The notes beneath the pieces are model-generated. The model had not been told where the DNA came from and searched no databases. It saw only the letters and a program-made list of their open reading frames with translations. Source: Cohaesibacter sp. ES.047 (GTDB lineage: Bacteria; Pseudomonadota; Alphaproteobacteria; Rhizobiales; Cohaesibacteraceae). From it: DNA of 64,000 nt. The translations under genes were made by a program, and so were the position numbers. Of the stretch, positions 1 to 64,000 are shown one piece after another (the first letter of the stretch is position 1; each line of letters opens with the position of its first letter). The DNA lies in contig NZ_LT907844.1 in NCBI RefSeq assembly GCF_900215505.1, positions 2,142,501 through 2,206,500 of the forward strand. The letters run 5' to 3'.

Positions 1-57
1 CTGCTTCTAGCAAGTTGGCTTTTAACAAGAATGCAGAAGACCAAAGAGGAAACCCAG

Positions 58-684
58 ATGATCATCGCGATCGACGGACCGGCCGCTTCCGGCAAAGGCA
101 CCATGGCACGCAAGTTGGCCCAGCATCTGGGTGTTCCCCACCTCGATACCGGCCTGACCTTTCGTGCCGTTGCACACGCACTGCTCGAGGCGGGCTTGCC
201 GCTTGATGACGAGAATGTCGCCGAAGAGGTGGCACGCAAGCTGGATCTGGGCACTCTGGACCGGGATGTGCTGTCCGCCCATGCGATAGGCGAGGCAGCC
301 TCCAAGGTTGCCGTGATGCCGCGGGTGCGCACAGCACTGCTTGAAGCCCAGCGCGGGTTTGCCAATCAGCCCGGTGGCGCTGTTTTGGATGGGCGCGATA
401 TCGGCACGGTGGTGTGCCCAGATGCACCGGTGAAACTCTTTGTCACGGCGAGCCCGGAGGTTCGCGCCAGACGCCGGACCGACGAAATCGTATCGAGAGG
501 CGGAACTGCGGACTATGAGCAGGTGCTGGCCGATGTCAAAAAACGTGACGAGCGCGACAGCACCCGCGCGGTTGCGCCGCTGCTTCCGGCTGAAGATGCC
601 CACTTGCTTGACACGTCAAAATTGGATATAGAAAGCGCATTCCAGCAAGCTGTTGGCATTGTTGAGGCAGTGAAGGCTCGTTAG
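58..684 (+). CDS. cmk: Cytidylate kinase
   Basis: Phosphorylates CMP and dCMP with ATP in pyrimidine nucleotide metabolism; cytoplasmic. The protein opens [20 protein letters not shown], with the P-loop GPAASGKGT at about residues 6-14, and [14 protein letters not shown] is the conserved cmk segment. About 208 aa fits the family. The ATG at 58 is preferred over an in-frame ATG at 31 because AGAGGA at about 45-50 is well spaced for 58 and the family starts directly with the P-loop strand. rpsA follows on the same strand, the usual proteobacterial cmk-rpsA order. Confidence 0.95.
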
Positions 685-1017
685 AAGTGGAAGGCGAGGG
701 TGCATCGAGCGCCCTCTTTGTCGTGTCCAATTCTGGTGGTTTTTCTCTTTTTCTTTATGCTTTCAGTGCGTTGCGTAAGGTGGCGGTATGACAGGCGGGC
801 TTTCGGGGCGTCCTTCATGCCAATGTTGCCTGTCGTCGCGGTTTGTTGGGATGCTAACAAAATTTGGCTCTTTTTCGTCCGGATGCGCGCCGGACCATTC
901 CTTTTTACCAAAGGATGGACTTGTTCTTAAGAGGAACACGGGCGGGAAAGTGCTTTGTGAAACACGAACCAATTGGCGTGACGAAGCCCTGACATGCAGG
1001 GTTATTTAGGAGATTTT
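685..1017 (+). promoter_or_regulatory. cmk-rpsA intergenic leader
   Basis: A 333-base stretch without a convincing gene. It should hold the promoter and 5' leader of rpsA. A short inverted repeat GTCCGG/CCGGAC lies at 877-895, and AGGAG at 1008-1012 is a strong ribosome site for rpsA. S1 controls its own translation in E. coli; whether this leader does so is not visible. Short ORFs here have no family resemblance. Confidence 0.45.
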
Positions 1018-2712
1018 ATGAGCGATCTTAATCCGTCTATGGAAGATTTTGCCGCGCTTCTCGACGAGTCCTTCAGCGCAGATGAGCCCCATGAGGGCTC
1101 CGTGATCAAAGGGACCGTTGTCGGCATCGAAAAAGACATGGCTGTCATCGATGTTGGCTTGAAAGTCGAAGGCCGCGTTGCTCTGAAGGAGTTTGGAGCC
1201 CAGGCAAAAGACGGTGGTATTGATATCGGTTCCGAGGTTGAAGTTTACCTCGAGCGTATCGAGAACGCGATGGGCGAAGCGGTTCTGTCCCGCGACAAGG
1301 CTCGCCGCGAAGAAAGCTGGGGCAAGCTGGAAAAAGCCTTCGAAGCAGAAGAAAAAGTCAATGGCGTTATCTTCAACCAGGTCAAGGGTGGCTTCACCGT
1401 CGATCTGGATGGCGCAGTTGCCTTCCTGCCTCGCTCGCAGGTTGACATCCGCCCTGTACGCGACGTGACCCCTCTGATGCACACCCCGCAGCCTTTCCAG
1501 ATTCTCAAAATGGACAAGCGCCGCGGCAACATCGTTGTTTCCCGTCGTGTCATTCTTGAAGAAACCCGCGCAGAATTGCGCACCGAGCTGGTCCAAAACC
1601 TCAAAGAAGGTCAGACCGTCGAGGGTGTCGTCAAGAACATCACCGATTACGGCGCATTCGTGGATCTGGGCGGCATCGACGGCCTGCTCCATGTCACCGA
1701 CATTGCATGGCGCCGCATCAACCATCCGAGCGAAGTGCTCTCCATCGGCCAGACCGTCAAGGTCCAGATCGTTCGTGTAAACCAGGAAACGCACCGCATT
1801 TCCCTGGGCATGAAACAGCTGGAAGTCGACCCATGGTCCGAAATCGAGCAGCGTTATCCGGTTGGCGAGAAGTTCACCGGCCGCGTGACCAACATCACCG
1901 ACTATGGTGCATTCCTTGAGCTGGAGCCGGGCATCGAAGGCCTGATCCACGTTTCTGAAATGTCCTGGACCAAGAAAAACGTCCATCCGGGCAAAATCGT
2001 CTCCACCTCTCAGGAAGTGGAAGTGATGATCCTGGAAGTCGATCCGGTCAAACGCCGCGTTTCTCTCGGCCTGAAACAGACCCTCGACAATCCGTGGGCT
2101 GTCTTCGCTGAAACCCATCCTTCCGGCACCGTTGTCGAAGGCGAAGTCAAGAACAAGACCGAATTCGGTCTCTTCATTGGCCTCGAAGGCGAAGTCGACG
2201 GCATGGTTCACCTTTCCGACCTGGACTGGAACCGTCCTGGCGAGCAGGTTCTCGAAGAATTCAACAAGGGCGACGTTGTCAAAGCCGTTATCCTTGATGT
2301 TGATGTCGAGAAAGAACGCATTTCCCTTGGTATCAAGCAGCTTGAAAGCGATCCGTTCGAGGATGCATCCGGCGACTTGAAACGGGGTGCTATCGTGACC
2401 TGCGAAATCACCGAAGTGAAAGAAAACGGTCTGGAAGTCAAAGTTGTCGACAGCGACATGACCGCCTTCATTCGCCGTGGTGATCTGGCCCGCGACCGCG
2501 CTGATCAGCGCACCGACCGCTTCCAGGTTGGTGAAAAGATCGATGCGCGTATCACGCAGTTCGACAAGAAAAACCGCAAGCTCGGCGTCTCCATCAAGGC
2601 TCTGGAAGTTGCAGAAGAGAAAGAAGCCATTGCACAGTTCGGATCTTCCGATGCTGGCGCATCCCTTGGCGACATTCTTGGCGCAGCCCTCAAAGCCCGC
2701 GACGACGACTAA
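1018..2712 (+). CDS. rpsA: 30S ribosomal protein S1
   Basis: Ribosomal protein S1 binds mRNA and brings it to the 30S subunit for initiation. The 564-aa product, starting [19 protein letters not shown], has six successive S1/OB-fold repeats, with signatures such as [19 protein letters not shown] and [20 protein letters not shown] each followed by a RISLGMKQL-like end. The ATG at 1018 is chosen because AGGAG lies 5 bases upstream and matches S1 N-termini; an alternative start at 994 has no such site. It lies after cmk and is closed by a strong terminator. Confidence 0.97.
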
Positions 2713-2749
2713 GAGCAGCCTTCGTCCTTTACGGACCGAAGAAAGATAT

Positions 2750-2784
2750 AAAAACCGCGGGTGCACATGCCCCGCGGTTTTTTT
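2750..2784 (+). terminator. rpsA intrinsic terminator
   Basis: GC-rich inverted repeat CCGCGGG / CCCCGCGG around a short TGCACATG loop, preceded by A and followed by seven T, 38 bases after the rpsA stop. A textbook Rho-independent terminator. Confidence 0.9.
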
Positions 2785-2977
2785 CTGAAGCCTGTCCCAA
2801 AACGGGCGTTGAAAATCTGGCGTTTCACGAAGACGTCAAGTTTTTTCAAACCCTTTTCCGATATGCGTCGATATAGGCGTTGCAAATGACATGGGTCCGG
2901 GCGATAAATCGGCAGGCAGTGAAACGACGCCTTTGTAGAACGACACAATCGGCTTTTCAGCCTCAAGGGAACGCAAT

Positions 2978-3940
2978 ATGGTATTCGATGCGGATCATTT
3001 GGTGGAGCGAAGACAGATGCGGCGCAAGCTCTCGACATGGCGGATTGTTGCGATTCTTTCGCTGATTGCGCTCGTCGTCGGCTTTGGATTGTTCGCCGTC
3101 TTCGATGGCGCCGAGCAAAAGCAGAGCAAGGATCACATCGCTAAGGTGACTTTCGATGGCGTCATTTTGGGGGAAACCCGCAAGATCAAGCTGCTTGAAG
3201 AGCTTGCCGAATCCGACAAGGTAAAAGGCGTCGTCGTATCGATTAACAGCCCAGGCGGAGCAACCTCCGGCGGCGAAGCGCTGTATGACGCACTCGTCAA
3301 GCTGGGCAAGAAGAAACCGATGGTCACCAGCATGGATGCCTTGGCGGCCTCTGCTGGCTATATGATTGCGTTGCCCGCCGAACGGATATTCGCGCGCCGG
3401 TCTTCAATTACAGGCTCCATTGGCGTGATTTTTCAGTATACCGACATCACCGAGCTGATGAAAAAGGTTGGCGTTGAAATGCGCGCCATCAAGAGCGCAC
3501 CTCTCAAAGCCGAACCCAATCCGTTCTCGCCCCATAGCGACGAAGCCGAGGCGATGATCGCCAACATGATTGATGATTCCTATCAGTGGTTCGTCGATCT
3601 GGTGACAAAGCACCGTCCGTTTGACCGGGCGCGCGCTCTGGAGCTGGCTGACGGACGCGTCGTGACCGGTGGTCAGGCGGTCGATTTGCAGCTCGTGGAC
3701 GAGTTGGGTGGCCCCGAAGCGGCGAAGGACTGGCTGCTGCGCGAGCACGATCTGCCAGCCGATCTTGAGCTCGTGGAATGGAAGCCTGCACCACTAAGGG
3801 ATAACCTTCCGTTCGGTCTGGCGAGCAGAATTGTGGCAAATTGGCTGCCAGAACCGATTCTCGAACTGTTTGAAACACGAAATCAGGTCGGAAAACTTGA
3901 CGGACTGGTCTCAGTTTGGCAGGCTCAAAAAACCAAATAA
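2978..3940 (+). CDS. sppA: Signal peptide peptidase SppA (S49 family)
   Basis: Membrane-anchored serine protease that degrades cleaved signal peptides. At 320 aa it is the single-domain form. A transmembrane anchor spans about residues 22-42. The S49 core includes VVVSINSPGGATSGGEALY, then ALAASAGYMIA with likely nucleophile Ser125, and IKSAPLKAEPNPF with likely general base Lys177, assigned by position in the family. AAGGGA at 2965-2970 supports the ATG at 2978. ihfB and a LapA-domain gene follow on the same strand, the usual alphaproteobacterial neighbours. Confidence 0.92.
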   Translation: MVFDADHLVERRQMRRKLSTWRIVAILSLIALVVGFGLFAVFDGAEQKQSKDHIAKVTFDGVILGETRKIKLLEELAESDKVKGVVVSINSPGGATSGGEALYDALVKLGKKKPMVTSMDALAASAGYMIALPAERIFARRSSITGSIGVIFQYTDITELMKKVGVEMRAIKSAPLKAEPNPFSPHSDEAEAMIANMIDDSYQWFVDLVTKHRPFDRARALELADGRVVTGGQAVDLQLVDELGGPEAAKDWLLREHDLPADLELVEWKPAPLRDNLPFGLASRIVANWLPEPILELFETRNQVGKLDGLVSVWQAQKTK

Positions 3941-4047
3941 TAAGAGCACATTACGGTTGACGGAAGACAGTAGGGCCAGCAGCATACGTAGTAGACCGGT
4001 TCCAAGGCGTGATTCCGGAAAAATAGTATGATGAAGGGGAGCGGACG

Positions 4048-4341
4048 ATGATTAAGTCCGAATTGGTACAGCATATCGCAGAACAGAATCCACATCTCTA
4101 CCAACGGGACGTGGAACACATCGTCAATGCTATTCTCGACGAGATTTCCGACGCGCTTGCGCGTGGGGATCGTGTCGAGCTTCGAGGCTTTGGCGCATTT
4201 TCCGTCAAGAATCGACCGGCAAGGGTCGGCCGCAACCCCCGGACTGGGGAGAAGGTGCCCGTGGCGGAAAAATATGTGCCCTTCTTCAAGACCGGCAAGG
4301 AAATGCGCGAACGCCTGAATGATGGCGAAGATACCGAATAA
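4048..4341 (+). CDS. ihfB: Integration host factor subunit beta
   Basis: DNA-bending nucleoid protein, partner of IhfA. The 97-aa product begins [20 protein letters not shown] and has the HU/IHF signature [20 protein letters not shown], with the conserved Pro at the arm tip that intercalates into [11 protein letters not shown] with the VELRGFGAF strand fits IhfB better than HU. AAGGGGA at 4034-4040 is a good ribosome site. It lies between sppA and the LapA-domain gene, with short gaps that suggest co-transcription. Confidence 0.93.
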
Positions 4342-4377
4342 GCGCCTTTTCGTGCCCAGCCAGGATTCGATAAGATT

Positions 4378-4773
4378 ATGAAAATTCTCAAGCGCCTGCT
4401 TCAGCTGTTGATTCTGCTGCCAGTCGGTATTGTGGTTGTCTCGCTTGCCGTCGCCAATCGTCACGACGTCAAGCTCGCGCTCGATCCGTTTTCACCCGAA
4501 CAGCCGGCGCTTGATTTCTCGATTCCCCTTTACTTTGTCATCTTCGGAGCCCTTCTGATCGGCGTTCTGATTGGCGGCTTCATGGCTTGGCTCAAACAGG
4601 GGCGTCACCGCCGCACAGCCCGTGAAAAGCGCTATGAAGCCCAGAAATGGCGCAATGAAGCGGATCGACAGCAGAAGCGTATGGAAAAACTGGTAACCGA
4701 CACCAAAGGCGATGCGCCCAAGCTGTCCGCTCCGGCGTCTTCCAGCAAGGACATTGCAAATTCAGCCGCCTGA
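4378..4773 (+). CDS. LapA/DUF1049-domain membrane protein
   Basis: A 131-aa inner-membrane protein with a LapA domain. Two hydrophobic segments, about residues 8-26 and 48-71, flank a short loop containing AVANRHDVKLALDP, the usual LapA pattern. A basic helical cytoplasmic tail rich in Arg, Lys and Gln follows, perhaps a coiled coil. In E. coli LapA works with LapB in LPS assembly control; transfer of that role to alphaproteobacteria is inference. It is the last gene of the sppA-ihfB unit and is followed by a hairpin terminator. Confidence 0.8.
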   Translation: MKILKRLLQLLILLPVGIVVVSLAVANRHDVKLALDPFSPEQPALDFSIPLYFVIFGALLIGVLIGGFMAWLKQGRHRRTAREKRYEAQKWRNEADRQQKRMEKLVTDTKGDAPKLSAPASSSKDIANSAA

Positions 4774-4834
4774 GGGCGCTGCGACCCGGCCTTTAAGGGG
4801 AATGTGGGAGCGACCGTTGGGTCAACAGCAAACG

Positions 4835-4866
4835 AATGCCAGCCGAACAGGCTGGCATTGTTGTTT
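4835..4866 (+). terminator. Terminator after lapA-domain gene
   Basis: Perfect 10-base inverted repeat AATGCCAGCC / GGCTGGCATT with loop GAACA, then GTTGTTT. It probably ends the sppA-ihfB-lapA transcript. Confidence 0.8.
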
Positions 4867-5024
4867 CCAAGCCTGATTCTGATCGAAAGTTCACCAAGTT
4901 GTTTTCGAAATCCGAATGGGATTTGCTCAATCACCCAAAATGCCCTAACACTTTAGTCGGCCAGTCATCGTGTCAGGGATGAACGGGCCCGTCCGATTGA
5001 CTATAAAAACAGGAGAGCGTTGCG

Positions 5025-5996
5025 ATGCTGGTATTGTCTGCGAAAGATGTCGGGGAAGCCATGGATTATGTCAGCCTGACCAGTGCGTTGCGACAGGCCT
5101 TTCGCTCGCAGATCGTCACACCGGTCCGCCATCATCATACGATTGATCTGCCTGATCAGGCCAATGCAACCTTGCTCATGATGCCCGCATGGAAAGATGC
5201 AAAAGCGGTTGGAACATCCAGCGGTGGCTATCTCGGCATCAAGATCCTGACGGTCTATCCCGATAACGAGACCCGCGCGCTCAAGCCATCCATTCTGGGA
5301 ACCTACCTTCTGCTTGATGGTGCGAATGGTGAGGTCAAGGCAATACTCGATGGCCCGACCCTGACGGTCTGGCGCACGGCCTGTGCGTCTGCGCTTGCTG
5401 CAGACTTTTTGGCGCGGCCCGATTCTGCCTCGTTGCTGATGGTTGGCACGGGGGCCCTGTCGAGCCATCTCATCCGCGCCCATTGTGCCGTTCGCCCGAT
5501 CAAGAAGGTCACCATCTGGGGCCGCAATCCCGAAAAGGCAATGGCCTTGTCCGAGCGGGTTGCCGATCTGGGGCTTGATATTTGCGTAACCGAGGATCTG
5601 GAAGCTGCTGCCAAAGCGGCTGACGTCATCTCCTGTGCTACGATGTCCCCAACCCCGATCATCAAAGGGGAGTGGCTGACGCCGGGAACCCATCTCGATC
5701 TCGTTGGGGCTTTTCGGCCCGATATGCGCGAATCCGACGATGAAGCGATCCGCCGCTCGCGCGTTTACGTAGACACTCTTGCAGGCGCGACCAAGGAGGG
5801 GGGAGACATCACCCAGCCGATCGCGTCCAACGTGCTCGATCTTGATGACATTCGCGGCGATCTGTTCGGCCTGTGTCAGGACAAGTGCAGCGCGCGCTGG
5901 GGTGACGAGGACATCACCCTGTTCAAGTCCGTGGGAACGGCCCTTGAGGATCTATCCGCTGCGCAATATGTTTACGAGAAGGTCTCTGCCGATTAA
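5025..5996 (+). CDS. Ornithine cyclodeaminase / mu-crystallin family protein
   Basis: NAD(P)-dependent enzyme of the ornithine cyclodeaminase/mu-crystallin family, 323 aa. Family features: GVKILTVYPDN-like strand (IKILTVYPDN), LDGPTLTVWRTACASALAA, a Rossmann motif VGTGALSSHLIRAH at about residues 144-157, and HLDLVGAFRPDMRESD. The FRPDMRE signature also occurs in alanine dehydrogenases and delta1-pyrroline-2-carboxylate reductases, so true ornithine deamination is not certain. AGGAG lies just upstream of the ATG. It is a single gene between the lapA terminator and trpF. Confidence 0.85.
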   Translation: MLVLSAKDVGEAMDYVSLTSALRQAFRSQIVTPVRHHHTIDLPDQANATLLMMPAWKDAKAVGTSSGGYLGIKILTVYPDNETRALKPSILGTYLLLDGANGEVKAILDGPTLTVWRTACASALAADFLARPDSASLLMVGTGALSSHLIRAHCAVRPIKKVTIWGRNPEKAMALSERVADLGLDICVTEDLEAAAKAADVISCATMSPTPIIKGEWLTPGTHLDLVGAFRPDMRESDDEAIRRSRVYVDTLAGATKEGGDITQPIASNVLDLDDIRGDLFGLCQDKCSARWGDEDITLFKSVGTALEDLSAAQYVYEKVSAD

Positions 5997-6062
5997 GCAA
6001 GCTGTTTGAGCGCACCGGCAGGAGCGAGACAAGACAAAGTCATTGCAAGGAGCCTGCGGGCA

Positions 6063-6716
6063 ATGTATGTAAAAATCTGCGGCCTATCGACGCCCGGTAC
6101 GATTGAGGCAGGCTTGCAAGCAGGTGCCAACTGGATTGGATTTGTCTTTTTTCCAAAAAGCCCGAGGCATGTAGGATATGGGAAAGCGAAGGAACTGGTG
6201 GGTCCGGTACGCGGCAAAGCGTCCATAGTCGCCCTCACTGTCAATGCGAGTGACGATGAGCTTGAGGCCATCGACCGGTCGATCAATCCCGATATCTGGC
6301 AGTTGCACGGCTCCGAGAGCCCTGAACGTGTCCGTGAAATCAAACAGCGCTATGGCCGTCCGGTCATGAAGGCGCTGACCATCCGGGATAGGGAAGATCT
6401 TGCTGCCATCTCTCGATATGAAGAGGCTTGCGATATCTTCCTGTTCGATGCCAAACCGCCCACGGATTCCAAAACGGACCTCCCCGGCGGCAATGGCATC
6501 GCCTTTGACTGGCGTTTGATTGAAAATCTCAAGCTCAAGAAACCCTTCGTTCTGGCAGGCGGGCTCGATCCGGACAATGTATCGGAAGCCATTCGCCTGA
6601 CCCGCCCGCAAGGGGTCGACGTCTCAAGCGGCATTGAAAGCGCGCCGGGCATCAAGGACCGGCAGAAGATTGTTGATTTTGTTCAAAGAGCAAAGCAGGC
6701 CGCGCAAGATTTCTAA
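6063..6716 (+). CDS. trpF: Phosphoribosylanthranilate isomerase
   Basis: Converts N-(5-phosphoribosyl)anthranilate to CdRP in tryptophan synthesis. A TIM-barrel protein of 217 aa starting MYVKICGLSTPGTIEAGLQA; KICGL holds the catalytic Cys, and the phosphate-binding end is FVLAGGLDPDNVSEAI then GVDVSSGIE. ATG 6063 is preferred over an earlier in-frame start because AAGGAG lies at 6047-6052 and the family starts at this point. trpB and trpA follow closely. Confidence 0.95.
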   Translation: MYVKICGLSTPGTIEAGLQAGANWIGFVFFPKSPRHVGYGKAKELVGPVRGKASIVALTVNASDDELEAIDRSINPDIWQLHGSESPERVREIKQRYGRPVMKALTIRDREDLAAISRYEEACDIFLFDAKPPTDSKTDLPGGNGIAFDWRLIENLKLKKPFVLAGGLDPDNVSEAIRLTRPQGVDVSSGIESAPGIKDRQKIVDFVQRAKQAAQDF

Positions 6717-6758
6717 AGCCTGCTCGCTTTGAACCAAGCGATGAGCAAGGACTTTTCC

Positions 6759-7988
6759 ATGACCACCTCCACTCTGCCCAACAGCATGAGCCAGGGCCCT
6801 GATGCCCGAGGGTTCTTTGGCATCTATGGCGGCCAGTTTGTCTCCGAGACATTGATGCCGCTCATTCTCGATCTCGAGAAAGCCTACACCGAAGCGATGG
6901 CGGATCCAGCCTTTCACGAGGAACTCGCCGACCTTCACAAAAACTATGTCGGCCGTCAGAGCCCGCTTTATTTTGCCGAGCGCCTGACCGACGAGCTTGG
7001 CGGCGCCAAGATCTATCTCAAGCGCGAGGAACTGAACCACACCGGCAGCCACAAGATCAACAACTGCCTTGGCCAGATCCTGCTCGCCAAGCGTATGGGC
7101 AAGACCCGCATCATCGCCGAGACCGGAGCCGGTCAGCATGGTGTGGCAACGGCGACTGTTTGCGCCCGCTTTGGTTTTCCTTGTGAGGTCTACATGGGCG
7201 CGACCGACGTTGAACGGCAGGCCCCGAACGTTTTCCGCATGGAACTGCTCGGCGGCAAGGTCAATCCGGTCACGGCCGGGGCAGGGACCCTCAAGGACGC
7301 TATGAACGAAGCCTTGCGCGACTGGGTCACCAACGTCGAGGACACCTATTATATCATCGGCACCGCCGCCGGACCGCACCCCTATCCTCAGCTGGTGCGC
7401 GACTTCCAGTCGATCATCGGTCAGGAAGTCAAGGAACAGATGATGGCCGCCGAAGGCCGCTTGCCGGATATGCTGTGCGCCTGTCTGGGTGGCGGCTCCA
7501 ATGCCATCGGTCTTTTCCATCCCTTCCTTGAGGATACCGATGTTCAGATCGTCGGTGTCGAAGCGGCAGGACACGGGCTTGATACTGAGGCTCATTGCGC
7601 CTCGCTCAATGCGGGCAAACCGGGTGTGCTCCATGGCAACCGGACCTACCTGCTTCAGGATGCGGATGGCCAGATTCAGGAAGGCCACTCCATCTCTGCC
7701 GGTCTCGACTATCCCGGCATCGGGCCAGAGCATTCCTTCCTTCGCGATTCTGGCCGTGTCGAGTATGTCTCGGCCACGGACACCGAGGCGCTCGATGCGT
7801 TCCAGCTTTTGTGCCGGACCGAGGGCATCATTCCGGCGCTTGAATCGTCCCATGCCATCGCCGAAGTGGTCAAGCGCGCCCCGACGATGGACAAAGACCA
7901 GATCATCGTGATCAACCTTTCGGGTCGCGGCGACAAGGACGTGAACACCGTCAGCAAATATCTCGGCCAGGGTTCGGTCTCGGAATAA
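6759..7988 (+). CDS. trpB: Tryptophan synthase beta chain
   Basis: PLP enzyme that joins indole and serine, working as an alpha2-beta2 complex with TrpA. The 409-aa product contains [12 protein letters not shown], the PLP-lysine motif HTGSHKINN, the [11 protein letters not shown] segment, and the glycine-rich phosphate site [15 protein letters not shown] at 6747-6751 supports ATG 6759; a TTG at 6729 and an ATG at 6741 are in frame but less well placed. It lies between trpF and trpA. Confidence 0.97.
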
Positions 7989-8006
7989 GCAGCAGGAAGA
8001 AAAGCA

Positions 8007-8837
8007 ATGGAACAGACACGTATCGATACCCGCTTTGCTGCCTGCAAGGCTGAAAACCGTCCCGCGCTCGTTGGCTTTATCACCGCAGGCGACCCGGATC
8101 TGGGCACCTCGCTCGAGATCCTCAAGGCGATGCCCAAATCCGGTGTTGATGTCATCGAACTGGGAATGCCCTTCTCCGATCCCATGGCCGAGGGCGTCCC
8201 CATCCAGCTCGCCACCCAGCGCGCCATGGCCGGCGGTCAGACGATGGAAAAGACGCTCCAGATGGTGCGCGATTTCCGCCAAGGGGACAACGACACCCCG
8301 ATCATCCTGATGGGCTATTACAATCCCATCTATATCTGGGGCTCGGAAAAATTTGTAGCCGATGCCAAGGCGGCCGGTGCTGATGGCCTGATCGTTGTCG
8401 ATCTGCCACCTGAGCATGATGACGAACTCTGCCTGCCTGCCAGAAAAGGCGGGCTCAACTTCATTCGTCTTGCCACCCCGACCACCGATGACAAGCGACT
8501 GCCGAAGGTTCTCCAGAATACGTCCGGCTTTGTCTATTATGTCTCGGTCACCGGCATCACCGGCTCGGGCGCACTCGATTCTGAAAAGGTCGCCCTCGCG
8601 GTGGACCGCATCAAAGGACACACCGATCTGCCCGTGGCTGTGGGCTTTGGCGTCAAGTCACCGGATCAGGCTGAGGCCGTTGGCCGCAACGCGGATGGGG
8701 TCGTGGTTGGCTCCGTGTTGGTCAATGCCATCAAGGACAGCCTTGATGCCAATGGCAAGGCGACGGCAACCACCGTCTCCGCCGTAACGGACATCACGTC
8801 CGGTTTGGCCGAAGGATGCCGCAAGGCGCGCGCCTGA
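8007..8837 (+). CDS. trpA: Tryptophan synthase alpha chain
   Basis: Releases indole from indole-3-glycerol phosphate and channels it to TrpB. TIM barrel of 276 aa with [13 protein letters not shown] near the N-terminus, [15 protein letters not shown] carrying the catalytic Glu, and [14 protein letters not shown] with the catalytic Asp. The phosphate-binding [10 protein letters not shown] follows. It starts 18 bases after trpB, so the two are probably coupled. A hairpin terminator lies about 60 bases after the stop. Confidence 0.97.
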
Positions 8838-8895
8838 TGGGATGGCTCATTGGGCCGAAGACCGGCTGGGCTCAACCGGCGTGATCATAAAAATA

Positions 8896-8930
8896 GACCG
8901 GAGGTTGAGACAGCCTCCGGTTAAGTTTAT
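8896..8930 (+). terminator. Terminator after trpA
   Basis: CCGGAGG at 8898-8904 pairs with CCTCCGG at 8914-8920 around a 9-base loop, then TTAAGTTT. A moderate intrinsic terminator separating trpFBA from accD. Confidence 0.65.
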
Positions 8931-9211
8931 TAAAGGTGCATTGGGAAAAAGCGGCCTTCCGTTGAAATTTACCCGTGCCATAGACATATTTGAATGATAA
9001 AGATTGGCAACGTCATAGAGTGGCGTCCGCAGATTATATCCCCTGTAGGGCCGCCCCTTGCTATGACGTCGATTTGAAATTTGTGGTGCCGAGCCCCGCA
9101 ATGGAGCGGGTTGGCACAGTCCACGCCAAGAGCCAGCCTTGATCGCAAAGCGATCGGCCTGTGCAAAGAGCGAGGGCGCTATCCCGCCATTGGGACAAAA
9201 GGAATTGGTTC
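8931..9211 (+). promoter_or_regulatory. Upstream region of accD
   Basis: With the terminator before it, the trpA-accD gap is 374 bases. No gene is supported here. It should hold the accD promoter. AAAAGGA at 9197-9203 is the accD ribosome site. No clear operator was recognised. Confidence 0.4.
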
Positions 9212-10225
9212 GTGAACTGGATTAACACTGTCGTTCGCCCGAAAATTCGCTCTATCCTGAACCGTCGAGATACCCCGGAAAATCTCTGGATCAAATGTCC
9301 GGTTACCGGTGAAATGGTGTTCCACAGGGATTTGGAGCATAACCAGTATGTGGTGCCCAATTCCGACTTCCATATGCGCATCAATGCCACCCAGCGCTTC
9401 AGCTATTTCTTCGACAAGAACGATTACACCCTTGTGGACCTGCCGGAAGTGGCGGTTGATCCGCTCAAGTTCCGAGACGTAAAGCGCTACTCCGACCGCA
9501 TGAAAGATGCGCGCGCCAAATCCGGACGCCGGGATTCGGTGGTCGTCGCGCAAGGCGAGGTCGAAGGCCTTTACATGACGGCAGCGGTTCAGGACTTCAC
9601 CTTCCTGGCCGGATCGCTCGGCATGGCCGCAGGCGAAGCGCTGATTACCGGCATGATGAAAGCGGTCGCGGACAAGACGCCGTTTGTGCTGTTCACCGCG
9701 TCAGGTGGCGCGCGCATGCAGGAGGGCATTCTTTCCCTGATGCAGATGCCGCGTGTCACTGTGGCTGTGCAGTCCCTGCGCGAGGCCGGATTGCCCTATA
9801 TCGTGGTTCTCACCGATCCGACCACGGGCGGCGTGACAGCCTCTTATGCCATGCTTGGCGACATTCAGCTGGCAGAGCCCGGCGCCCTCATTGGCTTTGC
9901 CGGACAGCGTGTGATCGAACAGACCATCCGCGAAAAACTGCCAGAAGGCTTCCAGCGCGCCGAATATCTCAAGGAACACGGCATGGTGGACATGGTCGTC
10001 CATCGCCATGAGCTCAAATCCGTCATTGCGCGCTTGTGCCGCTTCTTCACCAACACGCCGACACCTGATCCTGTGGATGAGGACGAGGTGCTGCTGCTAA
10101 CAGACGAAACCCTGCCCGAGGCAGAGGCGCCTGAAGCTACGGCAGCCGAAGCTGTGGACACCGCCAAAGAAGCTGATGAGAAGAAAGAAACCCCGGCCCC
10201 GGACGAAGACAAGAAAGCCGATTGA
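9212..10225 (+). CDS. accD: Acetyl-CoA carboxylase carboxyltransferase subunit beta
   Basis: Beta subunit of the carboxyltransferase that moves CO2 from biotin to acetyl-CoA, making malonyl-CoA. The GTG at 9212 gives [16 protein letters not shown], the usual AccD N-terminus, 8 bases after AAAAGGA; 337 aa. The crotonase-fold core has [10 protein letters not shown] and [17 protein letters not shown]. The N-terminal zinc finger is degenerate: the first Cys remains in IKCPVTGE, but the other three expected Cys positions are Thr, Val and Ser, as in other rhizobial AccD proteins. The C-terminal tail is acidic and Ala-rich. folC follows. Confidence 0.95.
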
Positions 10226-10434
10226 TTGTCTCGGGAGTGGGCCGAACAAAACCGCTCCCGTTGCACGGCCTCAATGAGAGCCGAAATACCTGCATCCTGC
10301 GCTTGATCAAGCGTGGGATGTTCTCTATTGAGGGCCGAATAAAACCACTGAATCCGGGTCCGTCCGGCCACCGTCAAACCGGCATCTGCGCGACCCACGT
10401 GTGATCCCCCGACGCCAGTACAAGAAGACCTGCC

Positions 10435-11742
10435 ATGGAACAGCCCGAGGCCATTCTCAATCGCATGATCGCCCTGCACCCCAAGAGCATAGATCTTGGT
10501 CTGGGCAGGGTATCCGCATTGCTGGCAAAACTTGGCAATCCACACCACCATCTGCCGCCGACCATTCATATCGCCGGCACCAACGGCAAGGGCTCGACGT
10601 CAGCGTTCCTGAGGGCGATGGCCGAAGCCGATGGCAAGCGCGTGCATGTCTACACCTCACCGCATCTTGTCCACTTCCGTGAACGCATCCGGCTTGGTGG
10701 CACATGTGTCTCGGATGCGTGTCTGGTCGAGGCGCTCCTGACTTGCGAGCGGGCCAATGGCGGCGCGCCCATCACCTTTTTCGAAATCACCACGGTGGCG
10801 GCCTTCTTGCTGTTTGCCCAGAACCCGGCGGATCTGCTCATTCTGGAGGTCGGCCTTGGTGGACGTCTTGACGCCACCAATGTCATTGATTTTCCCGCAG
10901 TAAGCGTCATCACGGCGATTGCCCACGATCACGAGGGATATCTGGGCAGTGAGCTTGATGGCATCGCGCGCGAGAAGGCCGGCATTTTCAAGCCCGGTGT
11001 GCCGGCGATCATCGCCCCACAGTCCGATGATGTGCGCGAAGTCTTGGAAGGGGAGGCGACACGAGCCCGAACGGGGCTGGTGGCTATCGCCGGACAGGAC
11101 TGGATGGCCTACGAAGAACATGGGCGTTTCATTTTTCAGGCAGAGAGCCGCTTTCTGGATCTTCCCATGCCGCGCCTTGGTGGACGACACCAGCTGGACA
11201 ATGCCGGCACCGCCATCGCCGCGATCCGGACTGTTTTCCCGGAGATGTCCGACGACAGCATCGCGAAAGGCCTTGTCAAGGTAGACTGGCCCGCCCGCCT
11301 ACAGCGTCTCACCGAGGGGCGTCTGCTGAGCCAATTACCACCTGACGCCGAACTCTGGCTCGATGGTGGACACAATCCGCAGGCAGGCCATGCCCTGTCG
11401 TCGGCGCTGGCGGATCTTGAAGAAAAGGCTCCCAAGCCGCTGCTGATGATCATCGGAATGCTCTCGACCAAGAAACCGCAGGGCTACTTCGCCCCGTTCA
11501 AGGGCCTCGCACGCGAAATCATCACAGTCCCTGTGCCCAATTCTGATGCCGGGGTCGATCCTGTGAGCCTTGCCAGCATTGCCCAGGAGAAGGGAATTCC
11601 GGCGTCCGCCGCAGCCTCCCTTGAAGAAGCGCTCAAGCGTTTCTCTCTGCAACAGCATAAAACGGCACCCCGCATCCTGATCGGTGGATCGCTCTATGTC
11701 GCTGGAGCGGCGCTTGCCGCCAATGGCACCCCTCCCAAATAA
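10435..11742 (+). CDS. folC: Dihydrofolate synthase / folylpolyglutamate synthase
   Basis: Mur-ligase-type enzyme that adds glutamate to dihydropteroate and folates. The 435-aa protein has the ATP-binding loop HIAGTNGKGSTSAFLRAM at about residues 45-62, then YTSPHLVHFRERI, EVGLGGRLDATN, and the C-terminal ligase domain with WLDGGHNPQAG. It follows accD by about 210 bases. In many rhizobia trxA comes next; here the core order is broken by the accessory segment. Confidence 0.95.
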   Translation: MEQPEAILNRMIALHPKSIDLGLGRVSALLAKLGNPHHHLPPTIHIAGTNGKGSTSAFLRAMAEADGKRVHVYTSPHLVHFRERIRLGGTCVSDACLVEALLTCERANGGAPITFFEITTVAAFLLFAQNPADLLILEVGLGGRLDATNVIDFPAVSVITAIAHDHEGYLGSELDGIAREKAGIFKPGVPAIIAPQSDDVREVLEGEATRARTGLVAIAGQDWMAYEEHGRFIFQAESRFLDLPMPRLGGRHQLDNAGTAIAAIRTVFPEMSDDSIAKGLVKVDWPARLQRLTEGRLLSQLPPDAELWLDGGHNPQAGHALSSALADLEEKAPKPLLMIIGMLSTKKPQGYFAPFKGLAREIITVPVPNSDAGVDPVSLASIAQEKGIPASAAASLEEALKRFSLQQHKTAPRILIGGSLYVAGAALAANGTPPK

Positions 11743-12293
11743 GATTATGGACGGCAGATCCGACGCTGGGTTTTGTTCTCCTCACAGAGTCCGGACTGTT
11801 TGTAACAGGTCTGGGCACTCATAAAAGGCTTGTCCTCCGCCGCGTATGCTTAAAAAGTTGTAACGATACAATTGATAAACCAACGCCCAGACCCGTTGTT
11901 TTCAAACGATCAGGGATGGGCGCAAGAGCAAAATTGCCTTTTCTCAAGAAAAACCGCCAGAGCCGAGCGGTGGGAAATTATAGGTTGGTCCATCGCCTAC
12001 GCCTTTCGTCTAAAAATAATCGATTTTTTAAGAGCGTGTAAGATATTGAAATAAAAAGTAAAATAAGTTTGGCACAATTAGCTATGCAAAAATAGATTAT
12101 CTCAATTTCGAGAGGTAAATATTTTGCATCTCTTGCAAGCCAGTCATGCAAAATTGTGTGGTGTAAAATATGAAGCTATGAGCTATATACAGGTCAACAC
12201 AACGAAGCGAGACTTTAAATCGAGTTACGGAGCGCTTCGTAAGAAAAACCAAGAACTCGATAAAGCCACGTTAGGTAAAAAAGGACGACTAAC
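11743..12293 (+). promoter_or_regulatory. Long AT-rich region before DUF1127 gene
   Basis: About 550 bases with no supported gene; base composition turns AT-rich from about 12000. It marks the left edge of the accessory segment. Near its end ACGAAGCG (12202-12209) pairs with CGCTTCGT (12233-12240), a perfect 8-base stem that could form in the leader of the DUF1127 mRNA. CTATAT at 12183-12188 resembles the -10 of alphaproteobacterial RpoH promoters, but no well-spaced -35 was seen. AAGGA at 12280-12284 is the ribosome site of the next gene. Confidence 0.4.
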
Positions 12294-12446
12294 ATGCTTG
12301 ATAATGTTGTTAAAAACTATCGTCAGTGGCGCAATTACCGTGACACTGTTGAAGAACTGAACCGCCTGAGCAACCGTGATCTGAACGACCTGGGTATCTC
12401 CCGCGCCGACATCACCACCATCGCTCGCGACGCATCAGTCAAATAA
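12294..12446 (+). CDS. DUF1127 small protein
   Basis: A 50-aa Arg-rich protein of the DUF1127 (YjiS-like) family, too short for most ORF callers. It starts MLDNVVKNYRQWRNYRDTVE and carries the family core LNRLSNRDLNDLGISRADI. The start is set by AAGGA 9 bases upstream. In Rhodobacter sphaeroides a DUF1127 protein (CcaF1, RSP_6037) is co-transcribed with the CcsR small RNAs and has been reported to bind RNA. The same arrangement is seen here, with three CCTCCTCCC hairpins just downstream. A role in stress or RNA metabolism is inferred from that. Confidence 0.88.
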   Translation: MLDNVVKNYRQWRNYRDTVEELNRLSNRDLNDLGISRADITTIARDASVK

Positions 12447-12451
12447 AAAGT

Positions 12452-12471
12452 CTTTCGCTAACAAGCGAAAG
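12452..12471 (+). terminator. Hairpin after DUF1127 gene
   Basis: Perfect 8-base stem CTTTCGCT / AGCGAAAG with loop AACA, followed by CCCCC, not T. It is probably a processing or stabilising hairpin between the mRNA and the downstream sRNA unit, or a weak terminator. Confidence 0.5.
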
Positions 12472-12488
12472 CCCCCAGTTTCCGCAAT

Positions 12489-12600
12489 TCAGGCTGACTC
12501 CTCCTCCCAGAAGCCTGATTGATCCAAAACTACCTCCTCCCGGTTTTGGATCCTGCAACGAAGCCCACCGGACCTCCTCCCCCGGTGGGCTTTCGTCGTT
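12489..12600 (+). ncRNA. CcsR/cuckoo-like sRNA locus, three CCTCCTCCC hairpins
   Basis: Three hairpins in tandem, each with CCTCCTCCC in the loop. Hairpin 1: 12489-12518, stem TCAGGCT/AGCCTGA. Hairpin 2: 12521-12552, perfect 10-base stem GATCCAAAAC/GTTTTGGATC. Hairpin 3: 12561-12592, perfect 11-base stem AAGCCCACCGG/CCGGTGGGCTT, then TTTCGTCGTT, which may terminate. The stems are unrelated in sequence, but the loop motif is the same, as in the CcsR sRNAs of Rhodobacter and the alphaproteobacterial cuckoo RNA family, whose loop resembles an anti-Shine-Dalgarno. Linkage to a DUF1127 gene also matches. It may be one RNA or be cut into units. Confidence 0.85.
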
Positions 12601-12637
12601 CTGGAGCGCCCTTTCGACGGACTAAAGCGTGATGCGA

Positions 12638-13289
12638 TTAATTGACCTCAGACCTGGCAGCTTTGAAGTCGTTCAGACACTCCTTGGCAGAATAGAGGTC
12701 ACAAATGTCACCGATCGCGTCTGAGATTGTATCGAAGCTTCTGGCTGCTCGCTTGCGCAGCAGTGTCTTGAGTTTGGAATATGCCATTTTTATGGGATTG
12801 AGGTCCGGAGAATATGGCGGAAGAAACAGCAGCCATGCCGCCTTTGATCTGACGAGATTGTCAGCTTTCTCACTTTTGTGGAAGGTGACATTATCGAGGA
12901 TGACGACGTCGCCAGCTGACAGGGTCGGCAGTAGTTGAGTTTCAATCCAAGTTTCAAAGATGCGTCGGTTCATCGGAGCATTGACGATCCAGGGCGCAAC
13001 CATTCCACGGGATCTCAAACTAGCGATGAAGGTCTGGGATTTCCAATGACCAAAAGAAGCGTGGGCGCGATAGCGCTGTCCTTTTGGTGACCATCCAGAC
13101 CGTTTGGTCAGCTTCGTGTTGGTTGATGTCACATCGATAAAGAGCAATCGGGACAGTGCCTTGTTGAAGAAAGACTGGCGCTGATTGATCCATACATACC
13201 GATCATGAGCAATGGCGGCCCGTAGCTGTTTAGTGGCTACCAGACTTTTTTATGGCTCAGGCCGAGCCTGTGAAGCACGCGCCCAACGC
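12638..13289 (-). pseudogene. IS630 transposase 3' part, copy 1
   Basis: C-terminal DDE part of an IS630-family transposase, about 169 aa from 13147 down, plus the frameshift region above it. The first two catalytic Asp motifs (FIDVTSTN, VILDNVTFHKS) are present, but the third reads NPIKMAYSK where the sister copies have NPIEMAYSK, so codon 12788-12790 has changed the catalytic Glu to Lys. The A6 slip site at the orfA/orfB junction is at 13246-13251. The gene is cut at 13289 by copy 2. Not functional. Confidence 0.88.
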
Positions 13290-13368
13290 TAAAGCGTGTC
13301 GCAGTTAATGAGATTCAGGATTCCCATTTTTTGCCAATTGTGATTCCCTTTGAGAAAAGGGGATCATC

Positions 13369-13728
13369 ATGGGCAAATCACTTCCTATTGCATTGCGCGA
13401 ACGTGTTGCTTCATTTGTTGATGCCGGTCATTCGCATCGGGCGGCCGCCAGCCATTTCCGCGTGTCACCACGGTTTGTCAATAACCTGATGCTTCTCAAG
13501 AAAGAGACGGGTTCTGTGCAGCCTCGCAAGCAAGGCCGACCAGACAAAGGCAAGTTGGGTGTGCATCATGAATGGATCACAAGGCGCATGTCTGAGAATG
13601 GCGATCTGACGCTTGATGAGCTTTGTCTGGAATTGGCTGAACGCGGGGTCCATGTGCATCGCTCTAGCGTTGGGCGCGTGCTTCACAGGCTCGGCCTGAG
13701 CCATAAAAAAAAGTCTGGTAGCCACTGA
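13369..13728 (+). CDS. IS630 transposase orfA (DNA-binding part), copy 2
   Basis: 119-aa N-terminal part with helix-turn-helix: MGKSLPIALRERVASFVDAG, SHRAAASHFRVSPRFVNNL, then a linker and second HTH ending LHRLGLSHKK. It ends in a run of eight A (13705-13712) where the sister copies have six. In the six-A copies a -1 slip joins orfA to orfB; with eight A the join needs +1 or -2. Unlike copies 1 and 3 it has GAG, not TAG, after LMLLKK. Activity is therefore uncertain. Confidence 0.85.
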   Translation: MGKSLPIALRERVASFVDAGHSHRAAASHFRVSPRFVNNLMLLKKETGSVQPRKQGRPDKGKLGVHHEWITRRMSENGDLTLDELCLELAERGVHVHRSSVGRVLHRLGLSHKKKSGSH

Positions 13729-13801
13729 ACAGCTACGGGCCGCGATTGCTCATGATCGGTATGTATGGATCAATCAGCGCCGGCCTTTCTTCAACAAAGC
13801 A

Positions 13802-14320
13802 TTGTCCCGATTGATCTTTATCGATGAGACATCAACCAACACGAAGCTGACCAAACGGTCTGGATGGTCACCAAAAGGACAGCGCTATCGCGCTCACGCT
13901 TCTTTTGGTCATTGGAAATCCCAGACCTTCATCGCTGGTTTGAGATCCCGTGGGATGGTTGCGCCCTGGATCGTCAATGCTCCGATGAACCGACGTATCT
14001 TTGAAACTTGGATTGAAACTCAACTACTGCCGACCCTGTCAGCTGGCGACATCGTCATCCTCGATAATGTCGCCTTCCACAAAAGTGAGAAAGCTCAAAA
14101 GCTCGTCAGATCAAAGGGAGCATGGCTGCTGTTTCTTCCGCCATATTCACCGGACCTCAATCCCATCGAAATGGCATATTCCAAACTCAAGACACTGCTG
14201 CGCAAGCGAGCAGCCAGAAGCTTCGATACAATCTCAGACGCGATCGGTGACATTTGTGACCTCTATTCTGCCAAGGAGTGTCTGAACTACTTCAAAGCTG
14301 CCGGGTATGAGGTTAATTAA
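13802..14320 (+). CDS. IS630 transposase orfB (DDE catalytic part), copy 2
   Basis: 172-aa catalytic part with all three acidic motifs: FIDETSTNTKL, VILDNVAFHKSE, and SPDLNPIEMAYSKLK. It lies in the +1 frame relative to orfA; the reading frame extends upstream to the A-tract at 13705-13712, so it is normally made as a fusion by frameshifting rather than from its own ATG. The C-terminus NYFKAAGYEVN differs slightly from copies 1 and 3. Confidence 0.85.
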   Translation: MSRLIFIDETSTNTKLTKRSGWSPKGQRYRAHASFGHWKSQTFIAGLRSRGMVAPWIVNAPMNRRIFETWIETQLLPTLSAGDIVILDNVAFHKSEKAQKLVRSKGAWLLFLPPYSPDLNPIEMAYSKLKTLLRKRAARSFDTISDAIGDICDLYSAKECLNYFKAAGYEVN

Positions 14321-14335
14321 TTGCGATATGCTTTA

Positions 14336-14615
14336 GAGCGATGCACATGGACCCCGCGTTCAGCCAATTCCAGACAAAGCTCATCAAGCTTCAGATCGCC
14401 ATTCTCAGACATGCGCCTTGTGATCCATTCATGATGCCCACCCAACTTGCCTTTGTCTGGTCGGCCTTGCTTGCGAGGCTGCACAGAACCCGTCTATTTC
14501 TTGAGAAGCATCAGGTTATTGACAAACCGTGGTGACACGTGGAAATGGGTGGCGGCCGCCCGATGAGAGTGACCGGCCTCAACAAATGAAGCAACACGTT
14601 CGCGCAATGCAATAG
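14336..14615 (-). pseudogene. IS630 transposase 5' part, copy 1
   Basis: Continuation of copy 1 beyond the nested insertion, reading on the - strand from about IALRERVASFVEAGHSHRAA to the site of insertion. The first six codons and the IS end are missing at 14615. After LMLLKK there is an in-frame TAG (14494-14496), shared with copy 3. An apparent ORF from 14709 runs from antisense gst sequence into this fragment and is not a real gene. Confidence 0.85.
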
Positions 14616-14626
14616 CTGCGAGCCGA

Positions 14627-15337
14627 TCAACTGCGGGATGGAATATTCCAGGCTTTCTGAGCCGCTGGACGCGCGTTGAAGCGCTCGACATAGGCAACCA
14701 CATTTTCAAAGCTCTTGAATTCTGTCACCTCGGTTGCCTCGTAGAATTTCTCGATAGTCGCAAGCCACGGCGCGACAGCCAGATCGGCGATCGAGAAGTC
14801 GCCAACCAGCCAGTCCTTGCCCTCAAGCTGGGTGTTGACGACGTTGAGCAGGCGCTTCGTTTCATTGACATAGCGTTCGCGCGGACGCGGGTCTTCAATG
14901 TCCTTGCCGCCAAATTTGTAGAAGAAACCGAGCTGCCCCAGCATCGGACCGACGCCTCCCATCTGGAACATCAGCCATTGCAGGATCTGAAGTCGCTCAC
15001 GCTCGTTTGAGCCATAGAGCTTGCCGGTTTTCTCGCCCAGATAGATGAGAATGGCGCCGCTTTCGAACAGGCCGATAGGGTTACCATCCGGGCCATTCGG
15101 ATCGATCAGCGCAGGGATCTTGTTGTTCGGGCTGAGCGATAGAAATTCGGGGCTCTTCACATCCTCATCCGACAGCGTGACAAGGTGCGGCTCATAATCA
15201 AGCCCCAGCTCTTCGAGAGCTGCGGAAATCTTCACACCGTTGGGCGTGGGAAAGGAATAGAGCTGAATGACGTCCGGATTTGAAGCGGGCCAACGATTGG
15301 TGATCGGGAAGGCGGACAAGAGATTGGTATCGTTCAT
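14627..15337 (-). CDS. Glutathione S-transferase, YghU/YfcG-like
   Basis: Cytosolic GST of the Nu/YghU-YfcG kind, 236 aa. The thioredoxin-fold half has IQLYSFPTPNGVKISAALEE, then SPNNKIPALIDPNGPDG and LFESGAILIYLGEKTGKLYG; the helical half ends ARPAAQKAWNIPSRS. These proteins often have disulfide-bond reductase activity with glutathione. ATG 15337 is chosen because GGAG precedes it; an in-frame start at 15403 has no such support. The stop codon is 12 bases from the broken end of an IS630 copy, but the C-terminus looks complete. Confidence 0.88.
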   Translation of the reverse strand: MNDTNLLSAFPITNRWPASNPDVIQLYSFPTPNGVKISAALEELGLDYEPHLVTLSDEDVKSPEFLSLSPNNKIPALIDPNGPDGNPIGLFESGAILIYLGEKTGKLYGSNERERLQILQWLMFQMGGVGPMLGQLGFFYKFGGKDIEDPRPRERYVNETKRLLNVVNTQLEGKDWLVGDFSIADLAVAPWLATIEKFYEATEVTEFKSFENVVAYVERFNARPAAQKAWNIPSRS

Positions 15338-15457
15338 GGAAAACTCCGGCATATGGGAATGGCAAAAGGTGTGAACATGGAACAAATGCCGCGGGTTTGA
15401 CACTCAACTCGATCAGGAGCTGCGGTTGCCGCGCCTTATCACTCACACATATGAACG

Positions 15458-15484
15458 AAAAAGGCCCCTCGGGAGGGGCCTTGC
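15458..15484 (-). terminator. Terminator of the small gene at 15582-15785
   Basis: AAGGCCCCTC / GAGGGGCCTT hairpin. Read on the - strand it ends in five T, so it closes the transcript of the small - strand gene. It also separates that gene from gst. Confidence 0.8.
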
Positions 15485-15581
15485 AGAACTAATTTTTCTT
15501 TGTTCACAGAGTTCAGAGAACAAGGTTTTCAGCGCCAACGGGCCAAACCACACGCGTTGTCCCTAAGAATGAGGGCGACCC

Positions 15582-15785
15582 TCAGGCTGCGCGAGCGTGC
15601 TCAAGCGGAACCGAGTCCATCGCCCGCATGGTCGAGGCGAGCAAATCAAGGTCGACGGTGTAGTTCTCGATCAGTTCATCGGTGATCATTCCGCGTTCAT
15701 GCATCTGAAGTCCGGTGCGCCGAATGGCTTCTCGGATTGCGGTTTCGTCCAGCAAATGCGGACGCACTGAATAGCGATGCACCAT
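15582..15785 (-). CDS. Small conserved-looking protein of unknown function
   Basis: 67 aa starting MVHRYSVRPHLLDETAIREA, mostly predicted helix and acidic, ending LEHARAA. No family recognised. The ATG at 15785 follows AGGAAGGGA on the - strand, which is better than the upstream in-frame start at 15836. A strong terminator lies about 100 bases after its stop, so it is probably a one-gene transcript. Coding use resembles its neighbours. Confidence 0.6.
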   Translation of the reverse strand: MVHRYSVRPHLLDETAIREAIRRTGLQMHERGMITDELIENYTVDLDLLASTMRAMDSVPLEHARAA

Positions 15786-16031
15786 GATCGTCCCTTCCTG
15801 TTTCTCTCTCTCTTGAATGCCGACAAGGACAAGCAAGAGGTGCGTTCATATCCATCGTTAACGAACGTGGTTAACAAAAGGTAAACCGAGGTTAAAATGT
15901 GGCAGGTTTGCCATCAAAAAGGGAAGAATTGCGGAAAGAACCGCTATGTTGCATGGATGCATCAGTGCCCAAGGCTGGCTTTTTGAGCGGGTAGAGGCCT
16001 TGCCAAGTGAGGTGAGTAGGGGCTTGAAGCC

Positions 16032-16667
16032 TCAGATCATGGCAACACTGCCGGCAACGACGATCAGCAGGACGGCTGAGACCAGATCGAGAATGTTGGC
16101 GGCGCGCTGGTCGACAAGTCTGGCCAGACGGAAGGCTGCATAGCCATAGATGAAGAGCACCGGCGCTTCCACCAAAACGGACACCGTCCCCAGCGCGACC
16201 ATCTGTGTCAGAACCGGTGCGTGGGCGTCCACGAACTGCGGGATGATCGCAATAAAGATCATGATATTCTTGATCGAAGAGGACTGAATGACAAAGCCGC
16301 GGATAAATCCGCGTGACATTTGAGCTGGTCCCTGTCTGCGTGTGGCTGCTTGGGCCATGAGGGGTGTTGCGCCACCATTCTGAGCGCGGACATCAAGGAT
16401 GATCTGAAGGGCCGTCCAGGCAAGGTAGAGGCAACCGGTGAGCTTCAGCGCCAGCGCGATGGACGGTGAAGAGGCGATCAGCGCGCCGACGCCGATGGCT
16501 GACAGGCTGAAATAGAGAATATTGACCGACAAAATGCCAAAAACCGTGCCAATGGAGGCCCGAAAGCCTCTATTGAGCGACGTGGAGACCACCAATAGCA
16601 CCGCAGGGCCGGGAGAAAGGGAGAGGAAAAACTCCGTAATGGCAAACATTATGAGCGCATCGGTCAT
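16032..16667 (-). CDS. LysE/RhtB-family exporter
   Basis: Inner-membrane amino-acid exporter of the LysE/RhtB family, 211 aa with about six hydrophobic segments. The N-terminal signature FFLSLSPGPAVLLVVSTSLN and RGFRASIGTVFGI are typical. The substrate cannot be told from sequence. On the same strand upstream lie a 2OG-Fe(II) oxygenase gene and an AraC regulator, so it may export a modified or basic amino acid made or sensed by that set. Confidence 0.85.
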   Translation of the reverse strand: MTDALIMFAITEFFLSLSPGPAVLLVVSTSLNRGFRASIGTVFGILSVNILYFSLSAIGVGALIASSPSIALALKLTGCLYLAWTALQIILDVRAQNGGATPLMAQAATRRQGPAQMSRGFIRGFVIQSSSIKNIMIFIAIIPQFVDAHAPVLTQMVALGTVSVLVEAPVLFIYGYAAFRLARLVDQRAANILDLVSAVLLIVVAGSVAMI

Positions 16668-16735
16668 GTCGGTCTCATCTCTTCAGACGATCGGCCCCAG
16701 AGGGATGCCGGGGAAGTGCGATGGTTGCGGGCGGG

Positions 16736-16753
16736 CCCGGCGCATGCGCCGGG
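16736..16753. repeat. Perfect GC palindrome between oxygenase and lysE
   Basis: CCCGGCGCATGCGCCGGG, an 18-base perfect dyad in the gap between the oxygenase stop and the lysE start. It has no T-run. It may be an mRNA hairpin that lowers lysE expression, or an operator. Confidence 0.5.
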
Positions 16754-16812
16754 AGTAGGGTTTGTGTCATTCACAAGCGGAATGCAGGAACGGTGGCGGG
16801 CAGGCACGCCGG

Positions 16813-17595
16813 CTATTCCGCAGCCACGTTTGCGGCTTCCTCGTTCGAGATCTCCGTGCTGTAGATCGCTTCCATGGTCTCATGAGAGATGGTCTCGTCG
16901 CTTAAATCCGCTTCTGATGCAAAGGTGTAGACCACAACTGTACGTCGCGTATTGGAAGTTAGTGGCGTGATCCGGTGCAGCGTTGTATTGGCTTTCATCA
17001 GGTAGCAACTGCCTGCCTGCACATAGCGGCTGCGGACTTCGCGCTGGGTTAGGATGTCCGTGAGGGCTTCGCGGGGCGCATCCTTGTCCCACCGGGTGTT
17101 GGGCACAAACTCGATGCGGCCACCCGAGAGGGGATCAGGGGCATCGACGATCCAGATCAGGGCATAGGTATAGTCATCCCAGTGCCAGCCATGGGTGTCG
17201 CCAGTCTGGCATTGCGAGTTGAGGATATATTCCTCCGGTTCATAAGGAACCGGATGAAGGCTGTCGCCCGCAACGCGAGAGAGAAAGGCCAGAATGTCCG
17301 GCGATGAAAAAACGGACGGAATGACGACGCCATGCTCTTTGATGGTGTCGCGGCCAACGGACTGATAGTGGCGCGGTGTGCCACCCGTGGAATCGATGTT
17401 GAGATCGCGGCGCTTGGCATCGCCAGCAAGCAGTGTGGCAGCTTCGTCGTGAAATGCGGTTTTGAGATGGGCAGGCAACAGGTCGTTCATCGCGACCACG
17501 TGATGTGTGGCGAATTCATCGGCCAGCAGGCTGAGAAACTGTTCGGGCTGTTTGCCCAGATGCTCGGCAATCGAGGCATGAATAAGGGACTGCAT
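16813..17595 (-). CDS. 2OG-Fe(II) oxygenase, HalD/BesD-like family
   Basis: A 260-aa non-haem iron, 2-oxoglutarate-dependent oxygenase resembling the BesD/HalD group that acts on free amino acids. Iron ligands are likely His138 and Asp140 in HGWHWDDYTYALIWI, and His207 in TTLHRITPL, with Arg217 or Arg218 binding 2-oxoglutarate before TVVVYTF. Halogenases of this group have Gly in place of the Asp; here Asp is kept, so hydroxylation is expected. ATG 17595 follows AGGAAGG; the upstream start at 17658 is weaker. It lies between an AraC regulator and a LysE exporter. Confidence 0.75.
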   Translation of the reverse strand: MQSLIHASIAEHLGKQPEQFLSLLADEFATHHVVAMNDLLPAHLKTAFHDEAATLLAGDAKRRDLNIDSTGGTPRHYQSVGRDTIKEHGVVIPSVFSSPDILAFLSRVAGDSLHPVPYEPEEYILNSQCQTGDTHGWHWDDYTYALIWIVDAPDPLSGGRIEFVPNTRWDKDAPREALTDILTQREVRSRYVQAGSCYLMKANTTLHRITPLTSNTRRTVVVYTFASEADLSDETISHETMEAIYSTEISNEEAANVAAE

Positions 17596-17777
17596 GTGGG
17601 GCTTCCTTCCTGATGCACGCTTCGCCAGCCCATAGGCATTCGGCTCGACGTGCGACAACCAGTTTTGAGGCCGGCCCAGCCGTGCTCATGGCAGGCAAAG
17701 ACCGGTATCGGGAACTGCGTTTTCGTTGCAGCAGCCCCAAGGGTCCCCATTCCGGTTTGTCAGGATTGTAGGAAAAC

Positions 17778-18545
17778 TCACTTATGTGTGTAATGACCCG
17801 GTGTCACACCATAGGCTTGTCGGAAATGCTTGATCAGGTGAGCCTGATCGTAAAAGCCCAGCTCGACGGCAACTTTGGTTGCATCATCCCCTGATCTCAG
17901 GCGGTTTTTCGCTTCAGCCACCCTCTGGGTTCTATGCCATTGGGATGGGGTCGTGCCGACGGCTTTCTTGAACATGCGAAGAAATGCGGTTTTGCTCAGT
18001 CCCACTTCTGCAGCCATGGTTTCAAGGCTCGGTGTGCCGCTGAGGTCTGATTTCAGCCAGTTGAGCACATACTGCACACGCCAGTCATCCAGCTTGGGAG
18101 CGTGCGTGATGACCCGGTTGGAATAGCGTTCCGCTGCCAACAAGAGAATGGCATTGATATAGTCTTCAAGATCGCCGTCCTCATCGTGCGTCAGGACGCT
18201 TCCCATTGTTTTGGCAAAGAGTTTGAACAGATCCATGTCCTCGACAATATAGCGGTCAAAGACAATCTCCCTGTCCTCGTGCAACGCTTCCTGCACATAG
18301 CTTTGATCAAGATAGACACTACTGATCAATTCGGTGCCAATTCCCGACTGAATCTGTCCTGGATTGTATAGGGTTGTAGAAAATTCAGGCGCTTCCAGTT
18401 GTCGGCCATCGAGTTTTAGACGCTCATGACCTTTTATATTGCAACTCAAAACGAATTCGTCATGGGCATGTGCTGGAAAGCTTACACTTTCGGACCATAT
18501 GGCAGCCGCTTCATAGCGGTATGTCTTGATCTGTTTAGTAATCAT
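17778..18545 (-). CDS. AraC-family transcriptional regulator
   Basis: 255 aa. N-terminal cupin-like sensor with FPAHAHDEFVLSCNIKGHE and a C-terminal AraC double HTH: TPSLETMAAEVGLSKTAFLR and VAVELGFYDQAHLIKHFR, ending YGVTPGHYTHK. This layout (AraC_binding plus HTH_18) is common in regulators that sit next to LysE exporters and amino-acid enzymes. It precedes the 2OG oxygenase and lysE on the same strand and probably controls them; that is inference. Confidence 0.88.
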   Translation of the reverse strand: MITKQIKTYRYEAAAIWSESVSFPAHAHDEFVLSCNIKGHERLKLDGRQLEAPEFSTTLYNPGQIQSGIGTELISSVYLDQSYVQEALHEDREIVFDRYIVEDMDLFKLFAKTMGSVLTHDEDGDLEDYINAILLLAAERYSNRVITHAPKLDDWRVQYVLNWLKSDLSGTPSLETMAAEVGLSKTAFLRMFKKAVGTTPSQWHRTQRVAEAKNRLRSGDDATKVAVELGFYDQAHLIKHFRQAYGVTPGHYTHK

Positions 18546-18778
18546 TAAAATACCTGCAACATCAGCGCATTATATATTGTTGCCTTTATTAACACAGGTG
18601 CGCAATATTTTACAATATGAATTGGTTCTATCTCGCTAGTGTTACGCCGCAGATGTTTTCTCTAGCGCTTCTGGCTCTCTTTTTGTGTTTTGGCCTGGCT
18701 AGCCGACTGGAATGGTCGCTCTGTTTAGCGTCCCGGGTTGGCCCGATGGAGACACAATACGCATCAAGAGGCGGATGA

Positions 18779-18997
18779 ATGGTCAGGGAAAAAGCCGATT
18801 CAGAGACTTTGACCTCTCACAGAAAAGCGGCTGATTATCTGTTGAGAGCGTTGCAGGAGGCCGATAGTTCAGACACACATGCCGTGCGAAAGCTCGTGTA
18901 TCTGGCAAAGTCAGAATTGGATGAGAATTTGGGGAAGGGCGCGAGGCAAGTGGATTGTTTGTCGGCGTTAACCCGTCAAGAACGAAAGAAACTGTAA
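18779..18997 (+). CDS. Small protein of unknown function upstream of a folded RNA
   Basis: 72 aa starting MVREKADSETLTSHRKAADY, then a helical stretch LLRALQEADSSDTHAVRKLV. No family recognised. AGAGGCGG lies 5 bases before the ATG. The stop TAA (18995-18997) abuts the first arm of a large inverted repeat at 18998, so the ORF and the RNA structure may belong to one transcript. It may not be translated; composition looks protein-like but that is weak support. Confidence 0.5.
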   Translation: MVREKADSETLTSHRKAADYLLRALQEADSSDTHAVRKLVYLAKSELDENLGKGARQVDCLSALTRQERKKL

Positions 18998-19155
18998 TCC
19001 AAGGGAGCGCGAAGTCACGATTGTGACGTGACATCGCGAACCAAGGGACTATCTTCTGGTTCCGTACACCATATCCAGAGGCTCTGGGCTCCCTTGGAAT
19101 TGGTGTTGCGGCATTGAGTTAGCTGGTTTGCTCAATGCCGCAACACCTTTTTTTT
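18998..19155 (+). ncRNA. Candidate structured RNA of unknown class
   Basis: Outer perfect 11-base arms TCCAAGGGAGC (18998-19008) and GCTCCCTTGGA (19088-19098) enclose three hairpins: CGCGA/TCGCG around GTCAC-GATT-GTGAC (19008-19038), GAACCA/TGGTTC (19038-19062), and CCAGAG/CTCTGG (19075-19087). Immediately after comes a 17-base-stem terminator (19102-19155). This is a four-way junction in form, unlike tRNA in arm lengths. It matches no RNA family that I recognise. Expression direction is taken from the terminator T-run. An sRNA, 3' UTR element or cis-acting element are all possible. Confidence 0.55.
19102..19155 (+). terminator. Very strong intrinsic terminator
   Basis: Perfect 17-base stem from GGTGTTGCGGCATTGAG (19102-19118) to CTCAATGCCGCAACACC (19131-19147), 12-base loop, then eight T (19148-19155). 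One of the strongest in the window; it ends transcription of the folded region and of the small ORF upstream. Confidence 0.92.
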
Positions 19156-19783
19156 AGAGAAGTTCCCGTCCTTTTCCTGATCCCGTTGGCTTCGGGTCCA
19201 AGTCCCCGGACTTCCCTATTCGCTCGTTTTTCTTGCAGTGTGGCCCGATCAGTCTGTTCCCGTACAGACTGTCGCGCCGCTGATGGGGTTTTCCCCGCCC
19301 CAATTCAGTCTTCTTACAGGGGCTGTCATTCCCGTAAGCTAAACTGTCAGCCTATGCTGAGATATTCGTCGGATTTGGCGGTCGTTGCAATCAGTGATTT
19401 GCGTTCGATTCAAAATTACTTAAAAGTTTATTTTTGGATATTTATGTATCTCGAAGGATTGACTTTTCCTATTTTTGGCCAGAACCGAAATTATCCTTTT
19501 ATGACAGATATATGACGACTTCGGTCTTCAGGGCATGCGCGCCAGATTGATGCTCTTGATCCTCACTAAATAGATGATCATAGCCTGTGTAAAAATACGC
19601 AAAATTTATCCGTAATGGTATTGAGGCGGGTGAAGGCAGAAGAATCCGAGCGCTCGGCACGATTCAGGCCATGCATTAGCGCGGCCCCCGGCAGTCCGGC
19701 GAGTGCCGCCCTGTGCGCGCAAGATGGAAGCTGCTATTCCAAAATCATGCGATGGCTGGGCAAGCTCTGCACTCACGGTATCT
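19156..19783. other. Intergenic region, no gene supported
   Basis: About 630 bases between the strong terminator and an IS481 relic. It turns AT-rich from about 19410. Short ORFs (for example 19135-19515 +, overlapping the terminator) have no protein-like features. Nothing further was recognised. Confidence 0.5.
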
Positions 19784-20032
19784 TCAGCGCAAAGACACCG
19801 CCTGCATCAAGGTGGGACCTGTCGCTTCTTCTTGCCGCGAAAGCACCGTCGAACGTGGCTCCTTCGGTCCGGTTCTTGAGTCCGCTTGTGAAGTGCGCGT
19901 CTTCCACTTGACGACCGTTTTCTGATTGATGCCGTATCGCTTGGAAAGCACTCTCAGGCTCTCTTGACTATTTTGTATTGCTCGACGGACTGCCTCTGTC
20001 GTCGTGGCGCTGCCGTGTAGAACTTGGCCCAT
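19784..20032 (-). pseudogene. IS481-family transposase remnant
   Basis: About 70 N-terminal residues match the IS481-type start: MGQVLHGSATTTEAVRRAIQ, SLRVLSKRYGINQKTVVKWK, and TGPKEPRSTVLS. Similarity ends after about RQEEA, near 19830, and the catalytic domain is missing. It lies beside another IS relic, so it marks an old site of repeated insertion. Confidence 0.75.
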
Positions 20033-20081
20033 AGTGCTTCCCTCCATTCAAATGAGAAAGGTGCACCATCAAAGCATGGGA

Positions 20082-20730
20082 TCAAACACCTAGAAAATGG
20101 AGCCTTGAATGACACGCCGCCGTTACGAACCGATCATAGCTCTCCGAACTTTGGTCCGTCCCGCATGTCCAACGAGTTGCACAAACAGGTTGTGCTTGTC
20201 TCACTCTCTGGCGTCTGTTCCATCTGGCTGCGGCATGGACGATAATATGTAGCATCAGGCCAACGGAATTCGGGCATAGGTGGATTCCATCGCGCTTGCG
20301 GCCCTTGATCTTTTCCCCCACGTCATATCCGGAAAGCCCGCCGCTTTCCGTGGTTTTGACGCTTTGGCTATCAATGACATCAGCCGTCGGACTGGCTCCT
20401 CGCCCTTCCAGTTCAAGGCACCCCATGGCCAGGAGATGATTGATCCGGGTCCACAAGCCAGCATTGCGCCAAGCATAAAAATATCCGCGAACCGTCGAGA
20501 CCAGAGGAAAGTCCTTGGGCAAAATCCGCCATTGGCAACCGCTGCAACCAACATAAAGGATCGCATCTATCACATCGCCATATTTGTGGTGCGTGGTCGC
20601 CCGCCTGACCGGGCGGCGGCAAGAACAGTGCGATCACTTCCCACTCTCTATCGGTTAAACCTGTTGGATAGCGCAGTTTATCCCGGTTATGGTGAACCCG
20701 AGCGGTATTGTCCCAAGGCATATGATCCTC
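20082..20730 (-). pseudogene. IS5-family transposase remnant, frameshifted
   Basis: From MPWDNTARVHHNRDK and YPTGLTDREWEVIALFLPPP the frame breaks near 20585-20630 and resumes as VIDAILYVGCSGCQWRILPK, then VIDSQSVKTTESGGLSGYD and KIKGRKRD. This is the DUF4096/DDE layout of IS5-type transposases. After KRD the usual catalytic C-terminus is lost. Broken and partial, so inactive. Confidence 0.78.
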
Positions 20731-21060
20731 CATCTTCTCATCTAAAACGGTTGCATCAGAACCTATTGATATCCCACAACTACTTTTAAATCCGGCTCTA
20801 AGTTCAACCACCTTCAGACCAACGGCATCCGCGAACGGTTCCACAAAACCATCTCAGGCCAGCCCTGATGGGGCCTGTCGCTCCATGTGCCTGCCTGCTC
20901 GACAAGGACGCAGGAAACACTCTCCCCATACCTGCCGCATGCAGAGGCATATGATACCTCTCGACAATTTTATCCGGATTGGAATGCAATAATTCAAATT
21001 TAACTTGAACACGCTAAGAATTGGATATTGGCGTCTTTAATTTTTAGCATTCCGGCAAAC

Positions 21061-24000
21061 ATGAAAAAATCATCGATATTTATCACAGTGGCGGGTGCTG
21101 CCGCCCTTTTCCCTTCTTCGGTGTGGGCTGCGAGCGATCTGAGGGGATTGTCTGCAAATCTTGACCTGACGTGGATCATGGCCGCCTCTGCATTGGTGAT
21201 GTTCATGCAGGCAGGATTCCTGCTGCTCGAAGCGGGCATGGTCCGCTCCAAGAACTCGATCAACGTGGCGCAGAAGAACCTGCTTGATTTTGTTTTTTCG
21301 ATTGCAGCGTTCGCAATTGCCGGTTTCATGATAGCCTTCGGACCGACCGGGTCTTTGATGGTGGGGTTTGATTGGGACTACTTCGGCCTGAGCAATATCA
21401 CGTCCTACGAGGCTGGGTTCTTCGTTTTTCAGGTTATGTTCTGCGGTACGGCTGCGACAATCGTCTCCGGTGCCGTTGCCGAACGGATGCGCCTCTCTGC
21501 CTATATCATCGGTTCTATTTTTCTGTCCTCACTCATTTATCCCGTGTTCGCCCACTGGGCGTGGGGAGACGCGCTGCGCCCAAACGAGGGGGCTTTCCTC
21601 GCCAACATGGGCTTCATCGATTTTGCCGGATCAACGGTGGTGCACGCGACCGGCGGTTGGGTCGCGCTTGCCGCCTGTATTGCGCTGGGGCCGCGTATGG
21701 GGCGCTTCGATGAGGCTGGCAATCCGGTGCGCATGGCGGGTCACAGTCCGGTTCTGGCCACCACTGGCGTTCTACTGCTGTTTATCGGTTGGCTCGGGTT
21801 CAACGGCGGATCGACCCTGAAGGCGGGCGAGGATGTCGCTTTCATCATTCTCAATACGATTCTTGCCGGTGGCTTCGGAACCGTGGCCGGACATATCATC
21901 GGCTATTACCATGATGGATACTATCTACCCGAAAAGGCAATGGCCGGTATGCTCGGCGGTCTTGTTGCCGTCACCGCAGGCTGCGCGGTGCTCTCGCCCG
22001 GCGGGGCCATCATGATCGGTATTCTGGGTGGCTGCATCTCGATCATCGCCAATCATATCCTTGAGACCAAATTCAAGATTGATGACGCGGTGGGCGCGAT
22101 TGGCGCACACGCCTTTGCCGGTGTCGCCGGAACCATCGGTCTGGCACTGCTTGCACCGGCTGACCAATTCGAATTTGGCCGCCTTCATCAGCTTTATGTG
22201 CAGGGCATCGGCTCGGGGCTGAACTTCTGTCTGTCATTTGGGCTTGGCTTTCTCTTCTTCTCCATTCTTCGCCGCGTCTCGCGATTTCGTGCAACGCTGG
22301 ACGAGGAGAAACTCGGTCTCAACATTTCCGAACACGCCACCCGCATCGGTGTAGGCCACGTGGAGAGCGCGCTCGAGAAGCTCCTGTCGGGGAAACGCAA
22401 TTTTGTGCAGCGCTTGCCGACGGTGCCCGGTGACGAGGCGGAAAACCTGACAAAGCTTTTCAATGATCTGATGGTCAATCTGGAAAAAGAGCACAAGCAG
22501 CTCAGCGAACTGGAACTGCTTCAGGCAAAATCCGAAGAAGCCGAGCGCATTGCAGCCCTGTCCAACGCCACGTTTGAAGGCATCGCCATGCATCGTGACG
22601 ATCACGTCGTCGATTGCAATCAGCAACTGGCCGACTTGCTCGGCTACACGCTTGATGAGGTGATTGGTGCGTCCATTGACAAGGTGATGGTCGATGAAAC
22701 CGAACCGATCATTCAGCAGGCGATTGCCGAGAACTGGAGCCACACCTATGAGGCCAAACTCAAGGCCAAGAGCGGCGAAGCGATCCCTGTGGCTGTTCGT
22801 GGCCGCAGTATCGACTTCAAGGGCGAGCCCGTCAGGATTGCCTGCTTTGTCGATCTGCGCGAGCGCAAGCAGGCAGAGCAGAACATCCGTCTGATGGCGC
22901 AGCATGATCCCTTGACCGGGCTGGCCAACCGGTCCCTGTTCAATGAACAGCTCGAAACGGCCGTCAACAAGGCAAAGGACAACAACCGTACTGCGCTGAT
23001 CCTGATCGATCTGGACCGCTTCAAGAATGTCAACGATGTGCATGGCCATCAGGCCGGGGATATTGTCATCAAGGAGACTGCGAAGCGACTGAAGGCGATT
23101 GCTGGAGAAAACGGCACGGTGGCGCGCCTCGGGGGGGACGAATTTGCCATCATCCAGAACGGTCTGCATTTTGCCAATCAGGCAGCGGATACCGGCCACC
23201 GGATTGTTGCAGAGATGTCCATTCCGATACCGATCGATGACAATGCCTCGGCCCTGATCGGTGCAAGTGTCGGGATTGCCCTGTGCCCGGAACACGGCAC
23301 GACTGCAGAAATGCTTTTCTCTCGTGCCGATATCGCGCTTTATCACTCCAAGAATACGGGCCGCAACATGTCCAACATGTTCCGAAACGGCCTCAATGCG
23401 CTGATGGAGAAGCGCCGGGCTCTTCAGGCGGACTTGGAAAACGCGCTCGAGCGTGGCGAGTTTGAGCTTTACTATCAGCCTCGTGCCTGCGCCGGGAATC
23501 TGGAAATCAACGCCTACGAGGCTTTGTTACGCTGGAAACATCCCGAACGCGGCCTTGTCAGCCCTGCCGAATTCATCCCGGTGGCAGAGGCCAGTGGCAT
23601 GATCATCGATATCGATGAGTGGGTTTTTCGGCAGGCCTGCATCGCTTCGACATCAATTCTCAAGGGTGCCGATATCAGCGTCAACATCAGCCCCCTGCAG
23701 TTTCAGCAGAAGGATCTGGTCAACAAGTTCGATACCATTCTCTGCGAGACCGGTGCCGATCCTGCCTGTCTGGAGCTGGAACTGACCGAAGGCATGCTTA
23801 TCGAGGATGACGCGCGGGGCCTGTCGGTCATGAAGATGCTCAAGAAGCTTGGTCTGGCCCTCGCCCTTGATGATTTTGGTACAGGCTATTCATCCTTGTC
23901 CTATCTGTCGAAATATCCCTTCGATACCATCAAGATTGATCGCGGTTTTGTCGCCAATCTTGGACATGAAACCAATGCTGTTGCCATCATGAATGCGATC

Positions 24001-24345
24001 ATCGGCCTTGGCACGAGCCTTGGCATGAAGATCGTTGCGGAAGGGGTGGAGACCGCCGAAGAAGCTGTCTTCCTCAGACGCAACGGCTGTGATCAATTAC
24101 AGGGCTATCTGATCGGTCGTCCCAAGCCTGTCAGCGAGATCATTCACCAGGTTGCCGATGAAGAAGCCGAGGCCATCCGCGCCATTGACATCTTGATGGA
24201 CACCGAAGGGCAGGTTGCGGGCTTGCGATCGATCCTGGCTTGCTCAGAAGAAGAAGAAGACAGCGGCGGGCATGGCGACACTTTCGCAGAGCCGGACGCC
24301 AGCTATTCGCAGCATGATCTGGATGCCGACCAGAAAGCCTCTTAG
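21061..24345 (+). CDS. Ammonium transporter-PAS-GGDEF-EAL fusion
   Basis: 1094 aa. A signal-peptide-like start (MKKSSIFITVAGAAALFPSS) leads into a full Amt/Rh domain, about residues 20-400, with both pore histidines: His195 in STVVHATGG and His350 in GAIGAHAFAG. Then a helical linker, a PAS domain (about 488-606), a GGDEF domain (about 610-775) with GGDEF intact at 691-695, and an EAL domain with YEALLRWKHP at 819 onward. The cytoplasmic output could make or break c-di-GMP in response to ammonium flux. No glnK is adjacent. ATG 21061 is chosen; an upstream TTG at 21028 is in frame. The acidic C-terminal tail is unassigned. Confidence 0.9.
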   Translation: MKKSSIFITVAGAAALFPSSVWAASDLRGLSANLDLTWIMAASALVMFMQAGFLLLEAGMVRSKNSINVAQKNLLDFVFSIAAFAIAGFMIAFGPTGSLMVGFDWDYFGLSNITSYEAGFFVFQVMFCGTAATIVSGAVAERMRLSAYIIGSIFLSSLIYPVFAHWAWGDALRPNEGAFLANMGFIDFAGSTVVHATGGWVALAACIALGPRMGRFDEAGNPVRMAGHSPVLATTGVLLLFIGWLGFNGGSTLKAGEDVAFIILNTILAGGFGTVAGHIIGYYHDGYYLPEKAMAGMLGGLVAVTAGCAVLSPGGAIMIGILGGCISIIANHILETKFKIDDAVGAIGAHAFAGVAGTIGLALLAPADQFEFGRLHQLYVQGIGSGLNFCLSFGLGFLFFSILRRVSRFRATLDEEKLGLNISEHATRIGVGHVESALEKLLSGKRNFVQRLPTVPGDEAENLTKLFNDLMVNLEKEHKQLSELELLQAKSEEAERIAALSNATFEGIAMHRDDHVVDCNQQLADLLGYTLDEVIGASIDKVMVDETEPIIQQAIAENWSHTYEAKLKAKSGEAIPVAVRGRSIDFKGEPVRIACFVDLRERKQAEQNIRLMAQHDPLTGLANRSLFNEQLETAVNKAKDNNRTALILIDLDRFKNVNDVHGHQAGDIVIKETAKRLKAIAGENGTVARLGGDEFAIIQNGLHFANQAADTGHRIVAEMSIPIPIDDNASALIGASVGIALCPEHGTTAEMLFSRADIALYHSKNTGRNMSNMFRNGLNALMEKRRALQADLENALERGEFELYYQPRACAGNLEINAYEALLRWKHPERGLVSPAEFIPVAEASGMIIDIDEWVFRQACIASTSILKGADISVNISPLQFQQKDLVNKFDTILCETGADPACLELELTEGMLIEDDARGLSVMKMLKKLGLALALDDFGTGYSSLSYLSKYPFDTIKIDRGFVANLGHETNAVAIMNAIIGLGTSLGMKIVAEGVETAEEAVFLRRNGCDQLQGYLIGRPKPVSEIIHQVADEEAEAIRAIDILMDTEGQVAGLRSILACSEEEEDSGGHGDTFAEPDASYSQHDLDADQKAS

Positions 24346-24370
24346 GGCAAGCTCGTCAAGACGGGCTCGG

Positions 24371-25270
24371 CTAGAGTTTGAGATAGTCGGCAAGACTGAG
24401 ATTGGTGAGGACACTGATTGCTGAGAAACTCGCCTCCAATTGCACCTCAAGGGCTTTTGCCTCGACAGCGACTGCGGCGATATCAACGGAGGTCATGTCC
24501 GCAACTACCGTTTCCAGCTCGGCAACATAGGCGCTTTCGCTTTTGATGAAATTCTCGATCCGAACCGTCGCGTTACCGGTTGTCGTGACTAGGGCAAGAA
24601 CCTCGTCTTGTGCCTCGATGAAAAGGTCAGACAGATCTGTCATATCCGCTGCAGACAGGGAGCTTGACCCGGCGATGAAGGACAGGGCGCGCATGGATTT
24701 CTCGATGCCGCTGTTGTCTGCGGTCACGCCGTAACTGACGCTCTGGTCAGCGGTTAGCCGGCACTTTTGGACGTAACTATCACCAAGGTAATAGTCTGTG
24801 TTCGGGGTGGTGAGGTCGACAGCTGTGTAGCCTGACAAGTCGACAGGCTCCGATTGCGTCTCGCCTCCGCCAAACAGATAGCGCCCGGCATATTGTGTGT
24901 TCATAATGCTCGACAGCTCTTCAAGGTACGAGGACGCCTGAGACTTAAGCTCGGACAGATACTCCTCGGAGGAGACCGAGGTGACGGCCACACGCATCTT
25001 GGTGAGCAAGTCACTGACCTCCACAAGAGAGGCGGAGACCATTTCCGTGCGGCTTGCGATCTTTGAGGCTGTCTCGATTTGGGTATTGGAGCGGGCGATC
25101 GTGTTGCCAAGGTCCACGACCGTGCCGGCCTTAAATTCAAGCCCGCCGTAACTGGTCGTCTCCAACCCGCTTGCCTCTTGCTGTTGCACTTTGGCAAGGC
25201 GGCCTTGCGTATCCATCGCAAGCGAGAGAATCGAAGACATTTGGCTAAATGTGGCAACACGCATCGTCAT
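24371..25270 (-). CDS. flgL: Flagellar hook-filament junction protein FlgL
   Basis: Joins hook to filament with FlgK. 299 aa; the N-terminus MTMRVATFSQMSSILSLAMD and C-terminal coiled region ending SAISVLTNLSLADYLKL are flagellin-like, and YLFGGGETQSEPV matches the FlgL segment YLFGG. It begins 8 bases after flgK on the same strand, so the two are co-transcribed. Low similarity in the middle is normal for this family. Confidence 0.85.
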   Translation of the reverse strand: MTMRVATFSQMSSILSLAMDTQGRLAKVQQQEASGLETTSYGGLEFKAGTVVDLGNTIARSNTQIETASKIASRTEMVSASLVEVSDLLTKMRVAVTSVSSEEYLSELKSQASSYLEELSSIMNTQYAGRYLFGGGETQSEPVDLSGYTAVDLTTPNTDYYLGDSYVQKCRLTADQSVSYGVTADNSGIEKSMRALSFIAGSSSLSAADMTDLSDLFIEAQDEVLALVTTTGNATVRIENFIKSESAYVAELETVVADMTSVDIAAVAVEAKALEVQLEASFSAISVLTNLSLADYLKL

Positions 25271-25278
25271 GGTTTCAC

Positions 25279-26622
25279 CTATCTGACCGATGACAGCAAT
25301 TGATCGAACATTTCCTGAATGACACTCATCAGGGTAGAGGCCAATGAATAAAGCTGTTTCAATTCGGAAAGCCGTTCGGTCTCTTCGTCGACATTGACAC
25401 CATAAAAGGAGTTCATCGTGTCGGTGATGGATTGTAATTCCGTTTGCGCAAGCTTCATCTCATTTCCGGCCGATGTGTGATCATTCACGACGAAGGAGAG
25501 CAACTCGCTGGCATATTCCGACAAGGTTCGATCGCCTGCGCCCAGTTTGCCCGCTGCGTCAAAGCTGAGGTCGCCTTGCAGCGCGTCCAGCAACGCATAG
25601 GCGGTTGTTTCCTGATCGCTCGTGCCCAGAAGAGAGGCGGGATCGGACAAAAAGCTGCTGCCGACAGACATATCTGCAGCCGAAGACCCCGTCACCAAAC
25701 CGGGAACGACAAGATTGAGGGCTTCCTTCATGGTCGTAGCGAGTTCGTCGAGCGAGGTCATGTAGGCCGGCAATGTCTCGTCGCGCATCGTAACAAGCGC
25801 CCCAAGGGTGCCGTTGTGAAGCCTGTCGGTGACATCGGCCCCATTGAGGGAGATGGTCATGGTGCCATCTGGGGCTTCCTCGGTGGACAAGAGATGGGCT
25901 GTGCTGTCGACCATTACCTGCCCGGATGCGCTATAAACCTTGGTGCCGCCATCCTCATTCTTGAAGGTCTTGATTTCCATATATTCCGACAGCTCTACAA
26001 GAGCGTTGTTGAGCTGGTCTTCAAGATCGGCAGTGCTTTGGCCCGCATTGTGCAACGTGCTGATGCGGTGGTTGAGGCTGTCAATTTTCGAGATGATTGC
26101 GTTGGCGGTATCAACGCCGGTCACGACTTCGTCGTTGGCCAGATTAATCTGGTCCTGCAGGCCTTCCGACAGCCCGTTGATCTGGTTCACCAGATCCTCA
26201 AGTGCTCCGATGGCGGCATTGGCAAGGCTGGTGCTTTCCGGCGTCGCTGCCAATGTTGTCATGGCATTTTCAAAATCCAGCACAGCATTGGCGATGCTGG
26301 TTCCATCGCCAGTCTTGTCGGTCAGGGCCCCAAGCGCACTTTGCGTTTGTTTCAGCATGTCGAAAGTCTTGAGCGCGCCAGCCGTATCGGATGTCGAGCC
26401 AAGCAGATCTGACAAGATGTATTGACTAACCTTGGAAATGACCCGATCGACATTGACGCCAGAACTCGTGCCATTCGTCACATTGGCCGTTTGGCGCGCC
26501 GACTTGGCCGTGTAGCCGTCTGTATCCGCATTGGCAATGTTGTTTGCGGTTACAGAAAGCTGGGCCTGTGTGGCGCCGAGTGAACTTCTCGCGATGTGCA
26601 GTGACGAGCTCAATGTGCTCAT
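25279..26622 (-). CDS. flgK: Flagellar hook-associated protein FlgK
   Basis: First junction protein between hook and filament, secreted through the flagellar export gate. 447 aa, short for FlgK. N-terminal signature SSLHIARSSLGATQAQLSVT then ANNIANADTDGYTAKSARQT, the rod/hook-family motif; the C-terminus with LKQLYSLASTLMSVIQEMFD is the matching coiled coil. It lies between the flgN-like gene and flgL. Confidence 0.9.
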   Translation of the reverse strand: MSTLSSSLHIARSSLGATQAQLSVTANNIANADTDGYTAKSARQTANVTNGTSSGVNVDRVISKVSQYILSDLLGSTSDTAGALKTFDMLKQTQSALGALTDKTGDGTSIANAVLDFENAMTTLAATPESTSLANAAIGALEDLVNQINGLSEGLQDQINLANDEVVTGVDTANAIISKIDSLNHRISTLHNAGQSTADLEDQLNNALVELSEYMEIKTFKNEDGGTKVYSASGQVMVDSTAHLLSTEEAPDGTMTISLNGADVTDRLHNGTLGALVTMRDETLPAYMTSLDELATTMKEALNLVVPGLVTGSSAADMSVGSSFLSDPASLLGTSDQETTAYALLDALQGDLSFDAAGKLGAGDRTLSEYASELLSFVVNDHTSAGNEMKLAQTELQSITDTMNSFYGVNVDEETERLSELKQLYSLASTLMSVIQEMFDQLLSSVR

Positions 26623-26649
26623 GGCAAAATCCCGATCCGTGAAAGCGGC

Positions 26650-27138
26650 TTAGATCTCACGGCTTTGTTTGAGGGAACTGGTCTGCGCGGTGATGCCGGT
26701 CTGATAGCCGTCGGCACCATAATTTGTCGCTCCAGCGACTTCTTTCTGGCTATCGCGGATGGCCCGCATGATCGCACTGGTCCGCCGTTCGTTGGCGTTG
26801 ACCGCACGGTTCAGGTTTTCGGCATTTTCCATCATTGAGGTTGCCAGCGTCTGGACACGTTCCTGAAGCAGGCTGAACTTGCTGTCAGAGGTCAGCATCA
26901 TCGCGGCACGTTCGCTCTTGTAGGTTTTGAAGAACGCGCTGAATTCACTCACCAGCTTTTGCTTTCTGACAAGCAAGCCTTCCAGTGACACCGGACGGCC
27001 GCTTTCCAGCCGTCTGTTTTCTTCGGCCGCAAGCTCGATGATTTCGTCCGCCACCTTGATGGCCTCATCCATTGCGGTCTCGATTTCAGCCACTTCTTTG
27101 GCAGTCAGGGGCGGTGTGGCGGGAATGACGTCTGACAT
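26650..27138 (-). CDS. FlgN-like flagellar export chaperone
   Basis: 162 aa, mostly helical: LTAKEVAEIETAMDEAIKVA, a middle VRKQKLVSEFSAFFKTYKSE, and ENLNRAVNANERRTSAIMRA near the end, where FlgN proteins carry their FlgK/FlgL-binding helix. Its position directly before flgK and flgL is the classic place for flgN. Sequence identity cannot be shown by eye, so the call rests on fold and context. AGGA precedes the ATG. Confidence 0.7.
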   Translation of the reverse strand: MSDVIPATPPLTAKEVAEIETAMDEAIKVADEIIELAAEENRRLESGRPVSLEGLLVRKQKLVSEFSAFFKTYKSERAAMMLTSDSKFSLLQERVQTLATSMMENAENLNRAVNANERRTSAIMRAIRDSQKEVAGATNYGADGYQTGITAQTSSLKQSREI

Positions 27139-27150
27139 TGCGAGATCCTG

Positions 27151-27417
27151 CTAACTTTCTTTTTGTCTGGCACCCGCCGCATGGACATAGGCCTGAGCGA
27201 CTTGGGTTGCGGCGGTAGCCTGCGACTGTTTCTGTTTGAGCGCGCCCTGCTGTCTGCGCATATGGCGGACGAGAGCCCGAAGGGACTGCTGTGCGTCGAG
27301 CAGTAGCAGCTTGTCATTCAGGCTGAGCGTTTCAACATCCACCTCAGCGATATCGATCTTCAGGCGACGGAGCTTTTCTGCGCATTGCTTGAGATCGTCG
27401 GGCGCTTCATCGACCAT
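27151..27417 (-). CDS. Small helical protein in flagellar operon
   Basis: 88 aa, two long charged helices (LKQCAEKLRRLKIDIAEVDV; LVRHMRRQQGALKQKQSQAT). Its ATG overlaps the flgE stop by one base (TAATG), so translation is coupled to flgE. No family recognised; a FliT-like or assembly-chaperone role would suit the size and place but is a guess. The flgN-like gene follows after 12 bases. Confidence 0.6.
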   Translation of the reverse strand: MVDEAPDDLKQCAEKLRRLKIDIAEVDVETLSLNDKLLLLDAQQSLRALVRHMRRQQGALKQKQSQATAATQVAQAYVHAAGARQKES

Positions 27418-28679
27418 TACCTGACAGCACCGATCAGGCTGTCGAACATTGTGTTACTGGTCGAGATGATCTGTGATGCCGAGGAATAGGCCTGCTGGGC
27501 AGCAAGCATGCTGGAGAACTCGGTGCTCGTGTCCACGTTACTGGCCTCCAGCTGACTGCTCTTGATAAAGCCTGATCCGCCCTGTCCGGCTGTATGCAAT
27601 GTCGCATTGCCGGAATGGGTGGAGAGCTCGTAAAGCCCGTTATTGCCTTCTATGAGCCCGCTGGGGTTGGTGAAGCCTGCAATCGGGATCTTGTAGATCG
27701 TCCGGGTCTCACCGTTGCTGAAGGAAGCGACAACTGCGCCGTTGGTGTCGATCTCGATATCGCTCAGCGTGCCGTAAGCGCGCCCGTCGACGGTGAGCTT
27801 TTGCACGTCGATTTCGGCAGATTCGGAATCGTTGGCGGAAAACTGCGTCAGACCGTCACTGCCGCCCGGCGAACCAAGATTGAGAGCAATTGAGCTGTCA
27901 GCAGCGCCCGTCGTCCAGTTTTCAATGACCATCTTGGGATCTGCAGGCGTGGTGCTGGCAAGCGTGCCATTTTCGTTAAAGACAACCCCCACGGCGTACC
28001 CGGCGGGGATGGTCCCTACAACCTGGCCTGTATCGGCTGAGATCGGATCCGAGTAGGTGACTTCCCAAGTTTTGTCGGATTTCTTCTCGTACGTTGCCGT
28101 GACCGTGCAGGCCGTGCCAAGCGAATCGTAAACCTCGAAGCTTGATTCAAATGTCGCACCGTTAGCGGCATCAGCTGGCAGGATGGCTTGTGTGCCGACG
28201 GACGATGTCGCTTGTGCGGAACTCTGCACCGAGCTGATATCAATTCTGTCAAGGTTTACGTTGCTGGCGCCGCGAGCAATGTTGCCGTTTGGACCGGTTG
28301 CCCATCCCAAAAGGTAGGTGTTGCCGTTGGTCAGATAGCCGTCTTCGTTGACGCTGAATTCACCATTGCGGGTGTAGGAGCGAGATGTTTCGTCGCCCTC
28401 GGACGATACGACAAAGAAGCCTTGTCCTTCGATCGCGAGGTTCGTGGAAATGGCAGAGTCAATAAGCAACCCTTGCGAATTGACGTTTGCCACGCGAGTT
28501 GCAGATACACCGCCGCTCTTTGTCGCGCCACTGCCTGCAACGAGACTGGCAAAGCTGGTCGCGCTGGTTTTGTAGGCGGTCGTCGAAGAGTTGGCCAGGT
28601 TGTTGGAAACTGTCGCAAGGGCAGAAGACTGCGCGGACAGACCGGAAATGGCCGAGTTCATTGCACCCATCAAACTCAT
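27417..28679 (-). CDS. flgE: Flagellar hook protein FlgE
   Basis: Hook subunit, 420 aa. N-terminal MSLMGAMNSAISGLSAQSSA followed by VSNNLANSSTTAYKTSATSF, the rod/hook motif, and LAIEGQGFFVV. The C-terminus SSMLAAQQAYSSASQIISTS is the matching conserved helix. AGGAG overlaps the end of flgD, 9 bases before this ATG. Order flgD-flgE is the usual one: the scaffold protein is made just before the hook subunit. Confidence 0.92.
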   Translation of the reverse strand: MSLMGAMNSAISGLSAQSSALATVSNNLANSSTTAYKTSATSFASLVAGSGATKSGGVSATRVANVNSQGLLIDSAISTNLAIEGQGFFVVSSEGDETSRSYTRNGEFSVNEDGYLTNGNTYLLGWATGPNGNIARGASNVNLDRIDISSVQSSAQATSSVGTQAILPADAANGATFESSFEVYDSLGTACTVTATYEKKSDKTWEVTYSDPISADTGQVVGTIPAGYAVGVVFNENGTLASTTPADPKMVIENWTTGAADSSIALNLGSPGGSDGLTQFSANDSESAEIDVQKLTVDGRAYGTLSDIEIDTNGAVVASFSNGETRTIYKIPIAGFTNPSGLIEGNNGLYELSTHSGNATLHTAGQGGSGFIKSSQLEASNVDTSTEFSSMLAAQQAYSSASQIISTSNTMFDSLIGAVR

Positions 28680-28691
28680 AACTCATTACTC

Positions 28692-29357
28692 CTAGTTCGA
28701 AACGATGGAAGAGATGCTGTCCAGGGTGACGCCAACATCACCGATCAGCAGGTAGGTTGTGCCTTTGGAGGAATCGACCCCCGTAATCGTGCCCTTGATG
28801 GCCGTGCTGGTGCCAACCGTGGCCCCGTCCGCATCGAGCGCAGTGACCTTGAGGGTGTAGTAATCGCCGTCTTCGTGCTGTTCGCCTTCTTTGTCGACGC
28901 CGTCCCATGAGAAGTCGTGAATGCCTTTCGAAGGGTCACCTTCTTGGCTATAAACGACGTCGCCATTCGCATCGGTGACAGTCAGCTCCACGCTCTTGGC
29001 ATTGCCATCGACTGCGTAGCTCCACTGAGCCTGACCTTCTTGCAAGGTGGTGGTGTCGCCATTTGCGGTGACTGTCTGGCCGATGTAGCCGATCCCGGTT
29101 GCTGCGACCACAGAGGCCATCGAGTTGACGATTGTGTCCATTTTTTTCGCGGTCGCGATCTGCGACTCATAGTTGGACATATCAATCAGCTGTCCCATGT
29201 AGGAACTGATGTCGCTCGGATCTGTCGGGTTCTGATGCTGAAGCTGCTTAATCATCAGCGTCAAAAAATCGGTGGTATCGAGTCCCAATTTGGAATTTGG
29301 CGCGGCACCTTTGGCGGCTTCAGCAGACGCGGGGTTTGTTAGCGCTGAAATGGACAT
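28692..29357 (-). CDS. flgD: Flagellar hook capping protein FlgD
   Basis: Scaffold for hook assembly, 221 aa. The N-terminal FlgD motif DFLTLMIKQLQHQNPTDPSD is clear, followed by a FlgD Ig/TUDOR-like C-terminal part with DGVDKEGEQHEDGDYYTLKV. It is the first gene of the flgD-flgE-small-flgN-flgK-flgL run on the - strand. GGAAG lies before the ATG. Confidence 0.92.
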   Translation of the reverse strand: MSISALTNPASAEAAKGAAPNSKLGLDTTDFLTLMIKQLQHQNPTDPSDISSYMGQLIDMSNYESQIATAKKMDTIVNSMASVVAATGIGYIGQTVTANGDTTTLQEGQAQWSYAVDGNAKSVELTVTDANGDVVYSQEGDPSKGIHDFSWDGVDKEGEQHEDGDYYTLKVTALDADGATVGTSTAIKGTITGVDSSKGTTYLLIGDVGVTLDSISSIVSN

Positions 29358-29674
29358 TTTGCTTCCGATCTCGCATGTCTCGAATAGGTAGAACGAGGCA
29401 CGGACCGGTCGTCCGATATTTCGCTCCTCTATTTCTGAAACGGGCGGAGATAAGAAATCAGGCGAATAAATTTTAAGTTTTTGTTAGGAATAATTTGCCG
29501 AATACTTATTGCAGCAAGGCAATAATTGCCTAGTTTAATATTACTAAGTATATAAATTAGGAATTTCTGTATTGCAGAATAATAAATCTCTGCTTCATGC
29601 CAAACGCGCACAAATTAAACGTAAGGGAGCGACTGAAAGGAGAGAAAAGAAGATGGGAGATCAGGAAATAAGCT
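29358..29674. promoter_or_regulatory. AT-rich gap upstream of flgD
   Basis: About 317 bases without a gene, markedly AT-rich between 29450 and 29600. It should hold the promoter of the flgD-flgL operon on the - strand. No promoter class was identified with confidence. Confidence 0.4.
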
Positions 29675-29920
29675 TTACTTCTTGATCCTGTCCATGATGT
29701 TGCCAACAAGAAAAGCGGGCGCTTTTTTGGCAGGACTGGCTTTCAAGAGAGCCTCTATGCCCTCATCGAACTTCAAAAGGGTTCGAGCTTCCTCAGAATG
29801 CAAAAGCAGCTGCCGTGCTGGCAACTGCTCTGATTTTGGCCAAGTGTCCAACTTCGTGCCATGACAATCGAGCATCTCTTTGAAACGTTCAATTGTCATT
29901 GCGTCTTCAGACTTGGCCAT
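29675..29920 (-). CDS. Small protein after fliS, unknown function
   Basis: 81 aa: MTIERFKEMLDCHGTKLDTW then SEEARTLLKFDEGIEALL. The pattern of MTIERF...W followed by an LL...EAR segment occurs in small alphaproteobacterial proteins, some near ECF sigma genes, but I cannot name a family. It lies 45 bases after fliS on the same strand and is probably in the fliD-fliS transcript. An anti-sigma link to the ECF gene at 35.6 kb is only a possibility. Confidence 0.6.
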   Translation of the reverse strand: MAKSEDAMTIERFKEMLDCHGTKLDTWPKSEQLPARQLLLHSEEARTLLKFDEGIEALLKASPAKKAPAFLVGNIMDRIKK

Positions 29921-29965
29921 AGTCGATCCAACAGAGTATGCGCCCTGCCGGTGATGCCGGTCAGG

Positions 29966-30430
29966 CTAGCCCACCATACGGTCTGCGGCAGGCGATGTTT
30001 CTACGTCTTTCTGGGATAGTATTTCTTCTAGCACCATGTCAATATTACGGAGCGGCAACCCCGCAATTTCTGCCCAGGAGTTGCGGAAATCAACCAGGCC
30101 TTTGGCAATTTCCGAGAAACGTTCCAGCGAATCCGGTCTTCCGTAAGCGTTGTGCAACGCAAAGATATTCTGCGAATACATGTCGATGAACTGTTGACCC
30201 ATTTCCTGATCGACATCGAGGTTCACATTCTGGCGTAGACCGGAGAGGATCTTGGAGGCATGGACCACGCGATTAAAGGCCTTCTCGAATTCTTTGCCTC
30301 TGAGATAGTAGGAGGTCAGAATAAGCGAGTTGAGAACCTCATCAAGCAACAAAGCCACGGCTTTGGTTGGTGCAACCGTTTTTGTGGCCGTGCGATAAGC
30401 GCCAATAGCCTGATTGAGCACAGGATTCAT
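29966..30430 (-). CDS. fliS: Flagellar export chaperone FliS
   Basis: Binds flagellin and keeps it from assembling before export. 154 aa helical bundle: MNPVLNQAIGAYRTATKTVA, VALLLDEVLNSLILTSYYLR, AFNRVVHASKILSGLRQNVN, then MYSQNIFALHNAYGRPDSLE. Starts 3 bases after the fliD stop, with its ribosome site inside the end of fliD. Typical alphaproteobacterial flagella use FlaF/FlbT instead, so FliS here is unusual. Confidence 0.85.
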   Translation of the reverse strand: MNPVLNQAIGAYRTATKTVAPTKAVALLLDEVLNSLILTSYYLRGKEFEKAFNRVVHASKILSGLRQNVNLDVDQEMGQQFIDMYSQNIFALHNAYGRPDSLERFSEIAKGLVDFRNSWAEIAGLPLRNIDMVLEEILSQKDVETSPAADRMVG

Positions 30431-30433
30431 TGT

Positions 30434-32143
30434 TTAGTCTCCGGGATCTAGAATGACTTTGAGATAGCTCAGGGTGCTCTCGGCTCCTGAGATCTGCTCT
30501 TGGTATTTTGAGTAAAGATTGATCAGGCGCAGGCGATAGTTCTCGACCGTCGACATTTCGTCCTTGTAGTCCTTCTTGAAGGACTTGACGTTTTCCTGCA
30601 GTTTGACCGCAAGGTCTGTCAGGACGCTTTGGTCCTCATCGGCATATTCGTTGATGGTATGAAAGAGGGACTCGGCCATGCCGGCTGTGCTGGTGAAGTC
30701 GATCGTGGCGTCTTCATCGCCTGTGTAGACGAATGTTACGCCTTCGTATTGGGTGCCCTTGACGCCGACGATACGGGTGCCATTGACCTCGAACCGGCCC
30801 TCTTGGCCATCCGCCAAGACCTTCGCGACGTTGCCTTCCTCATCGACTTCGATGTCGATGGTCATTTTCGCTGGCATGTTGTCGTTGCGATACAGCAGGC
30901 CAAGATCGTTGTTGCTGACCGAATATTGAAAGTTCAACAGGTCCTCAATCTGATCCAGATCGTTCAGGAGCGCTTCATTGAGTTTATCGTTGTCCAGTAC
31001 AAGAAAGTTGTTCTCGTCATACTCCAGGCCGAGAAATGCCATGTTCTCATTGCCGACCATCGTAGAGAGCGACTCGGCAACGGACGCGTTGACACTCCTC
31101 AGAATGCTGTCACCAAACAGCGTTGCATCACTGGAAGCCCCGCCACCGGACGCAACCGCCTGCTGGGTCATCGCCCATTCGCGATAGGCGTTGTAGGACT
31201 CGACCAACCCTGAAATGGCTGTCTTGATATTGTTGAGTGACTGGGAGATCTCCACCGAAACGGATTCATCTTCTCCGGTCTTCTGATAAATCGAGAAGTT
31301 CACCCCCTTGATGACATCATCAATGGAGTTGGTGCTGCGGGTGATTTCGATCCCGTCGATCTTGATGATGGCAGACTGCGCGGCTTGCAGTTCCCTGGCA
31401 AAACTGCCGTCCCCAGCTGTCAGCCCCAATGAGTGGCCAATATCATCGCCTGAGACGCTCTCGTAGATAATATCCTGTCCGGTGTCTTCAGCCGTCATGA
31501 CAAGTGTAAACTCGTCATCATTCACCTGAACGACGGTCGCATTGATACCGGTTTTGCTATTCTCGTTGTTGATGGCGCGGGCTATGTCGTTAAGCGACAT
31601 GGTTTCGTCGATTGCGATTTCGACGGCTTTCTCCCTATCGGCCAGTTTGAGAGAGAAGGTGCCCGAAAGGTCAAGTTTTTCGGTGTTGCTGCCTTGGGGG
31701 GCGCCGGCAATTTTCTGTGCTTTGGCGAGCTGCAGGATATTGAGGTCGTAGGTCTGAATATCAACCCCGGCATCGGCTGTGACGACCACAGCATTGGCAG
31801 CATTCACGCCGCCACTTCCCGTCAGATAGGCCTCGCGTCTTGAAAAGACATCGTCCTTCTTCGTCAACGATTCTGCCGAACCGCAAAGCGTCTTGAGGCT
31901 ACCCTGCATGGCCTGCAGGAGATCCTGCATTTTGGAGTAGGCTTCGATCTTTGTTTCGGTTTCGGTAATTCTCGAGTCGATCCGGTCCGCCGTAAGCTTC
32001 TTGGACAGCACGGCCGCCTCAACAAGGCCATTCCAGTCAATGTCCGACGTGGGGTTGTTGATCCTCTTGGTGGGAGAATATGTCGAGCCGGAAGATGCAC
32101 GGGGTGTCGACGCACTTGATGTGTTTGTTGTCGTATCCGTCAT
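30434..32143 (-). CDS. fliD: Flagellar filament capping protein FliD
   Basis: Cap under which flagellin folds. 569 aa. N-terminal part ISDIDWNGL-like (NPTSDIDWNGLVEAAVLSKK) and the coiled region TETKIEAYSKMQDLLQAMQG; middle FliD_C-type segments; C-terminal helices ending GAESTLSYLKVILDPGD. ATG 32143 follows GGAG; a TTG three bases up is in frame. A terminator separates it from the flagellin gene upstream. Confidence 0.88.
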   Translation of the reverse strand: MTDTTTNTSSASTPRASSGSTYSPTKRINNPTSDIDWNGLVEAAVLSKKLTADRIDSRITETETKIEAYSKMQDLLQAMQGSLKTLCGSAESLTKKDDVFSRREAYLTGSGGVNAANAVVVTADAGVDIQTYDLNILQLAKAQKIAGAPQGSNTEKLDLSGTFSLKLADREKAVEIAIDETMSLNDIARAINNENSKTGINATVVQVNDDEFTLVMTAEDTGQDIIYESVSGDDIGHSLGLTAGDGSFARELQAAQSAIIKIDGIEITRSTNSIDDVIKGVNFSIYQKTGEDESVSVEISQSLNNIKTAISGLVESYNAYREWAMTQQAVASGGGASSDATLFGDSILRSVNASVAESLSTMVGNENMAFLGLEYDENNFLVLDNDKLNEALLNDLDQIEDLLNFQYSVSNNDLGLLYRNDNMPAKMTIDIEVDEEGNVAKVLADGQEGRFEVNGTRIVGVKGTQYEGVTFVYTGDEDATIDFTSTAGMAESLFHTINEYADEDQSVLTDLAVKLQENVKSFKKDYKDEMSTVENYRLRLINLYSKYQEQISGAESTLSYLKVILDPGD

Positions 32144-32185
32144 CAACGCACTCCATTAAAGGAAACCAAGGATTGATCGCTCGAA

Positions 32186-32214
32186 AAGCCGGAGACAGGG
32201 CCTCCGGCTTGATT
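32186..32214 (-). terminator. Terminator between flagellin 1 and fliD
   Basis: AAGCCGGAG (32186-32194) pairs with CTCCGGCTT (32202-32210). On the - strand it runs into TTTTC. It should limit read-through from the strongly expressed flagellin gene into fliD. Confidence 0.8.
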
Positions 32215-32241
32215 TATTCAAAGTGGGTCCGGGTCAGGGTG

Positions 32242-33459
32242 TTACCGGATCAGGCTGAGCAGGTTCTGCGGCATTTCGTTTGCCTGCGAAGCGGCTGCCA
32301 CAGCGGCCTGAACCTTGACCGTGGAAGCGGACAGCTGTGCCTGTTCCTTGGCGATGTCCACGTCGCGAATAGCGGATTCAGCGGCCTTGAGGTTTTCGAC
32401 GCTGGTGTCGATCTGCGCGGACCGGAATTCGAACCGTGACATGGTCGCACCCAGCTCGGCACGGGCGTTGGAAATCCTGTCGATCGCCAGATCGAGAACC
32501 GACAGGGCTTTGGCGGCACCCTCTTCTGAGGAGACATTAAGATCCGCAATGCCAAGCTTTGACGTGGTGAGCGACTCGATAGACAGGTTGATGGTGTCGG
32601 CGGACGTCGAGCCGACAATGATCTCCGCACCGGTATCTGCTGAGGGCACTGTCGTACCCTTGGTGGTGTTGGTTCCAGTGGCGAGGGAGGCGGCATCAAG
32701 GCCGAGCGTCGATAGCTGCAGAGCGGATCCTGCCGGGGTGCCAACGTCTTCGAACTTCAGCTCTATGTCCGCACCCTTACGGAGTGTATTGATCGTGAGT
32801 GTGCCGCTCTCGTCTTTCGCTTCAATCGTGTATTCCCCATGGTCGTGGAGCGCGTCATTGATCTGTTTGACCATTTCAGAAACATCGTATGTGTTGGCTA
32901 CATCGGTTGCCAGAGACAGCTCAATTTCGATGCCGTTGATCTTGATCGTGCCGGTCGCACCAGGTGCCAGACTGGTTACCTGAGCACCAACACCTTCGTA
33001 TTTCGGGGCGGTTTCGACGGTTTCATCGGCAAAATCCGAAGTTCCGTTCAGCAGGCTCTGGCCGTTGTAGCGGGTGGATTCGGTGATGCCGTCAATCTCT
33101 TCCTGAAGTTGTTCAAATTCAGCCTGGATGTAAGCGCGTTCGGGAGCGGTCACGGTACCGGACGCGGACTGGGAGGCCAGAACCTTCATGCGCTCGACGA
33201 TGTCGGCAATGTTGGATGCGCCACCATCGGCGGTCTGCAGCACGGAAATACCGTGGGAGGAGTTAGTGGATGCCTGCTCAAGAGCGGCAACGTCAGACGA
33301 GATCTTGGTTGCGATAGCAAGACCGGCAGCATCGTCGGATGCCTTGTTGATGTTCGACCCACTGGCAAGTTTGGCCAGAGAGCTGGACTGATCAGACGCG
33401 TTGATGTTGAGGAAGCGGACCGCAGTGTTGGCGGCAGTGTTGGTAGAAATAACGGGCAT
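32242..33459 (-). CDS. Flagellin (copy 1)
   Basis: Filament subunit, 405 aa. N-terminal domain MPVISTNTAANTAVRFLNIN, then LASGSNINKASDDAAGLAIA, and C-terminal domain AELGATMSRFEFRSAQIDTS ending NEMPQNLLSLIR, as in flagellins of the FliC/FlaA kind. The middle, about residues 155-320, is variable. The first 150 and last 80 residues are almost identical to flagellin 2; the middle is not. AGGAG precedes the ATG by 8 bases. Confidence 0.95.
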   Translation of the reverse strand: MPVISTNTAANTAVRFLNINASDQSSSLAKLASGSNINKASDDAAGLAIATKISSDVAALEQASTNSSHGISVLQTADGGASNIADIVERMKVLASQSASGTVTAPERAYIQAEFEQLQEEIDGITESTRYNGQSLLNGTSDFADETVETAPKYEGVGAQVTSLAPGATGTIKINGIEIELSLATDVANTYDVSEMVKQINDALHDHGEYTIEAKDESGTLTINTLRKGADIELKFEDVGTPAGSALQLSTLGLDAASLATGTNTTKGTTVPSADTGAEIIVGSTSADTINLSIESLTTSKLGIADLNVSSEEGAAKALSVLDLAIDRISNARAELGATMSRFEFRSAQIDTSVENLKAAESAIRDVDIAKEQAQLSASTVKVQAAVAAASQANEMPQNLLSLIR

Positions 33460-33914
33460 TGTCTAACTCCTGAGCTGGTGCATGCTTTACGATCGCCCAA
33501 TCGCTCGTAATGCTAATCGCTTTGTTTCGAACGTTTCTGTCGAGAAACCTGAAACTCTTGGTTCTGCGAACACTCCAAACACAGTCCGCACTGAAAGAAG
33601 GGCAAGGGGCACCTTCTTCACGCCTCGTCTATAAAACGGAGCAGGCTGACAATTTCAGGCAGTTTTTATTTTCCTTTTTTGATGCAAAAATTAACCATAT
33701 CGTAAACAATCCTAAGGTTGGGCGTGTGTTTGATTTCAAGGTGTTACGAAGGGTTTGTTGGCGCCGGAACGTGAGGCCGGATCCTTTGTGATAGGCCCGA
33801 ATTAACCGTGTTGCGGATTGGTTCGGGATTGCTGCAGAGCGGATCACAATAGAAAAGGCCGGAGCAGTTCGCCCCGACCTTTTACGCGTCATTCCAGCCT
33901 TGCCAGAATTGAGC
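33460..33914. promoter_or_regulatory. Region between the two flagellin genes
   Basis: 455 bases. The first 45 next to flagellin 1 match those before flagellin 2, with one change. In this shared block, on the - strand, TTGGGCGATCGTAAAGCA has GG-N10-GC spacing (33484-33497), as sigma-54 promoters do, but the -12 side is AAGC and the leader would be only about 12 bases, so the match is weak. The middle is AT-rich. The flagellin 2 terminator is at the far end. Confidence 0.4.
33850..33885 (-). terminator. Terminator of flagellin 2
   Basis: Imperfect inverted repeat AAAAGG(T/C)CGGGGCG-type arm opposite GGCCGGAGC, with A/T-rich ends, 30 bases after the flagellin 2 stop. Likely intrinsic terminator on the - strand. 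Confidence 0.6.
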
Positions 33915-35120
33915 CTAACGGATCAGGCTGAGCAGGTTCTGCGGCATCTGGTTGGCCTGCGAAGCAGCAGCCACAGCGGCCTGAACCTTGACCGTGGAAG
34001 CGGACAGCTGTGCCTGTTCCTTGGCGATGTCCACGTCGCGAATGGCGGATTCAGCAGCCTTGAGGTTTTCAACACTGGTGTCGATCTGCGCGGACCGGAA
34101 TTCGAACCGCGACATGGTCGCACCCAGTTCGGCGCGGGCGTTGGAAATATTGTCGATTGCCATATCGAGAACCGACAGAGCCTTGGCGGCACCTTCTTCG
34201 GTCGAGACATCGAGCCCGTCGCCGTTGGCATCAAGCTTCTGGATACCCAGTTCTTCAGTGGTCAGGGACTTGATCGACAGGTTGATGGTATCGGCTGAGG
34301 TCGAGCCGACGACGATATCCGCGCCTGTGGTCTCTTTCTCGGTCGTGGTGCCTGTTGTTTTAGTGGTTGTAAAGCCGAGGGCGGCTACGTTGATAGTGCC
34401 GGATACGTCTTTGACTTCAATGACCGCATCTTTGCCTTTGTCAAGAGATGACAGAGTAAGGGTGCTACCGTCGTTCTCGACCTCAATTGTATAGACACCC
34501 TTGTCATGGAGACCATCTTCGATCATCTTGACCAGATCATCGACGGTGAGCGTATCATCAAGAGCGTCTTCACCCTTGATTTCGATTTCAGTGCCGTTAA
34601 CCGAAATGACGCCTGTCGTGTCAGCAGTAATCGTGACGTCGCCAGCGGCACCTGTTAGTGCTGTGGGAGCGCTCTCAACGGTGTCATCAGCAAAATCCGA
34701 AGTCCCGTTCAGCAGGCTCTGGCCGTTGTAGCGGGTGGACTCGGTGATGCCGTCAATCTCTTCCTGAAGCTGTTCAAATTCAGCCTGGATGTAAGCGCGT
34801 TCGGGAGCTGTCACGGTACCGGACGCGGACTGGGAGGCCAGAACCTTCATGCGCTCGACGATGTCGGCAATGTTGGATGCGCCACCATCGGCGGTCTGCA
34901 GCACGGAAATACCGTGGGAGGAGTTAGTGGATGCCTGCTCAAGAGCGGCAACGTCAGACGAGATCTTGGTTGCGATAGCAAGACCGGCAGCATCGTCAGA
35001 TGCCTTGTTGATGTTCGACCCACTGGCAAGTTTGGCCAGAGAGTTCGACTGTTCATTGGCGTTGATGTTGAGGAAACGAACCGCGGTATTGGCGGCAGTG
35101 TTGGTAGAAATAACGGGCAT
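33915..35120 (-). CDS. Flagellin (copy 2)
   Basis: 401 aa filament subunit. Ends match copy 1 nearly residue for residue (MPVISTNTAANTAVRFLNIN; NQMPQNLLSLIR), but the central variable region, about residues 155-320, differs widely: it has repeated Thr/Asp-rich beta segments such as KTTGTTTEKETTGADIVVGS. It lies downstream of the ECF sigma gene on the same strand, 434 bases away. Probably both flagellins build one filament or alternate. Confidence 0.95.
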   Translation of the reverse strand: MPVISTNTAANTAVRFLNINANEQSNSLAKLASGSNINKASDDAAGLAIATKISSDVAALEQASTNSSHGISVLQTADGGASNIADIVERMKVLASQSASGTVTAPERAYIQAEFEQLQEEIDGITESTRYNGQSLLNGTSDFADDTVESAPTALTGAAGDVTITADTTGVISVNGTEIEIKGEDALDDTLTVDDLVKMIEDGLHDKGVYTIEVENDGSTLTLSSLDKGKDAVIEVKDVSGTINVAALGFTTTKTTGTTTEKETTGADIVVGSTSADTINLSIKSLTTEELGIQKLDANGDGLDVSTEEGAAKALSVLDMAIDNISNARAELGATMSRFEFRSAQIDTSVENLKAAESAIRDVDIAKEQAQLSASTVKVQAAVAAASQANQMPQNLLSLIR

Positions 35121-35554
35121 TGTCTAACTCCTGAACTGGTGCATGCTTTACGATCGCCCAATCGTTCGCAAAGCTACTCGCACTTGTCTCTTGCGTCCCC
35201 TTTGCAGCAACTCAAACGGCTGCTCCGGTGAACACAGTAAACTTTATCCGCTCCCATACTGGGGCAGTTTGGCGTCAATAATCACGCCTCGGAGATAAAA
35301 CGGAGAAGGCAGGCGAATCCGGGCACATTTTATTTCAATTTATTTGCGCGGAATTTAACCTTGCATCAACAAAGTTTAGATAATGCCAGTGAGTGTTTTC
35401 AAGAACTTACGAAGTTCTTAACGCGCCGTGCGATCGTGGATGATCATCGGATTGTCGCCTGGGACCTCACGATCCCTTTATGCAGACCGTGCATGCATTG
35501 AACCATGCCGTGGCCGGCTGGTTAAGTCATCTCTTTACCATACAGCCTGACAAA
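35121..35554. promoter_or_regulatory. Region upstream of flagellin 2
   Basis: 434 bases without a gene. The 45 bases next to flagellin 2 repeat those before flagellin 1, including the GG-N10-GC candidate (GC at 35145-35146, CC at 35157-35158 on the + strand). The region from 35300 to 35420 is AT-rich. The flagellin 2 promoter must lie here; its class is not settled. Confidence 0.4.
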
Positions 35555-36223
35555 TCAGCCTTGCGTAAACAGCGATAGAATGTCGCCACTGTGGCTCTTC
35601 AGAATCTTGCGCAGCTTCTGGCGTCCCCGCTTCAGAAGGGATTCCACTGCCGAAACGCTGGTCTCCATGATCTCGGCAATCTCGCCGTTGCTAAGATTTT
35701 CTTGGTAGGAAAAAACGATGGCGATGCGCTGTTGTTCGGGCAGTTCTCCCATCGCGTCTTCAAGCAGCTCAAGCGCTTGCTGCATTTCGAGTATCTGTGA
35801 TTGGTTCGAACTGTCATCCGTGAGTTCGGGAAGCACATCCATCGAAGAGGTTTTTTTGCGGCGCAACTGATCAATGCAGCGGTTGGTGACAACACGAAAC
35901 AGCCAGGTGGAGAATTTCGCCTTGCCCGGTTTCCAGCTTTCACGACGGGACCAAACCTGCAAGAAGGCATCCTGCAGCACATCCTCCGCATCCGATGCAT
36001 TCTGCAAAATTCGGTAGGCGACGGCATAGCCGCGATCAATGTGTCGTTCTATAAGCGCTTGGAAGGCCTCTTGCTGTCCCAGTGCAATGAAGCCGAACAG
36101 CTCGTCGTCGGACAAGGCTGTCAGGTCACTTGCCTGCAAGGATTTCGCCTTGCCCGAAATAGCTTCGGAGCGATCCGGTTGCGAAAGACACTTTAGCGCT
36201 GCATTTCCCATTCTTCGTTCCAT
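35555..36223 (-). CDS. ECF-type RNA polymerase sigma factor
   Basis: RpoE-like sigma factor, about 222 aa. Region 2: EAFQALIERHIDRGYAVAYR then DAEDVLQDAFLQVWSRRESW and KFSTWLFRVVTNRCIDQLRR. Region 4: ELPEQQRIAIVFSYQENLSN then IAEIMETSVSAVESLLKRGR. Start uncertain: ATG 36223 or 36211 fit the family; the open frame runs up to 36382 with an unlikely N-terminus. No anti-sigma gene is adjacent. It reads toward the flagellin genes and may control part of the cluster. Confidence 0.85.
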   Translation of the reverse strand: MERRMGNAALKCLSQPDRSEAISGKAKSLQASDLTALSDDELFGFIALGQQEAFQALIERHIDRGYAVAYRILQNASDAEDVLQDAFLQVWSRRESWKPGKAKFSTWLFRVVTNRCIDQLRRKKTSSMDVLPELTDDSSNQSQILEMQQALELLEDAMGELPEQQRIAIVFSYQENLSNGEIAEIMETSVSAVESLLKRGRQKLRKILKSHSGDILSLFTQG

Positions 36224-36382
36224 TCCCACGGCGCGGCCACAGTTCGCATCATAAAATGCGTCGTACCAATTAAACGTTCTATGGGACAAAGGCAGGCGTG
36301 TAACTATATGTTTTTTTTCTGCATTTTTCTGGCTGTTTCTAGGCAAAAATTTCCTAGTGCCCGGAACATATTGCCGTTGCAA

Positions 36383-36856
36383 GTGAGGTGCGTCAGCTTC
36401 TTATGTAAAGGCGCGAAACGATCTTTCGCGGCCAAGAAAACCGGGTTGAAATACAAGTTTAGGTAAGTGAAAAATATTTTTGTAATGTAGAAAATAGTAT
36501 TTCTGTTCTATTTTGGGTTGTAATGGAATGAGTTTTGAAACCGAATGACAAAAATGCCAAGGCGTTTGTTGGACATGTGTTCAAAAGTTGTTTTGGTTGT
36601 ACGTGACAAAACGCAGTCGAAAGACGAATGCTCTGTTTGAGAAAACGCATGAAAAGCGGAAATTATTGGGAAAATATCAGAAACAATTCAGACATGAAGC
36701 GCAGCATTTTTAGCGCTCAAACCGCCCCTTTTCACAGGTTAGAAAGGTCTTTTTGCCGCTGAAAACACGCAGAAGAATCATTGGTGATTCGTTTTGAAGA
36801 GGCCCGCAGACTGAGGCGGGTCTGGCAACAAAAAGGCCACCCCGGGCGGGGTGACC
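36383..36856. other. AT-rich intergenic region before IS element
   Basis: About 470 bases, no gene supported. AT-rich throughout. Just before the IS, GGCCACCCCG / CGGGGTGACC forms a hairpin preceded by AAAAA; it looks like a terminator whose other flank was cut off by the IS insertion at 36857. Confidence 0.45.
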
Positions 36857-38031
36857 TAATACCATCGAGCGGAATTCAGAACCGATTTGCCCATTCTCGC
36901 AATCCGATGGACATGATGATCCAAGGTTGATCGACGAGTTTGTTCCAGGCTTCGCAACATATCGCGAGGATTTCCTCGTAGGATGAGAAGATCCGGTTGG
37001 AAAGCCAATTTTCCCGCATGAACTGCCATATATTCTCGACCGGGTTCAATTCAGGAGACCTTGGTGGTAGCGGGAGCAATGTGATGTTGTCCGGCACGTC
37101 AAGATTTTGCGTTGTGTGCCAGCCTGCCTGATCGAGAATGAGGATTGCGTGGGCTCCATCAGCGACTTGGCCGGAGATTTCTTCCAGATGCCACTGCATG
37201 GCTTGCCTGTTGCAATAGGGCAGGACCAAACCCGCCCCTACACCACGTGCCGGGCAGATAGCCCCGAAGATATAGACTGACTTTGTCCTTTGATCTTTCG
37301 GTGCAACAGGGCGGGTTCCGCGCTTTGCCCAACGACGTGTGATCTTGGTTTTCTGCCCGACACGCGCCTCATCCTGCCACCACACTTCTATCGGGGCTCC
37401 TTTCGGGAGCTTTCTGCGGACTTCTGCCAACTCGGCTGGGAAGTTTTTTTAAACTCATCCATCGCAAACTGGTTCTGCCCTCTATGGCGGGGGCGAGCAG
37501 AGAGCTTGGCAAAGCCAAGGGCACGTAGTTCACGACCAACAGAGGATTCTTCCAAGGAGATGCCATATTCCTCATAGATCCAGCGGGCCAGATCCTTGCG
37601 CCGCCAGCGCACAACACCATGAATGGCCGGGATAGGTCCCTGTTCGACGATTGCGGCGAGAGCCTTGCGCTGTTCATCATCCAGTTTGCTGGGGGCTCCA
37701 GAACGTGCCTTTTCGATCAAACCCGTTGGGCCTTCGGTATTGAAGCGAAGCACCCAATCCCGGATTATTTGCAAGGTAACGCCGCCAATGCGGGCGGCAT
37801 CACACCGTTTGCCGCCATCGTAAATCTCGGCCAGAGCCAAAAGCCGACGGCTCTGGTTGGCATGCTTGCTAGCCGTGGACAACTGCTGCAAGGCCTGCCC
37901 GTCATAAACTTCACGAAGTGATACTGCTCTGCCCATTCTGCCATCCTCCAAATCAATGAAAGCCATTGATCCAGAAAACGATCAAAAAGGGAATCCCGAA
38001 TTTGAGTCAGAACTTCCGCTTGTTGGTATTA
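36857..38031 (-). mobile_element. IS630-family element, second type
   Basis: A complete 1.18-kb element bounded by TA on both sides (36857-36858 and 38030-38031). The terminal inverted repeats read inward as TAATACCATCGAGCGGAA and TAATACCAACAAGCGGAA. It is unrelated at DNA level to the other IS630 copies here. It carries one transposase gene in two overlapping frames on the - strand. Confidence 0.92.
36876..37936 (-). CDS. IS630-family transposase, made by -1 frameshift
   Basis: N-terminal part from 37936 (MGRAVSLREVYDGQALQQLS) has two HTH motifs, including KRCDAARIGGVTLQIIRDWV; it runs to DEFKK in a run of seven A (37444-37450), where a -1 slip continues as NFPAELAEVRRKLPKGAPIE. The catalytic part has WWQDEARVGQK, ILILDQAGWHTTQNL, and SPELNPVENIWQFM, so all three acidic residues are kept. 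The 0 frame ends at about 37388. Likely active; an in-frame ATG at 37966 is an alternative start. Confidence 0.85.
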
Positions 38032-38053
38032 CCTCTTCACGTTGCGGGCCGAT

Positions 38054-39095
38054 TAAAGCGTGATGCGATTAATTGACCTCAGACCTGGCAGCTTTGAAGT
38101 CGTTCAGACACTCCTTGGCAGAATAGAGGTCACAAATGTCACCGATCGCGTCTGAGATTGTATCGAAGCTTCTGGCTGCTCGCTTGCGCAGCAGTGTCTT
38201 GAGTTTGGAATATGCCATTTCGATGGGATTGAGGTCCGGAGAATATGGCGGAAGAAACAGCAGCCATGCCCCCTTTGATCTGACGAGCTTGTCAGCTTTC
38301 TCACTTTTGTGGAAGGCGACATTATCGAGGATGACGATGTCGCCAGCTGACAGGGTCGGCAGTAGTTGAGTTTCAATCCAAGTTTCAAAGATACGTCGGT
38401 TCATCGGAGCATTGACGATCCAGGGCGCAACCATCCCACGGGATCTCAAACCAGCGATGAAGGCCTGGGATTTCCAATGACCAAAAGAAGCGTGAGCGCG
38501 ATAGCGCTGTCCTTTTGGTGACCATCCAGACCGTTTGGTCAGCTTCGTGTTGGTTGATGTCACATCGATAAAGAGCAATCGGGACAGTGCCTTGTTGAAG
38601 AAAGACTGGCGCTGATTGATCCATACATACCGATCATGAGCAATGGCGGCCCGTAGCTGTTTAGTGGCTACCAGACTTTTTTATGGCTCAGGCCGAGCCT
38701 GTGAAGCAGGCGCCCAACGTTGGAGCGATGCACATGGACCCCGCGTTCAGCCAATTCCAGACAAAGTTCATCAAGCTTCAGATCGCCATTCTCAGACATG
38801 CGCCTTGTGATCCATTCATGATGCCCACCCAACTTGCCTTTGTCTGGTCGGCCTTGCTTGCGAGGCTGCACAGAACCCGTCTATTTCTTGAGAAGCATCA
38901 GGTTATTGACAAACCGTGGTGACACGTGGAAATGGGTGGCGGCCGCCCGATGCGAATGACCGGCATCAACAAATGAAGCAACACGTTCGCGCAATGCAAT
39001 AGGAAGTGATTTGCCCATGATGATCCCCTTTTCTCAAAGGGAATCACAATTGGCAAAAAATGGGAATCCTGAATCTCATTAATTGCGACATGCTT
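38054..39095 (-). mobile_element. IS630-type element, copy 3
   Basis: Sister of copies 1 and 2, about 1.04 kb. Right end TAAAGCGTGATGCGATTAAT at 38054; left end, read inward, AAAGCATGTCGCAATTAAT. TA is present at the right flank, but the left flank reads TC, so the target duplication is not intact. Only 22 bases separate it from the other IS630 element at 36857-38031. Confidence 0.9.
38069..39017 (-). pseudogene. IS630 transposase, copy 3, with nonsense codon
   Basis: orfA starts MGKSLPIALRERVASFVDAG at 39017 but reaches TAG at 38881-38883 right after LMLLKK; the rest reads QPRKQGRPDKGK on to LHRLGLSHKK. The A6 slip site (38677-38682) then leads by -1 into the catalytic part, where FIDVTSTN, VILDNVAFHKSE and NPIEMAYSK are intact. 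So the DDE residues remain but the stop cuts the protein at about 45 residues. It would need readthrough to be active. Confidence 0.87.
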
Positions 39096-39223
39096 TGATC
39101 TTCCATCAAGAGATACGATAATTGATCCGTTAGGCCGGTATCGTCCAGCAATCGGACGTTCACTCTCATGGGTGCACGCGAGCATTGTCTGGTGCTTCGA
39201 TGCATTGGGAAGCGTTCGCGCAT

Positions 39224-39260
39224 GAAAAAACCCGGCCAGATGATTTGACCGGGTTTTTTA
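39224..39260. terminator. Bidirectional terminator after trxA
   Basis: AAAAAACCCGG / CCGGGTTTTTT around a 13-base loop, with A- and T-runs on both sides, so it can act on either strand. It closes trxA on the - strand and marks the right edge of the accessory segment. Confidence 0.88.
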
Positions 39261-39396
39261 GGATCCGTTTCAGGATCAGAAACGGCGCACTAGAGCGATT
39301 TGAAGATAAACCGGGTCACCGGTTTAGATTTAAACGCTATCTCTCAGTATGCTATCGCATTCTCGTGAATGAGTGTTCCCGAGAATTGCTCTATAA

Positions 39397-39714
39397 TCAG
39401 GCGCCGGTCTCGATCCATTTTTCAAGATCGGACTTCGGAGCAGCGCCAACCTTCATCGCAACCGCTTCTCCGCCTTTAAACAGCAGGAGGGTCGGGATGG
39501 AGCGCACGCCGAACTGAGCTGCGGTGTTGGGATTTTCGTCGACGTTGACCTTGACGATTTTGACGCTTCCACCTTTTTCGGTGTCGATCTCGTCAAGAAT
39601 CGGAGCGATCATTTTGCAAGGGCCGCACCATTCAGCCCAGAAATCTACAACAACAGGTACATCGCCCTGAACTTCTTCCGCAAACGTGGCGTCGGTAGCA
39701 TTGACAGTAGCCAT
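39397..39714 (-). CDS. trxA: Thioredoxin
   Basis: Small cytoplasmic disulfide reductase, 105 aa. Active site WCGPC at residues 29-33 (Cys30, Cys33) in [20 protein letters not shown]; then the cis-Pro segment [15 protein letters not shown]. It is followed on the + side by the addA stop about 110 bases away, and in many rhizobia folC-trxA-addA are neighbours. Typical length. Confidence 0.96.
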
Positions 39715-39827
39715 ATCATGCCTCTTTCAATTGAGCCCCACCGAAATCAGGGAAGTCGGGCAAGGCGGTTGATCTATCAATATTCATTGAAGAATGAATA
39801 TTAGCTCTTTGTTCTGAAGGTAGGTAT

Positions 39828-42800
39828 TCACTGGGCTTGCGTCAAGGACTTAACACCCACGTGATCAAGAGCTGAGCGCCGTTGTGCGGCACTCACCTCC
39901 ATAATGGAAGCATCTGCTGTGAAGAGCAGCAACGATAGAATGGATTTTCCCGGATAGAGAGGCGCGAGCAGCTCTGCATAAAGGGCCATTTGCGTCTGGT
40001 AGGCCAGAGGAATCTCTTCGGAAGTCTGTGGCGGATGGCGATTCGTCTTGTAGTCGATGATGACGACCGATCTGTCGGTCACGATCAATCTGTCGACCTG
40101 GCCAGACACAGTCCTTGTCTCGCCATTGAGCGTGACAAAGCCAGCAAGGGACACTTCGGCCTGACTTTCAGGACTGAAAAGTGCGCCATGTTCCGGGTGG
40201 TCGATAAGCCCGATGACTTCGTCGAGTATCTGTTGTCGCGCTTGATGAGGCATGTCGGAGGCCATGCTCGCCAGATAGGTATGCGCCGACGTGGAGCGCT
40301 TTTCTCTTGGTAATTGAGGGAGATGCTCAATCAACGCATGAATGAGAGTGCCCCGCCGACGCGGTTCCCAGTCAAACACATGGGCTTGGGTCGGGATTTT
40401 GGTCAGTTTGACAAATGGCCTGTCCGCCGCTTCTTCGCTTTCCGCCGCCCGAGAGGGCTGCAACAGCAAAGGTGAGGCAGGTTTTGCAGGAGCGGGCCGA
40501 CCAAACCAATCAGGCAGAGGCGCGGAGACAGCGCTTTCTTTTTCCTTGTCAGTCTTGTCAGATGCCGCATCTTTGGCAACAAACGCCCCTTCAAGCTGCC
40601 AGCGCTGGATCGGCTCGCCGGTCACCGGATGTTCGATATCGACAAGATCGGCAGCAAGCGACCGCCGCGCCACCTCATACCAGCAATTCTCCGCTGGTTG
40701 GTTCTTGCCCCGATAGCCGCACAGATAAAGTCGGTCTTCGGCGCGCGTCATGCCCACATAGAGCAGCCGCAAATATTCTTCTTCGGCGGCAGCATCCAAT
40801 AGGGCAAGGCTCTGTTTCACCGGCAGTGGTTGGCTGCTGCTTGGGGCCTTCCATGCCCGAAGCGTCGCGCCGCCCTGATCATTGGGCAGCTCGACCAGAT
40901 GCGGGTGATGCCGCGCGTTGGCCGGTTTTCCCGTGCCATCGATCAGGAACACGATCGGGGCTTCAAGACCTTTCGAGCCATGCACGGTCATGACGCGGAT
41001 CTGGTCGTTTGCCGCGCCCATGTCGCGTTTGATCTCGGCCCCACCTGCTCGCATCGCCGCCAGAAAGGCCTGCAGGTTTGGCGTCTGTGTCTTTTCGAAG
41101 TCAAGCGCCCGCGACAACAGCTCGTCTATCACCTCGTCAGCTTCCGGTCCGAGCCTTTCGATGAAGGCCTGCCGTTTGCCATCCGGCCCGAGGATCTGGG
41201 CAAAGAAATCGAACGGCGGCTGGAAGTCGATCTGGCTCTGCCATGCCTTGAGCTGGCTGAAGGTGGCCGCAAAATCGGTGTCAGAATCTCGCCCGCTTTC
41301 AGCCCGTTTTTGTAAGACATCCCAAAGGCTTGTGGCGCGCCCATCGGGAGCGTGGGCAAGGTCGAACAGACGCGCTTCGGATAGTCCGAACAGGGGGCTT
41401 TTGAGCACCGTGGCAAGGGACAGGTCATCCTCGGGCAGCAGCATGACATCGCACAATGCGAGAAGATCCATCACCGCGATATGGTCGAGCAAGGCCAGCC
41501 GGTCAGCCCCGGCAACGGGCAATCCTTCTTCCTTGAGGGCCCGGTTCACGGCAGTCACGAAGGCATCGCGCTTGCGCACCAGAATGAGAATGTCACCAGC
41601 CGTGATCAGGCGTCCGGACCCTTCGAGCCGCTCGCCTTTTTCGATCCAGTGGCGAACCGTTTGGGCAACCGTACGGGCCAGACGGACCGCCGGGCTCGCC
41701 TCTCCTTGCGCATCCAGTGGCTTGGCCCAGTCTTCTTCCTCTTCCTGCTCGATTGGCTCATAAAGCGGCCAGACCTCGACAAGGCCCGGATCCCGTCCGC
41801 GGATCGGTTCATGCACCGTTGCGACCTTGTCCGAGGACAGGGCCTCGAAGGTCTCGGACTTGGAAAAGACCGCGTCCACGGATCTCAACACATGGGGTGT
41901 CGAGCGGAAAGACAGGTACAGCTTGACGTCTTCGAACGGCTTGCCTGCCTCTTTCGCTTTCTGCCGAAAGGACTCGCGCATTTTGGCGAACCATTTCGGC
42001 TCGGCGCCTTGGAAGGAATAGATTGACTGTTTCTCGTCGCCCACGGCAAAGATTGTCCGGTTGACCGGGCGGGCGCTTTCACCGGTGAAGAATTCCTCCC
42101 CCAGTTTGCTTATGATTTCCCACTGGCGCGGGTTGGTATCCTGCGCCTCGTCTACGAGAATATGATCAATGCCCTGATCGAGCTTGTAGTGCACCCAGGC
42201 GGAGGCATTGACGCCGCGCAGGAGATTGGACGCCTTGAGGATCAGGTCGTCGAAATCCATCAGCCCACGGGCCGCCTTGACCCGTTCGTAATAACCAATG
42301 ACCCCTTCGGCGAGCGCGAACAGCGCCCCGCTGACGTCAAGGGTCAGAAGCGCAGCCTTCTTGTCAAACAGGGCATCAAGTCGCGCCTGCTCGCGATCAA
42401 TCGCCCCTTCAAGGCTCGGTTCAGCTTCCAGCATTTTCTTGGATGCGACATAGGAGAGAGCCTTGGCGTTTCCGTCCTTCTTTCGAAAGAGCGATAGCCA
42501 CAGGGTGATCTGCTCGGCCGGATCCTTCGAGGCGACCAGAGCCGCCATCAGCGCCGACTGGTCCTTGTCGCGTTTGCCGCCGGTGGCAAATAGAGGCGCG
42601 AGTTGGCTGAGATAGCCGGGCTGAAAATCCGGCCCGAACGGGATCGTTGCCTCCAGATCAGCAACAGTTTCCCCCGGCGCAACGCCAAGGGTCCGGGCGA
42701 GCGCGGCAAGAGCAGCATCAAGGCCAACTTGCCCTGCGCCCGCGCCGCCAATTTCGCTGGCTTCCATGAAACGGCCAAAGCCTTCCCGGTCGCGCACCAG

Positions 42801-43397
42801 CGAGATGAGGGCATCACGGATGCCCATATCCCCCATATGATCGACAACGAGATCAAGCGCCGTGCGCCAGTCTGGACGCAGGCCAAGCCGTGCGGCGCGC
42901 AAGACGTGCGAAAGCGCCGCCTCAAGCAGCTCGGCTGAAAGCTGATCGTCGAGAATCTCGAAGTGGGCCGGAACGTTGGCCTCCAGCGGGAACTGGTGTA
43001 GCAGGCGTTCGGCAAAGGCGTGAATAGTCTGGATCTTGAGCCCGCCCGGGGTCTCAAGTGCGCGTGCAAACAAGCGCCGTGCCAGAGCCAGCTTGGCCGC
43101 ATCGGGCCGTTCTCCCTCGATTTCGGTTAGCAGGGCGGCGAGCTCTTCATCGGATTGCTCGGTCCATTTGCCCAGATCACTGAAGACCCGGTTCGACATT
43201 TCTGCTGCTGCCGCCTTGGTAAAGGTCAGGCACAGAATGCGCGAAGGCTCTGTTCCGTTGAGCAAAAGCCGAACAACCCGCCGCGCCAGAACAAAGGTCT
43301 TGCCCGATCCGGCATTGGCGCTGACCCACGCCGAATTGTCCGGATGGGCCGCGCGAAACTGGGCATCAAGCGTGTCGGCTGGAATCGTGGGTGCCAT
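39828..43397 (-). CDS. addA: Double-strand break repair helicase-nuclease AddA
   Basis: UvrD-type helicase with a C-terminal RecB-like nuclease; with AddB it resects double-strand breaks for RecA. 1189 aa. Walker A SANAGSGKTFVLARR at about residues 26-40; DHILVDEAQDTNPRQW is motif II; QSIYSFQGAEPKWF and MTVHGSKGLEAPIVF follow; the nuclease end has VSGQVDRLIVTDRSVVIIDY with KTNR. The ATG shares one base with the addB stop (TGATG), so the pair is translationally coupled; a GTG three bases up is an alternative. Confidence 0.95.
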   Translation of the reverse strand: MAPTIPADTLDAQFRAAHPDNSAWVSANAGSGKTFVLARRVVRLLLNGTEPSRILCLTFTKAAAAEMSNRVFSDLGKWTEQSDEELAALLTEIEGERPDAAKLALARRLFARALETPGGLKIQTIHAFAERLLHQFPLEANVPAHFEILDDQLSAELLEAALSHVLRAARLGLRPDWRTALDLVVDHMGDMGIRDALISLVRDREGFGRFMEASEIGGAGAGQVGLDAALAALARTLGVAPGETVADLEATIPFGPDFQPGYLSQLAPLFATGGKRDKDQSALMAALVASKDPAEQITLWLSLFRKKDGNAKALSYVASKKMLEAEPSLEGAIDREQARLDALFDKKAALLTLDVSGALFALAEGVIGYYERVKAARGLMDFDDLILKASNLLRGVNASAWVHYKLDQGIDHILVDEAQDTNPRQWEIISKLGEEFFTGESARPVNRTIFAVGDEKQSIYSFQGAEPKWFAKMRESFRQKAKEAGKPFEDVKLYLSFRSTPHVLRSVDAVFSKSETFEALSSDKVATVHEPIRGRDPGLVEVWPLYEPIEQEEEEDWAKPLDAQGEASPAVRLARTVAQTVRHWIEKGERLEGSGRLITAGDILILVRKRDAFVTAVNRALKEEGLPVAGADRLALLDHIAVMDLLALCDVMLLPEDDLSLATVLKSPLFGLSEARLFDLAHAPDGRATSLWDVLQKRAESGRDSDTDFAATFSQLKAWQSQIDFQPPFDFFAQILGPDGKRQAFIERLGPEADEVIDELLSRALDFEKTQTPNLQAFLAAMRAGGAEIKRDMGAANDQIRVMTVHGSKGLEAPIVFLIDGTGKPANARHHPHLVELPNDQGGATLRAWKAPSSSQPLPVKQSLALLDAAAEEEYLRLLYVGMTRAEDRLYLCGYRGKNQPAENCWYEVARRSLAADLVDIEHPVTGEPIQRWQLEGAFVAKDAASDKTDKEKESAVSAPLPDWFGRPAPAKPASPLLLQPSRAAESEEAADRPFVKLTKIPTQAHVFDWEPRRRGTLIHALIEHLPQLPREKRSTSAHTYLASMASDMPHQARQQILDEVIGLIDHPEHGALFSPESQAEVSLAGFVTLNGETRTVSGQVDRLIVTDRSVVIIDYKTNRHPPQTSEEIPLAYQTQMALYAELLAPLYPGKSILSLLLFTADASIMEVSAAQRRSALDHVGVKSLTQAQ

Positions 43398-46300
43398 CAC
43401 TCATCTCCCTCGTTGAGTGACCATTCCTTGACCCGCGCAAGATGATCGTAAGACCCTGCAAAACGCGTCATCATGGGCCGCGCCCGCGAGGCATACCCTT
43501 TCGCCGGATCATCATAGGCCGTGATCAGGCCCAATAGGCGCTTGCCGATCAATTCGACAATATCCTCGGCGGCATAGTCCTTTTCGACACCGGTCTTTAT
43601 TTCGCCTGCGGTGCGTCCGCCGGAAAGCCGGATCCACGCCATGTCGCCGACTTCGATGCCTTTGGGAATGTTATCAAAGCCGCCGAGTTTGGCCATGTAG
43701 CCTTCAAGCGCCAATTGCGGTGCGAAGCCGGGCAGAACCTGTTTGGCGGTGGGAGGCTGGCCGGTCTTGAAATCCACCACATGCAGGCGGTCGTCATCGG
43801 AAATATCGAGCCGGTCGGCCCGTCCCCTCAACACGAAGTCACCGCCCGACATGGATAGGGTGATGCGGCCCGTAATCTCTGGATAGCGACCGGCAATCCT
43901 GTCGTTGCGCGGCGCTTCCCACTCCAGCACGAACCAGCGGGCGATACGCTCGAAACGTGGCCACCAGAAGGCCATCAGCTCGGGGAAATTGTCCCACTGG
44001 TGGAAGGCCTCTTCACCCATTTTCAAAAGGCAGGCGACTGCGCTTTCGTCATACGGACCGGTCCAGTCCTTTGTGAAATTGCCCAAAATATCGTGAATGA
44101 TCGAGCCTTTTTCCGCACCACCCGGCTGCGCTCCGATGTCGTCAAGCTCGCGAAGCCCCAGCACATGTTTGGCATAAAGGGCATAGGGATCCCGCACCCA
44201 CGTCTCGATCTCGGTGACCGACAGGGATCTGGGGCGGGCGTTAAGCGGCGGGACAGGCACAGGCCGTTGATAAGGCTCTGACGGTTCGGGAGCATCCATC
44301 TGCCGTGCCCAGTGTACGTAGGTTTCACCCCGTTCGGCCATCGCTTTGCGTGCGGTCTCGCCAGCCACGGCAGACAGGCGCTGCAACCAGCGACTTGGCA
44401 CGGTTGGTGAGCCGCCGCTCTTGACCGCCCGGATGAGCACGACTTCCTTGCGCCCCATGGCCTGAACAAAGTCGTGGGCTGCGAGACCGATGCGGCGCTC
44501 CGGCGGCTCGAGTTTCATGCCCGCCCGCATGGGCCGCGATAGCCATGCATCCGACGTTGTCTCCGCTGGCCATGAGCCTTCATTAAGGCCCCCGATAACC
44601 ACCCGGTCGACATCCAGGAGCCGTGCTTCGAGCGTTCCGAGCAATTGCAGGCGTGGATCGCCGTCCCCTTGTGACAGCACGGTCTCGCCAGACATCAGGG
44701 CCACGAGAAACGGCGCGACATCACCGGCGTCCAGCACCATGCCGCCATGATCCAGCTGGATCGTGCGATCAAAGAAGCCGCGCAAGGACCGCCCCGCAGC
44801 CTCATCATAAAGCCGGTCGGGGGTGCCTTCGACATCAAGGGCGATGGCTTCGAGTGCAGCAACAAGCGCGGCTATCCAGTCGCCAAATCCGGCGGGCTCG
44901 TCGCCAGTCATCAGCGCTTCAATGGGGCTAGTGGCTTCCCCAAGGCGGGCGAGCAAAGTCTCGGCCAGATGCCAGATTTCCGGTAGACCGGTGCTTGATT
45001 TCTCTGCCTTTTCGATTGCTTTGATCTTGCGGCGGGCAAATTCATCCAGCATTGGCTGAAGGCCATTGCCAAGCCGTGGGCCACGCAAAAGACGAAGCTC
45101 AAGGAAACGCGCTGCGCGACGGACTTCGGCGCGCGGCAGACCCAGCGAGGCAAGCGGATGCTTGAGCAAGGCCAGAAGGTGAACGGGATCATAGCCCCCC
45201 ACGATGCATTCCACCATCAAACGCATCAAGAGGGCAGGGGGCGTTTCACCCAGAGGCATGCCGGCTGTGTCTTCCACATCGATCTGCCAGCGCTTGAGTT
45301 CAAGCAACACCCTTCGCGCCAGCGCGCGGTCGGGGGTGACCAGCGCCGCCCGGCCCTCCGGTCGCTCCAGAACTTCCCGCAGGGCAAGCGCGGCAATCCG
45401 TGCCTCTTCCTGCTCGTTGCCAGCCTCGGCAAAGGACACGCCAGCGAGGGCTTCAGCCCGTGCGGCCTCGTCAATCGGTGCCAGCGTTGTGCTCCAAAGC
45501 TCGGTGGTCTCTGCCGGGCGCAAGGCCTCGCTCATCAGTGTCTCGCGCACCAGAGGCGCGCCAGAAATGCCAGAAAGGTCGGCCACGTCATCCCGCTTGA
45601 GAGCCATGCGGTCAAGCAATTGCTTGAGGTTGAATTGAGGATGACCGGCGGCTGGTTCCGCTTCGCCAAAGGCGGGGTGCAAGGTGCCAATCGCCTGCCA
45701 GCTCGGCTCGTCCAGATGATAATCAAGTCCGGGCAGGATCAGCGCGCCTTTGGGATGACGCGCGACCGCTTCAAGCAGGTCCGCCGTGGCGGGAATTGAA
45801 CCAGTCGACCCGGCGGCGATGACAGGCCCGTCATGGGCTTCAATCGCCTTGATTTCTGCTGCAATCACCGCGTTGCGCCGCTCGACGGGATCCACCAGCG
45901 TCAAGCCGGCTTTCTGCCCCAGCTCCGCCAGATGGTTGGGCCAGAACTCGGTGGCGATTTTGAGAAACGCGAGGCTCATCTGCCAGTAGGTGCCATAGTC
46001 CTCCGGCACCAGAGTATCGAGTAGCGACCAGTCCGAACGCTCACGATGCACAGCATCAATGAGGGCGAGCAGGTCAATCGCCAGATAGGCCGCATCGGTC
46101 GGCGTGGCCGAAACATGAAGAGGTTGGTTCGGGTCCAGATTGAGCACGGTACGGGCATATTGCTGTGCCCAGCCATGCACAAGCGCGCTCATGGAGAGCC
46201 GCCGTTGCACAGCGTCCATGGCAACGGGAAGATCCCAGAAGCCATCCGAATCGCCGGCCGCAACCTTGAGCGGAAGCAGGTCTTCGTCCGTATCTCCGAT

Positions 46301-46540
46301 CACATGGATCTTGGGCAGGATAACGCTTTGCAAACCGCGCTTTTGCATCTGCGGCAGGAAGGCGTCCTTGAGTGCGTCTGCGGTTCGCCGGGTGGGTACA
46401 TAAATCAGAGCACGACCCAACTCCGCCGGATTGCTGGCGTCGAAGCCGGGGATCAGCCGCCCATCAACAAGGGAATCAATCAGGGTGGCCAGAAAGGGGC
46501 TGGCCGCTGAAATGGAATAAACGCGAGCCGTTTGCTGCAT
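43397..46540 (-). CDS. addB: Double-strand break repair protein AddB, alphaproteobacterial type
   Basis: Partner of AddA. 1047 aa, starting MQQTARVYSISAASPFLATL. As in other alphaproteobacterial AddB, the helicase-like part has no clear Walker A (IYVPTRRTADALKDAFLPQM at that place). The C-terminal PD-(D/E)XK nuclease has GRADRLDISDDDRLHVVDFK. Overlaps addA by one base. The MurU-like gene lies 31 bases upstream. Confidence 0.93.
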   Translation of the reverse strand: MQQTARVYSISAASPFLATLIDSLVDGRLIPGFDASNPAELGRALIYVPTRRTADALKDAFLPQMQKRGLQSVILPKIHVIGDTDEDLLPLKVAAGDSDGFWDLPVAMDAVQRRLSMSALVHGWAQQYARTVLNLDPNQPLHVSATPTDAAYLAIDLLALIDAVHRERSDWSLLDTLVPEDYGTYWQMSLAFLKIATEFWPNHLAELGQKAGLTLVDPVERRNAVIAAEIKAIEAHDGPVIAAGSTGSIPATADLLEAVARHPKGALILPGLDYHLDEPSWQAIGTLHPAFGEAEPAAGHPQFNLKQLLDRMALKRDDVADLSGISGAPLVRETLMSEALRPAETTELWSTTLAPIDEAARAEALAGVSFAEAGNEQEEARIAALALREVLERPEGRAALVTPDRALARRVLLELKRWQIDVEDTAGMPLGETPPALLMRLMVECIVGGYDPVHLLALLKHPLASLGLPRAEVRRAARFLELRLLRGPRLGNGLQPMLDEFARRKIKAIEKAEKSSTGLPEIWHLAETLLARLGEATSPIEALMTGDEPAGFGDWIAALVAALEAIALDVEGTPDRLYDEAAGRSLRGFFDRTIQLDHGGMVLDAGDVAPFLVALMSGETVLSQGDGDPRLQLLGTLEARLLDVDRVVIGGLNEGSWPAETTSDAWLSRPMRAGMKLEPPERRIGLAAHDFVQAMGRKEVVLIRAVKSGGSPTVPSRWLQRLSAVAGETARKAMAERGETYVHWARQMDAPEPSEPYQRPVPVPPLNARPRSLSVTEIETWVRDPYALYAKHVLGLRELDDIGAQPGGAEKGSIIHDILGNFTKDWTGPYDESAVACLLKMGEEAFHQWDNFPELMAFWWPRFERIARWFVLEWEAPRNDRIAGRYPEITGRITLSMSGGDFVLRGRADRLDISDDDRLHVVDFKTGQPPTAKQVLPGFAPQLALEGYMAKLGGFDNIPKGIEVGDMAWIRLSGGRTAGEIKTGVEKDYAAEDIVELIGKRLLGLITAYDDPAKGYASRARPMMTRFAGSYDHLARVKEWSLNEGDE

Positions 46541-46571
46541 GGGCCCCTCCCGAAGGCTTCAAGACCGGAAT

Positions 46572-47315
46572 TCAGAGCAGTCTGCCCCCTGACGCGCTTT
46601 CGGCGATGGCCTGCTCGGCAAGCTCAATCGACGCTGGCGTGCCCACATGCACCCATGTTCCGTCCATGATGATGCCGTAGAGCCTAGCGTCTTCTATGGC
46701 CTTGTCAAACTGCACATTGAGGGAGTGCGGCGTGACGGAAGCACCGTCAAACAGTCTGGGGTGCAGAATGGCCGCGCCACTGTAGACGAAGGGTGAAATC
46801 TCATGCACCTTGCGTCGGCGCAAGCGACCATAGGGATCGAGCAGAAAGTCGCCCCGACCGTTGTATCCCACGGCATCGACTGTGGGAGACAAAAGCAGGA
46901 GGCCGTCCATCACCTTGTCGTCCCAATGGCTGGACAGCAGCGCGAGATTTTCTTTCGAGCCTTCCATCCAGAAGCTGTCCGAGTTGAGCAGATAAAACGG
47001 ATCCTGACCGATGAGGGGCAGGGCCTTGGTGATGCCGCCACCGGTTTCAAGCAAGGCTTCGCGCTCGTCCGAGATGACGATGTCAATGTCCGAGCGCTGG
47101 CGTACATGCACTTCCACGAGATCGGCCAGATAGTGAACATTGATCACGGCACGTCCGACGCCTGCTTTGACAAGCACGGACAAAGCGCGGTCGATCATTG
47201 CTTCCCCGGCTACGGGGATCAGAGGTTTGGGTGTGATAGCGGACAAAGGGCGCATGCGTTTGCCCAGTCCCGCGGCAAGGATCATACCTGTCGCTGGTTG
47301 GCTTGATGAGATCAT
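46572..47315 (-). CDS. Nucleotidyltransferase, MurU-like
   Basis: Sugar-phosphate nucleotidyltransferase, 247 aa. N-terminal MILAAGLGKRMRPLSAITPK with PKPLIPVAG is the nucleotide- and metal-binding signature; LLNSDSFWMEG holds the DxD-like site. In Pseudomonas and Caulobacter, MurU makes UDP-MurNAc from MurNAc-1-phosphate in cell-wall recycling, with the kinase AmgK beside it. Here the next gene upstream on this strand carries an AmgK-like kinase domain, supporting that role, though other substrates are possible. Confidence 0.8.
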   Translation of the reverse strand: MISSSQPATGMILAAGLGKRMRPLSAITPKPLIPVAGEAMIDRALSVLVKAGVGRAVINVHYLADLVEVHVRQRSDIDIVISDEREALLETGGGITKALPLIGQDPFYLLNSDSFWMEGSKENLALLSSHWDDKVMDGLLLLSPTVDAVGYNGRGDFLLDPYGRLRRRKVHEISPFVYSGAAILHPRLFDGASVTPHSLNVQFDKAIEDARLYGIIMDGTWVHVGTPASIELAEQAIAESASGGRLL

Positions 47316-47351
47316 CTCAACAGCCCCTTTCTTCTTATTGGTCTTGGTGAA

Positions 47352-48947
47352 TCAGCCAAGCAAATCGTGGGTGTCATACCAGTCTTTTAAGCCGGACAGA
47401 AGAGGGAGTTCCAATACCTTGCAAAGATACTTAAGACTGCGGGGGACATGCTCAAGATAGCCCGTCCGTCCGGCAAGATCCGCGGCCCGAGCAAAGGCCC
47501 CGAGATTCTTTGAAATCCGTTGTGCAGCTGCCAGACAATAGGTCTGTTTGAACTCCGCGGTCTGAAGATCGTCCAGATTGCGAAGCGAAACATAGTGCGC
47601 GAACATCAGGTCCTGCAGATCATCAGGGATCGTTACCCGGGCATCCAGTGCCAAAGCGGAAAGGTCATAGGCGGTCGGGCCGATGAGACAGTCTTGAAAA
47701 TCGATGAAGCCAATGGCCCCGGGCCGGTGCCCTTCACCCAGCCAGAAACAGTTGGGATCCTGAACATCGCGCAGCACAAGAGACCGCTCGCTGTCGACAA
47801 GAAGGGTCAGAAGCGGCTGCCACAAGGCATGAAAATCGTGCCGCTCCACCTCCGGGCACGGGGCTCTATGCGTGTGTGGCCAGTAGAAATCGAGAAAGAC
47901 ATCAAGCTCGACCTTGAAGGCCTCCAGATCGTAACGGGGCAGAACATGCCTGCCACCTGCCCCGTCAAACGCATTGGGAATTGTCTTGTCATGCAGTTGG
48001 GCGAGGCATTTCACGACGGCCAGATATCGCTCATCAATCGGATTGCCGTCGCTACCGGTCAGACGCTCGGTACCGAAATCCTCCCACAACAAAAGCCCTG
48101 CATCAAGATCGAAGCCATAGATGTCCGGCACACGCAAACCCAGATGATCAAGCCCTTCCGTGATTGTTACCACCGGCGGCAGATCGGTCACCCGGTGGGC
48201 AACCGTGTCATAAAGGCGCCCGTCGGGAAGCTCTGGCCCCGGTTGGCGGGCGGGCATGTCCATCAGAATGGCCGACTGTGCGGAAGGGGCCTTCTCGTCC
48301 GGGTTTGTTGCTAGGGGCTGCCCATCTGGATCAAGGGCCAGCCGCGTCACCCGGTCGTAGCTGCGGGGGGAAAGATCACCATCAATGGGTTTCAGAAGGG
48401 CCTCGCTCCATCCTCTGCAGTTGAGGAGTTTGCGTTTCTGTCCCAAGCGTTCAAGACGCTGCTGCCAAACAGGAGTGCCCGACATGATCAGGCGTCTTTC
48501 GCCGACGTTCTCGGTGGTCTCGATTGTGATCCACAGGGCATCAGACGGCATCAGGTCCTTTGCCCGCTCGGGCCATTCCACCAAAGCCGCACCCGTGAGC
48601 CAGCTTTCCTCAAAGCCGATTTCGTAGAGCTCCTCAAAATCCCCGACCCGGTAGAGATCGAAATGGCTGATTTCGAAATCCTCGTAATCATAGGTCTGAA
48701 CCAGAGTGAATGTAGGGCTGGGAACTTCCAGAAAAGGATCATCGGCCTTCGCGCGCAACAGGGCGCGCGCAAAGGTGCTCTTGCCGGCACCAAGATCGCC
48801 ATCAAGCGCGACCACATCCCCTTGCTTGAGGATCCGCGCCAGATCTGCGGCAAGAGCCATGCTGGCTGCTTCGGTCAGCCGTTCGAAATGCAGCGGCCAT
48901 GATGAAACCCTCAGAGCGTGATGATCGGCATGGGGGGGTATGGGCAT
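47352..48947 (-). CDS. tsaE: TsaE-phosphotransferase fusion
   Basis: 531 aa. Residues about 15-160 are TsaE, the ATPase of the tRNA t6A37 complex: Walker A GDLGAGKSTFARALLRA at 50-66, then PSPTFTLVQTYDYEDFEISH and FDLYRV. From about 195 the protein is an aminoglycoside-phosphotransferase-like kinase with GFIDFQDCLIGPTAYDLSAL, whose Asp is the metal ligand, and VLRDVQDPNCFWLG as catalytic loop. This half resembles AmgK, the MurNAc/GlcNAc anomeric kinase. The fusion is common in rhizobia. Confidence 0.88.
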   Translation of the reverse strand: MPIPPHADHHALRVSSWPLHFERLTEAASMALAADLARILKQGDVVALDGDLGAGKSTFARALLRAKADDPFLEVPSPTFTLVQTYDYEDFEISHFDLYRVGDFEELYEIGFEESWLTGAALVEWPERAKDLMPSDALWITIETTENVGERRLIMSGTPVWQQRLERLGQKRKLLNCRGWSEALLKPIDGDLSPRSYDRVTRLALDPDGQPLATNPDEKAPSAQSAILMDMPARQPGPELPDGRLYDTVAHRVTDLPPVVTITEGLDHLGLRVPDIYGFDLDAGLLLWEDFGTERLTGSDGNPIDERYLAVVKCLAQLHDKTIPNAFDGAGGRHVLPRYDLEAFKVELDVFLDFYWPHTHRAPCPEVERHDFHALWQPLLTLLVDSERSLVLRDVQDPNCFWLGEGHRPGAIGFIDFQDCLIGPTAYDLSALALDARVTIPDDLQDLMFAHYVSLRNLDDLQTAEFKQTYCLAAAQRISKNLGAFARAADLAGRTGYLEHVPRSLKYLCKVLELPLLSGLKDWYDTHDLLG

Positions 48948-49136
48948 TGTCTCGTGAACATCCTCTGCTGGGCATCCTGCAACCGTGCCAAGAAGGGAAT
49001 GGCATGGGATCGGGAAAGCCTTGCGACGGAGTGTATCCGCAGCGCACTGCGGGTCAAGAAAGAACTGGAGGGCTTGGGAGCTTATGCGGTCGTGATGCGA
49101 TCTTGGGAACGAGTTTGAAGAGAGATGGGTGAGGGG

Positions 49137-51773
49137 CTATTCGGCCGCTTCTTCGCTGGCCGGGCTTACGATTTTGGCCTCGATGGGAAAGCTGCAGGTC
49201 ACTTGCGTGCCGTCCCCCTCCTTGCTCTCGATGTGGATTGAGCCGCCATGCAACTCGACGAAGCTCTTGACGATGGATAGGCCGAGACCGGCGCCGCGGC
49301 GGCTGGAGCCGGATTTGCGGCTCTCGAAGCGGTCGAAGGCGGTTTCCAGATAGTCATTGGGAATGCCGCATCCCTGATCGGTCACCGTAAAGGTGATGTC
49401 GGTATTGTCCCGGTCCGCAACCACGAAAATCGAGGAATGATCCTCCGAGAAGGCGATTGCATTGGAGATCAGATTGAAGAGCACCTGACGAACGCGTTTG
49501 GGATCACCGACGAACTCACCCATATTCTCGGCGACAGAGATATCGAGTTTGATGTTGCGTTCTGCAAGCCGATCCTGCAGCCCTTCAGCTGCGGCGCGAA
49601 TGGAATCGACCGGGTCCACCTGTGCCAGTTCAAGCGCCATGATGCCCGCATCGATGGTGGCAAGGTCGAGAATGTCATTGACGATGGCGAGCAGGGACGA
49701 ACTCGATTTCATGATGTGGTCGGTGTATTCGCGCTGGCGCTCGTTGAGTGCGCCGAATGCCTCGCTCGTCAGAAGCTCGGTGAAGCCGATGATGTTGGTC
49801 AGTGGCGAGCGCAGCTCGTAGGATACATGCTGGATGAAGGTGTTCTTGAGATGATCGGCCGCGAGCAGGGCTTCGTTTCGATCCTGCAGCCCTTGCGCGA
49901 CCGTGACGTTGTCGGTCACGTCGACGAAGGTGATCATCGTCGCACCATCAGGCAGTGGAATGGAGGCGAAATCGAGGTAGCGCCCGTCGTTGCATTCCAT
50001 GCGTCCCTCGGTGCTGCGGCGGGCATCGTTGAAATCGACAACGCAGGCCTTGAGCTTGTCCCAGACGTCCTGATCCTGAAATTTCTTGCGGCAGCGTTCA
50101 AGCACGGCAGAAACATGGGGCTGTCCGTTGAGCAACTCGTCTTCAATTTCCCATAGGCGGGTGAAGGCCGGGTTGTAGACCCTCAGACGCCCGTCCGAGC
50201 CGAACACCACCACGCCGTCGTTGAGATGGTCGAGGGTTTCGCGCTGCATTTGGAACAGAAGTTTGTAGCGTTTTTCCAATTCGAGCTGCTCGGTCACATT
50301 CTCGAACAGATAGGTCACTCCCCCATCCGGATTGGGAGTGGAGACGGCCCGCAGGGATTGCCCGTCGGGCAGGTGCCACCAGTCTTCGCGCATGCCGACT
50401 TCGCGGTAGGACGCCAGATGCTCGGCTTTCCATCTATGGAAATCGGCCTGCTCGGGCAGACAACGGTTGGTGCGCATCCGATCAAGCACAGTGCTCTCGT
50501 TCGGATGTGTCTCAAGGAACCGCATATCCAGCTTGAACTGCACCGCATAGGCCGCATTGTAATATTGCAGCTGACGGTTGGAGTCATAAATGGCGACCGG
50601 GGTTGTCAGCTGATCCATCGTGCTGGTGTGGAAGGCCTGCATCCGTTCGAGGGTCTTTTCTGCGCTCTCGATCGAGGATACATCCGTCGCAATGCCGACC
50701 TGGCCTTCCTTGGCCTGCACATCGACCACGTCAAAGATCTGTCGCTTGCCTGCGACAATGACCGGAAGACGGTTGACGGTGGAGGCAGCGCCCGCAGTCT
50801 GTTCGCGTGCCTGCTGCACAGAGTCCCTGCCGCGCTGATCGAGCAGTTCGGTCTGGGCATCAAGAACCGCTTCGATGCTTTCTTCCTCGACCGCTTCCTG
50901 ATAGGCGCGATTGACCCAGCTGAGCTGGCCGTACTCGTCGCGGGACCAGACCGGCATCGGCATTTCATCCAGCAGGCTGCGCATGCGGGCGAGTTCGTTG
51001 GCGTGACGGGTGGCTTCGAACTCCAGCTGCGCCCGGTCGAGATCATCTCCCTCAAGCGTACGAAGCTGCAAAAGAGCCCTCGACCCGGATGTGCGGCCCT
51101 TGAACTCGACAAAGCCACCATTGAGGGTTTGAGCAACCAGCAAAAAGCGTTGCCCCGTGCTGCGCAAGCGGTCGATCGCCTCTTCGATTTGCTGGGCGCA
51201 TTCGACCTCGAGCCATGTGCCGAAAGCAAGGATGCCAAGGCCATGCGGTAGGGTCGCGTCCTGCGTGTTGAGATTACCATGCAGTTGCGGGACGTCTGTG
51301 CGTCCCTGCCAGATTATCAGCATCTGGTCCGATGCATTGAGCAGGCTCTCTGACTGATCAAGCTTGGCTTGCAGGGTCTGGAGGGCCAGATTGGCAGCAA
51401 GCAGGTTTTCCCGCGACCTGCGGCGTTCACGCATGAAGCCGAACCCGGCGACCAATACGAAGATCGTCAGGGCGCACAGAAGCGACATAATGAGCAATTG
51501 ACTGACGACAGAGGGTTCTTCAAACGGCAGATTGAGCAATTCGGCTGTCCCGGAAACAATCTCGGGAACGGCCGGAAGGCCTGTCAAAGTCTCGATCTGT
51601 GCCTGGCTTTGCGATACGCCCAGAGTGAACGCCGTGATGAAAGCGGGGGCAGCGATGAGCCGGGAGCGAAGCGCTGGGATCAAGGGGCAGATACCCCGCA
51701 GCAGAACCCGTCTGGAAATGTCTTTGGGGTGTGATGAATCCATGTTTCCGAACAGGCCGTGTTTCGGCATCAT
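49137..51773 (-). CDS. divL: DivL-like PAS kinase with Tyr at the phospho-acceptor site
   Basis: 878 aa. A transmembrane segment lies at about residues 88-108; PAS-like repeats follow; then HisKA and ATPase domains. The H-box reads FIQHVSYELRSPLTNIIGF: Tyr652 replaces the usual His, the hallmark of DivL, which controls CckA and the cell cycle in Caulobacter. The ATP site is intact: NLISNAIAF, DQGCGIP, GAGLGLSIVKSF. ATG 51773 follows GGAAAGGACGAGC; an upstream start at 51905 is less likely. Neighbours tsaE and ahcY are those of rhizobial divL. Confidence 0.88.
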   Translation of the reverse strand: MMPKHGLFGNMDSSHPKDISRRVLLRGICPLIPALRSRLIAAPAFITAFTLGVSQSQAQIETLTGLPAVPEIVSGTAELLNLPFEEPSVVSQLLIMSLLCALTIFVLVAGFGFMRERRRSRENLLAANLALQTLQAKLDQSESLLNASDQMLIIWQGRTDVPQLHGNLNTQDATLPHGLGILAFGTWLEVECAQQIEEAIDRLRSTGQRFLLVAQTLNGGFVEFKGRTSGSRALLQLRTLEGDDLDRAQLEFEATRHANELARMRSLLDEMPMPVWSRDEYGQLSWVNRAYQEAVEEESIEAVLDAQTELLDQRGRDSVQQAREQTAGAASTVNRLPVIVAGKRQIFDVVDVQAKEGQVGIATDVSSIESAEKTLERMQAFHTSTMDQLTTPVAIYDSNRQLQYYNAAYAVQFKLDMRFLETHPNESTVLDRMRTNRCLPEQADFHRWKAEHLASYREVGMREDWWHLPDGQSLRAVSTPNPDGGVTYLFENVTEQLELEKRYKLLFQMQRETLDHLNDGVVVFGSDGRLRVYNPAFTRLWEIEDELLNGQPHVSAVLERCRKKFQDQDVWDKLKACVVDFNDARRSTEGRMECNDGRYLDFASIPLPDGATMITFVDVTDNVTVAQGLQDRNEALLAADHLKNTFIQHVSYELRSPLTNIIGFTELLTSEAFGALNERQREYTDHIMKSSSSLLAIVNDILDLATIDAGIMALELAQVDPVDSIRAAAEGLQDRLAERNIKLDISVAENMGEFVGDPKRVRQVLFNLISNAIAFSEDHSSIFVVADRDNTDITFTVTDQGCGIPNDYLETAFDRFESRKSGSSRRGAGLGLSIVKSFVELHGGSIHIESKEGDGTQVTCSFPIEAKIVSPASEEAAE

Positions 51774-52155
51774 GCTCGTCCTTTCCGCCGCTTGATTGCT
51801 TCTTTGCAGAGGCAATCCACTCTCGTTTTTGTTCTTGCAATGCCGCTCGCTACTGCCCCGTCGAGCGACATGTCCCAAGGTTTTCCGTCCGGCGACAGGT
51901 CTCAAGCCGATTTGATGGCGTCATGCTTGGAGCACTCAAGACAAATGGTCAAAGACCAGCAATCCTTGAAAGACTCCTTCCTCGGCTCCTGAAAACCCCA
52001 TTCAGGAGATATGCCTTGGGCACAACGCAACGAATACTGCTTGAAACTACGCCTGTGCGACTGGCTCCGGGGCCTCCTCCGGTACCAATCGAATCACTTT
52101 ACATTAACCTCTCGCGGACTCGGGAAGAAGAGTCTGTATAAAAATTCATATAAAA
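51774..52155. other. Gap between divL and ahcY terminator
   Basis: About 380 bases with no supported gene. It should contain the divL promoter on the - strand. ORFs here are antisense or out-of-frame shadows. Confidence 0.45.
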
Positions 52156-52189
52156 AACGCGCCCTTTTCACCGAGAAAAGGAGCGCGTT
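52156..52189 (-). terminator. Terminator of ahcY
   Basis: AACGCGCCCTTTTC pairs with GAAAAGGAGCGCGTT around ACCGA, with two small mismatches. On the - strand it ends in six T, 75 bases after the ahcY stop. Strong intrinsic terminator. Confidence 0.88.
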
Positions 52190-52264
52190 CATTTCGTCTG
52201 ATATGGAGTGACGAGCCAACCCATTGGTTTTCCGTCATTCCTTAAGATCCGGTTAACAAATTGC

Positions 52265-53656
52265 CTAGTAGCGATAATGTTCCGGTTTGAAAGGTCCTTC
52301 CACAGGCACGCCGATATAGTCGGCCTGATCCTTGTTCAGCTGGGTCAGTTTCACACCGAGCTTTTCGAGGTGAAGCATCGCGACCTTCTCGTCGAGAGCC
52401 TTGGGCAGAACATAGACGTCATTGTTGTAATTGCTGTGGTTTTTGAAGAGCTCGATCTGAGCCAGCGTCTGGTTGGTGAAGCTGGCCGACATCACAAAGG
52501 ACGGATGACCCGTTGCACAGCCAAGGTTCACGAGGCGACCCTCTGCCAGAACGATGATGCGTTTTCCATCAGGGAATTCGACCTCGTCCACCTGCGGCTT
52601 CACATTGTGCCATGCAAGGTTCTTGAGCGCCCCGATCTGGATTTCACTGTCGAAGTGGCCAATGTTGCAGACGATGGCGCGATCCTTCATGCCGCGCATG
52701 TGCTCAATGGTAATGACGTCCTTGTTGCCGGTGGTAGTCACGAAGATGTCACCCTGCGGCACGGCGTCTTCCATCGTGGTCACTTCATAACCCTGCATCG
52801 CGGCCTGCAATGCGCAGATCGGATCGATTTCGGTGACCAGAACGCGGGCACCCTGAGAGCGCATCGATTCAGCAGATCCCTTGCCCACGTCACCAAAGCC
52901 GGCAACCACGGCTACCTTGCCCGAGATCATCACGTCGGTTGCGCGCTTGACGCCATCCACGAGGGACTCGCGGCAGCCATAAAGGTTGTCGAACTTGGAT
53001 TTGGTGACGGAGTCGTTGACGTTGATCGCCGGGAAGGGCAGATCGCCAGCCTTGGCCAGATGGTAGAGGCGATGAACGCCTGTGGTTGTTTCCTCGGACA
53101 CGCCCAGAATGCCGTCACGGATCTTGGTGAACCAGCCCGGCGTTTCTTTGGCGCGTTTAAGGATCTGTGCCTTGACGACTTCTTCTTCCTCGTTTTCCGG
53201 GTTCGGGATGATTTCCTCGCCCGCATCGACCTTGGCACCAAGCAACACATACATGGTCGCGTCGCCACCATCATCAAGGATCAAGTTCGGACCGTCCCCA
53301 TCGGGCCAGTCGAAAATGCGGTCGACATAGGCCCAGTAATCTTCAAGGCTCTCGCCTTTGACGGCATAGACCGGAGTTCCTGTGGCTGCGATAGCAGCGG
53401 CTGCATGGTCCTGTGTGGAGAAGATGTTGCAGGTCGCCCAGCGCACTTCTGCGCCAAGAGCCTGAAGCGTTTCGATCAGAACGGCGGTCTGAATGGTCAT
53501 GTGCAGGGAGCCGGTGATGCGTGCGCCCTTGAGCGGCTGCGTCGGACCATATTCGGCGCGGGTTTGCATGAGACCGGGCATTTCGGTCTCGGCGATGGCA
53601 ATTTCCTTGCGTCCCCAATCGGCGAGGGACAGATCTTTGACGACATAATCGGCCAT
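52265..53656 (-). CDS. ahcY: Adenosylhomocysteinase
   Basis: Splits S-adenosylhomocysteine into adenosine and homocysteine, clearing the product of methylation. 463 aa, usual length. NAD-binding motif [20 protein letters not shown], the segment [20 protein letters not shown], and C-terminal [13 protein letters not shown] are all canonical. It is transcribed alone, toward its own terminator. About 140 bases upstream lies a dyad that might be an operator. Confidence 0.97.
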
Positions 53657-54059
53657 GGTGAATCCTCAATTCTCGGAGCCAGATACATGGTGTATCGGCT
53701 GTTTTGTCTCGATTTGTCGGGCGACAATAGGATTGATTGCCGCCCTGTGAGAGTTTGACCCAGCTATACCTTGCCATAAGGCGTAAAGCAATAAGGATAT
53801 AAACAATTCTTTATATCAAAGCCTGGAAACGTCAGGCAAGCTTACCAAAGGGTTACGCTGATCCTTGACTTGTTCATTCTTGGCTTTACGAAGGATGGGG
53901 GGCATGTCAGATCATGAAAAGACAAAGCGGGCGTGTTGATAAGACCGGGTTGGTCACATTTTGGCAGTATGACCACCGTAAGTGCTCGCACATGGATCTG
54001 ATCGCCCGTAAACTAGGACAGTCAATCTGAGCCAAGTAGACATAGAAGGAGAAGGTGCA
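53657..54059. promoter_or_regulatory. Divergent intergenic region, ahcY and SDR gene
   Basis: 403 bases holding promoters for ahcY (-) and the SDR gene (+). A short hairpin GATACA-CCA-TGTATC lies at about 53685-53699 in the ahcY leader, and a longer dyad at 53796-53817. No SAM or SAH riboswitch core was recognised. Confidence 0.45.
53796..53817. promoter_or_regulatory. Dyad upstream of ahcY, candidate operator
   Basis: GATATAAA (53796-53803) and TTTATATC (53810-53817) form a perfect 8-base dyad with a 6-base spacer. The size and AT-rich symmetry suit an ArsR- or TetR-type operator; a SahR/SamR-like regulator of methionine-cycle genes is one idea but not shown. Confidence 0.4.
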
Positions 54060-54755
54060 ATGAAACAGTGCGTGATCACCGGCAGCAATCGTGGCGTAGG
54101 CTTTGAATTGGTCCGATCTTACCTGTCTCGCGGGGATTGGCACGTTCATGCCTGCTGCCGGGAGCCGGAAAAAGCTGACGCCCTGCGCGAGCTTGTGACC
54201 GGCAGTCTTGGCCGCATCACGCTGCACAGCCTTGAGGTCACCGATCCCGCCTCTGTCGAGAAACTCGCCAACGATCTGTCCGATGCCCCTATCGATCTCT
54301 TGATCAACAACGCCGGTATCATGGGGGGCGACCATCAGGAATTGGACAACATGGATTTCGAGGCATGGGCCGAGGCTTTCGCGGTGAACGCCATCGCTCC
54401 CTTCCGGGTCGCTCAGGCACTCCTGCCAGCCTTGCGGCGGGCGTCCGGTGCAAAAATCGCCACCATCTCAAGCCAGTTGGGCGCGCTCAACTACAAGAGT
54501 ACCAACCGATATGCCTATTGTTCCTCCAAGGCGGCGGTCAACAAGACCATGCGGATCATGGCCGAACAGTTGCGCGATGACGAGATCACCTGCGTCCTCT
54601 TTCATCCCGGTTGGGTGAAAACCGACATGGGTGGGCAAAATGCCGAGCTCCATGCCGATGAGAGCGCCGGCGGGATTGCCCGAACCCTTGAGCGCCTGAC
54701 GCTTGCTGACACGGGGTGCTTCTTCAAGTGGAACGGCGAGCCGCACGTATGGTGA
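54060..54755 (+). CDS. Short-chain dehydrogenase/reductase (C-factor-like)
   Basis: 231 aa SDR. Cofactor motif TGSNRGVGFELVRSYLSRG at about residues 6-24, NNAGIMGG, then AKIATISSQLGA and the catalytic YAYCSSKAAVNK (Tyr and Lys). The early LINNAGIM and late HPGWVKTDMGG resemble CsgA/C-factor SDRs. Substrate unknown. GGAGAAGG precedes the ATG. The DUF218 gene follows after 4 bases. Confidence 0.88.
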   Translation: MKQCVITGSNRGVGFELVRSYLSRGDWHVHACCREPEKADALRELVTGSLGRITLHSLEVTDPASVEKLANDLSDAPIDLLINNAGIMGGDHQELDNMDFEAWAEAFAVNAIAPFRVAQALLPALRRASGAKIATISSQLGALNYKSTNRYAYCSSKAAVNKTMRIMAEQLRDDEITCVLFHPGWVKTDMGGQNAELHADESAGGIARTLERLTLADTGCFFKWNGEPHVW

Positions 54756-54759
54756 TCCT

Positions 54760-55557
54760 GTGATCGGGACTGTGTTTTTTGTTGTCTCCAAGATAGTCGG
54801 CCTGATGCTGCTGGTTGAAAGCTGGTTGGTGTTGGGCATGGCTATAGGCCTCATCTGTCTGTGGGGCGGCCGATTGATGGCCGCCCGGATCCTGTTTGGC
54901 GGCACGCTCCTGTTGTTGCTCGCGGTGCTCTCGCCCCTCACGGATATCGCGCTCTATCAGTTGGAAAAAGCCTATCCGGTCAACCCAGTTCTTTCTGGTG
55001 TCGAACCAATTCACGGCATCATTTCTCTGGGTGGGAGCACCATCCCCCACAATACCGATGTCTGGCAGCAGACCGAGATCAACGAGGCGGGGGAGCGGAT
55101 CACCGAAACCATGCGTCTGGCAACAAAATTGCCTAAGGTAAAAGTCCTGCTGACAGGGGGGAGTGCCACTCCCGTCAACATGCTGATCAAGCAAAAGGTC
55201 AGGAGCGAAGCTGAGATGACCGGAGATCTCATGGTGGACATGGGGCTTGATCGGACGCGTCTCATGCTCGAGACAAAGGCGCGCAACACGGCGGAAAACG
55301 CCACCCTGAGCGCGGCGCTTGTTGGCATGGATACCAAACGCCGCTGGATCCTTGTGACCAGCGCATTCCATATGTCCCGCGCCATGCAGAGCTTTCAAAA
55401 GGCTGGGTTTGTCGATCTGCTTGCCTATCCGGTGGACCATCGCACTGACCCGGCGAACTTCGTCAGCGACTGGTATCCAGCTGGCAAGATCAACCGTGCC
55501 AACACCACTATCAAGGAGTTGGTCGGGCTCGTCATCTACAGCTTGACCGGGCGTTGA
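54760..55557 (+). CDS. DUF218 (YdcF/SanA-like) membrane protein
   Basis: About 265 aa from GTG 54760, which lies 4 bases after the SDR stop. N-terminal hydrophobic segments (FFVVSKIVGLMLLVESWLVL and the next one) precede a DUF218 domain: GIISLGGSTIP, VKVLLTGGSAT, RTRLMLETKARNTAENA, and ILVTSAFHMSRAMQSFQKAG. Proteins of this class affect envelope permeability or cell-wall growth; the exact reaction is not known. A start at 54703 or 54805 cannot be ruled out. Confidence 0.82.
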   Translation: MIGTVFFVVSKIVGLMLLVESWLVLGMAIGLICLWGGRLMAARILFGGTLLLLLAVLSPLTDIALYQLEKAYPVNPVLSGVEPIHGIISLGGSTIPHNTDVWQQTEINEAGERITETMRLATKLPKVKVLLTGGSATPVNMLIKQKVRSEAEMTGDLMVDMGLDRTRLMLETKARNTAENATLSAALVGMDTKRRWILVTSAFHMSRAMQSFQKAGFVDLLAYPVDHRTDPANFVSDWYPAGKINRANTTIKELVGLVIYSLTGR

Positions 55558-55757
55558 TACAGCCCTTTCGAACGCACACTTTCTTAACCACGGCATTTTG
55601 AATTTTATTAAACATACCTTGTAACCAAATCTTTCTGAAGATTCGGCTATTCTGGACAGGGATATTTCAACGCGCGTGCAGTTTCGAAATTTGCGGCTTT
55701 TCGGTCAGCTGTTTCGCCAAGAGAATCGCCGGACGGGCGATTTCAGAGTAAGTGTGA

Positions 55758-57173
55758 ATGACGGATACGGCTCAAATGCCAGTAACGATCAGGCTCAAAG
55801 TGAAGGCACTGGTCGGCAACAAGGTTGCTCAGGGAATTGTCGGTACGATGCTGCTCAAGGTAGCCAGTGCTGTTGTCGCTTTTGCCCTGTTTTCGCTCGC
55901 CGCTCGCTCAGCAGGCGTAAAAGAGTTTGGCTATTTCTCGATCATCTTTTCCGCCGTCTCGATGCTCTCCATCATTGCTGCCGCCGGTCAGGAGCTGCAG
56001 ATCGTCCGGTCGTGGAACGAATATCTCTCGGCTGACCGCCCCGCCTTTGCCGTTGGTGCTCTCCGCTTTGGCTGGGTCGTGACCATCACCGGTGCCCTTA
56101 TTGGCAGTGTGTTGCTCTGGGCGGTTTTTGAACCCGGATTGGTCCTCGCCGACATTCCGCTGGCCAATCAATGGACGCTGAGCGCTGCTGCCGTTGCCTT
56201 TCTGGCGACCAACACGCTCTCCCTTTATAGCGCTCACGCGACCCGTGCCATCGTGGGCATCCGCTGGGGCGATGCGCATTACGAGCTGACGTGGCGGTCG
56301 ATCGCCATCCTGTTTCTCGCTTGGTGCCTATGGATGGGGCGGCCCGTCTATTCCAGCGAAATTTTTGCGGTCTTCGCAATCGGCCTCATCCTCGTGGTGG
56401 TAACTCAGGTCTGGGCGGTCGCTCGCCGGGTGCGCGTGGAAGTCGGCACCCCCGAGCCACGCTACAATTTGCGCGAATGGAGCGGGCGGTCGTTCCGCCT
56501 GTGGCTGGCGGTCACGATGGAAGCGGCGAACCAGCATATGGAAGTGTTCCTGATCGGCATGCTGCTTGACCCCATTGCGGCGGGTGCCTATTTCGTCGCC
56601 TCGCGTCTGGCCAATGCCTTTGCCCTGGCGACGGGCGGGCTCTATACCTTTGCCACCCGCCGTATTCCCAGACTCTATTTTTCACGGGATATTCCAGCCC
56701 TTAAGCACACGCTGCACCTGATGGCCATCACCACATTCCTGATTGTGGTCGGCGGCATGAGTGTCGTTTTGCTCGCCGGCGACTATATGCTCATGGTCTT
56801 TGGCAGCTCTTATGCGGACTATTATTGGGTGTTGGTCATTCTTTCCATCGGCACGGCAGTCACGGCGGCCAACGGCGCAGCCCCGAGTTTCCTGATGCTC
56901 ACCGGGCATGAGGGACGCTACATGGTCGTTGTGACCGCATCCGTGATCTTGCGCGTCGTCGGTTTCTTCCTTGTTGTGCCCTCTCACGGCATTATTGGCG
57001 CGGCCGTCGTGACCGCCGCCATCATGGTTGCGATGGCGCTGCTGCTTAATGTCTACTGCCGCATTTTCACCGGCATGGATCCATCCATCATACGCTTTTT
57101 CATCGAAAGCCCCGACACGCCTCCAGCCAGTTTCAAACCGGCAGATGCGACTGCAGAAAGGCTCGAAAAATGA
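55758..57173 (+). CDS. Polysaccharide flippase, Wzx-like
   Basis: 471 aa inner-membrane protein with about 12 hydrophobic segments, of the MOP/polysaccharide-synthase flippase type: LLKVASAVVAFALFSLAARS, a middle EAANQHMEVFLIGMLLDPIA with GAYFVASRLANAFAL, and late ASVILRVVGFFLVVPSHGII. It would move lipid-linked repeat units across the membrane. Its TGA overlaps the ATG of the next gene (ATGA), so it heads a coupled operon. Confidence 0.85.
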   Translation: MTDTAQMPVTIRLKVKALVGNKVAQGIVGTMLLKVASAVVAFALFSLAARSAGVKEFGYFSIIFSAVSMLSIIAAAGQELQIVRSWNEYLSADRPAFAVGALRFGWVVTITGALIGSVLLWAVFEPGLVLADIPLANQWTLSAAAVAFLATNTLSLYSAHATRAIVGIRWGDAHYELTWRSIAILFLAWCLWMGRPVYSSEIFAVFAIGLILVVVTQVWAVARRVRVEVGTPEPRYNLREWSGRSFRLWLAVTMEAANQHMEVFLIGMLLDPIAAGAYFVASRLANAFALATGGLYTFATRRIPRLYFSRDIPALKHTLHLMAITTFLIVVGGMSVVLLAGDYMLMVFGSSYADYYWVLVILSIGTAVTAANGAAPSFLMLTGHEGRYMVVVTASVILRVVGFFLVVPSHGIIGAAVVTAAIMVAMALLLNVYCRIFTGMDPSIIRFFIESPDTPPASFKPADATAERLEK

Positions 57174-58318
57174 CCCGCCGCCCCAGAATTCTCTTCATGC
57201 AAACACAGGCCGAAAATGCGGGTGCGCAGGAAATCACGCGCCTTTTGGCCTCGGGTCTCGAGCAGAAAGGCTATGATACACATCAGCTGTTTTTCTATCG
57301 CAAGACCGATGCTTTTGATCATGAACCCAACACGGTCATCACGTGCCATGATCGACCCGGCAAGCCTCTGGCTTTCTTGGCCTTTCTAGCCAAACTGGTC
57401 AAGCAGATCAGGGAGCTTGAACCGGATGTGGTGCTCACCTTCCAGCATTATGGCAACATCATCGGCGTGCCTGCATCGCGTCTGGCTGGCGTGCACAATG
57501 TCATTGCCAATCAGGTGTCGGCACCTGCAATGATGAACAAGGTCATTCGCCTGGTCGACAAGCAGTTCGGTCGCATCGGTCTTTACGACAAGATCACGGT
57601 CAATACGTGCGATACAGCCAAAGATTATGCCGCCTTTCCGAAAGCCTATACAAAGCGCATCGTTCATGTGCCCCATGGTTTCCGGCTCAAGACCTCCCAA
57701 CTCAACAAGTCTGAAGCCCGAGCCAAGTTCGGATTGCCGCAAGATGCAACGCTTCTGGGAACGGTCGCCCGCCTCAATGCGCTCAAGGGTCAACGCGTTT
57801 CGATAAAGACGCTCACCCATGATGACAGTTGGCATCTGGTGCTTGGCGGGCAGGGGCCTGATGAGCAGAATCTGCGCGATCTGGCCAAAGAGCTGGGCGT
57901 TGCCGACCGCACGCACTTCACCGGCGAGATGACCACCGAGGAAGTCGGCGATCTGCTGGCAGCCCTCGACGTATTTGTGTTCCCCTCAACCGCCGAGACA
58001 TTCGGGCTTGCGGCTGTTGAAGCGGCCAATGCCGGGGTTCCGTGCGTTTGCAACAGCCTGCCGGTGTTGCGCGAAGTCATGAACACCGAGCTCGGTCCCT
58101 GCGCCCTGTTCGCGGACAGCAGCCAGCCGGAAAGCTATGCTGATCCGATTCGGACGCTGTTGACCAATGAGGACGTGGTTGAAAAACTGAAACGGTCATC
58201 AGAACAGCTCAAGCATCTTTATGCAGTGGAAGCCATGGTCCAGCGCTTCGATGATATGATCAAAGAGCAGATGGCAAGTGATCCGAAGCTGGCGAAGTTG
58301 GAAGTCGCAAAGGCATGA
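57170..58318 (+). CDS. Glycosyltransferase, GT4 family
   Basis: 382 aa GT-B enzyme. C-terminal half: VARLNALKGQRVSIKTLTHD, LVLGGQGPDEQNLRDLAKEL, and TFGLAAVEAANAGVPCVCNS with the E-x7-E motif that holds the nucleotide sugar. N-terminal half VIANQVSAPAMMNKVI. Overlaps its neighbours at both ends (ATGA). Sugar specificity unknown. Confidence 0.88.
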   Translation: MTRRPRILFMQTQAENAGAQEITRLLASGLEQKGYDTHQLFFYRKTDAFDHEPNTVITCHDRPGKPLAFLAFLAKLVKQIRELEPDVVLTFQHYGNIIGVPASRLAGVHNVIANQVSAPAMMNKVIRLVDKQFGRIGLYDKITVNTCDTAKDYAAFPKAYTKRIVHVPHGFRLKTSQLNKSEARAKFGLPQDATLLGTVARLNALKGQRVSIKTLTHDDSWHLVLGGQGPDEQNLRDLAKELGVADRTHFTGEMTTEEVGDLLAALDVFVFPSTAETFGLAAVEAANAGVPCVCNSLPVLREVMNTELGPCALFADSSQPESYADPIRTLLTNEDVVEKLKRSSEQLKHLYAVEAMVQRFDDMIKEQMASDPKLAKLEVAKA

Positions 58319-59904
58319 AGATTTGCCTTTATGCCAATCCTGCCCACGCCCGGCAGTGGCTCCAGACATTTGCCGACAGACTGACAAGGGACCTGTCGGC
58401 GGACGTTGTCATTCTTTGGTCCGACGATAAGCCCTTACCTGATCACATCTTGCAGCATTTGCAGACGGAAAAGCGCAGGCTTCATCATGGGCAGCGGCTC
58501 GAATCGGATCCGATTGATGTCGACGATCTTTCGGTTGATAGCTTTGACGTCAGCACAGAGCATTCGGCCCGGGTCCGGCTTGCATTCGATCTTGTGCTTG
58601 ATCTGGTCGGTGATGGTTACGAGCCGGTCGGCAACGATGTGATCAAGATTGTCTATGACGGCAACCCGGGAGACAGGGCGCTGATCGCTGCCATCCTTCA
58701 GTATGGACTGCCACAAATCGCCCTTGTTAAAACCGACGGAACGGTTGTCGCAACGGCTCACCCTTCGGCCGAATTGGCGGTTGGTCTTTCGGGGGCCATG
58801 GAGCAATGCTTCATAAGACTGTGCACGCTCATCAGGGCCTATATTGCCAATCCGCACCGCACGACCCATGCCCTCATTACCAGACAGGCCGAGATGCCGA
58901 CCGCCCGTCAAATGCGCGTCCGTTTACTCAAGAGCCGCATGCGGGGTGCGCTGAAATCGATCTACTACAAGCTTTTTCGAGCGGGCCACTGGCGCATCGG
59001 CTGGCGCTGGCTGGATGAGGAGGGTGTCGTCGAACGTCAGTCTCTGGCCGGGGAGCGCTGGCAGGTCATTCGGGATCCAGAGACCCATTTTTATGCCGAT
59101 CCGGTGCCGTGGATCGAGGATGGACGCAGCTATCTGTTTTTCGAGGACCTTGACGAGAAAACCCAGAAGGGCGTGATCTCGGTGGTTGCGTTCGGCGATG
59201 ACGGCCATCCGGGAGCTGCCAAGGTGTGCCTAGAGGAGGAGTATCATCTCTCCTATCCCTTCATGATAAGCCACGAGGGTGAAACCTACATGATCCCGGA
59301 AACCTCTGCCAACCGGGATGTTGCACTCTACAAAGCGGCAAACTTCCCCTTTGGCTGGCACCGCCATGCAACGCTACTGGAGGGGCTGGAAGCCGCTGAC
59401 GTGACACTCACCCGACACGAACAAAGATGGTGGATCTTTTGTGTCACGCGCGAGGGCGAGGGGGGATATTCAGATTGTCTGTCACTCTTTTACGCCGACG
59501 ATCTGCTCGGTCCGTGGCAGCCGCATGCCCAGAACCCCGTGCTTATCGATGTTTCGGCAGCGCGCCCGGCTGGCAATATGCTACGCGACGGCGACCGCCT
59601 GTTTCGACCCGTTCAGGATTGCGCCCGGTCCTATGGTGCGGGCCTCAAGCTGTTCGAGGTGACTTGCCTGACGCCTCAGGCCTTTGAGCAGAAGGAAGTG
59701 TTCAGTCTCGCACCGGACGCCCACTGGCCGGGGCGCAAGCTGCACACACTCAATCGTGCCGGTAACCTCGAAGTCATTGATGGCGCCATCTTGAGGCCGC
59801 GCATGTCTTTCCTGCGGGCTCTGTGCGAACGATGGTTCGCGCCGCAAGGGTCTGAGCCTGATGCCCTTGTAAGAAGCCTGCCCAATCCTGATTGGCACCT
59901 GTGA
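58315..59904 (+). CDS. GINT1-like beta-propeller protein with N-terminal transferase-like part
   Basis: 529 aa. The second half, about residues 230-500, resembles the five-bladed propeller of glucosamine inositolphosphorylceramide transferase 1 (GINT1_N) and GH43-like folds: ETHFYADPVPWIEDGRSYLF, YHLSYPFMISHEGETYMIPE, and GNMLRDGDRLFRPVQDC. The first 220 residues, starting MKICLYANPAHARQWLQTFA, are reminiscent of formyltransferase-like N-termini but not clear. Its start overlaps the GT4 stop. A role in modifying the polysaccharide is inferred from place. Confidence 0.65.
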   Translation: MKICLYANPAHARQWLQTFADRLTRDLSADVVILWSDDKPLPDHILQHLQTEKRRLHHGQRLESDPIDVDDLSVDSFDVSTEHSARVRLAFDLVLDLVGDGYEPVGNDVIKIVYDGNPGDRALIAAILQYGLPQIALVKTDGTVVATAHPSAELAVGLSGAMEQCFIRLCTLIRAYIANPHRTTHALITRQAEMPTARQMRVRLLKSRMRGALKSIYYKLFRAGHWRIGWRWLDEEGVVERQSLAGERWQVIRDPETHFYADPVPWIEDGRSYLFFEDLDEKTQKGVISVVAFGDDGHPGAAKVCLEEEYHLSYPFMISHEGETYMIPETSANRDVALYKAANFPFGWHRHATLLEGLEAADVTLTRHEQRWWIFCVTREGEGGYSDCLSLFYADDLLGPWQPHAQNPVLIDVSAARPAGNMLRDGDRLFRPVQDCARSYGAGLKLFEVTCLTPQAFEQKEVFSLAPDAHWPGRKLHTLNRAGNLEVIDGAILRPRMSFLRALCERWFAPQGSEPDALVRSLPNPDWHL

Positions 59905-60052
59905 CCATAATGCGCCAAAAACCATGGAAATCAACGCTGTTGCTCGGCGTTATGGTTAACCAAACCTCAATCTACTCTGTGCATACTGGCTCGTGACAAA
60001 TGGCGACAAGCCTGCCTTTTCGCGTGCCGTAGTATCTGACAGGATGTAGTAA

Positions 60053-62635
60053 ATGTTTGGTCGCAAGAAGAAGAAAGCCGATCTGGATTGGCAGCCCGAT
60101 GCCGCGACAAGCAAAGCCCTGTCCGGTGAAGGTGACGATCAGGGCGGTTCTTCAGATGCCTTAGTCTCACATGAATTCGGGCCTGATCACAGGCCTGATG
60201 ATATCGCTATGGCTCATGCCGCACAGTATGATGACCCCTATGCCGCTCGTTCGGTGACCTCGAGAGACCCGCGCGGCGGATCGAACGATGTCTGGAGCGG
60301 TCTGGTTCATCCGCGCGCAATCCTGCGGTTCATTGGCGGCAATCTGAAAATGATTGTCATGATGACGCTTGTCGTTTTTCTGGCCGGGTTCGCCATCTAT
60401 CTGATCTTGCCCGAAAAATACGGCACCACGGCCCTCATTCTTGTCGATCCACGCCAGCCGCGGATCACGAATTCCGACACGGTGATTTCCGGGATTGGCG
60501 GCGATGCTGCGGCCCTCACGTCCTATGTGGAAATCATGAATAGCGACGGATTTCTGAGCAAAGTCGTTGATGAGCTTGGCGTGAAGGAGGATCCCGATTT
60601 TGCCAAGGCAAAGAACGAGGGCGAACTGATTTCCATGTTCCGTAGCAACCTCTCCGCCAACCGGCAGGGAGCGACCTATATCGTTCAGGTTTATTATCGC
60701 TCGAAGAATCCCAAGTCCGCAGCCAAATATGCCAATGGTGTCGCCAAGGCGTTCGTGCGGGACCAGCGCGACTATCGCACCGCAACCAATGAAGAGGCAA
60801 CCGAGTGGCTGTCCGAGCGCCTCAAGCTGTTGCGGTCCAATCTCAAGGTCTCCGAAGATGCAGTGGCAGCCTTTCAGGCGCGCAACGGCATCGTCGATAC
60901 CGGAGCCCAAGGCACCCTCGACAATCAGCAGCTCACATCCCTCGTCAGCCGGCTCGCAATTGCCTCCACCGAATATGTCGAAGCACGTTCCAGATATGAA
61001 CAGGCCAGCAAGGATGGCGTTCCGGCAAGCGCGGACTCAAGCCAGAGCGGTCAGTTTCAGGTCCTTGATCAATTGTTGCAGGAACAGGGGCGGCTGCGCC
61101 GGCAGGCAGCGGAGCTGGGGCAGACCTTCGGCAGTCGTCATCCCCGCATGTTGGCCATCACCGAGCAACAGCGCATCATTGCCGGACAGATCAGGCAGGA
61201 GCGCAGCCGTCTGGTCAAACAGACCAAGCAGGCCTTCGAGACGGCTGAGGCAAGGAAAACGGCCATCGAGCAGCAGCTCGCAGATGCCCGCCAACGCTCC
61301 ATTCAGCTGAACAAGGCGATGGTCGAGCTTGCCACGCTGGAGCGCGAAGCAACCGCCAACCGCAATCTCTATGAGCAGTTTCTTGCTCGCTACAAAATCA
61401 CCGACGAACAGAGCCGCTTCCAGTTTAGCGAAGCGCGCATTGTCTCTCCCGCCCCCGTCCCTTCCAAGTCCACCAAGCCGTCGATGACGCTGGTGCTTCC
61501 CGTTCTGCTCGTCCTTGGACTGGGCTTTGGCTTGCTGATCGCTCTGATCCGGGAAGCCTTTTCTCAGCCTGATCCCGGCGGCGATCCATATGGCGGATCA
61601 GATTATCGCCGTCAGCCGATGCGCCAGCCCGAGGGCCCGCAGTCGGTGCCGGTACCGACTAGCGCGCCCCCTCCGATTGCTGCCTCCGCATCGATGATGG
61701 ATGAACCGTTTGCCGATGAGGAGCGTGAAAGCGCGTTGGATGACTCCCATGGGCCAGAAGGGGAAGATGAGGCTGCGGCAACTGCCCAGTTCGACGATCC
61801 GGTTGGTGCTGACGCCTCAATGGATGATGACGATGACCACAAGCAGCCCGATCCGGTCGTTCCGCTCCGCTCGGTCATGTCTGCCAAGCGCTTTCATGAT
61901 GCTGCCGCTCCGAAACGACGCAAGAAGCCTCTGACCCTGGTTGCGTCCAATCAGGAGCCTGTTTCAAGAACGCCAAAGCCCGCTGCGCCGGCCCGTGATC
62001 TGCTCTCCATGCCGTCGGTCTTGATGATGTTGCCTGCTGGGTTCAATGAAGAGGACGATGGCCTCCTGGATGAGTTGGTCGAGACCAACGGCGATGCGAT
62101 CGAGCATTTCATTGCAAAGGATCTCGAGCAGGAAAGCGTAAGCCTCCTTGTAACCGCAGCACAGGCCGGCGAGGGGCAGACCCTGACCGCCGATGTCCTG
62201 CGCGAGTTTGCCATCGATTCCGGCTTCCATCCGGTGATCATTTCTCTGAAGGACCGGGCCGAGCAGGCCCACAAGGCGAGATCCGGAAGCAGAGCCAAGC
62301 CACCGGATCGGGTTGCTCGTTTGCAGGTCTATGAAGAGTTCGACATCATCCCCTTCGTGACAGCCAAAGGCATCAGCAGTGCACAGGGGCTCACCCCGGC
62401 GCTGTCCAAAGAGCTGGGCGATCTGATTGCTTTGTGTCGCGAGAATTATGGGTTCGTGATCCTCGAGACCCGGCAGATTGTCGATCCCGAGGCACTTGAG
62501 GATCTGATTGATCTCGTCGATACCGCGCTTCTGGTCCTCAAGGATGCAGAATTGTCGGATGAGGACCTTGAAGACTGGCAGCTCTGGGCTGAGAATGCCG
62601 GAGTGGCTCTGGTGCTCGACCAAACCCAAATTTAA
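60053..62635 (+). CDS. Wzz/ExoP-like chain-length protein with degenerate kinase domain
   Basis: 860 aa. Two transmembrane segments, about residues 101-119 and 480-500, flank a periplasmic Wzz domain with GSRHPRMLA and long coiled coils. A Pro/Asp-rich linker follows (about 520-620). The C-terminal part has the shape of a BY-kinase, but the Walker A position reads QAGEGQTLTAD: Gln709 replaces Lys, and Ser/Thr-Leu follow. No Tyr-rich tail. It is therefore probably a structural or regulatory copolymerase, not a kinase. It lies between the GINT1-like and WecG genes. Confidence 0.85.
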   Translation: MFGRKKKKADLDWQPDAATSKALSGEGDDQGGSSDALVSHEFGPDHRPDDIAMAHAAQYDDPYAARSVTSRDPRGGSNDVWSGLVHPRAILRFIGGNLKMIVMMTLVVFLAGFAIYLILPEKYGTTALILVDPRQPRITNSDTVISGIGGDAAALTSYVEIMNSDGFLSKVVDELGVKEDPDFAKAKNEGELISMFRSNLSANRQGATYIVQVYYRSKNPKSAAKYANGVAKAFVRDQRDYRTATNEEATEWLSERLKLLRSNLKVSEDAVAAFQARNGIVDTGAQGTLDNQQLTSLVSRLAIASTEYVEARSRYEQASKDGVPASADSSQSGQFQVLDQLLQEQGRLRRQAAELGQTFGSRHPRMLAITEQQRIIAGQIRQERSRLVKQTKQAFETAEARKTAIEQQLADARQRSIQLNKAMVELATLEREATANRNLYEQFLARYKITDEQSRFQFSEARIVSPAPVPSKSTKPSMTLVLPVLLVLGLGFGLLIALIREAFSQPDPGGDPYGGSDYRRQPMRQPEGPQSVPVPTSAPPPIAASASMMDEPFADEERESALDDSHGPEGEDEAAATAQFDDPVGADASMDDDDDHKQPDPVVPLRSVMSAKRFHDAAAPKRRKKPLTLVASNQEPVSRTPKPAAPARDLLSMPSVLMMLPAGFNEEDDGLLDELVETNGDAIEHFIAKDLEQESVSLLVTAAQAGEGQTLTADVLREFAIDSGFHPVIISLKDRAEQAHKARSGSRAKPPDRVARLQVYEEFDIIPFVTAKGISSAQGLTPALSKELGDLIALCRENYGFVILETRQIVDPEALEDLIDLVDTALLVLKDAELSDEDLEDWQLWAENAGVALVLDQTQI

Positions 62636-62647
62636 GGTTTTCTCACT

Positions 62648-63442
62648 ATGATGCCTCTCAAAAATGAGGGGGTTTTGAGAGACATGACAGGCCATGCAGT
62701 AACGACGGTTGGCGGCCTACCCATCACGGTTGACGATTGTGAAGGGGCGGCCCGGCAGATGATTGATCATGCCATTGCCGCAAGGGGCAAAGGCAATCCG
62801 CCGCTCTATTCTTCATCCGCCAATGGACAGGTGCTGTCCATGTGCGCGCTTGATGCCAGCATCCGGTCGCTGTTTCTGGAGGCCGATATCCTGCACGCCG
62901 ATGGCGAGCCTCTGGTGCGCGCCTCAAAGCTGCTCTGTCGCAAAAAGCTGCCCGAGCGCATCGCCACCACCGACCTTGTCCACTTTACTGCCCGCATCGC
63001 CCAGCAAGAAAAGGTCAGCTTCTACTTTCTCGGTGCGTCTCAGGATGAAATCGAAAAGGCTGTCAAAACGATGCAGAGCCTTTACCCGGATCTCATTTTT
63101 GCAGGCTATCGCAACGGATATATGAGCGAGAGCGAAGAGGCGGGCGTCATTTCCCAGATCAACCAGGCGGCTCCCGATATTCTTTGGATTGGCATGGGCG
63201 TGCCGCGCGAACAGCTCTTCGTGTCGCGTCATCGCAAGGAACTGACCGGCGTCGGCGTCATCAAGACATCCGGGGGCCTGTTCGATTTCCTCTCTGGCAA
63301 AAACAGCCGGGCACCGCGCTGGATGCAGAAATGGGGTCTTGAATGGGCCTATCGCATCGCTCAGGAACCGCGGCGTCTCTTCTGGCGCTATCTGACCACA
63401 AATCCACATGCCGCCTGGCTTCTGCTAACCCGTTCACGCTAA
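62648..63442 (+). CDS. WecG/TagA/CpsF-family glycosyltransferase
   Basis: 264 aa. Family motifs: ILHADGEPLVRASKLL, FYFLGASQDEIEKAVKTMQS, WIGMGVPREQLFVSRHRKEL, and APRWMQKWGLEWAYRIAQEP followed by RRLFWRYL. These enzymes add the second sugar, often N-acetylmannosaminuronate-like, to an undecaprenyl-linked acceptor. Starts at 62648 and 62684 are both possible; the first has AAGG upstream. Confidence 0.9.
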   Translation: MMPLKNEGVLRDMTGHAVTTVGGLPITVDDCEGAARQMIDHAIAARGKGNPPLYSSSANGQVLSMCALDASIRSLFLEADILHADGEPLVRASKLLCRKKLPERIATTDLVHFTARIAQQEKVSFYFLGASQDEIEKAVKTMQSLYPDLIFAGYRNGYMSESEEAGVISQINQAAPDILWIGMGVPREQLFVSRHRKELTGVGVIKTSGGLFDFLSGKNSRAPRWMQKWGLEWAYRIAQEPRRLFWRYLTTNPHAAWLLLTRSR

Positions 63443-63454
63443 CGAGGATGTGCC

Positions 63455-64000
63455 ATGTCTATGAGCTGTTTCTTGCGCGGATCAATGCGGATTGTCTCGT
63501 GTTTCGCAGTTTGCTTCACGCTGGCCTTGATCACGGGGGTGACGACCGCTGCAATGGCAGGGGAAACAGAAGACGGACTGTCTTCCTGTGAAGAAGGGCG
63601 GGCCCTGTCTCCTGCCGGTGCTGATGCCAAGCTCGCCCGCGGCTTCAACCTGCCCAATTGGGAGCCCTCCCACACCGGTCTGAAGCCCGATAAAGCCCTG
63701 CTTGAGCTCTTGCGCAAGGAGGGCTTTTCCCATGTTCGCCTGCCGGTCGATGGCGAATGGCTGATGGCCGACTTCACTGACGTCACCGAGACGGATCGCT
63801 ATCTGGCAACGCTTGAGAAAGAGGTGCTGCGCCTCAATAAGCTGGGCTTCGCCGTTACGGTCGATATGCATCCTGGCGGACGGTTTCAGGCGCTGCACCG
63901 TATGGTGCCAGACAAGGCGTTTGCCTTGCTGATCGAGGCATGGGACCTCGTCGTCTCCCGGTCACGCTCCTGGCCGAAGGACGACATCTATTTCGAGCTG
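63455..64000 (+). CDS. Glycoside hydrolase family 5-like protein, 5' part
   Basis: Open to the window edge, so only 182 residues are seen. A signal peptide (residues about 1-36, ending ATTAAMAGE) is followed by KLARGFNLPNWEPSH, then FSHVRLPVDGEWLMADF and LGFAVTVDMHPGGRFQ, the usual GH5 start with the RL and H residues near the active site. GAGGA at 63444-63448 precedes ATG 63455. It may trim the polysaccharide made by this locus, as glycanases such as ExoK do. Confidence 0.8.
   Translation, partial: MSMSCFLRGSMRIVSCFAVCFTLALITGVTTAAMAGETEDGLSSCEEGRALSPAGADAKLARGFNLPNWEPSHTGLKPDKALLELLRKEGFSHVRLPVDGEWLMADFTDVTETDRYLATLEKEVLRLNKLGFAVTVDMHPGGRFQALHRMVPDKAFALLIEAWDLVVSRSRSWPKDDIYFEL

Follow-up and report, generated by a model that had tools for sequence, protein, structure and literature searches.

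An ammonium transporter domain joined to PAS, GGDEF and EAL domains in Cohaesibacter, a probable ammonium receptor setting c-di-GMP

Does a protein that joins an ammonium transporter (Amt) domain to a diguanylate cyclase and a phosphodiesterase set c-di-GMP according to the ammonium outside the cell? The question was raised by one gene in a stretch of 64,000 nucleotides of Cohaesibacter sp. ES.047 DNA, called the window here. The gene was a single open frame of 1094 amino acids without internal stop (21061..24345, plus strand). Its ATG start at 21061 was backed by a relative, L138, whose protein begins at the matching residue. An alternative TTG start, 33 bases upstream, was likewise open. All features of the gene were on the plus strand. 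Pfam placed an Amt domain (Ammonium_transp, residues 38-427, 21172..22341, E 7e-99), a PAS domain (PAS_9, residues 507-601, 22579..22863, E 8e-9), a GGDEF domain (residues 613-769, 22897..23367, E 3e-43) and an EAL domain (residues 790-1021, 23428..24123, E 5e-72). Residues of about 427-478 (22339..22494) were assigned as a HAMP-like linker, based on a conserved pattern and on Pfam HAMP matches in some relatives. The HAMP model matched 15 of 39 aligned fusions (E up to 0.5, best 4.5e-5), and no match was reported for the window protein. The fusion of Amt to PAS-GGDEF-EAL in one intact frame, and the intact GGDEF (691-695) and EAL (820-822) motifs, which had been read from the letters alone, were confirmed. 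In NCBIfam, the amt subfamily model was above its cut-off (350.7 vs 343.3 bits). Among the best 25 of 33 matches, the top-scoring model was a c-di-GMP phosphodiesterase far under its cut-off (468 of 980 bits), and the c-di-GMP equivalog models, DibA first, were all under their own cut-offs.

The sequence-only reading had proposed a domain search and had regarded the architecture as little described. A frame of 1081-1113 amino acids was present in 14 of 20 genomes of the family sample, including our own, and all 14 were in the genus of the window, which contributed 18 genomes. In the order sample, a frame of at least 1065 amino acids was found in 36 of 397 genomes, and in 22 of the 379 outside the genus (18 congeners being in the sample). 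In one more genome, G090, the frame was truncated at a contig end. The class sample of 385 added one frame of fusion size (L164, 1039 amino acids). The phylum sample of 398 gave 13 similar frames of 1023-1298 amino acids, not counting the genome of the window and another from its order. All 13 had a GGDEF-type motif and 12 had a DDFG motif, while Pfam found EAL in the thirteenth (L176). The four that were scanned with Pfam contained Amt, GGDEF and EAL together with at least one PAS. The 36 order-sample fusions were aligned with L006, L164 and L008, and Pfam detected Amt, GGDEF and EAL in 39/39 of these rows and PAS_9 in 38/39. The search returned this architecture or a close likeness many times, and its supposed rarity was not upheld. 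A published description of Amt-PAS-GGDEF-EAL was not found in a search of the open-licence literature; earlier observations of Amt fused to other domains are mentioned in PMC5764959. The nearest named loci were those of Cohaesibacter celericrescens (L004) and C. marisflavi (L005). None of the best 5000 plasmid records covered 80% of the protein, and three Vibrio plasmid records matched 64% of it at 36% identity.

The residues of the Amt domain were compared with those of Ks-Amt5 (PDB 6eu6), the ammonium sensor histidine kinase of Kuenenia. As described in PMC5764959, ammonium modulates the kinase of Ks-Amt5 and is not carried efficiently, and two ammonium ions are held through Q24, E31, N47, D50, T51, T109 and T112. 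In the alignment, these corresponded to Q50, E57, N73, D76, F77, T133 and S136 of the window protein (within 21172..22341). Five of the seven were identical and T112 was replaced by Ser, so that six were kept. T51 was replaced by Phe, as it is in the solved chain 8qj3. The six candidate residues Q50, E57, N73, D76, T133 and S136 were identical in 39/39 GGDEF-EAL fusions, and the column of F77 held Phe in 32 and Leu in 7. Gln, Glu, Asn and Asp of the site were likewise kept in 18/18 chemotaxis (MCP) fusions and 12/12 kinase fusions. These counts dropped L001 and L084-L097 as duplicates, together with repeated starts and frames below 380 amino acids, and classes were assigned by motif. The site residues were rejected as a mark of sensing, since all four were also present in 59 of 78 unfused Amts, 49 of which had a glnK-like match within 1.5 kb. 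Because most of the 78 had been fetched by likeness to the window protein, this share is not a census. A long loop 5 was rejected as a sensor mark too: the 20-residue aligned stretch occurred in 38/39 GGDEF-EAL fusions and in 67/78 unfused Amts.

All tested pore motifs were kept in the window protein, including W168/S251, F127/F247 and H195/H350 by alignment (within 21172..22341). H195 and H350 aligned with H171 and H326 of Ks-Amt5, so both pore histidines were retained as had been stated. As evidence for the function, they failed. They were present in 78/78 unfused Amts and in fused Amts wherever the column was filled, the degenerate L003 being the exception, and they were thus uninformative for either sensing or transport. 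Nearly all pore residues were identical across the 39 fusions. This bears on the possibility that the Amt domain is only a membrane anchor and that PAS senses something else, such as redox or a ligand, and controls the enzymes. The PAS_9 match in 38 of the 39 fusions is in keeping with it, but an anchor would not need invariant ammonium-site and pore residues. Moreover, L008 was an Amt-GGDEF-EAL protein without a PAS match, and L003, from our own genome, showed an Amt domain with the tested pore residues lost. We considered the anchor role improbable. A second possibility is a transceptor, in which the Amt domain carries ammonium inward while signalling, and flux rather than binding drives the enzymes. 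The retained pore motifs are consistent with it. In addition, of the Ks-Amt5 pore plugs F27, Y30 and F34, only the first was kept (F53); L56 and M60 stood in the places of Y30 and F34, so the Amt domain of the window protein may still carry ammonium.

A tree of 105 Amt domains was built by quick maximum likelihood with SH-aLRT supports and no bootstrap. It excluded near-duplicates, refetched loci, L119, L003, L189 (unlabelled by motifs) and most unfused rows, and kept 28 hand-picked unfused rows including Af-Amt1. All 77 fused rows and the unfused L007 formed one branch of 78 rows (SH-aLRT 98), and the other 27 unfused rows fell outside. This branch took in Ks-Amt5, the Amt-cyclase 8qj3, and kinase- and chemotaxis-fused Amts. 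The grouping with Ks-Amt5, an inefficient ammonium carrier, argued against control by flux. The window protein belonged to a group of 30 rows, all labelled PAS-GGDEF-EAL by their GGDEF and EAL motifs rather than by scanning every row for PAS, with a support of 100. Its neighbours, joined to it at 99, were a group of 13 Amt-MCP rows and L008, which had a long branch. L164 and those PAS-GGDEF-EAL rows that came from the phylum sample were located in another branch (99), together with kinases and cyclases. A constraint uniting all 44 PAS-GGDEF-EAL rows was rejected with p-AU 0.0004, a value weakened by the choice of the group after the tree had been seen and accompanied by several long branches. 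Since a single group was rejected, this domain order probably arose two or more times, unless output domains were exchanged.

The closest solved chains for the Amt part were 6eu6 and 8qj3/8qpf, followed by Af-Amt1 and AmtBs. The window protein resembled Ks-Amt5 in an Amt fold with pore motifs, a fused cytoplasmic transducer and Asn in the C-terminal motif. It differed in having a PAS-GGDEF-EAL output instead of a kinase, in the Phe at T51 and in the Leu and Met at the pore plugs. It also had a putative HAMP-like linker, whereas Ks-Amt5 is said to be without HAMP in the account of PMC5764959. The chains 8qj3, 8qj4 and 8qpf, presumably Sd-Amt1 of Shewanella, are an Amt joined to a GGDEF domain. 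For 8qj3 this was seen from L066 (622 amino acids, Amt and one GGDEF), which matched it from residue 13 to 617, the GGDEF part included. The chain 8qj3 was similar to the window protein in its Amt clade, its Phe at the T51 place, its GLN motif and its GGDEF output. However, its matched 644-residue chain lacked an EAL part, and its Amt domain was in another branch of the clade. In the case of GGDEF-EAL proteins with other sensors, such as 4rnh (named Motility regulator, presumably MorA), DibA and DosP, the pair of output domains was the same, but the match covered only the PAS-GGDEF-EAL or GGDEF-EAL part and not Amt.

A position that separates fused from unfused Amts was found at the C-terminal end of the domain. 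Residue 421 (codon 22321..22323) was Asn, replacing the Asp of the GLD motif (D381 of Af-Amt1). It was the best separator between 70 fused and 59 unfused Amts with the full site, with Asn in 70/70 of the former and Asp in 98% of the latter. Asn was present in 39/39 GGDEF-EAL, 18/18 MCP, 12/12 kinase and 1/1 GGDEF fusions. Other long frames had Asn in 3/5 and a gap in 2. Among all unfused Amts, 76/78 had Asp, 1 had a gap and 1 had Asn; this last row was L007, which is overlapped by a following frame that encodes a chemotaxis domain. Asn was also read in L014, which a contig end truncates. The degenerate L003, with its ATPase-like domain, had Ser, a point against reading the window protein as an ammonium receptor. 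The long frames of the phylum sample showed Asn in 15/15, in a motif search that accepted only Asp or Asn. A further test of the position drew on 114 genomes from the class to which G897 belongs, probably Gammaproteobacteria; G897 itself had already supplied earlier rows. Among the matches listed, Asn was found in 4/4 new frames above 600 amino acids, classed by length, and Asp in 36/36 short frames picked by eye. The motif was GLN in 6eu6 and 8qj3, and GLD in Af-Amt1 (2b2f).

In PMC4852598, D381 of Af-Amt1 is said to contact the N-terminal end of TM2, perhaps stabilising the open form. The loss of this Asp is a further point against control by flux. Helix 2 bears N47 and D50 of the Ks-Amt5 ammonium site, according to PMC5764959 where the site is described. 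The change from Asp to Asn may therefore be part of the coupling mechanism. Asn at 421 may represent a single ancestral change, as the fused Amts fell into the same clade. Tentatively, and as an idea that we hold for possible rather than probable, the fused Amts might be one dedicated receptor family. The change in the GLD motif touching helix 2 would uncouple the C-terminal region from transport, and from GlnK, and would make this region a lever for any output. Such a module would have been fused time and again to outputs of different kinds (kinases, cyclases, cyclase-phosphodiesterases, chemotaxis domains), and in some species a single ammonium signal would feed c-di-GMP as well as chemotaxis. 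In practice, the Asn offers a one-residue way to tell fused receptors from transporters in genomes where the binding-site residues fail, and residue 421 is a named candidate in the question of how transporters turn into receptors.

The genome of the window (one contig, 5.1 Mb) contained three matching Amt genes: the fusion, an AmtB of 449 amino acids (L002) and L003 of 723 amino acids. In L003 the Amt domain was degenerate, the tested pore residues including the pore histidines were lost, and a HATPase match was just below the Pfam cut-off. The AmtB shared the Amt fold and pore residues with the window protein. In contrast, it had Ala and Leu in place of the site Gln and Asp, it had Asp in the GLD motif, and it lacked an output domain. 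A gene read as GlnK was located directly upstream of it. That the genome also encodes this AmtB, next to a GlnK-like gene, was the last point against the transceptor, which we regarded as unlikely on balance. A glnK-like match within 1.5 kb was found at none of the 72 loci that had the full site and a fused or long frame, vs 62/78 unfused loci. The window is outside this count, and at some loci the contig stops before 1.5 kb is reached. Near the window gene itself, no GlnK-like frame was seen by eye. This was similar to Ks-Amt5, near whose gene no glnK lies according to PMC5764959. A second Amt frame of 817-842 amino acids was present in 11 of the 36 fusion genomes of the order sample, 43-48% identical to the window Amt domain. 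The six that were fetched (L151, L152, L154, L156, L158 and L159) all had a chemotaxis signalling motif. No such Amt-chemotaxis gene was present in our own genome. The Amt-chemotaxis proteins within the clade of fused Amts are candidate receptors for chemotaxis to ammonium.

The enzyme domains were examined for their active sites. The cyclase motif was GGDEF in 38 of the 39 aligned fusions and GGDEY in 1. The EAL motif itself varied in a few (EVL, ETL, EEL). The EAL catalytic positions (Glu, Asn, Asp-Asp, Lys and Gln) were invariant in 39/39. Active-site residues of both domains were retained in the window protein and in the 39 fusions. This retention stands against the idea that the GGDEF domain, the EAL domain or both are inactive and that the protein is a receptor of c-di-GMP or GTP, or acts by protein contact. 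Many GGDEF-EAL proteins work through one domain only, which would favour such an idea, as would the lack of the RxxD inhibitory site from the window protein, where G682 and G685 stood in its place. The RxxD site was present in some relatives, for example L124, and is not required for cyclase activity. We considered silent enzymes highly improbable. For a protein that sets c-di-GMP, net breakdown by the EAL domain would be the somewhat likelier output, and the GGDEF domain may bind GTP or make c-di-GMP under some conditions.

Control of c-di-GMP by ammonium was the best reading of the window protein, because its Amt domain clusters with those of fused proteins, Ks-Amt5 with its measured ammonium response among them. 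We give the receptor set out below a probability of about two in three. Support for ammonium-dependent c-di-GMP came from the clustering with Ks-Amt5, and not from the pore histidines or the flagellar setting. External ammonium would enter the vestibule of the Amt domain, which would be trimeric as in its family. It would be held at an intramembrane site of helices 1, 2 and 4, as judged from Ks-Amt5. Movement would then pass to the C-terminal region with Asn421 in place of the transporters' Asp, and through the HAMP-like helices to PAS. This would shift the balance between GGDEF and EAL, both intact by sequence. Uptake would be left to the separate AmtB that is present in the genome. If this is right, nature has made a receptor in which c-di-GMP is tied to external ammonium without an intermediate. 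A different connection of nitrogen with c-di-GMP, via the PII protein GlnZ of Azospirillum, is reported in PMC7646526.

The surroundings of the gene had been taken as a sign of ammonium-dependent control of motility versus attachment. A flagellar cluster was indeed beside the gene, with FlgK, FlgN, FlgE, FlgD, FliS and FliD by Pfam. The frame at 24371-25270 had no Pfam match and was read as FlgL by eye. The cluster was located downstream and was convergent to the fusion gene, so the two are not co-transcribed. Upstream, a fragment of an IS4/5-family transposase was found at 20082-20573. In a comparison of flanks reaching at most about 7 kb to either side, neighbours common to the window were seen in only 1 of 39 other loci, L138, the nearest relative (84% identical), and they were all flagellar. 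Nine congeners (L139-L147) had another neighbourhood in common. Homologues of two proteins from that neighbourhood were located at 160 kb and 3,789 kb in our own genome, and the fusion at 2,164 kb. Flagellar synteny was therefore rejected as a general feature, and the neighbourhood did not bear out motility control. An effect of c-di-GMP on motility is quite conceivable, but the arrangement of the genes lends it little weight. Of 37 upstream stretches, each 300 bases long, one contained a sigma-54-like site, with 0.15 expected from shuffles, and none was found in the window. Between 20500 and 24500, three sigma-70-like sites were found vs 2.2 expected. In the same interval there were 10 terminator-like sites vs 3.6 expected, mostly inside coding sequence.

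Amt domains joined to a chemotaxis output domain (Amt-MCP fusions) were identified at 4052-6331 of locus L151, on the minus strand, and in the comparison loci L152-L159, L161-L163, L009-L013, and L015. These fusions came from Cohaesibacter and further genomes within its class, and also from Oceanospirillum, Nitrincola, and an uncultured Alteromonadaceae. A Pfam HAMP match was present in part of these fusions. They were candidate ammonium chemoreceptors. At 5848-8120 of L007, the frame that came directly after an Amt frame, and overlapped it, encoded a chemotaxis signalling domain. This could be a split or frameshifted Amt-MCP gene, or an assembly error.

An Amt-GGDEF-EAL protein was encoded at 6878-9724 (plus strand) of L008. 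Neither PAS nor HAMP was matched in it by the Pfam scan, and its branch in the Amt-domain tree was long.

The third Amt gene of the ES.047 genome, L003 (1453-3624, plus strand), encoded an Amt-like protein of 723 aa. In the alignment, the tested pore residues were gone, namely both His, both gate Phe, and the Trp. The Pfam scan of the protein gave a HATPase match slightly under the cut-off at the C-terminal end and no HisKA match. L003 looked, from its sequence, like a pseudo-transporter fused to a pseudo-kinase. Possible counterparts were frames of 728-759 aa in 17 of the 18 genomes of the genus, with 25-29% identity to the Amt domain of the PAS-GGDEF-EAL fusion.

Upstream of that fusion gene, an IS4/5-family transposase fragment was located at 20082-20573 of the window, on the minus strand.
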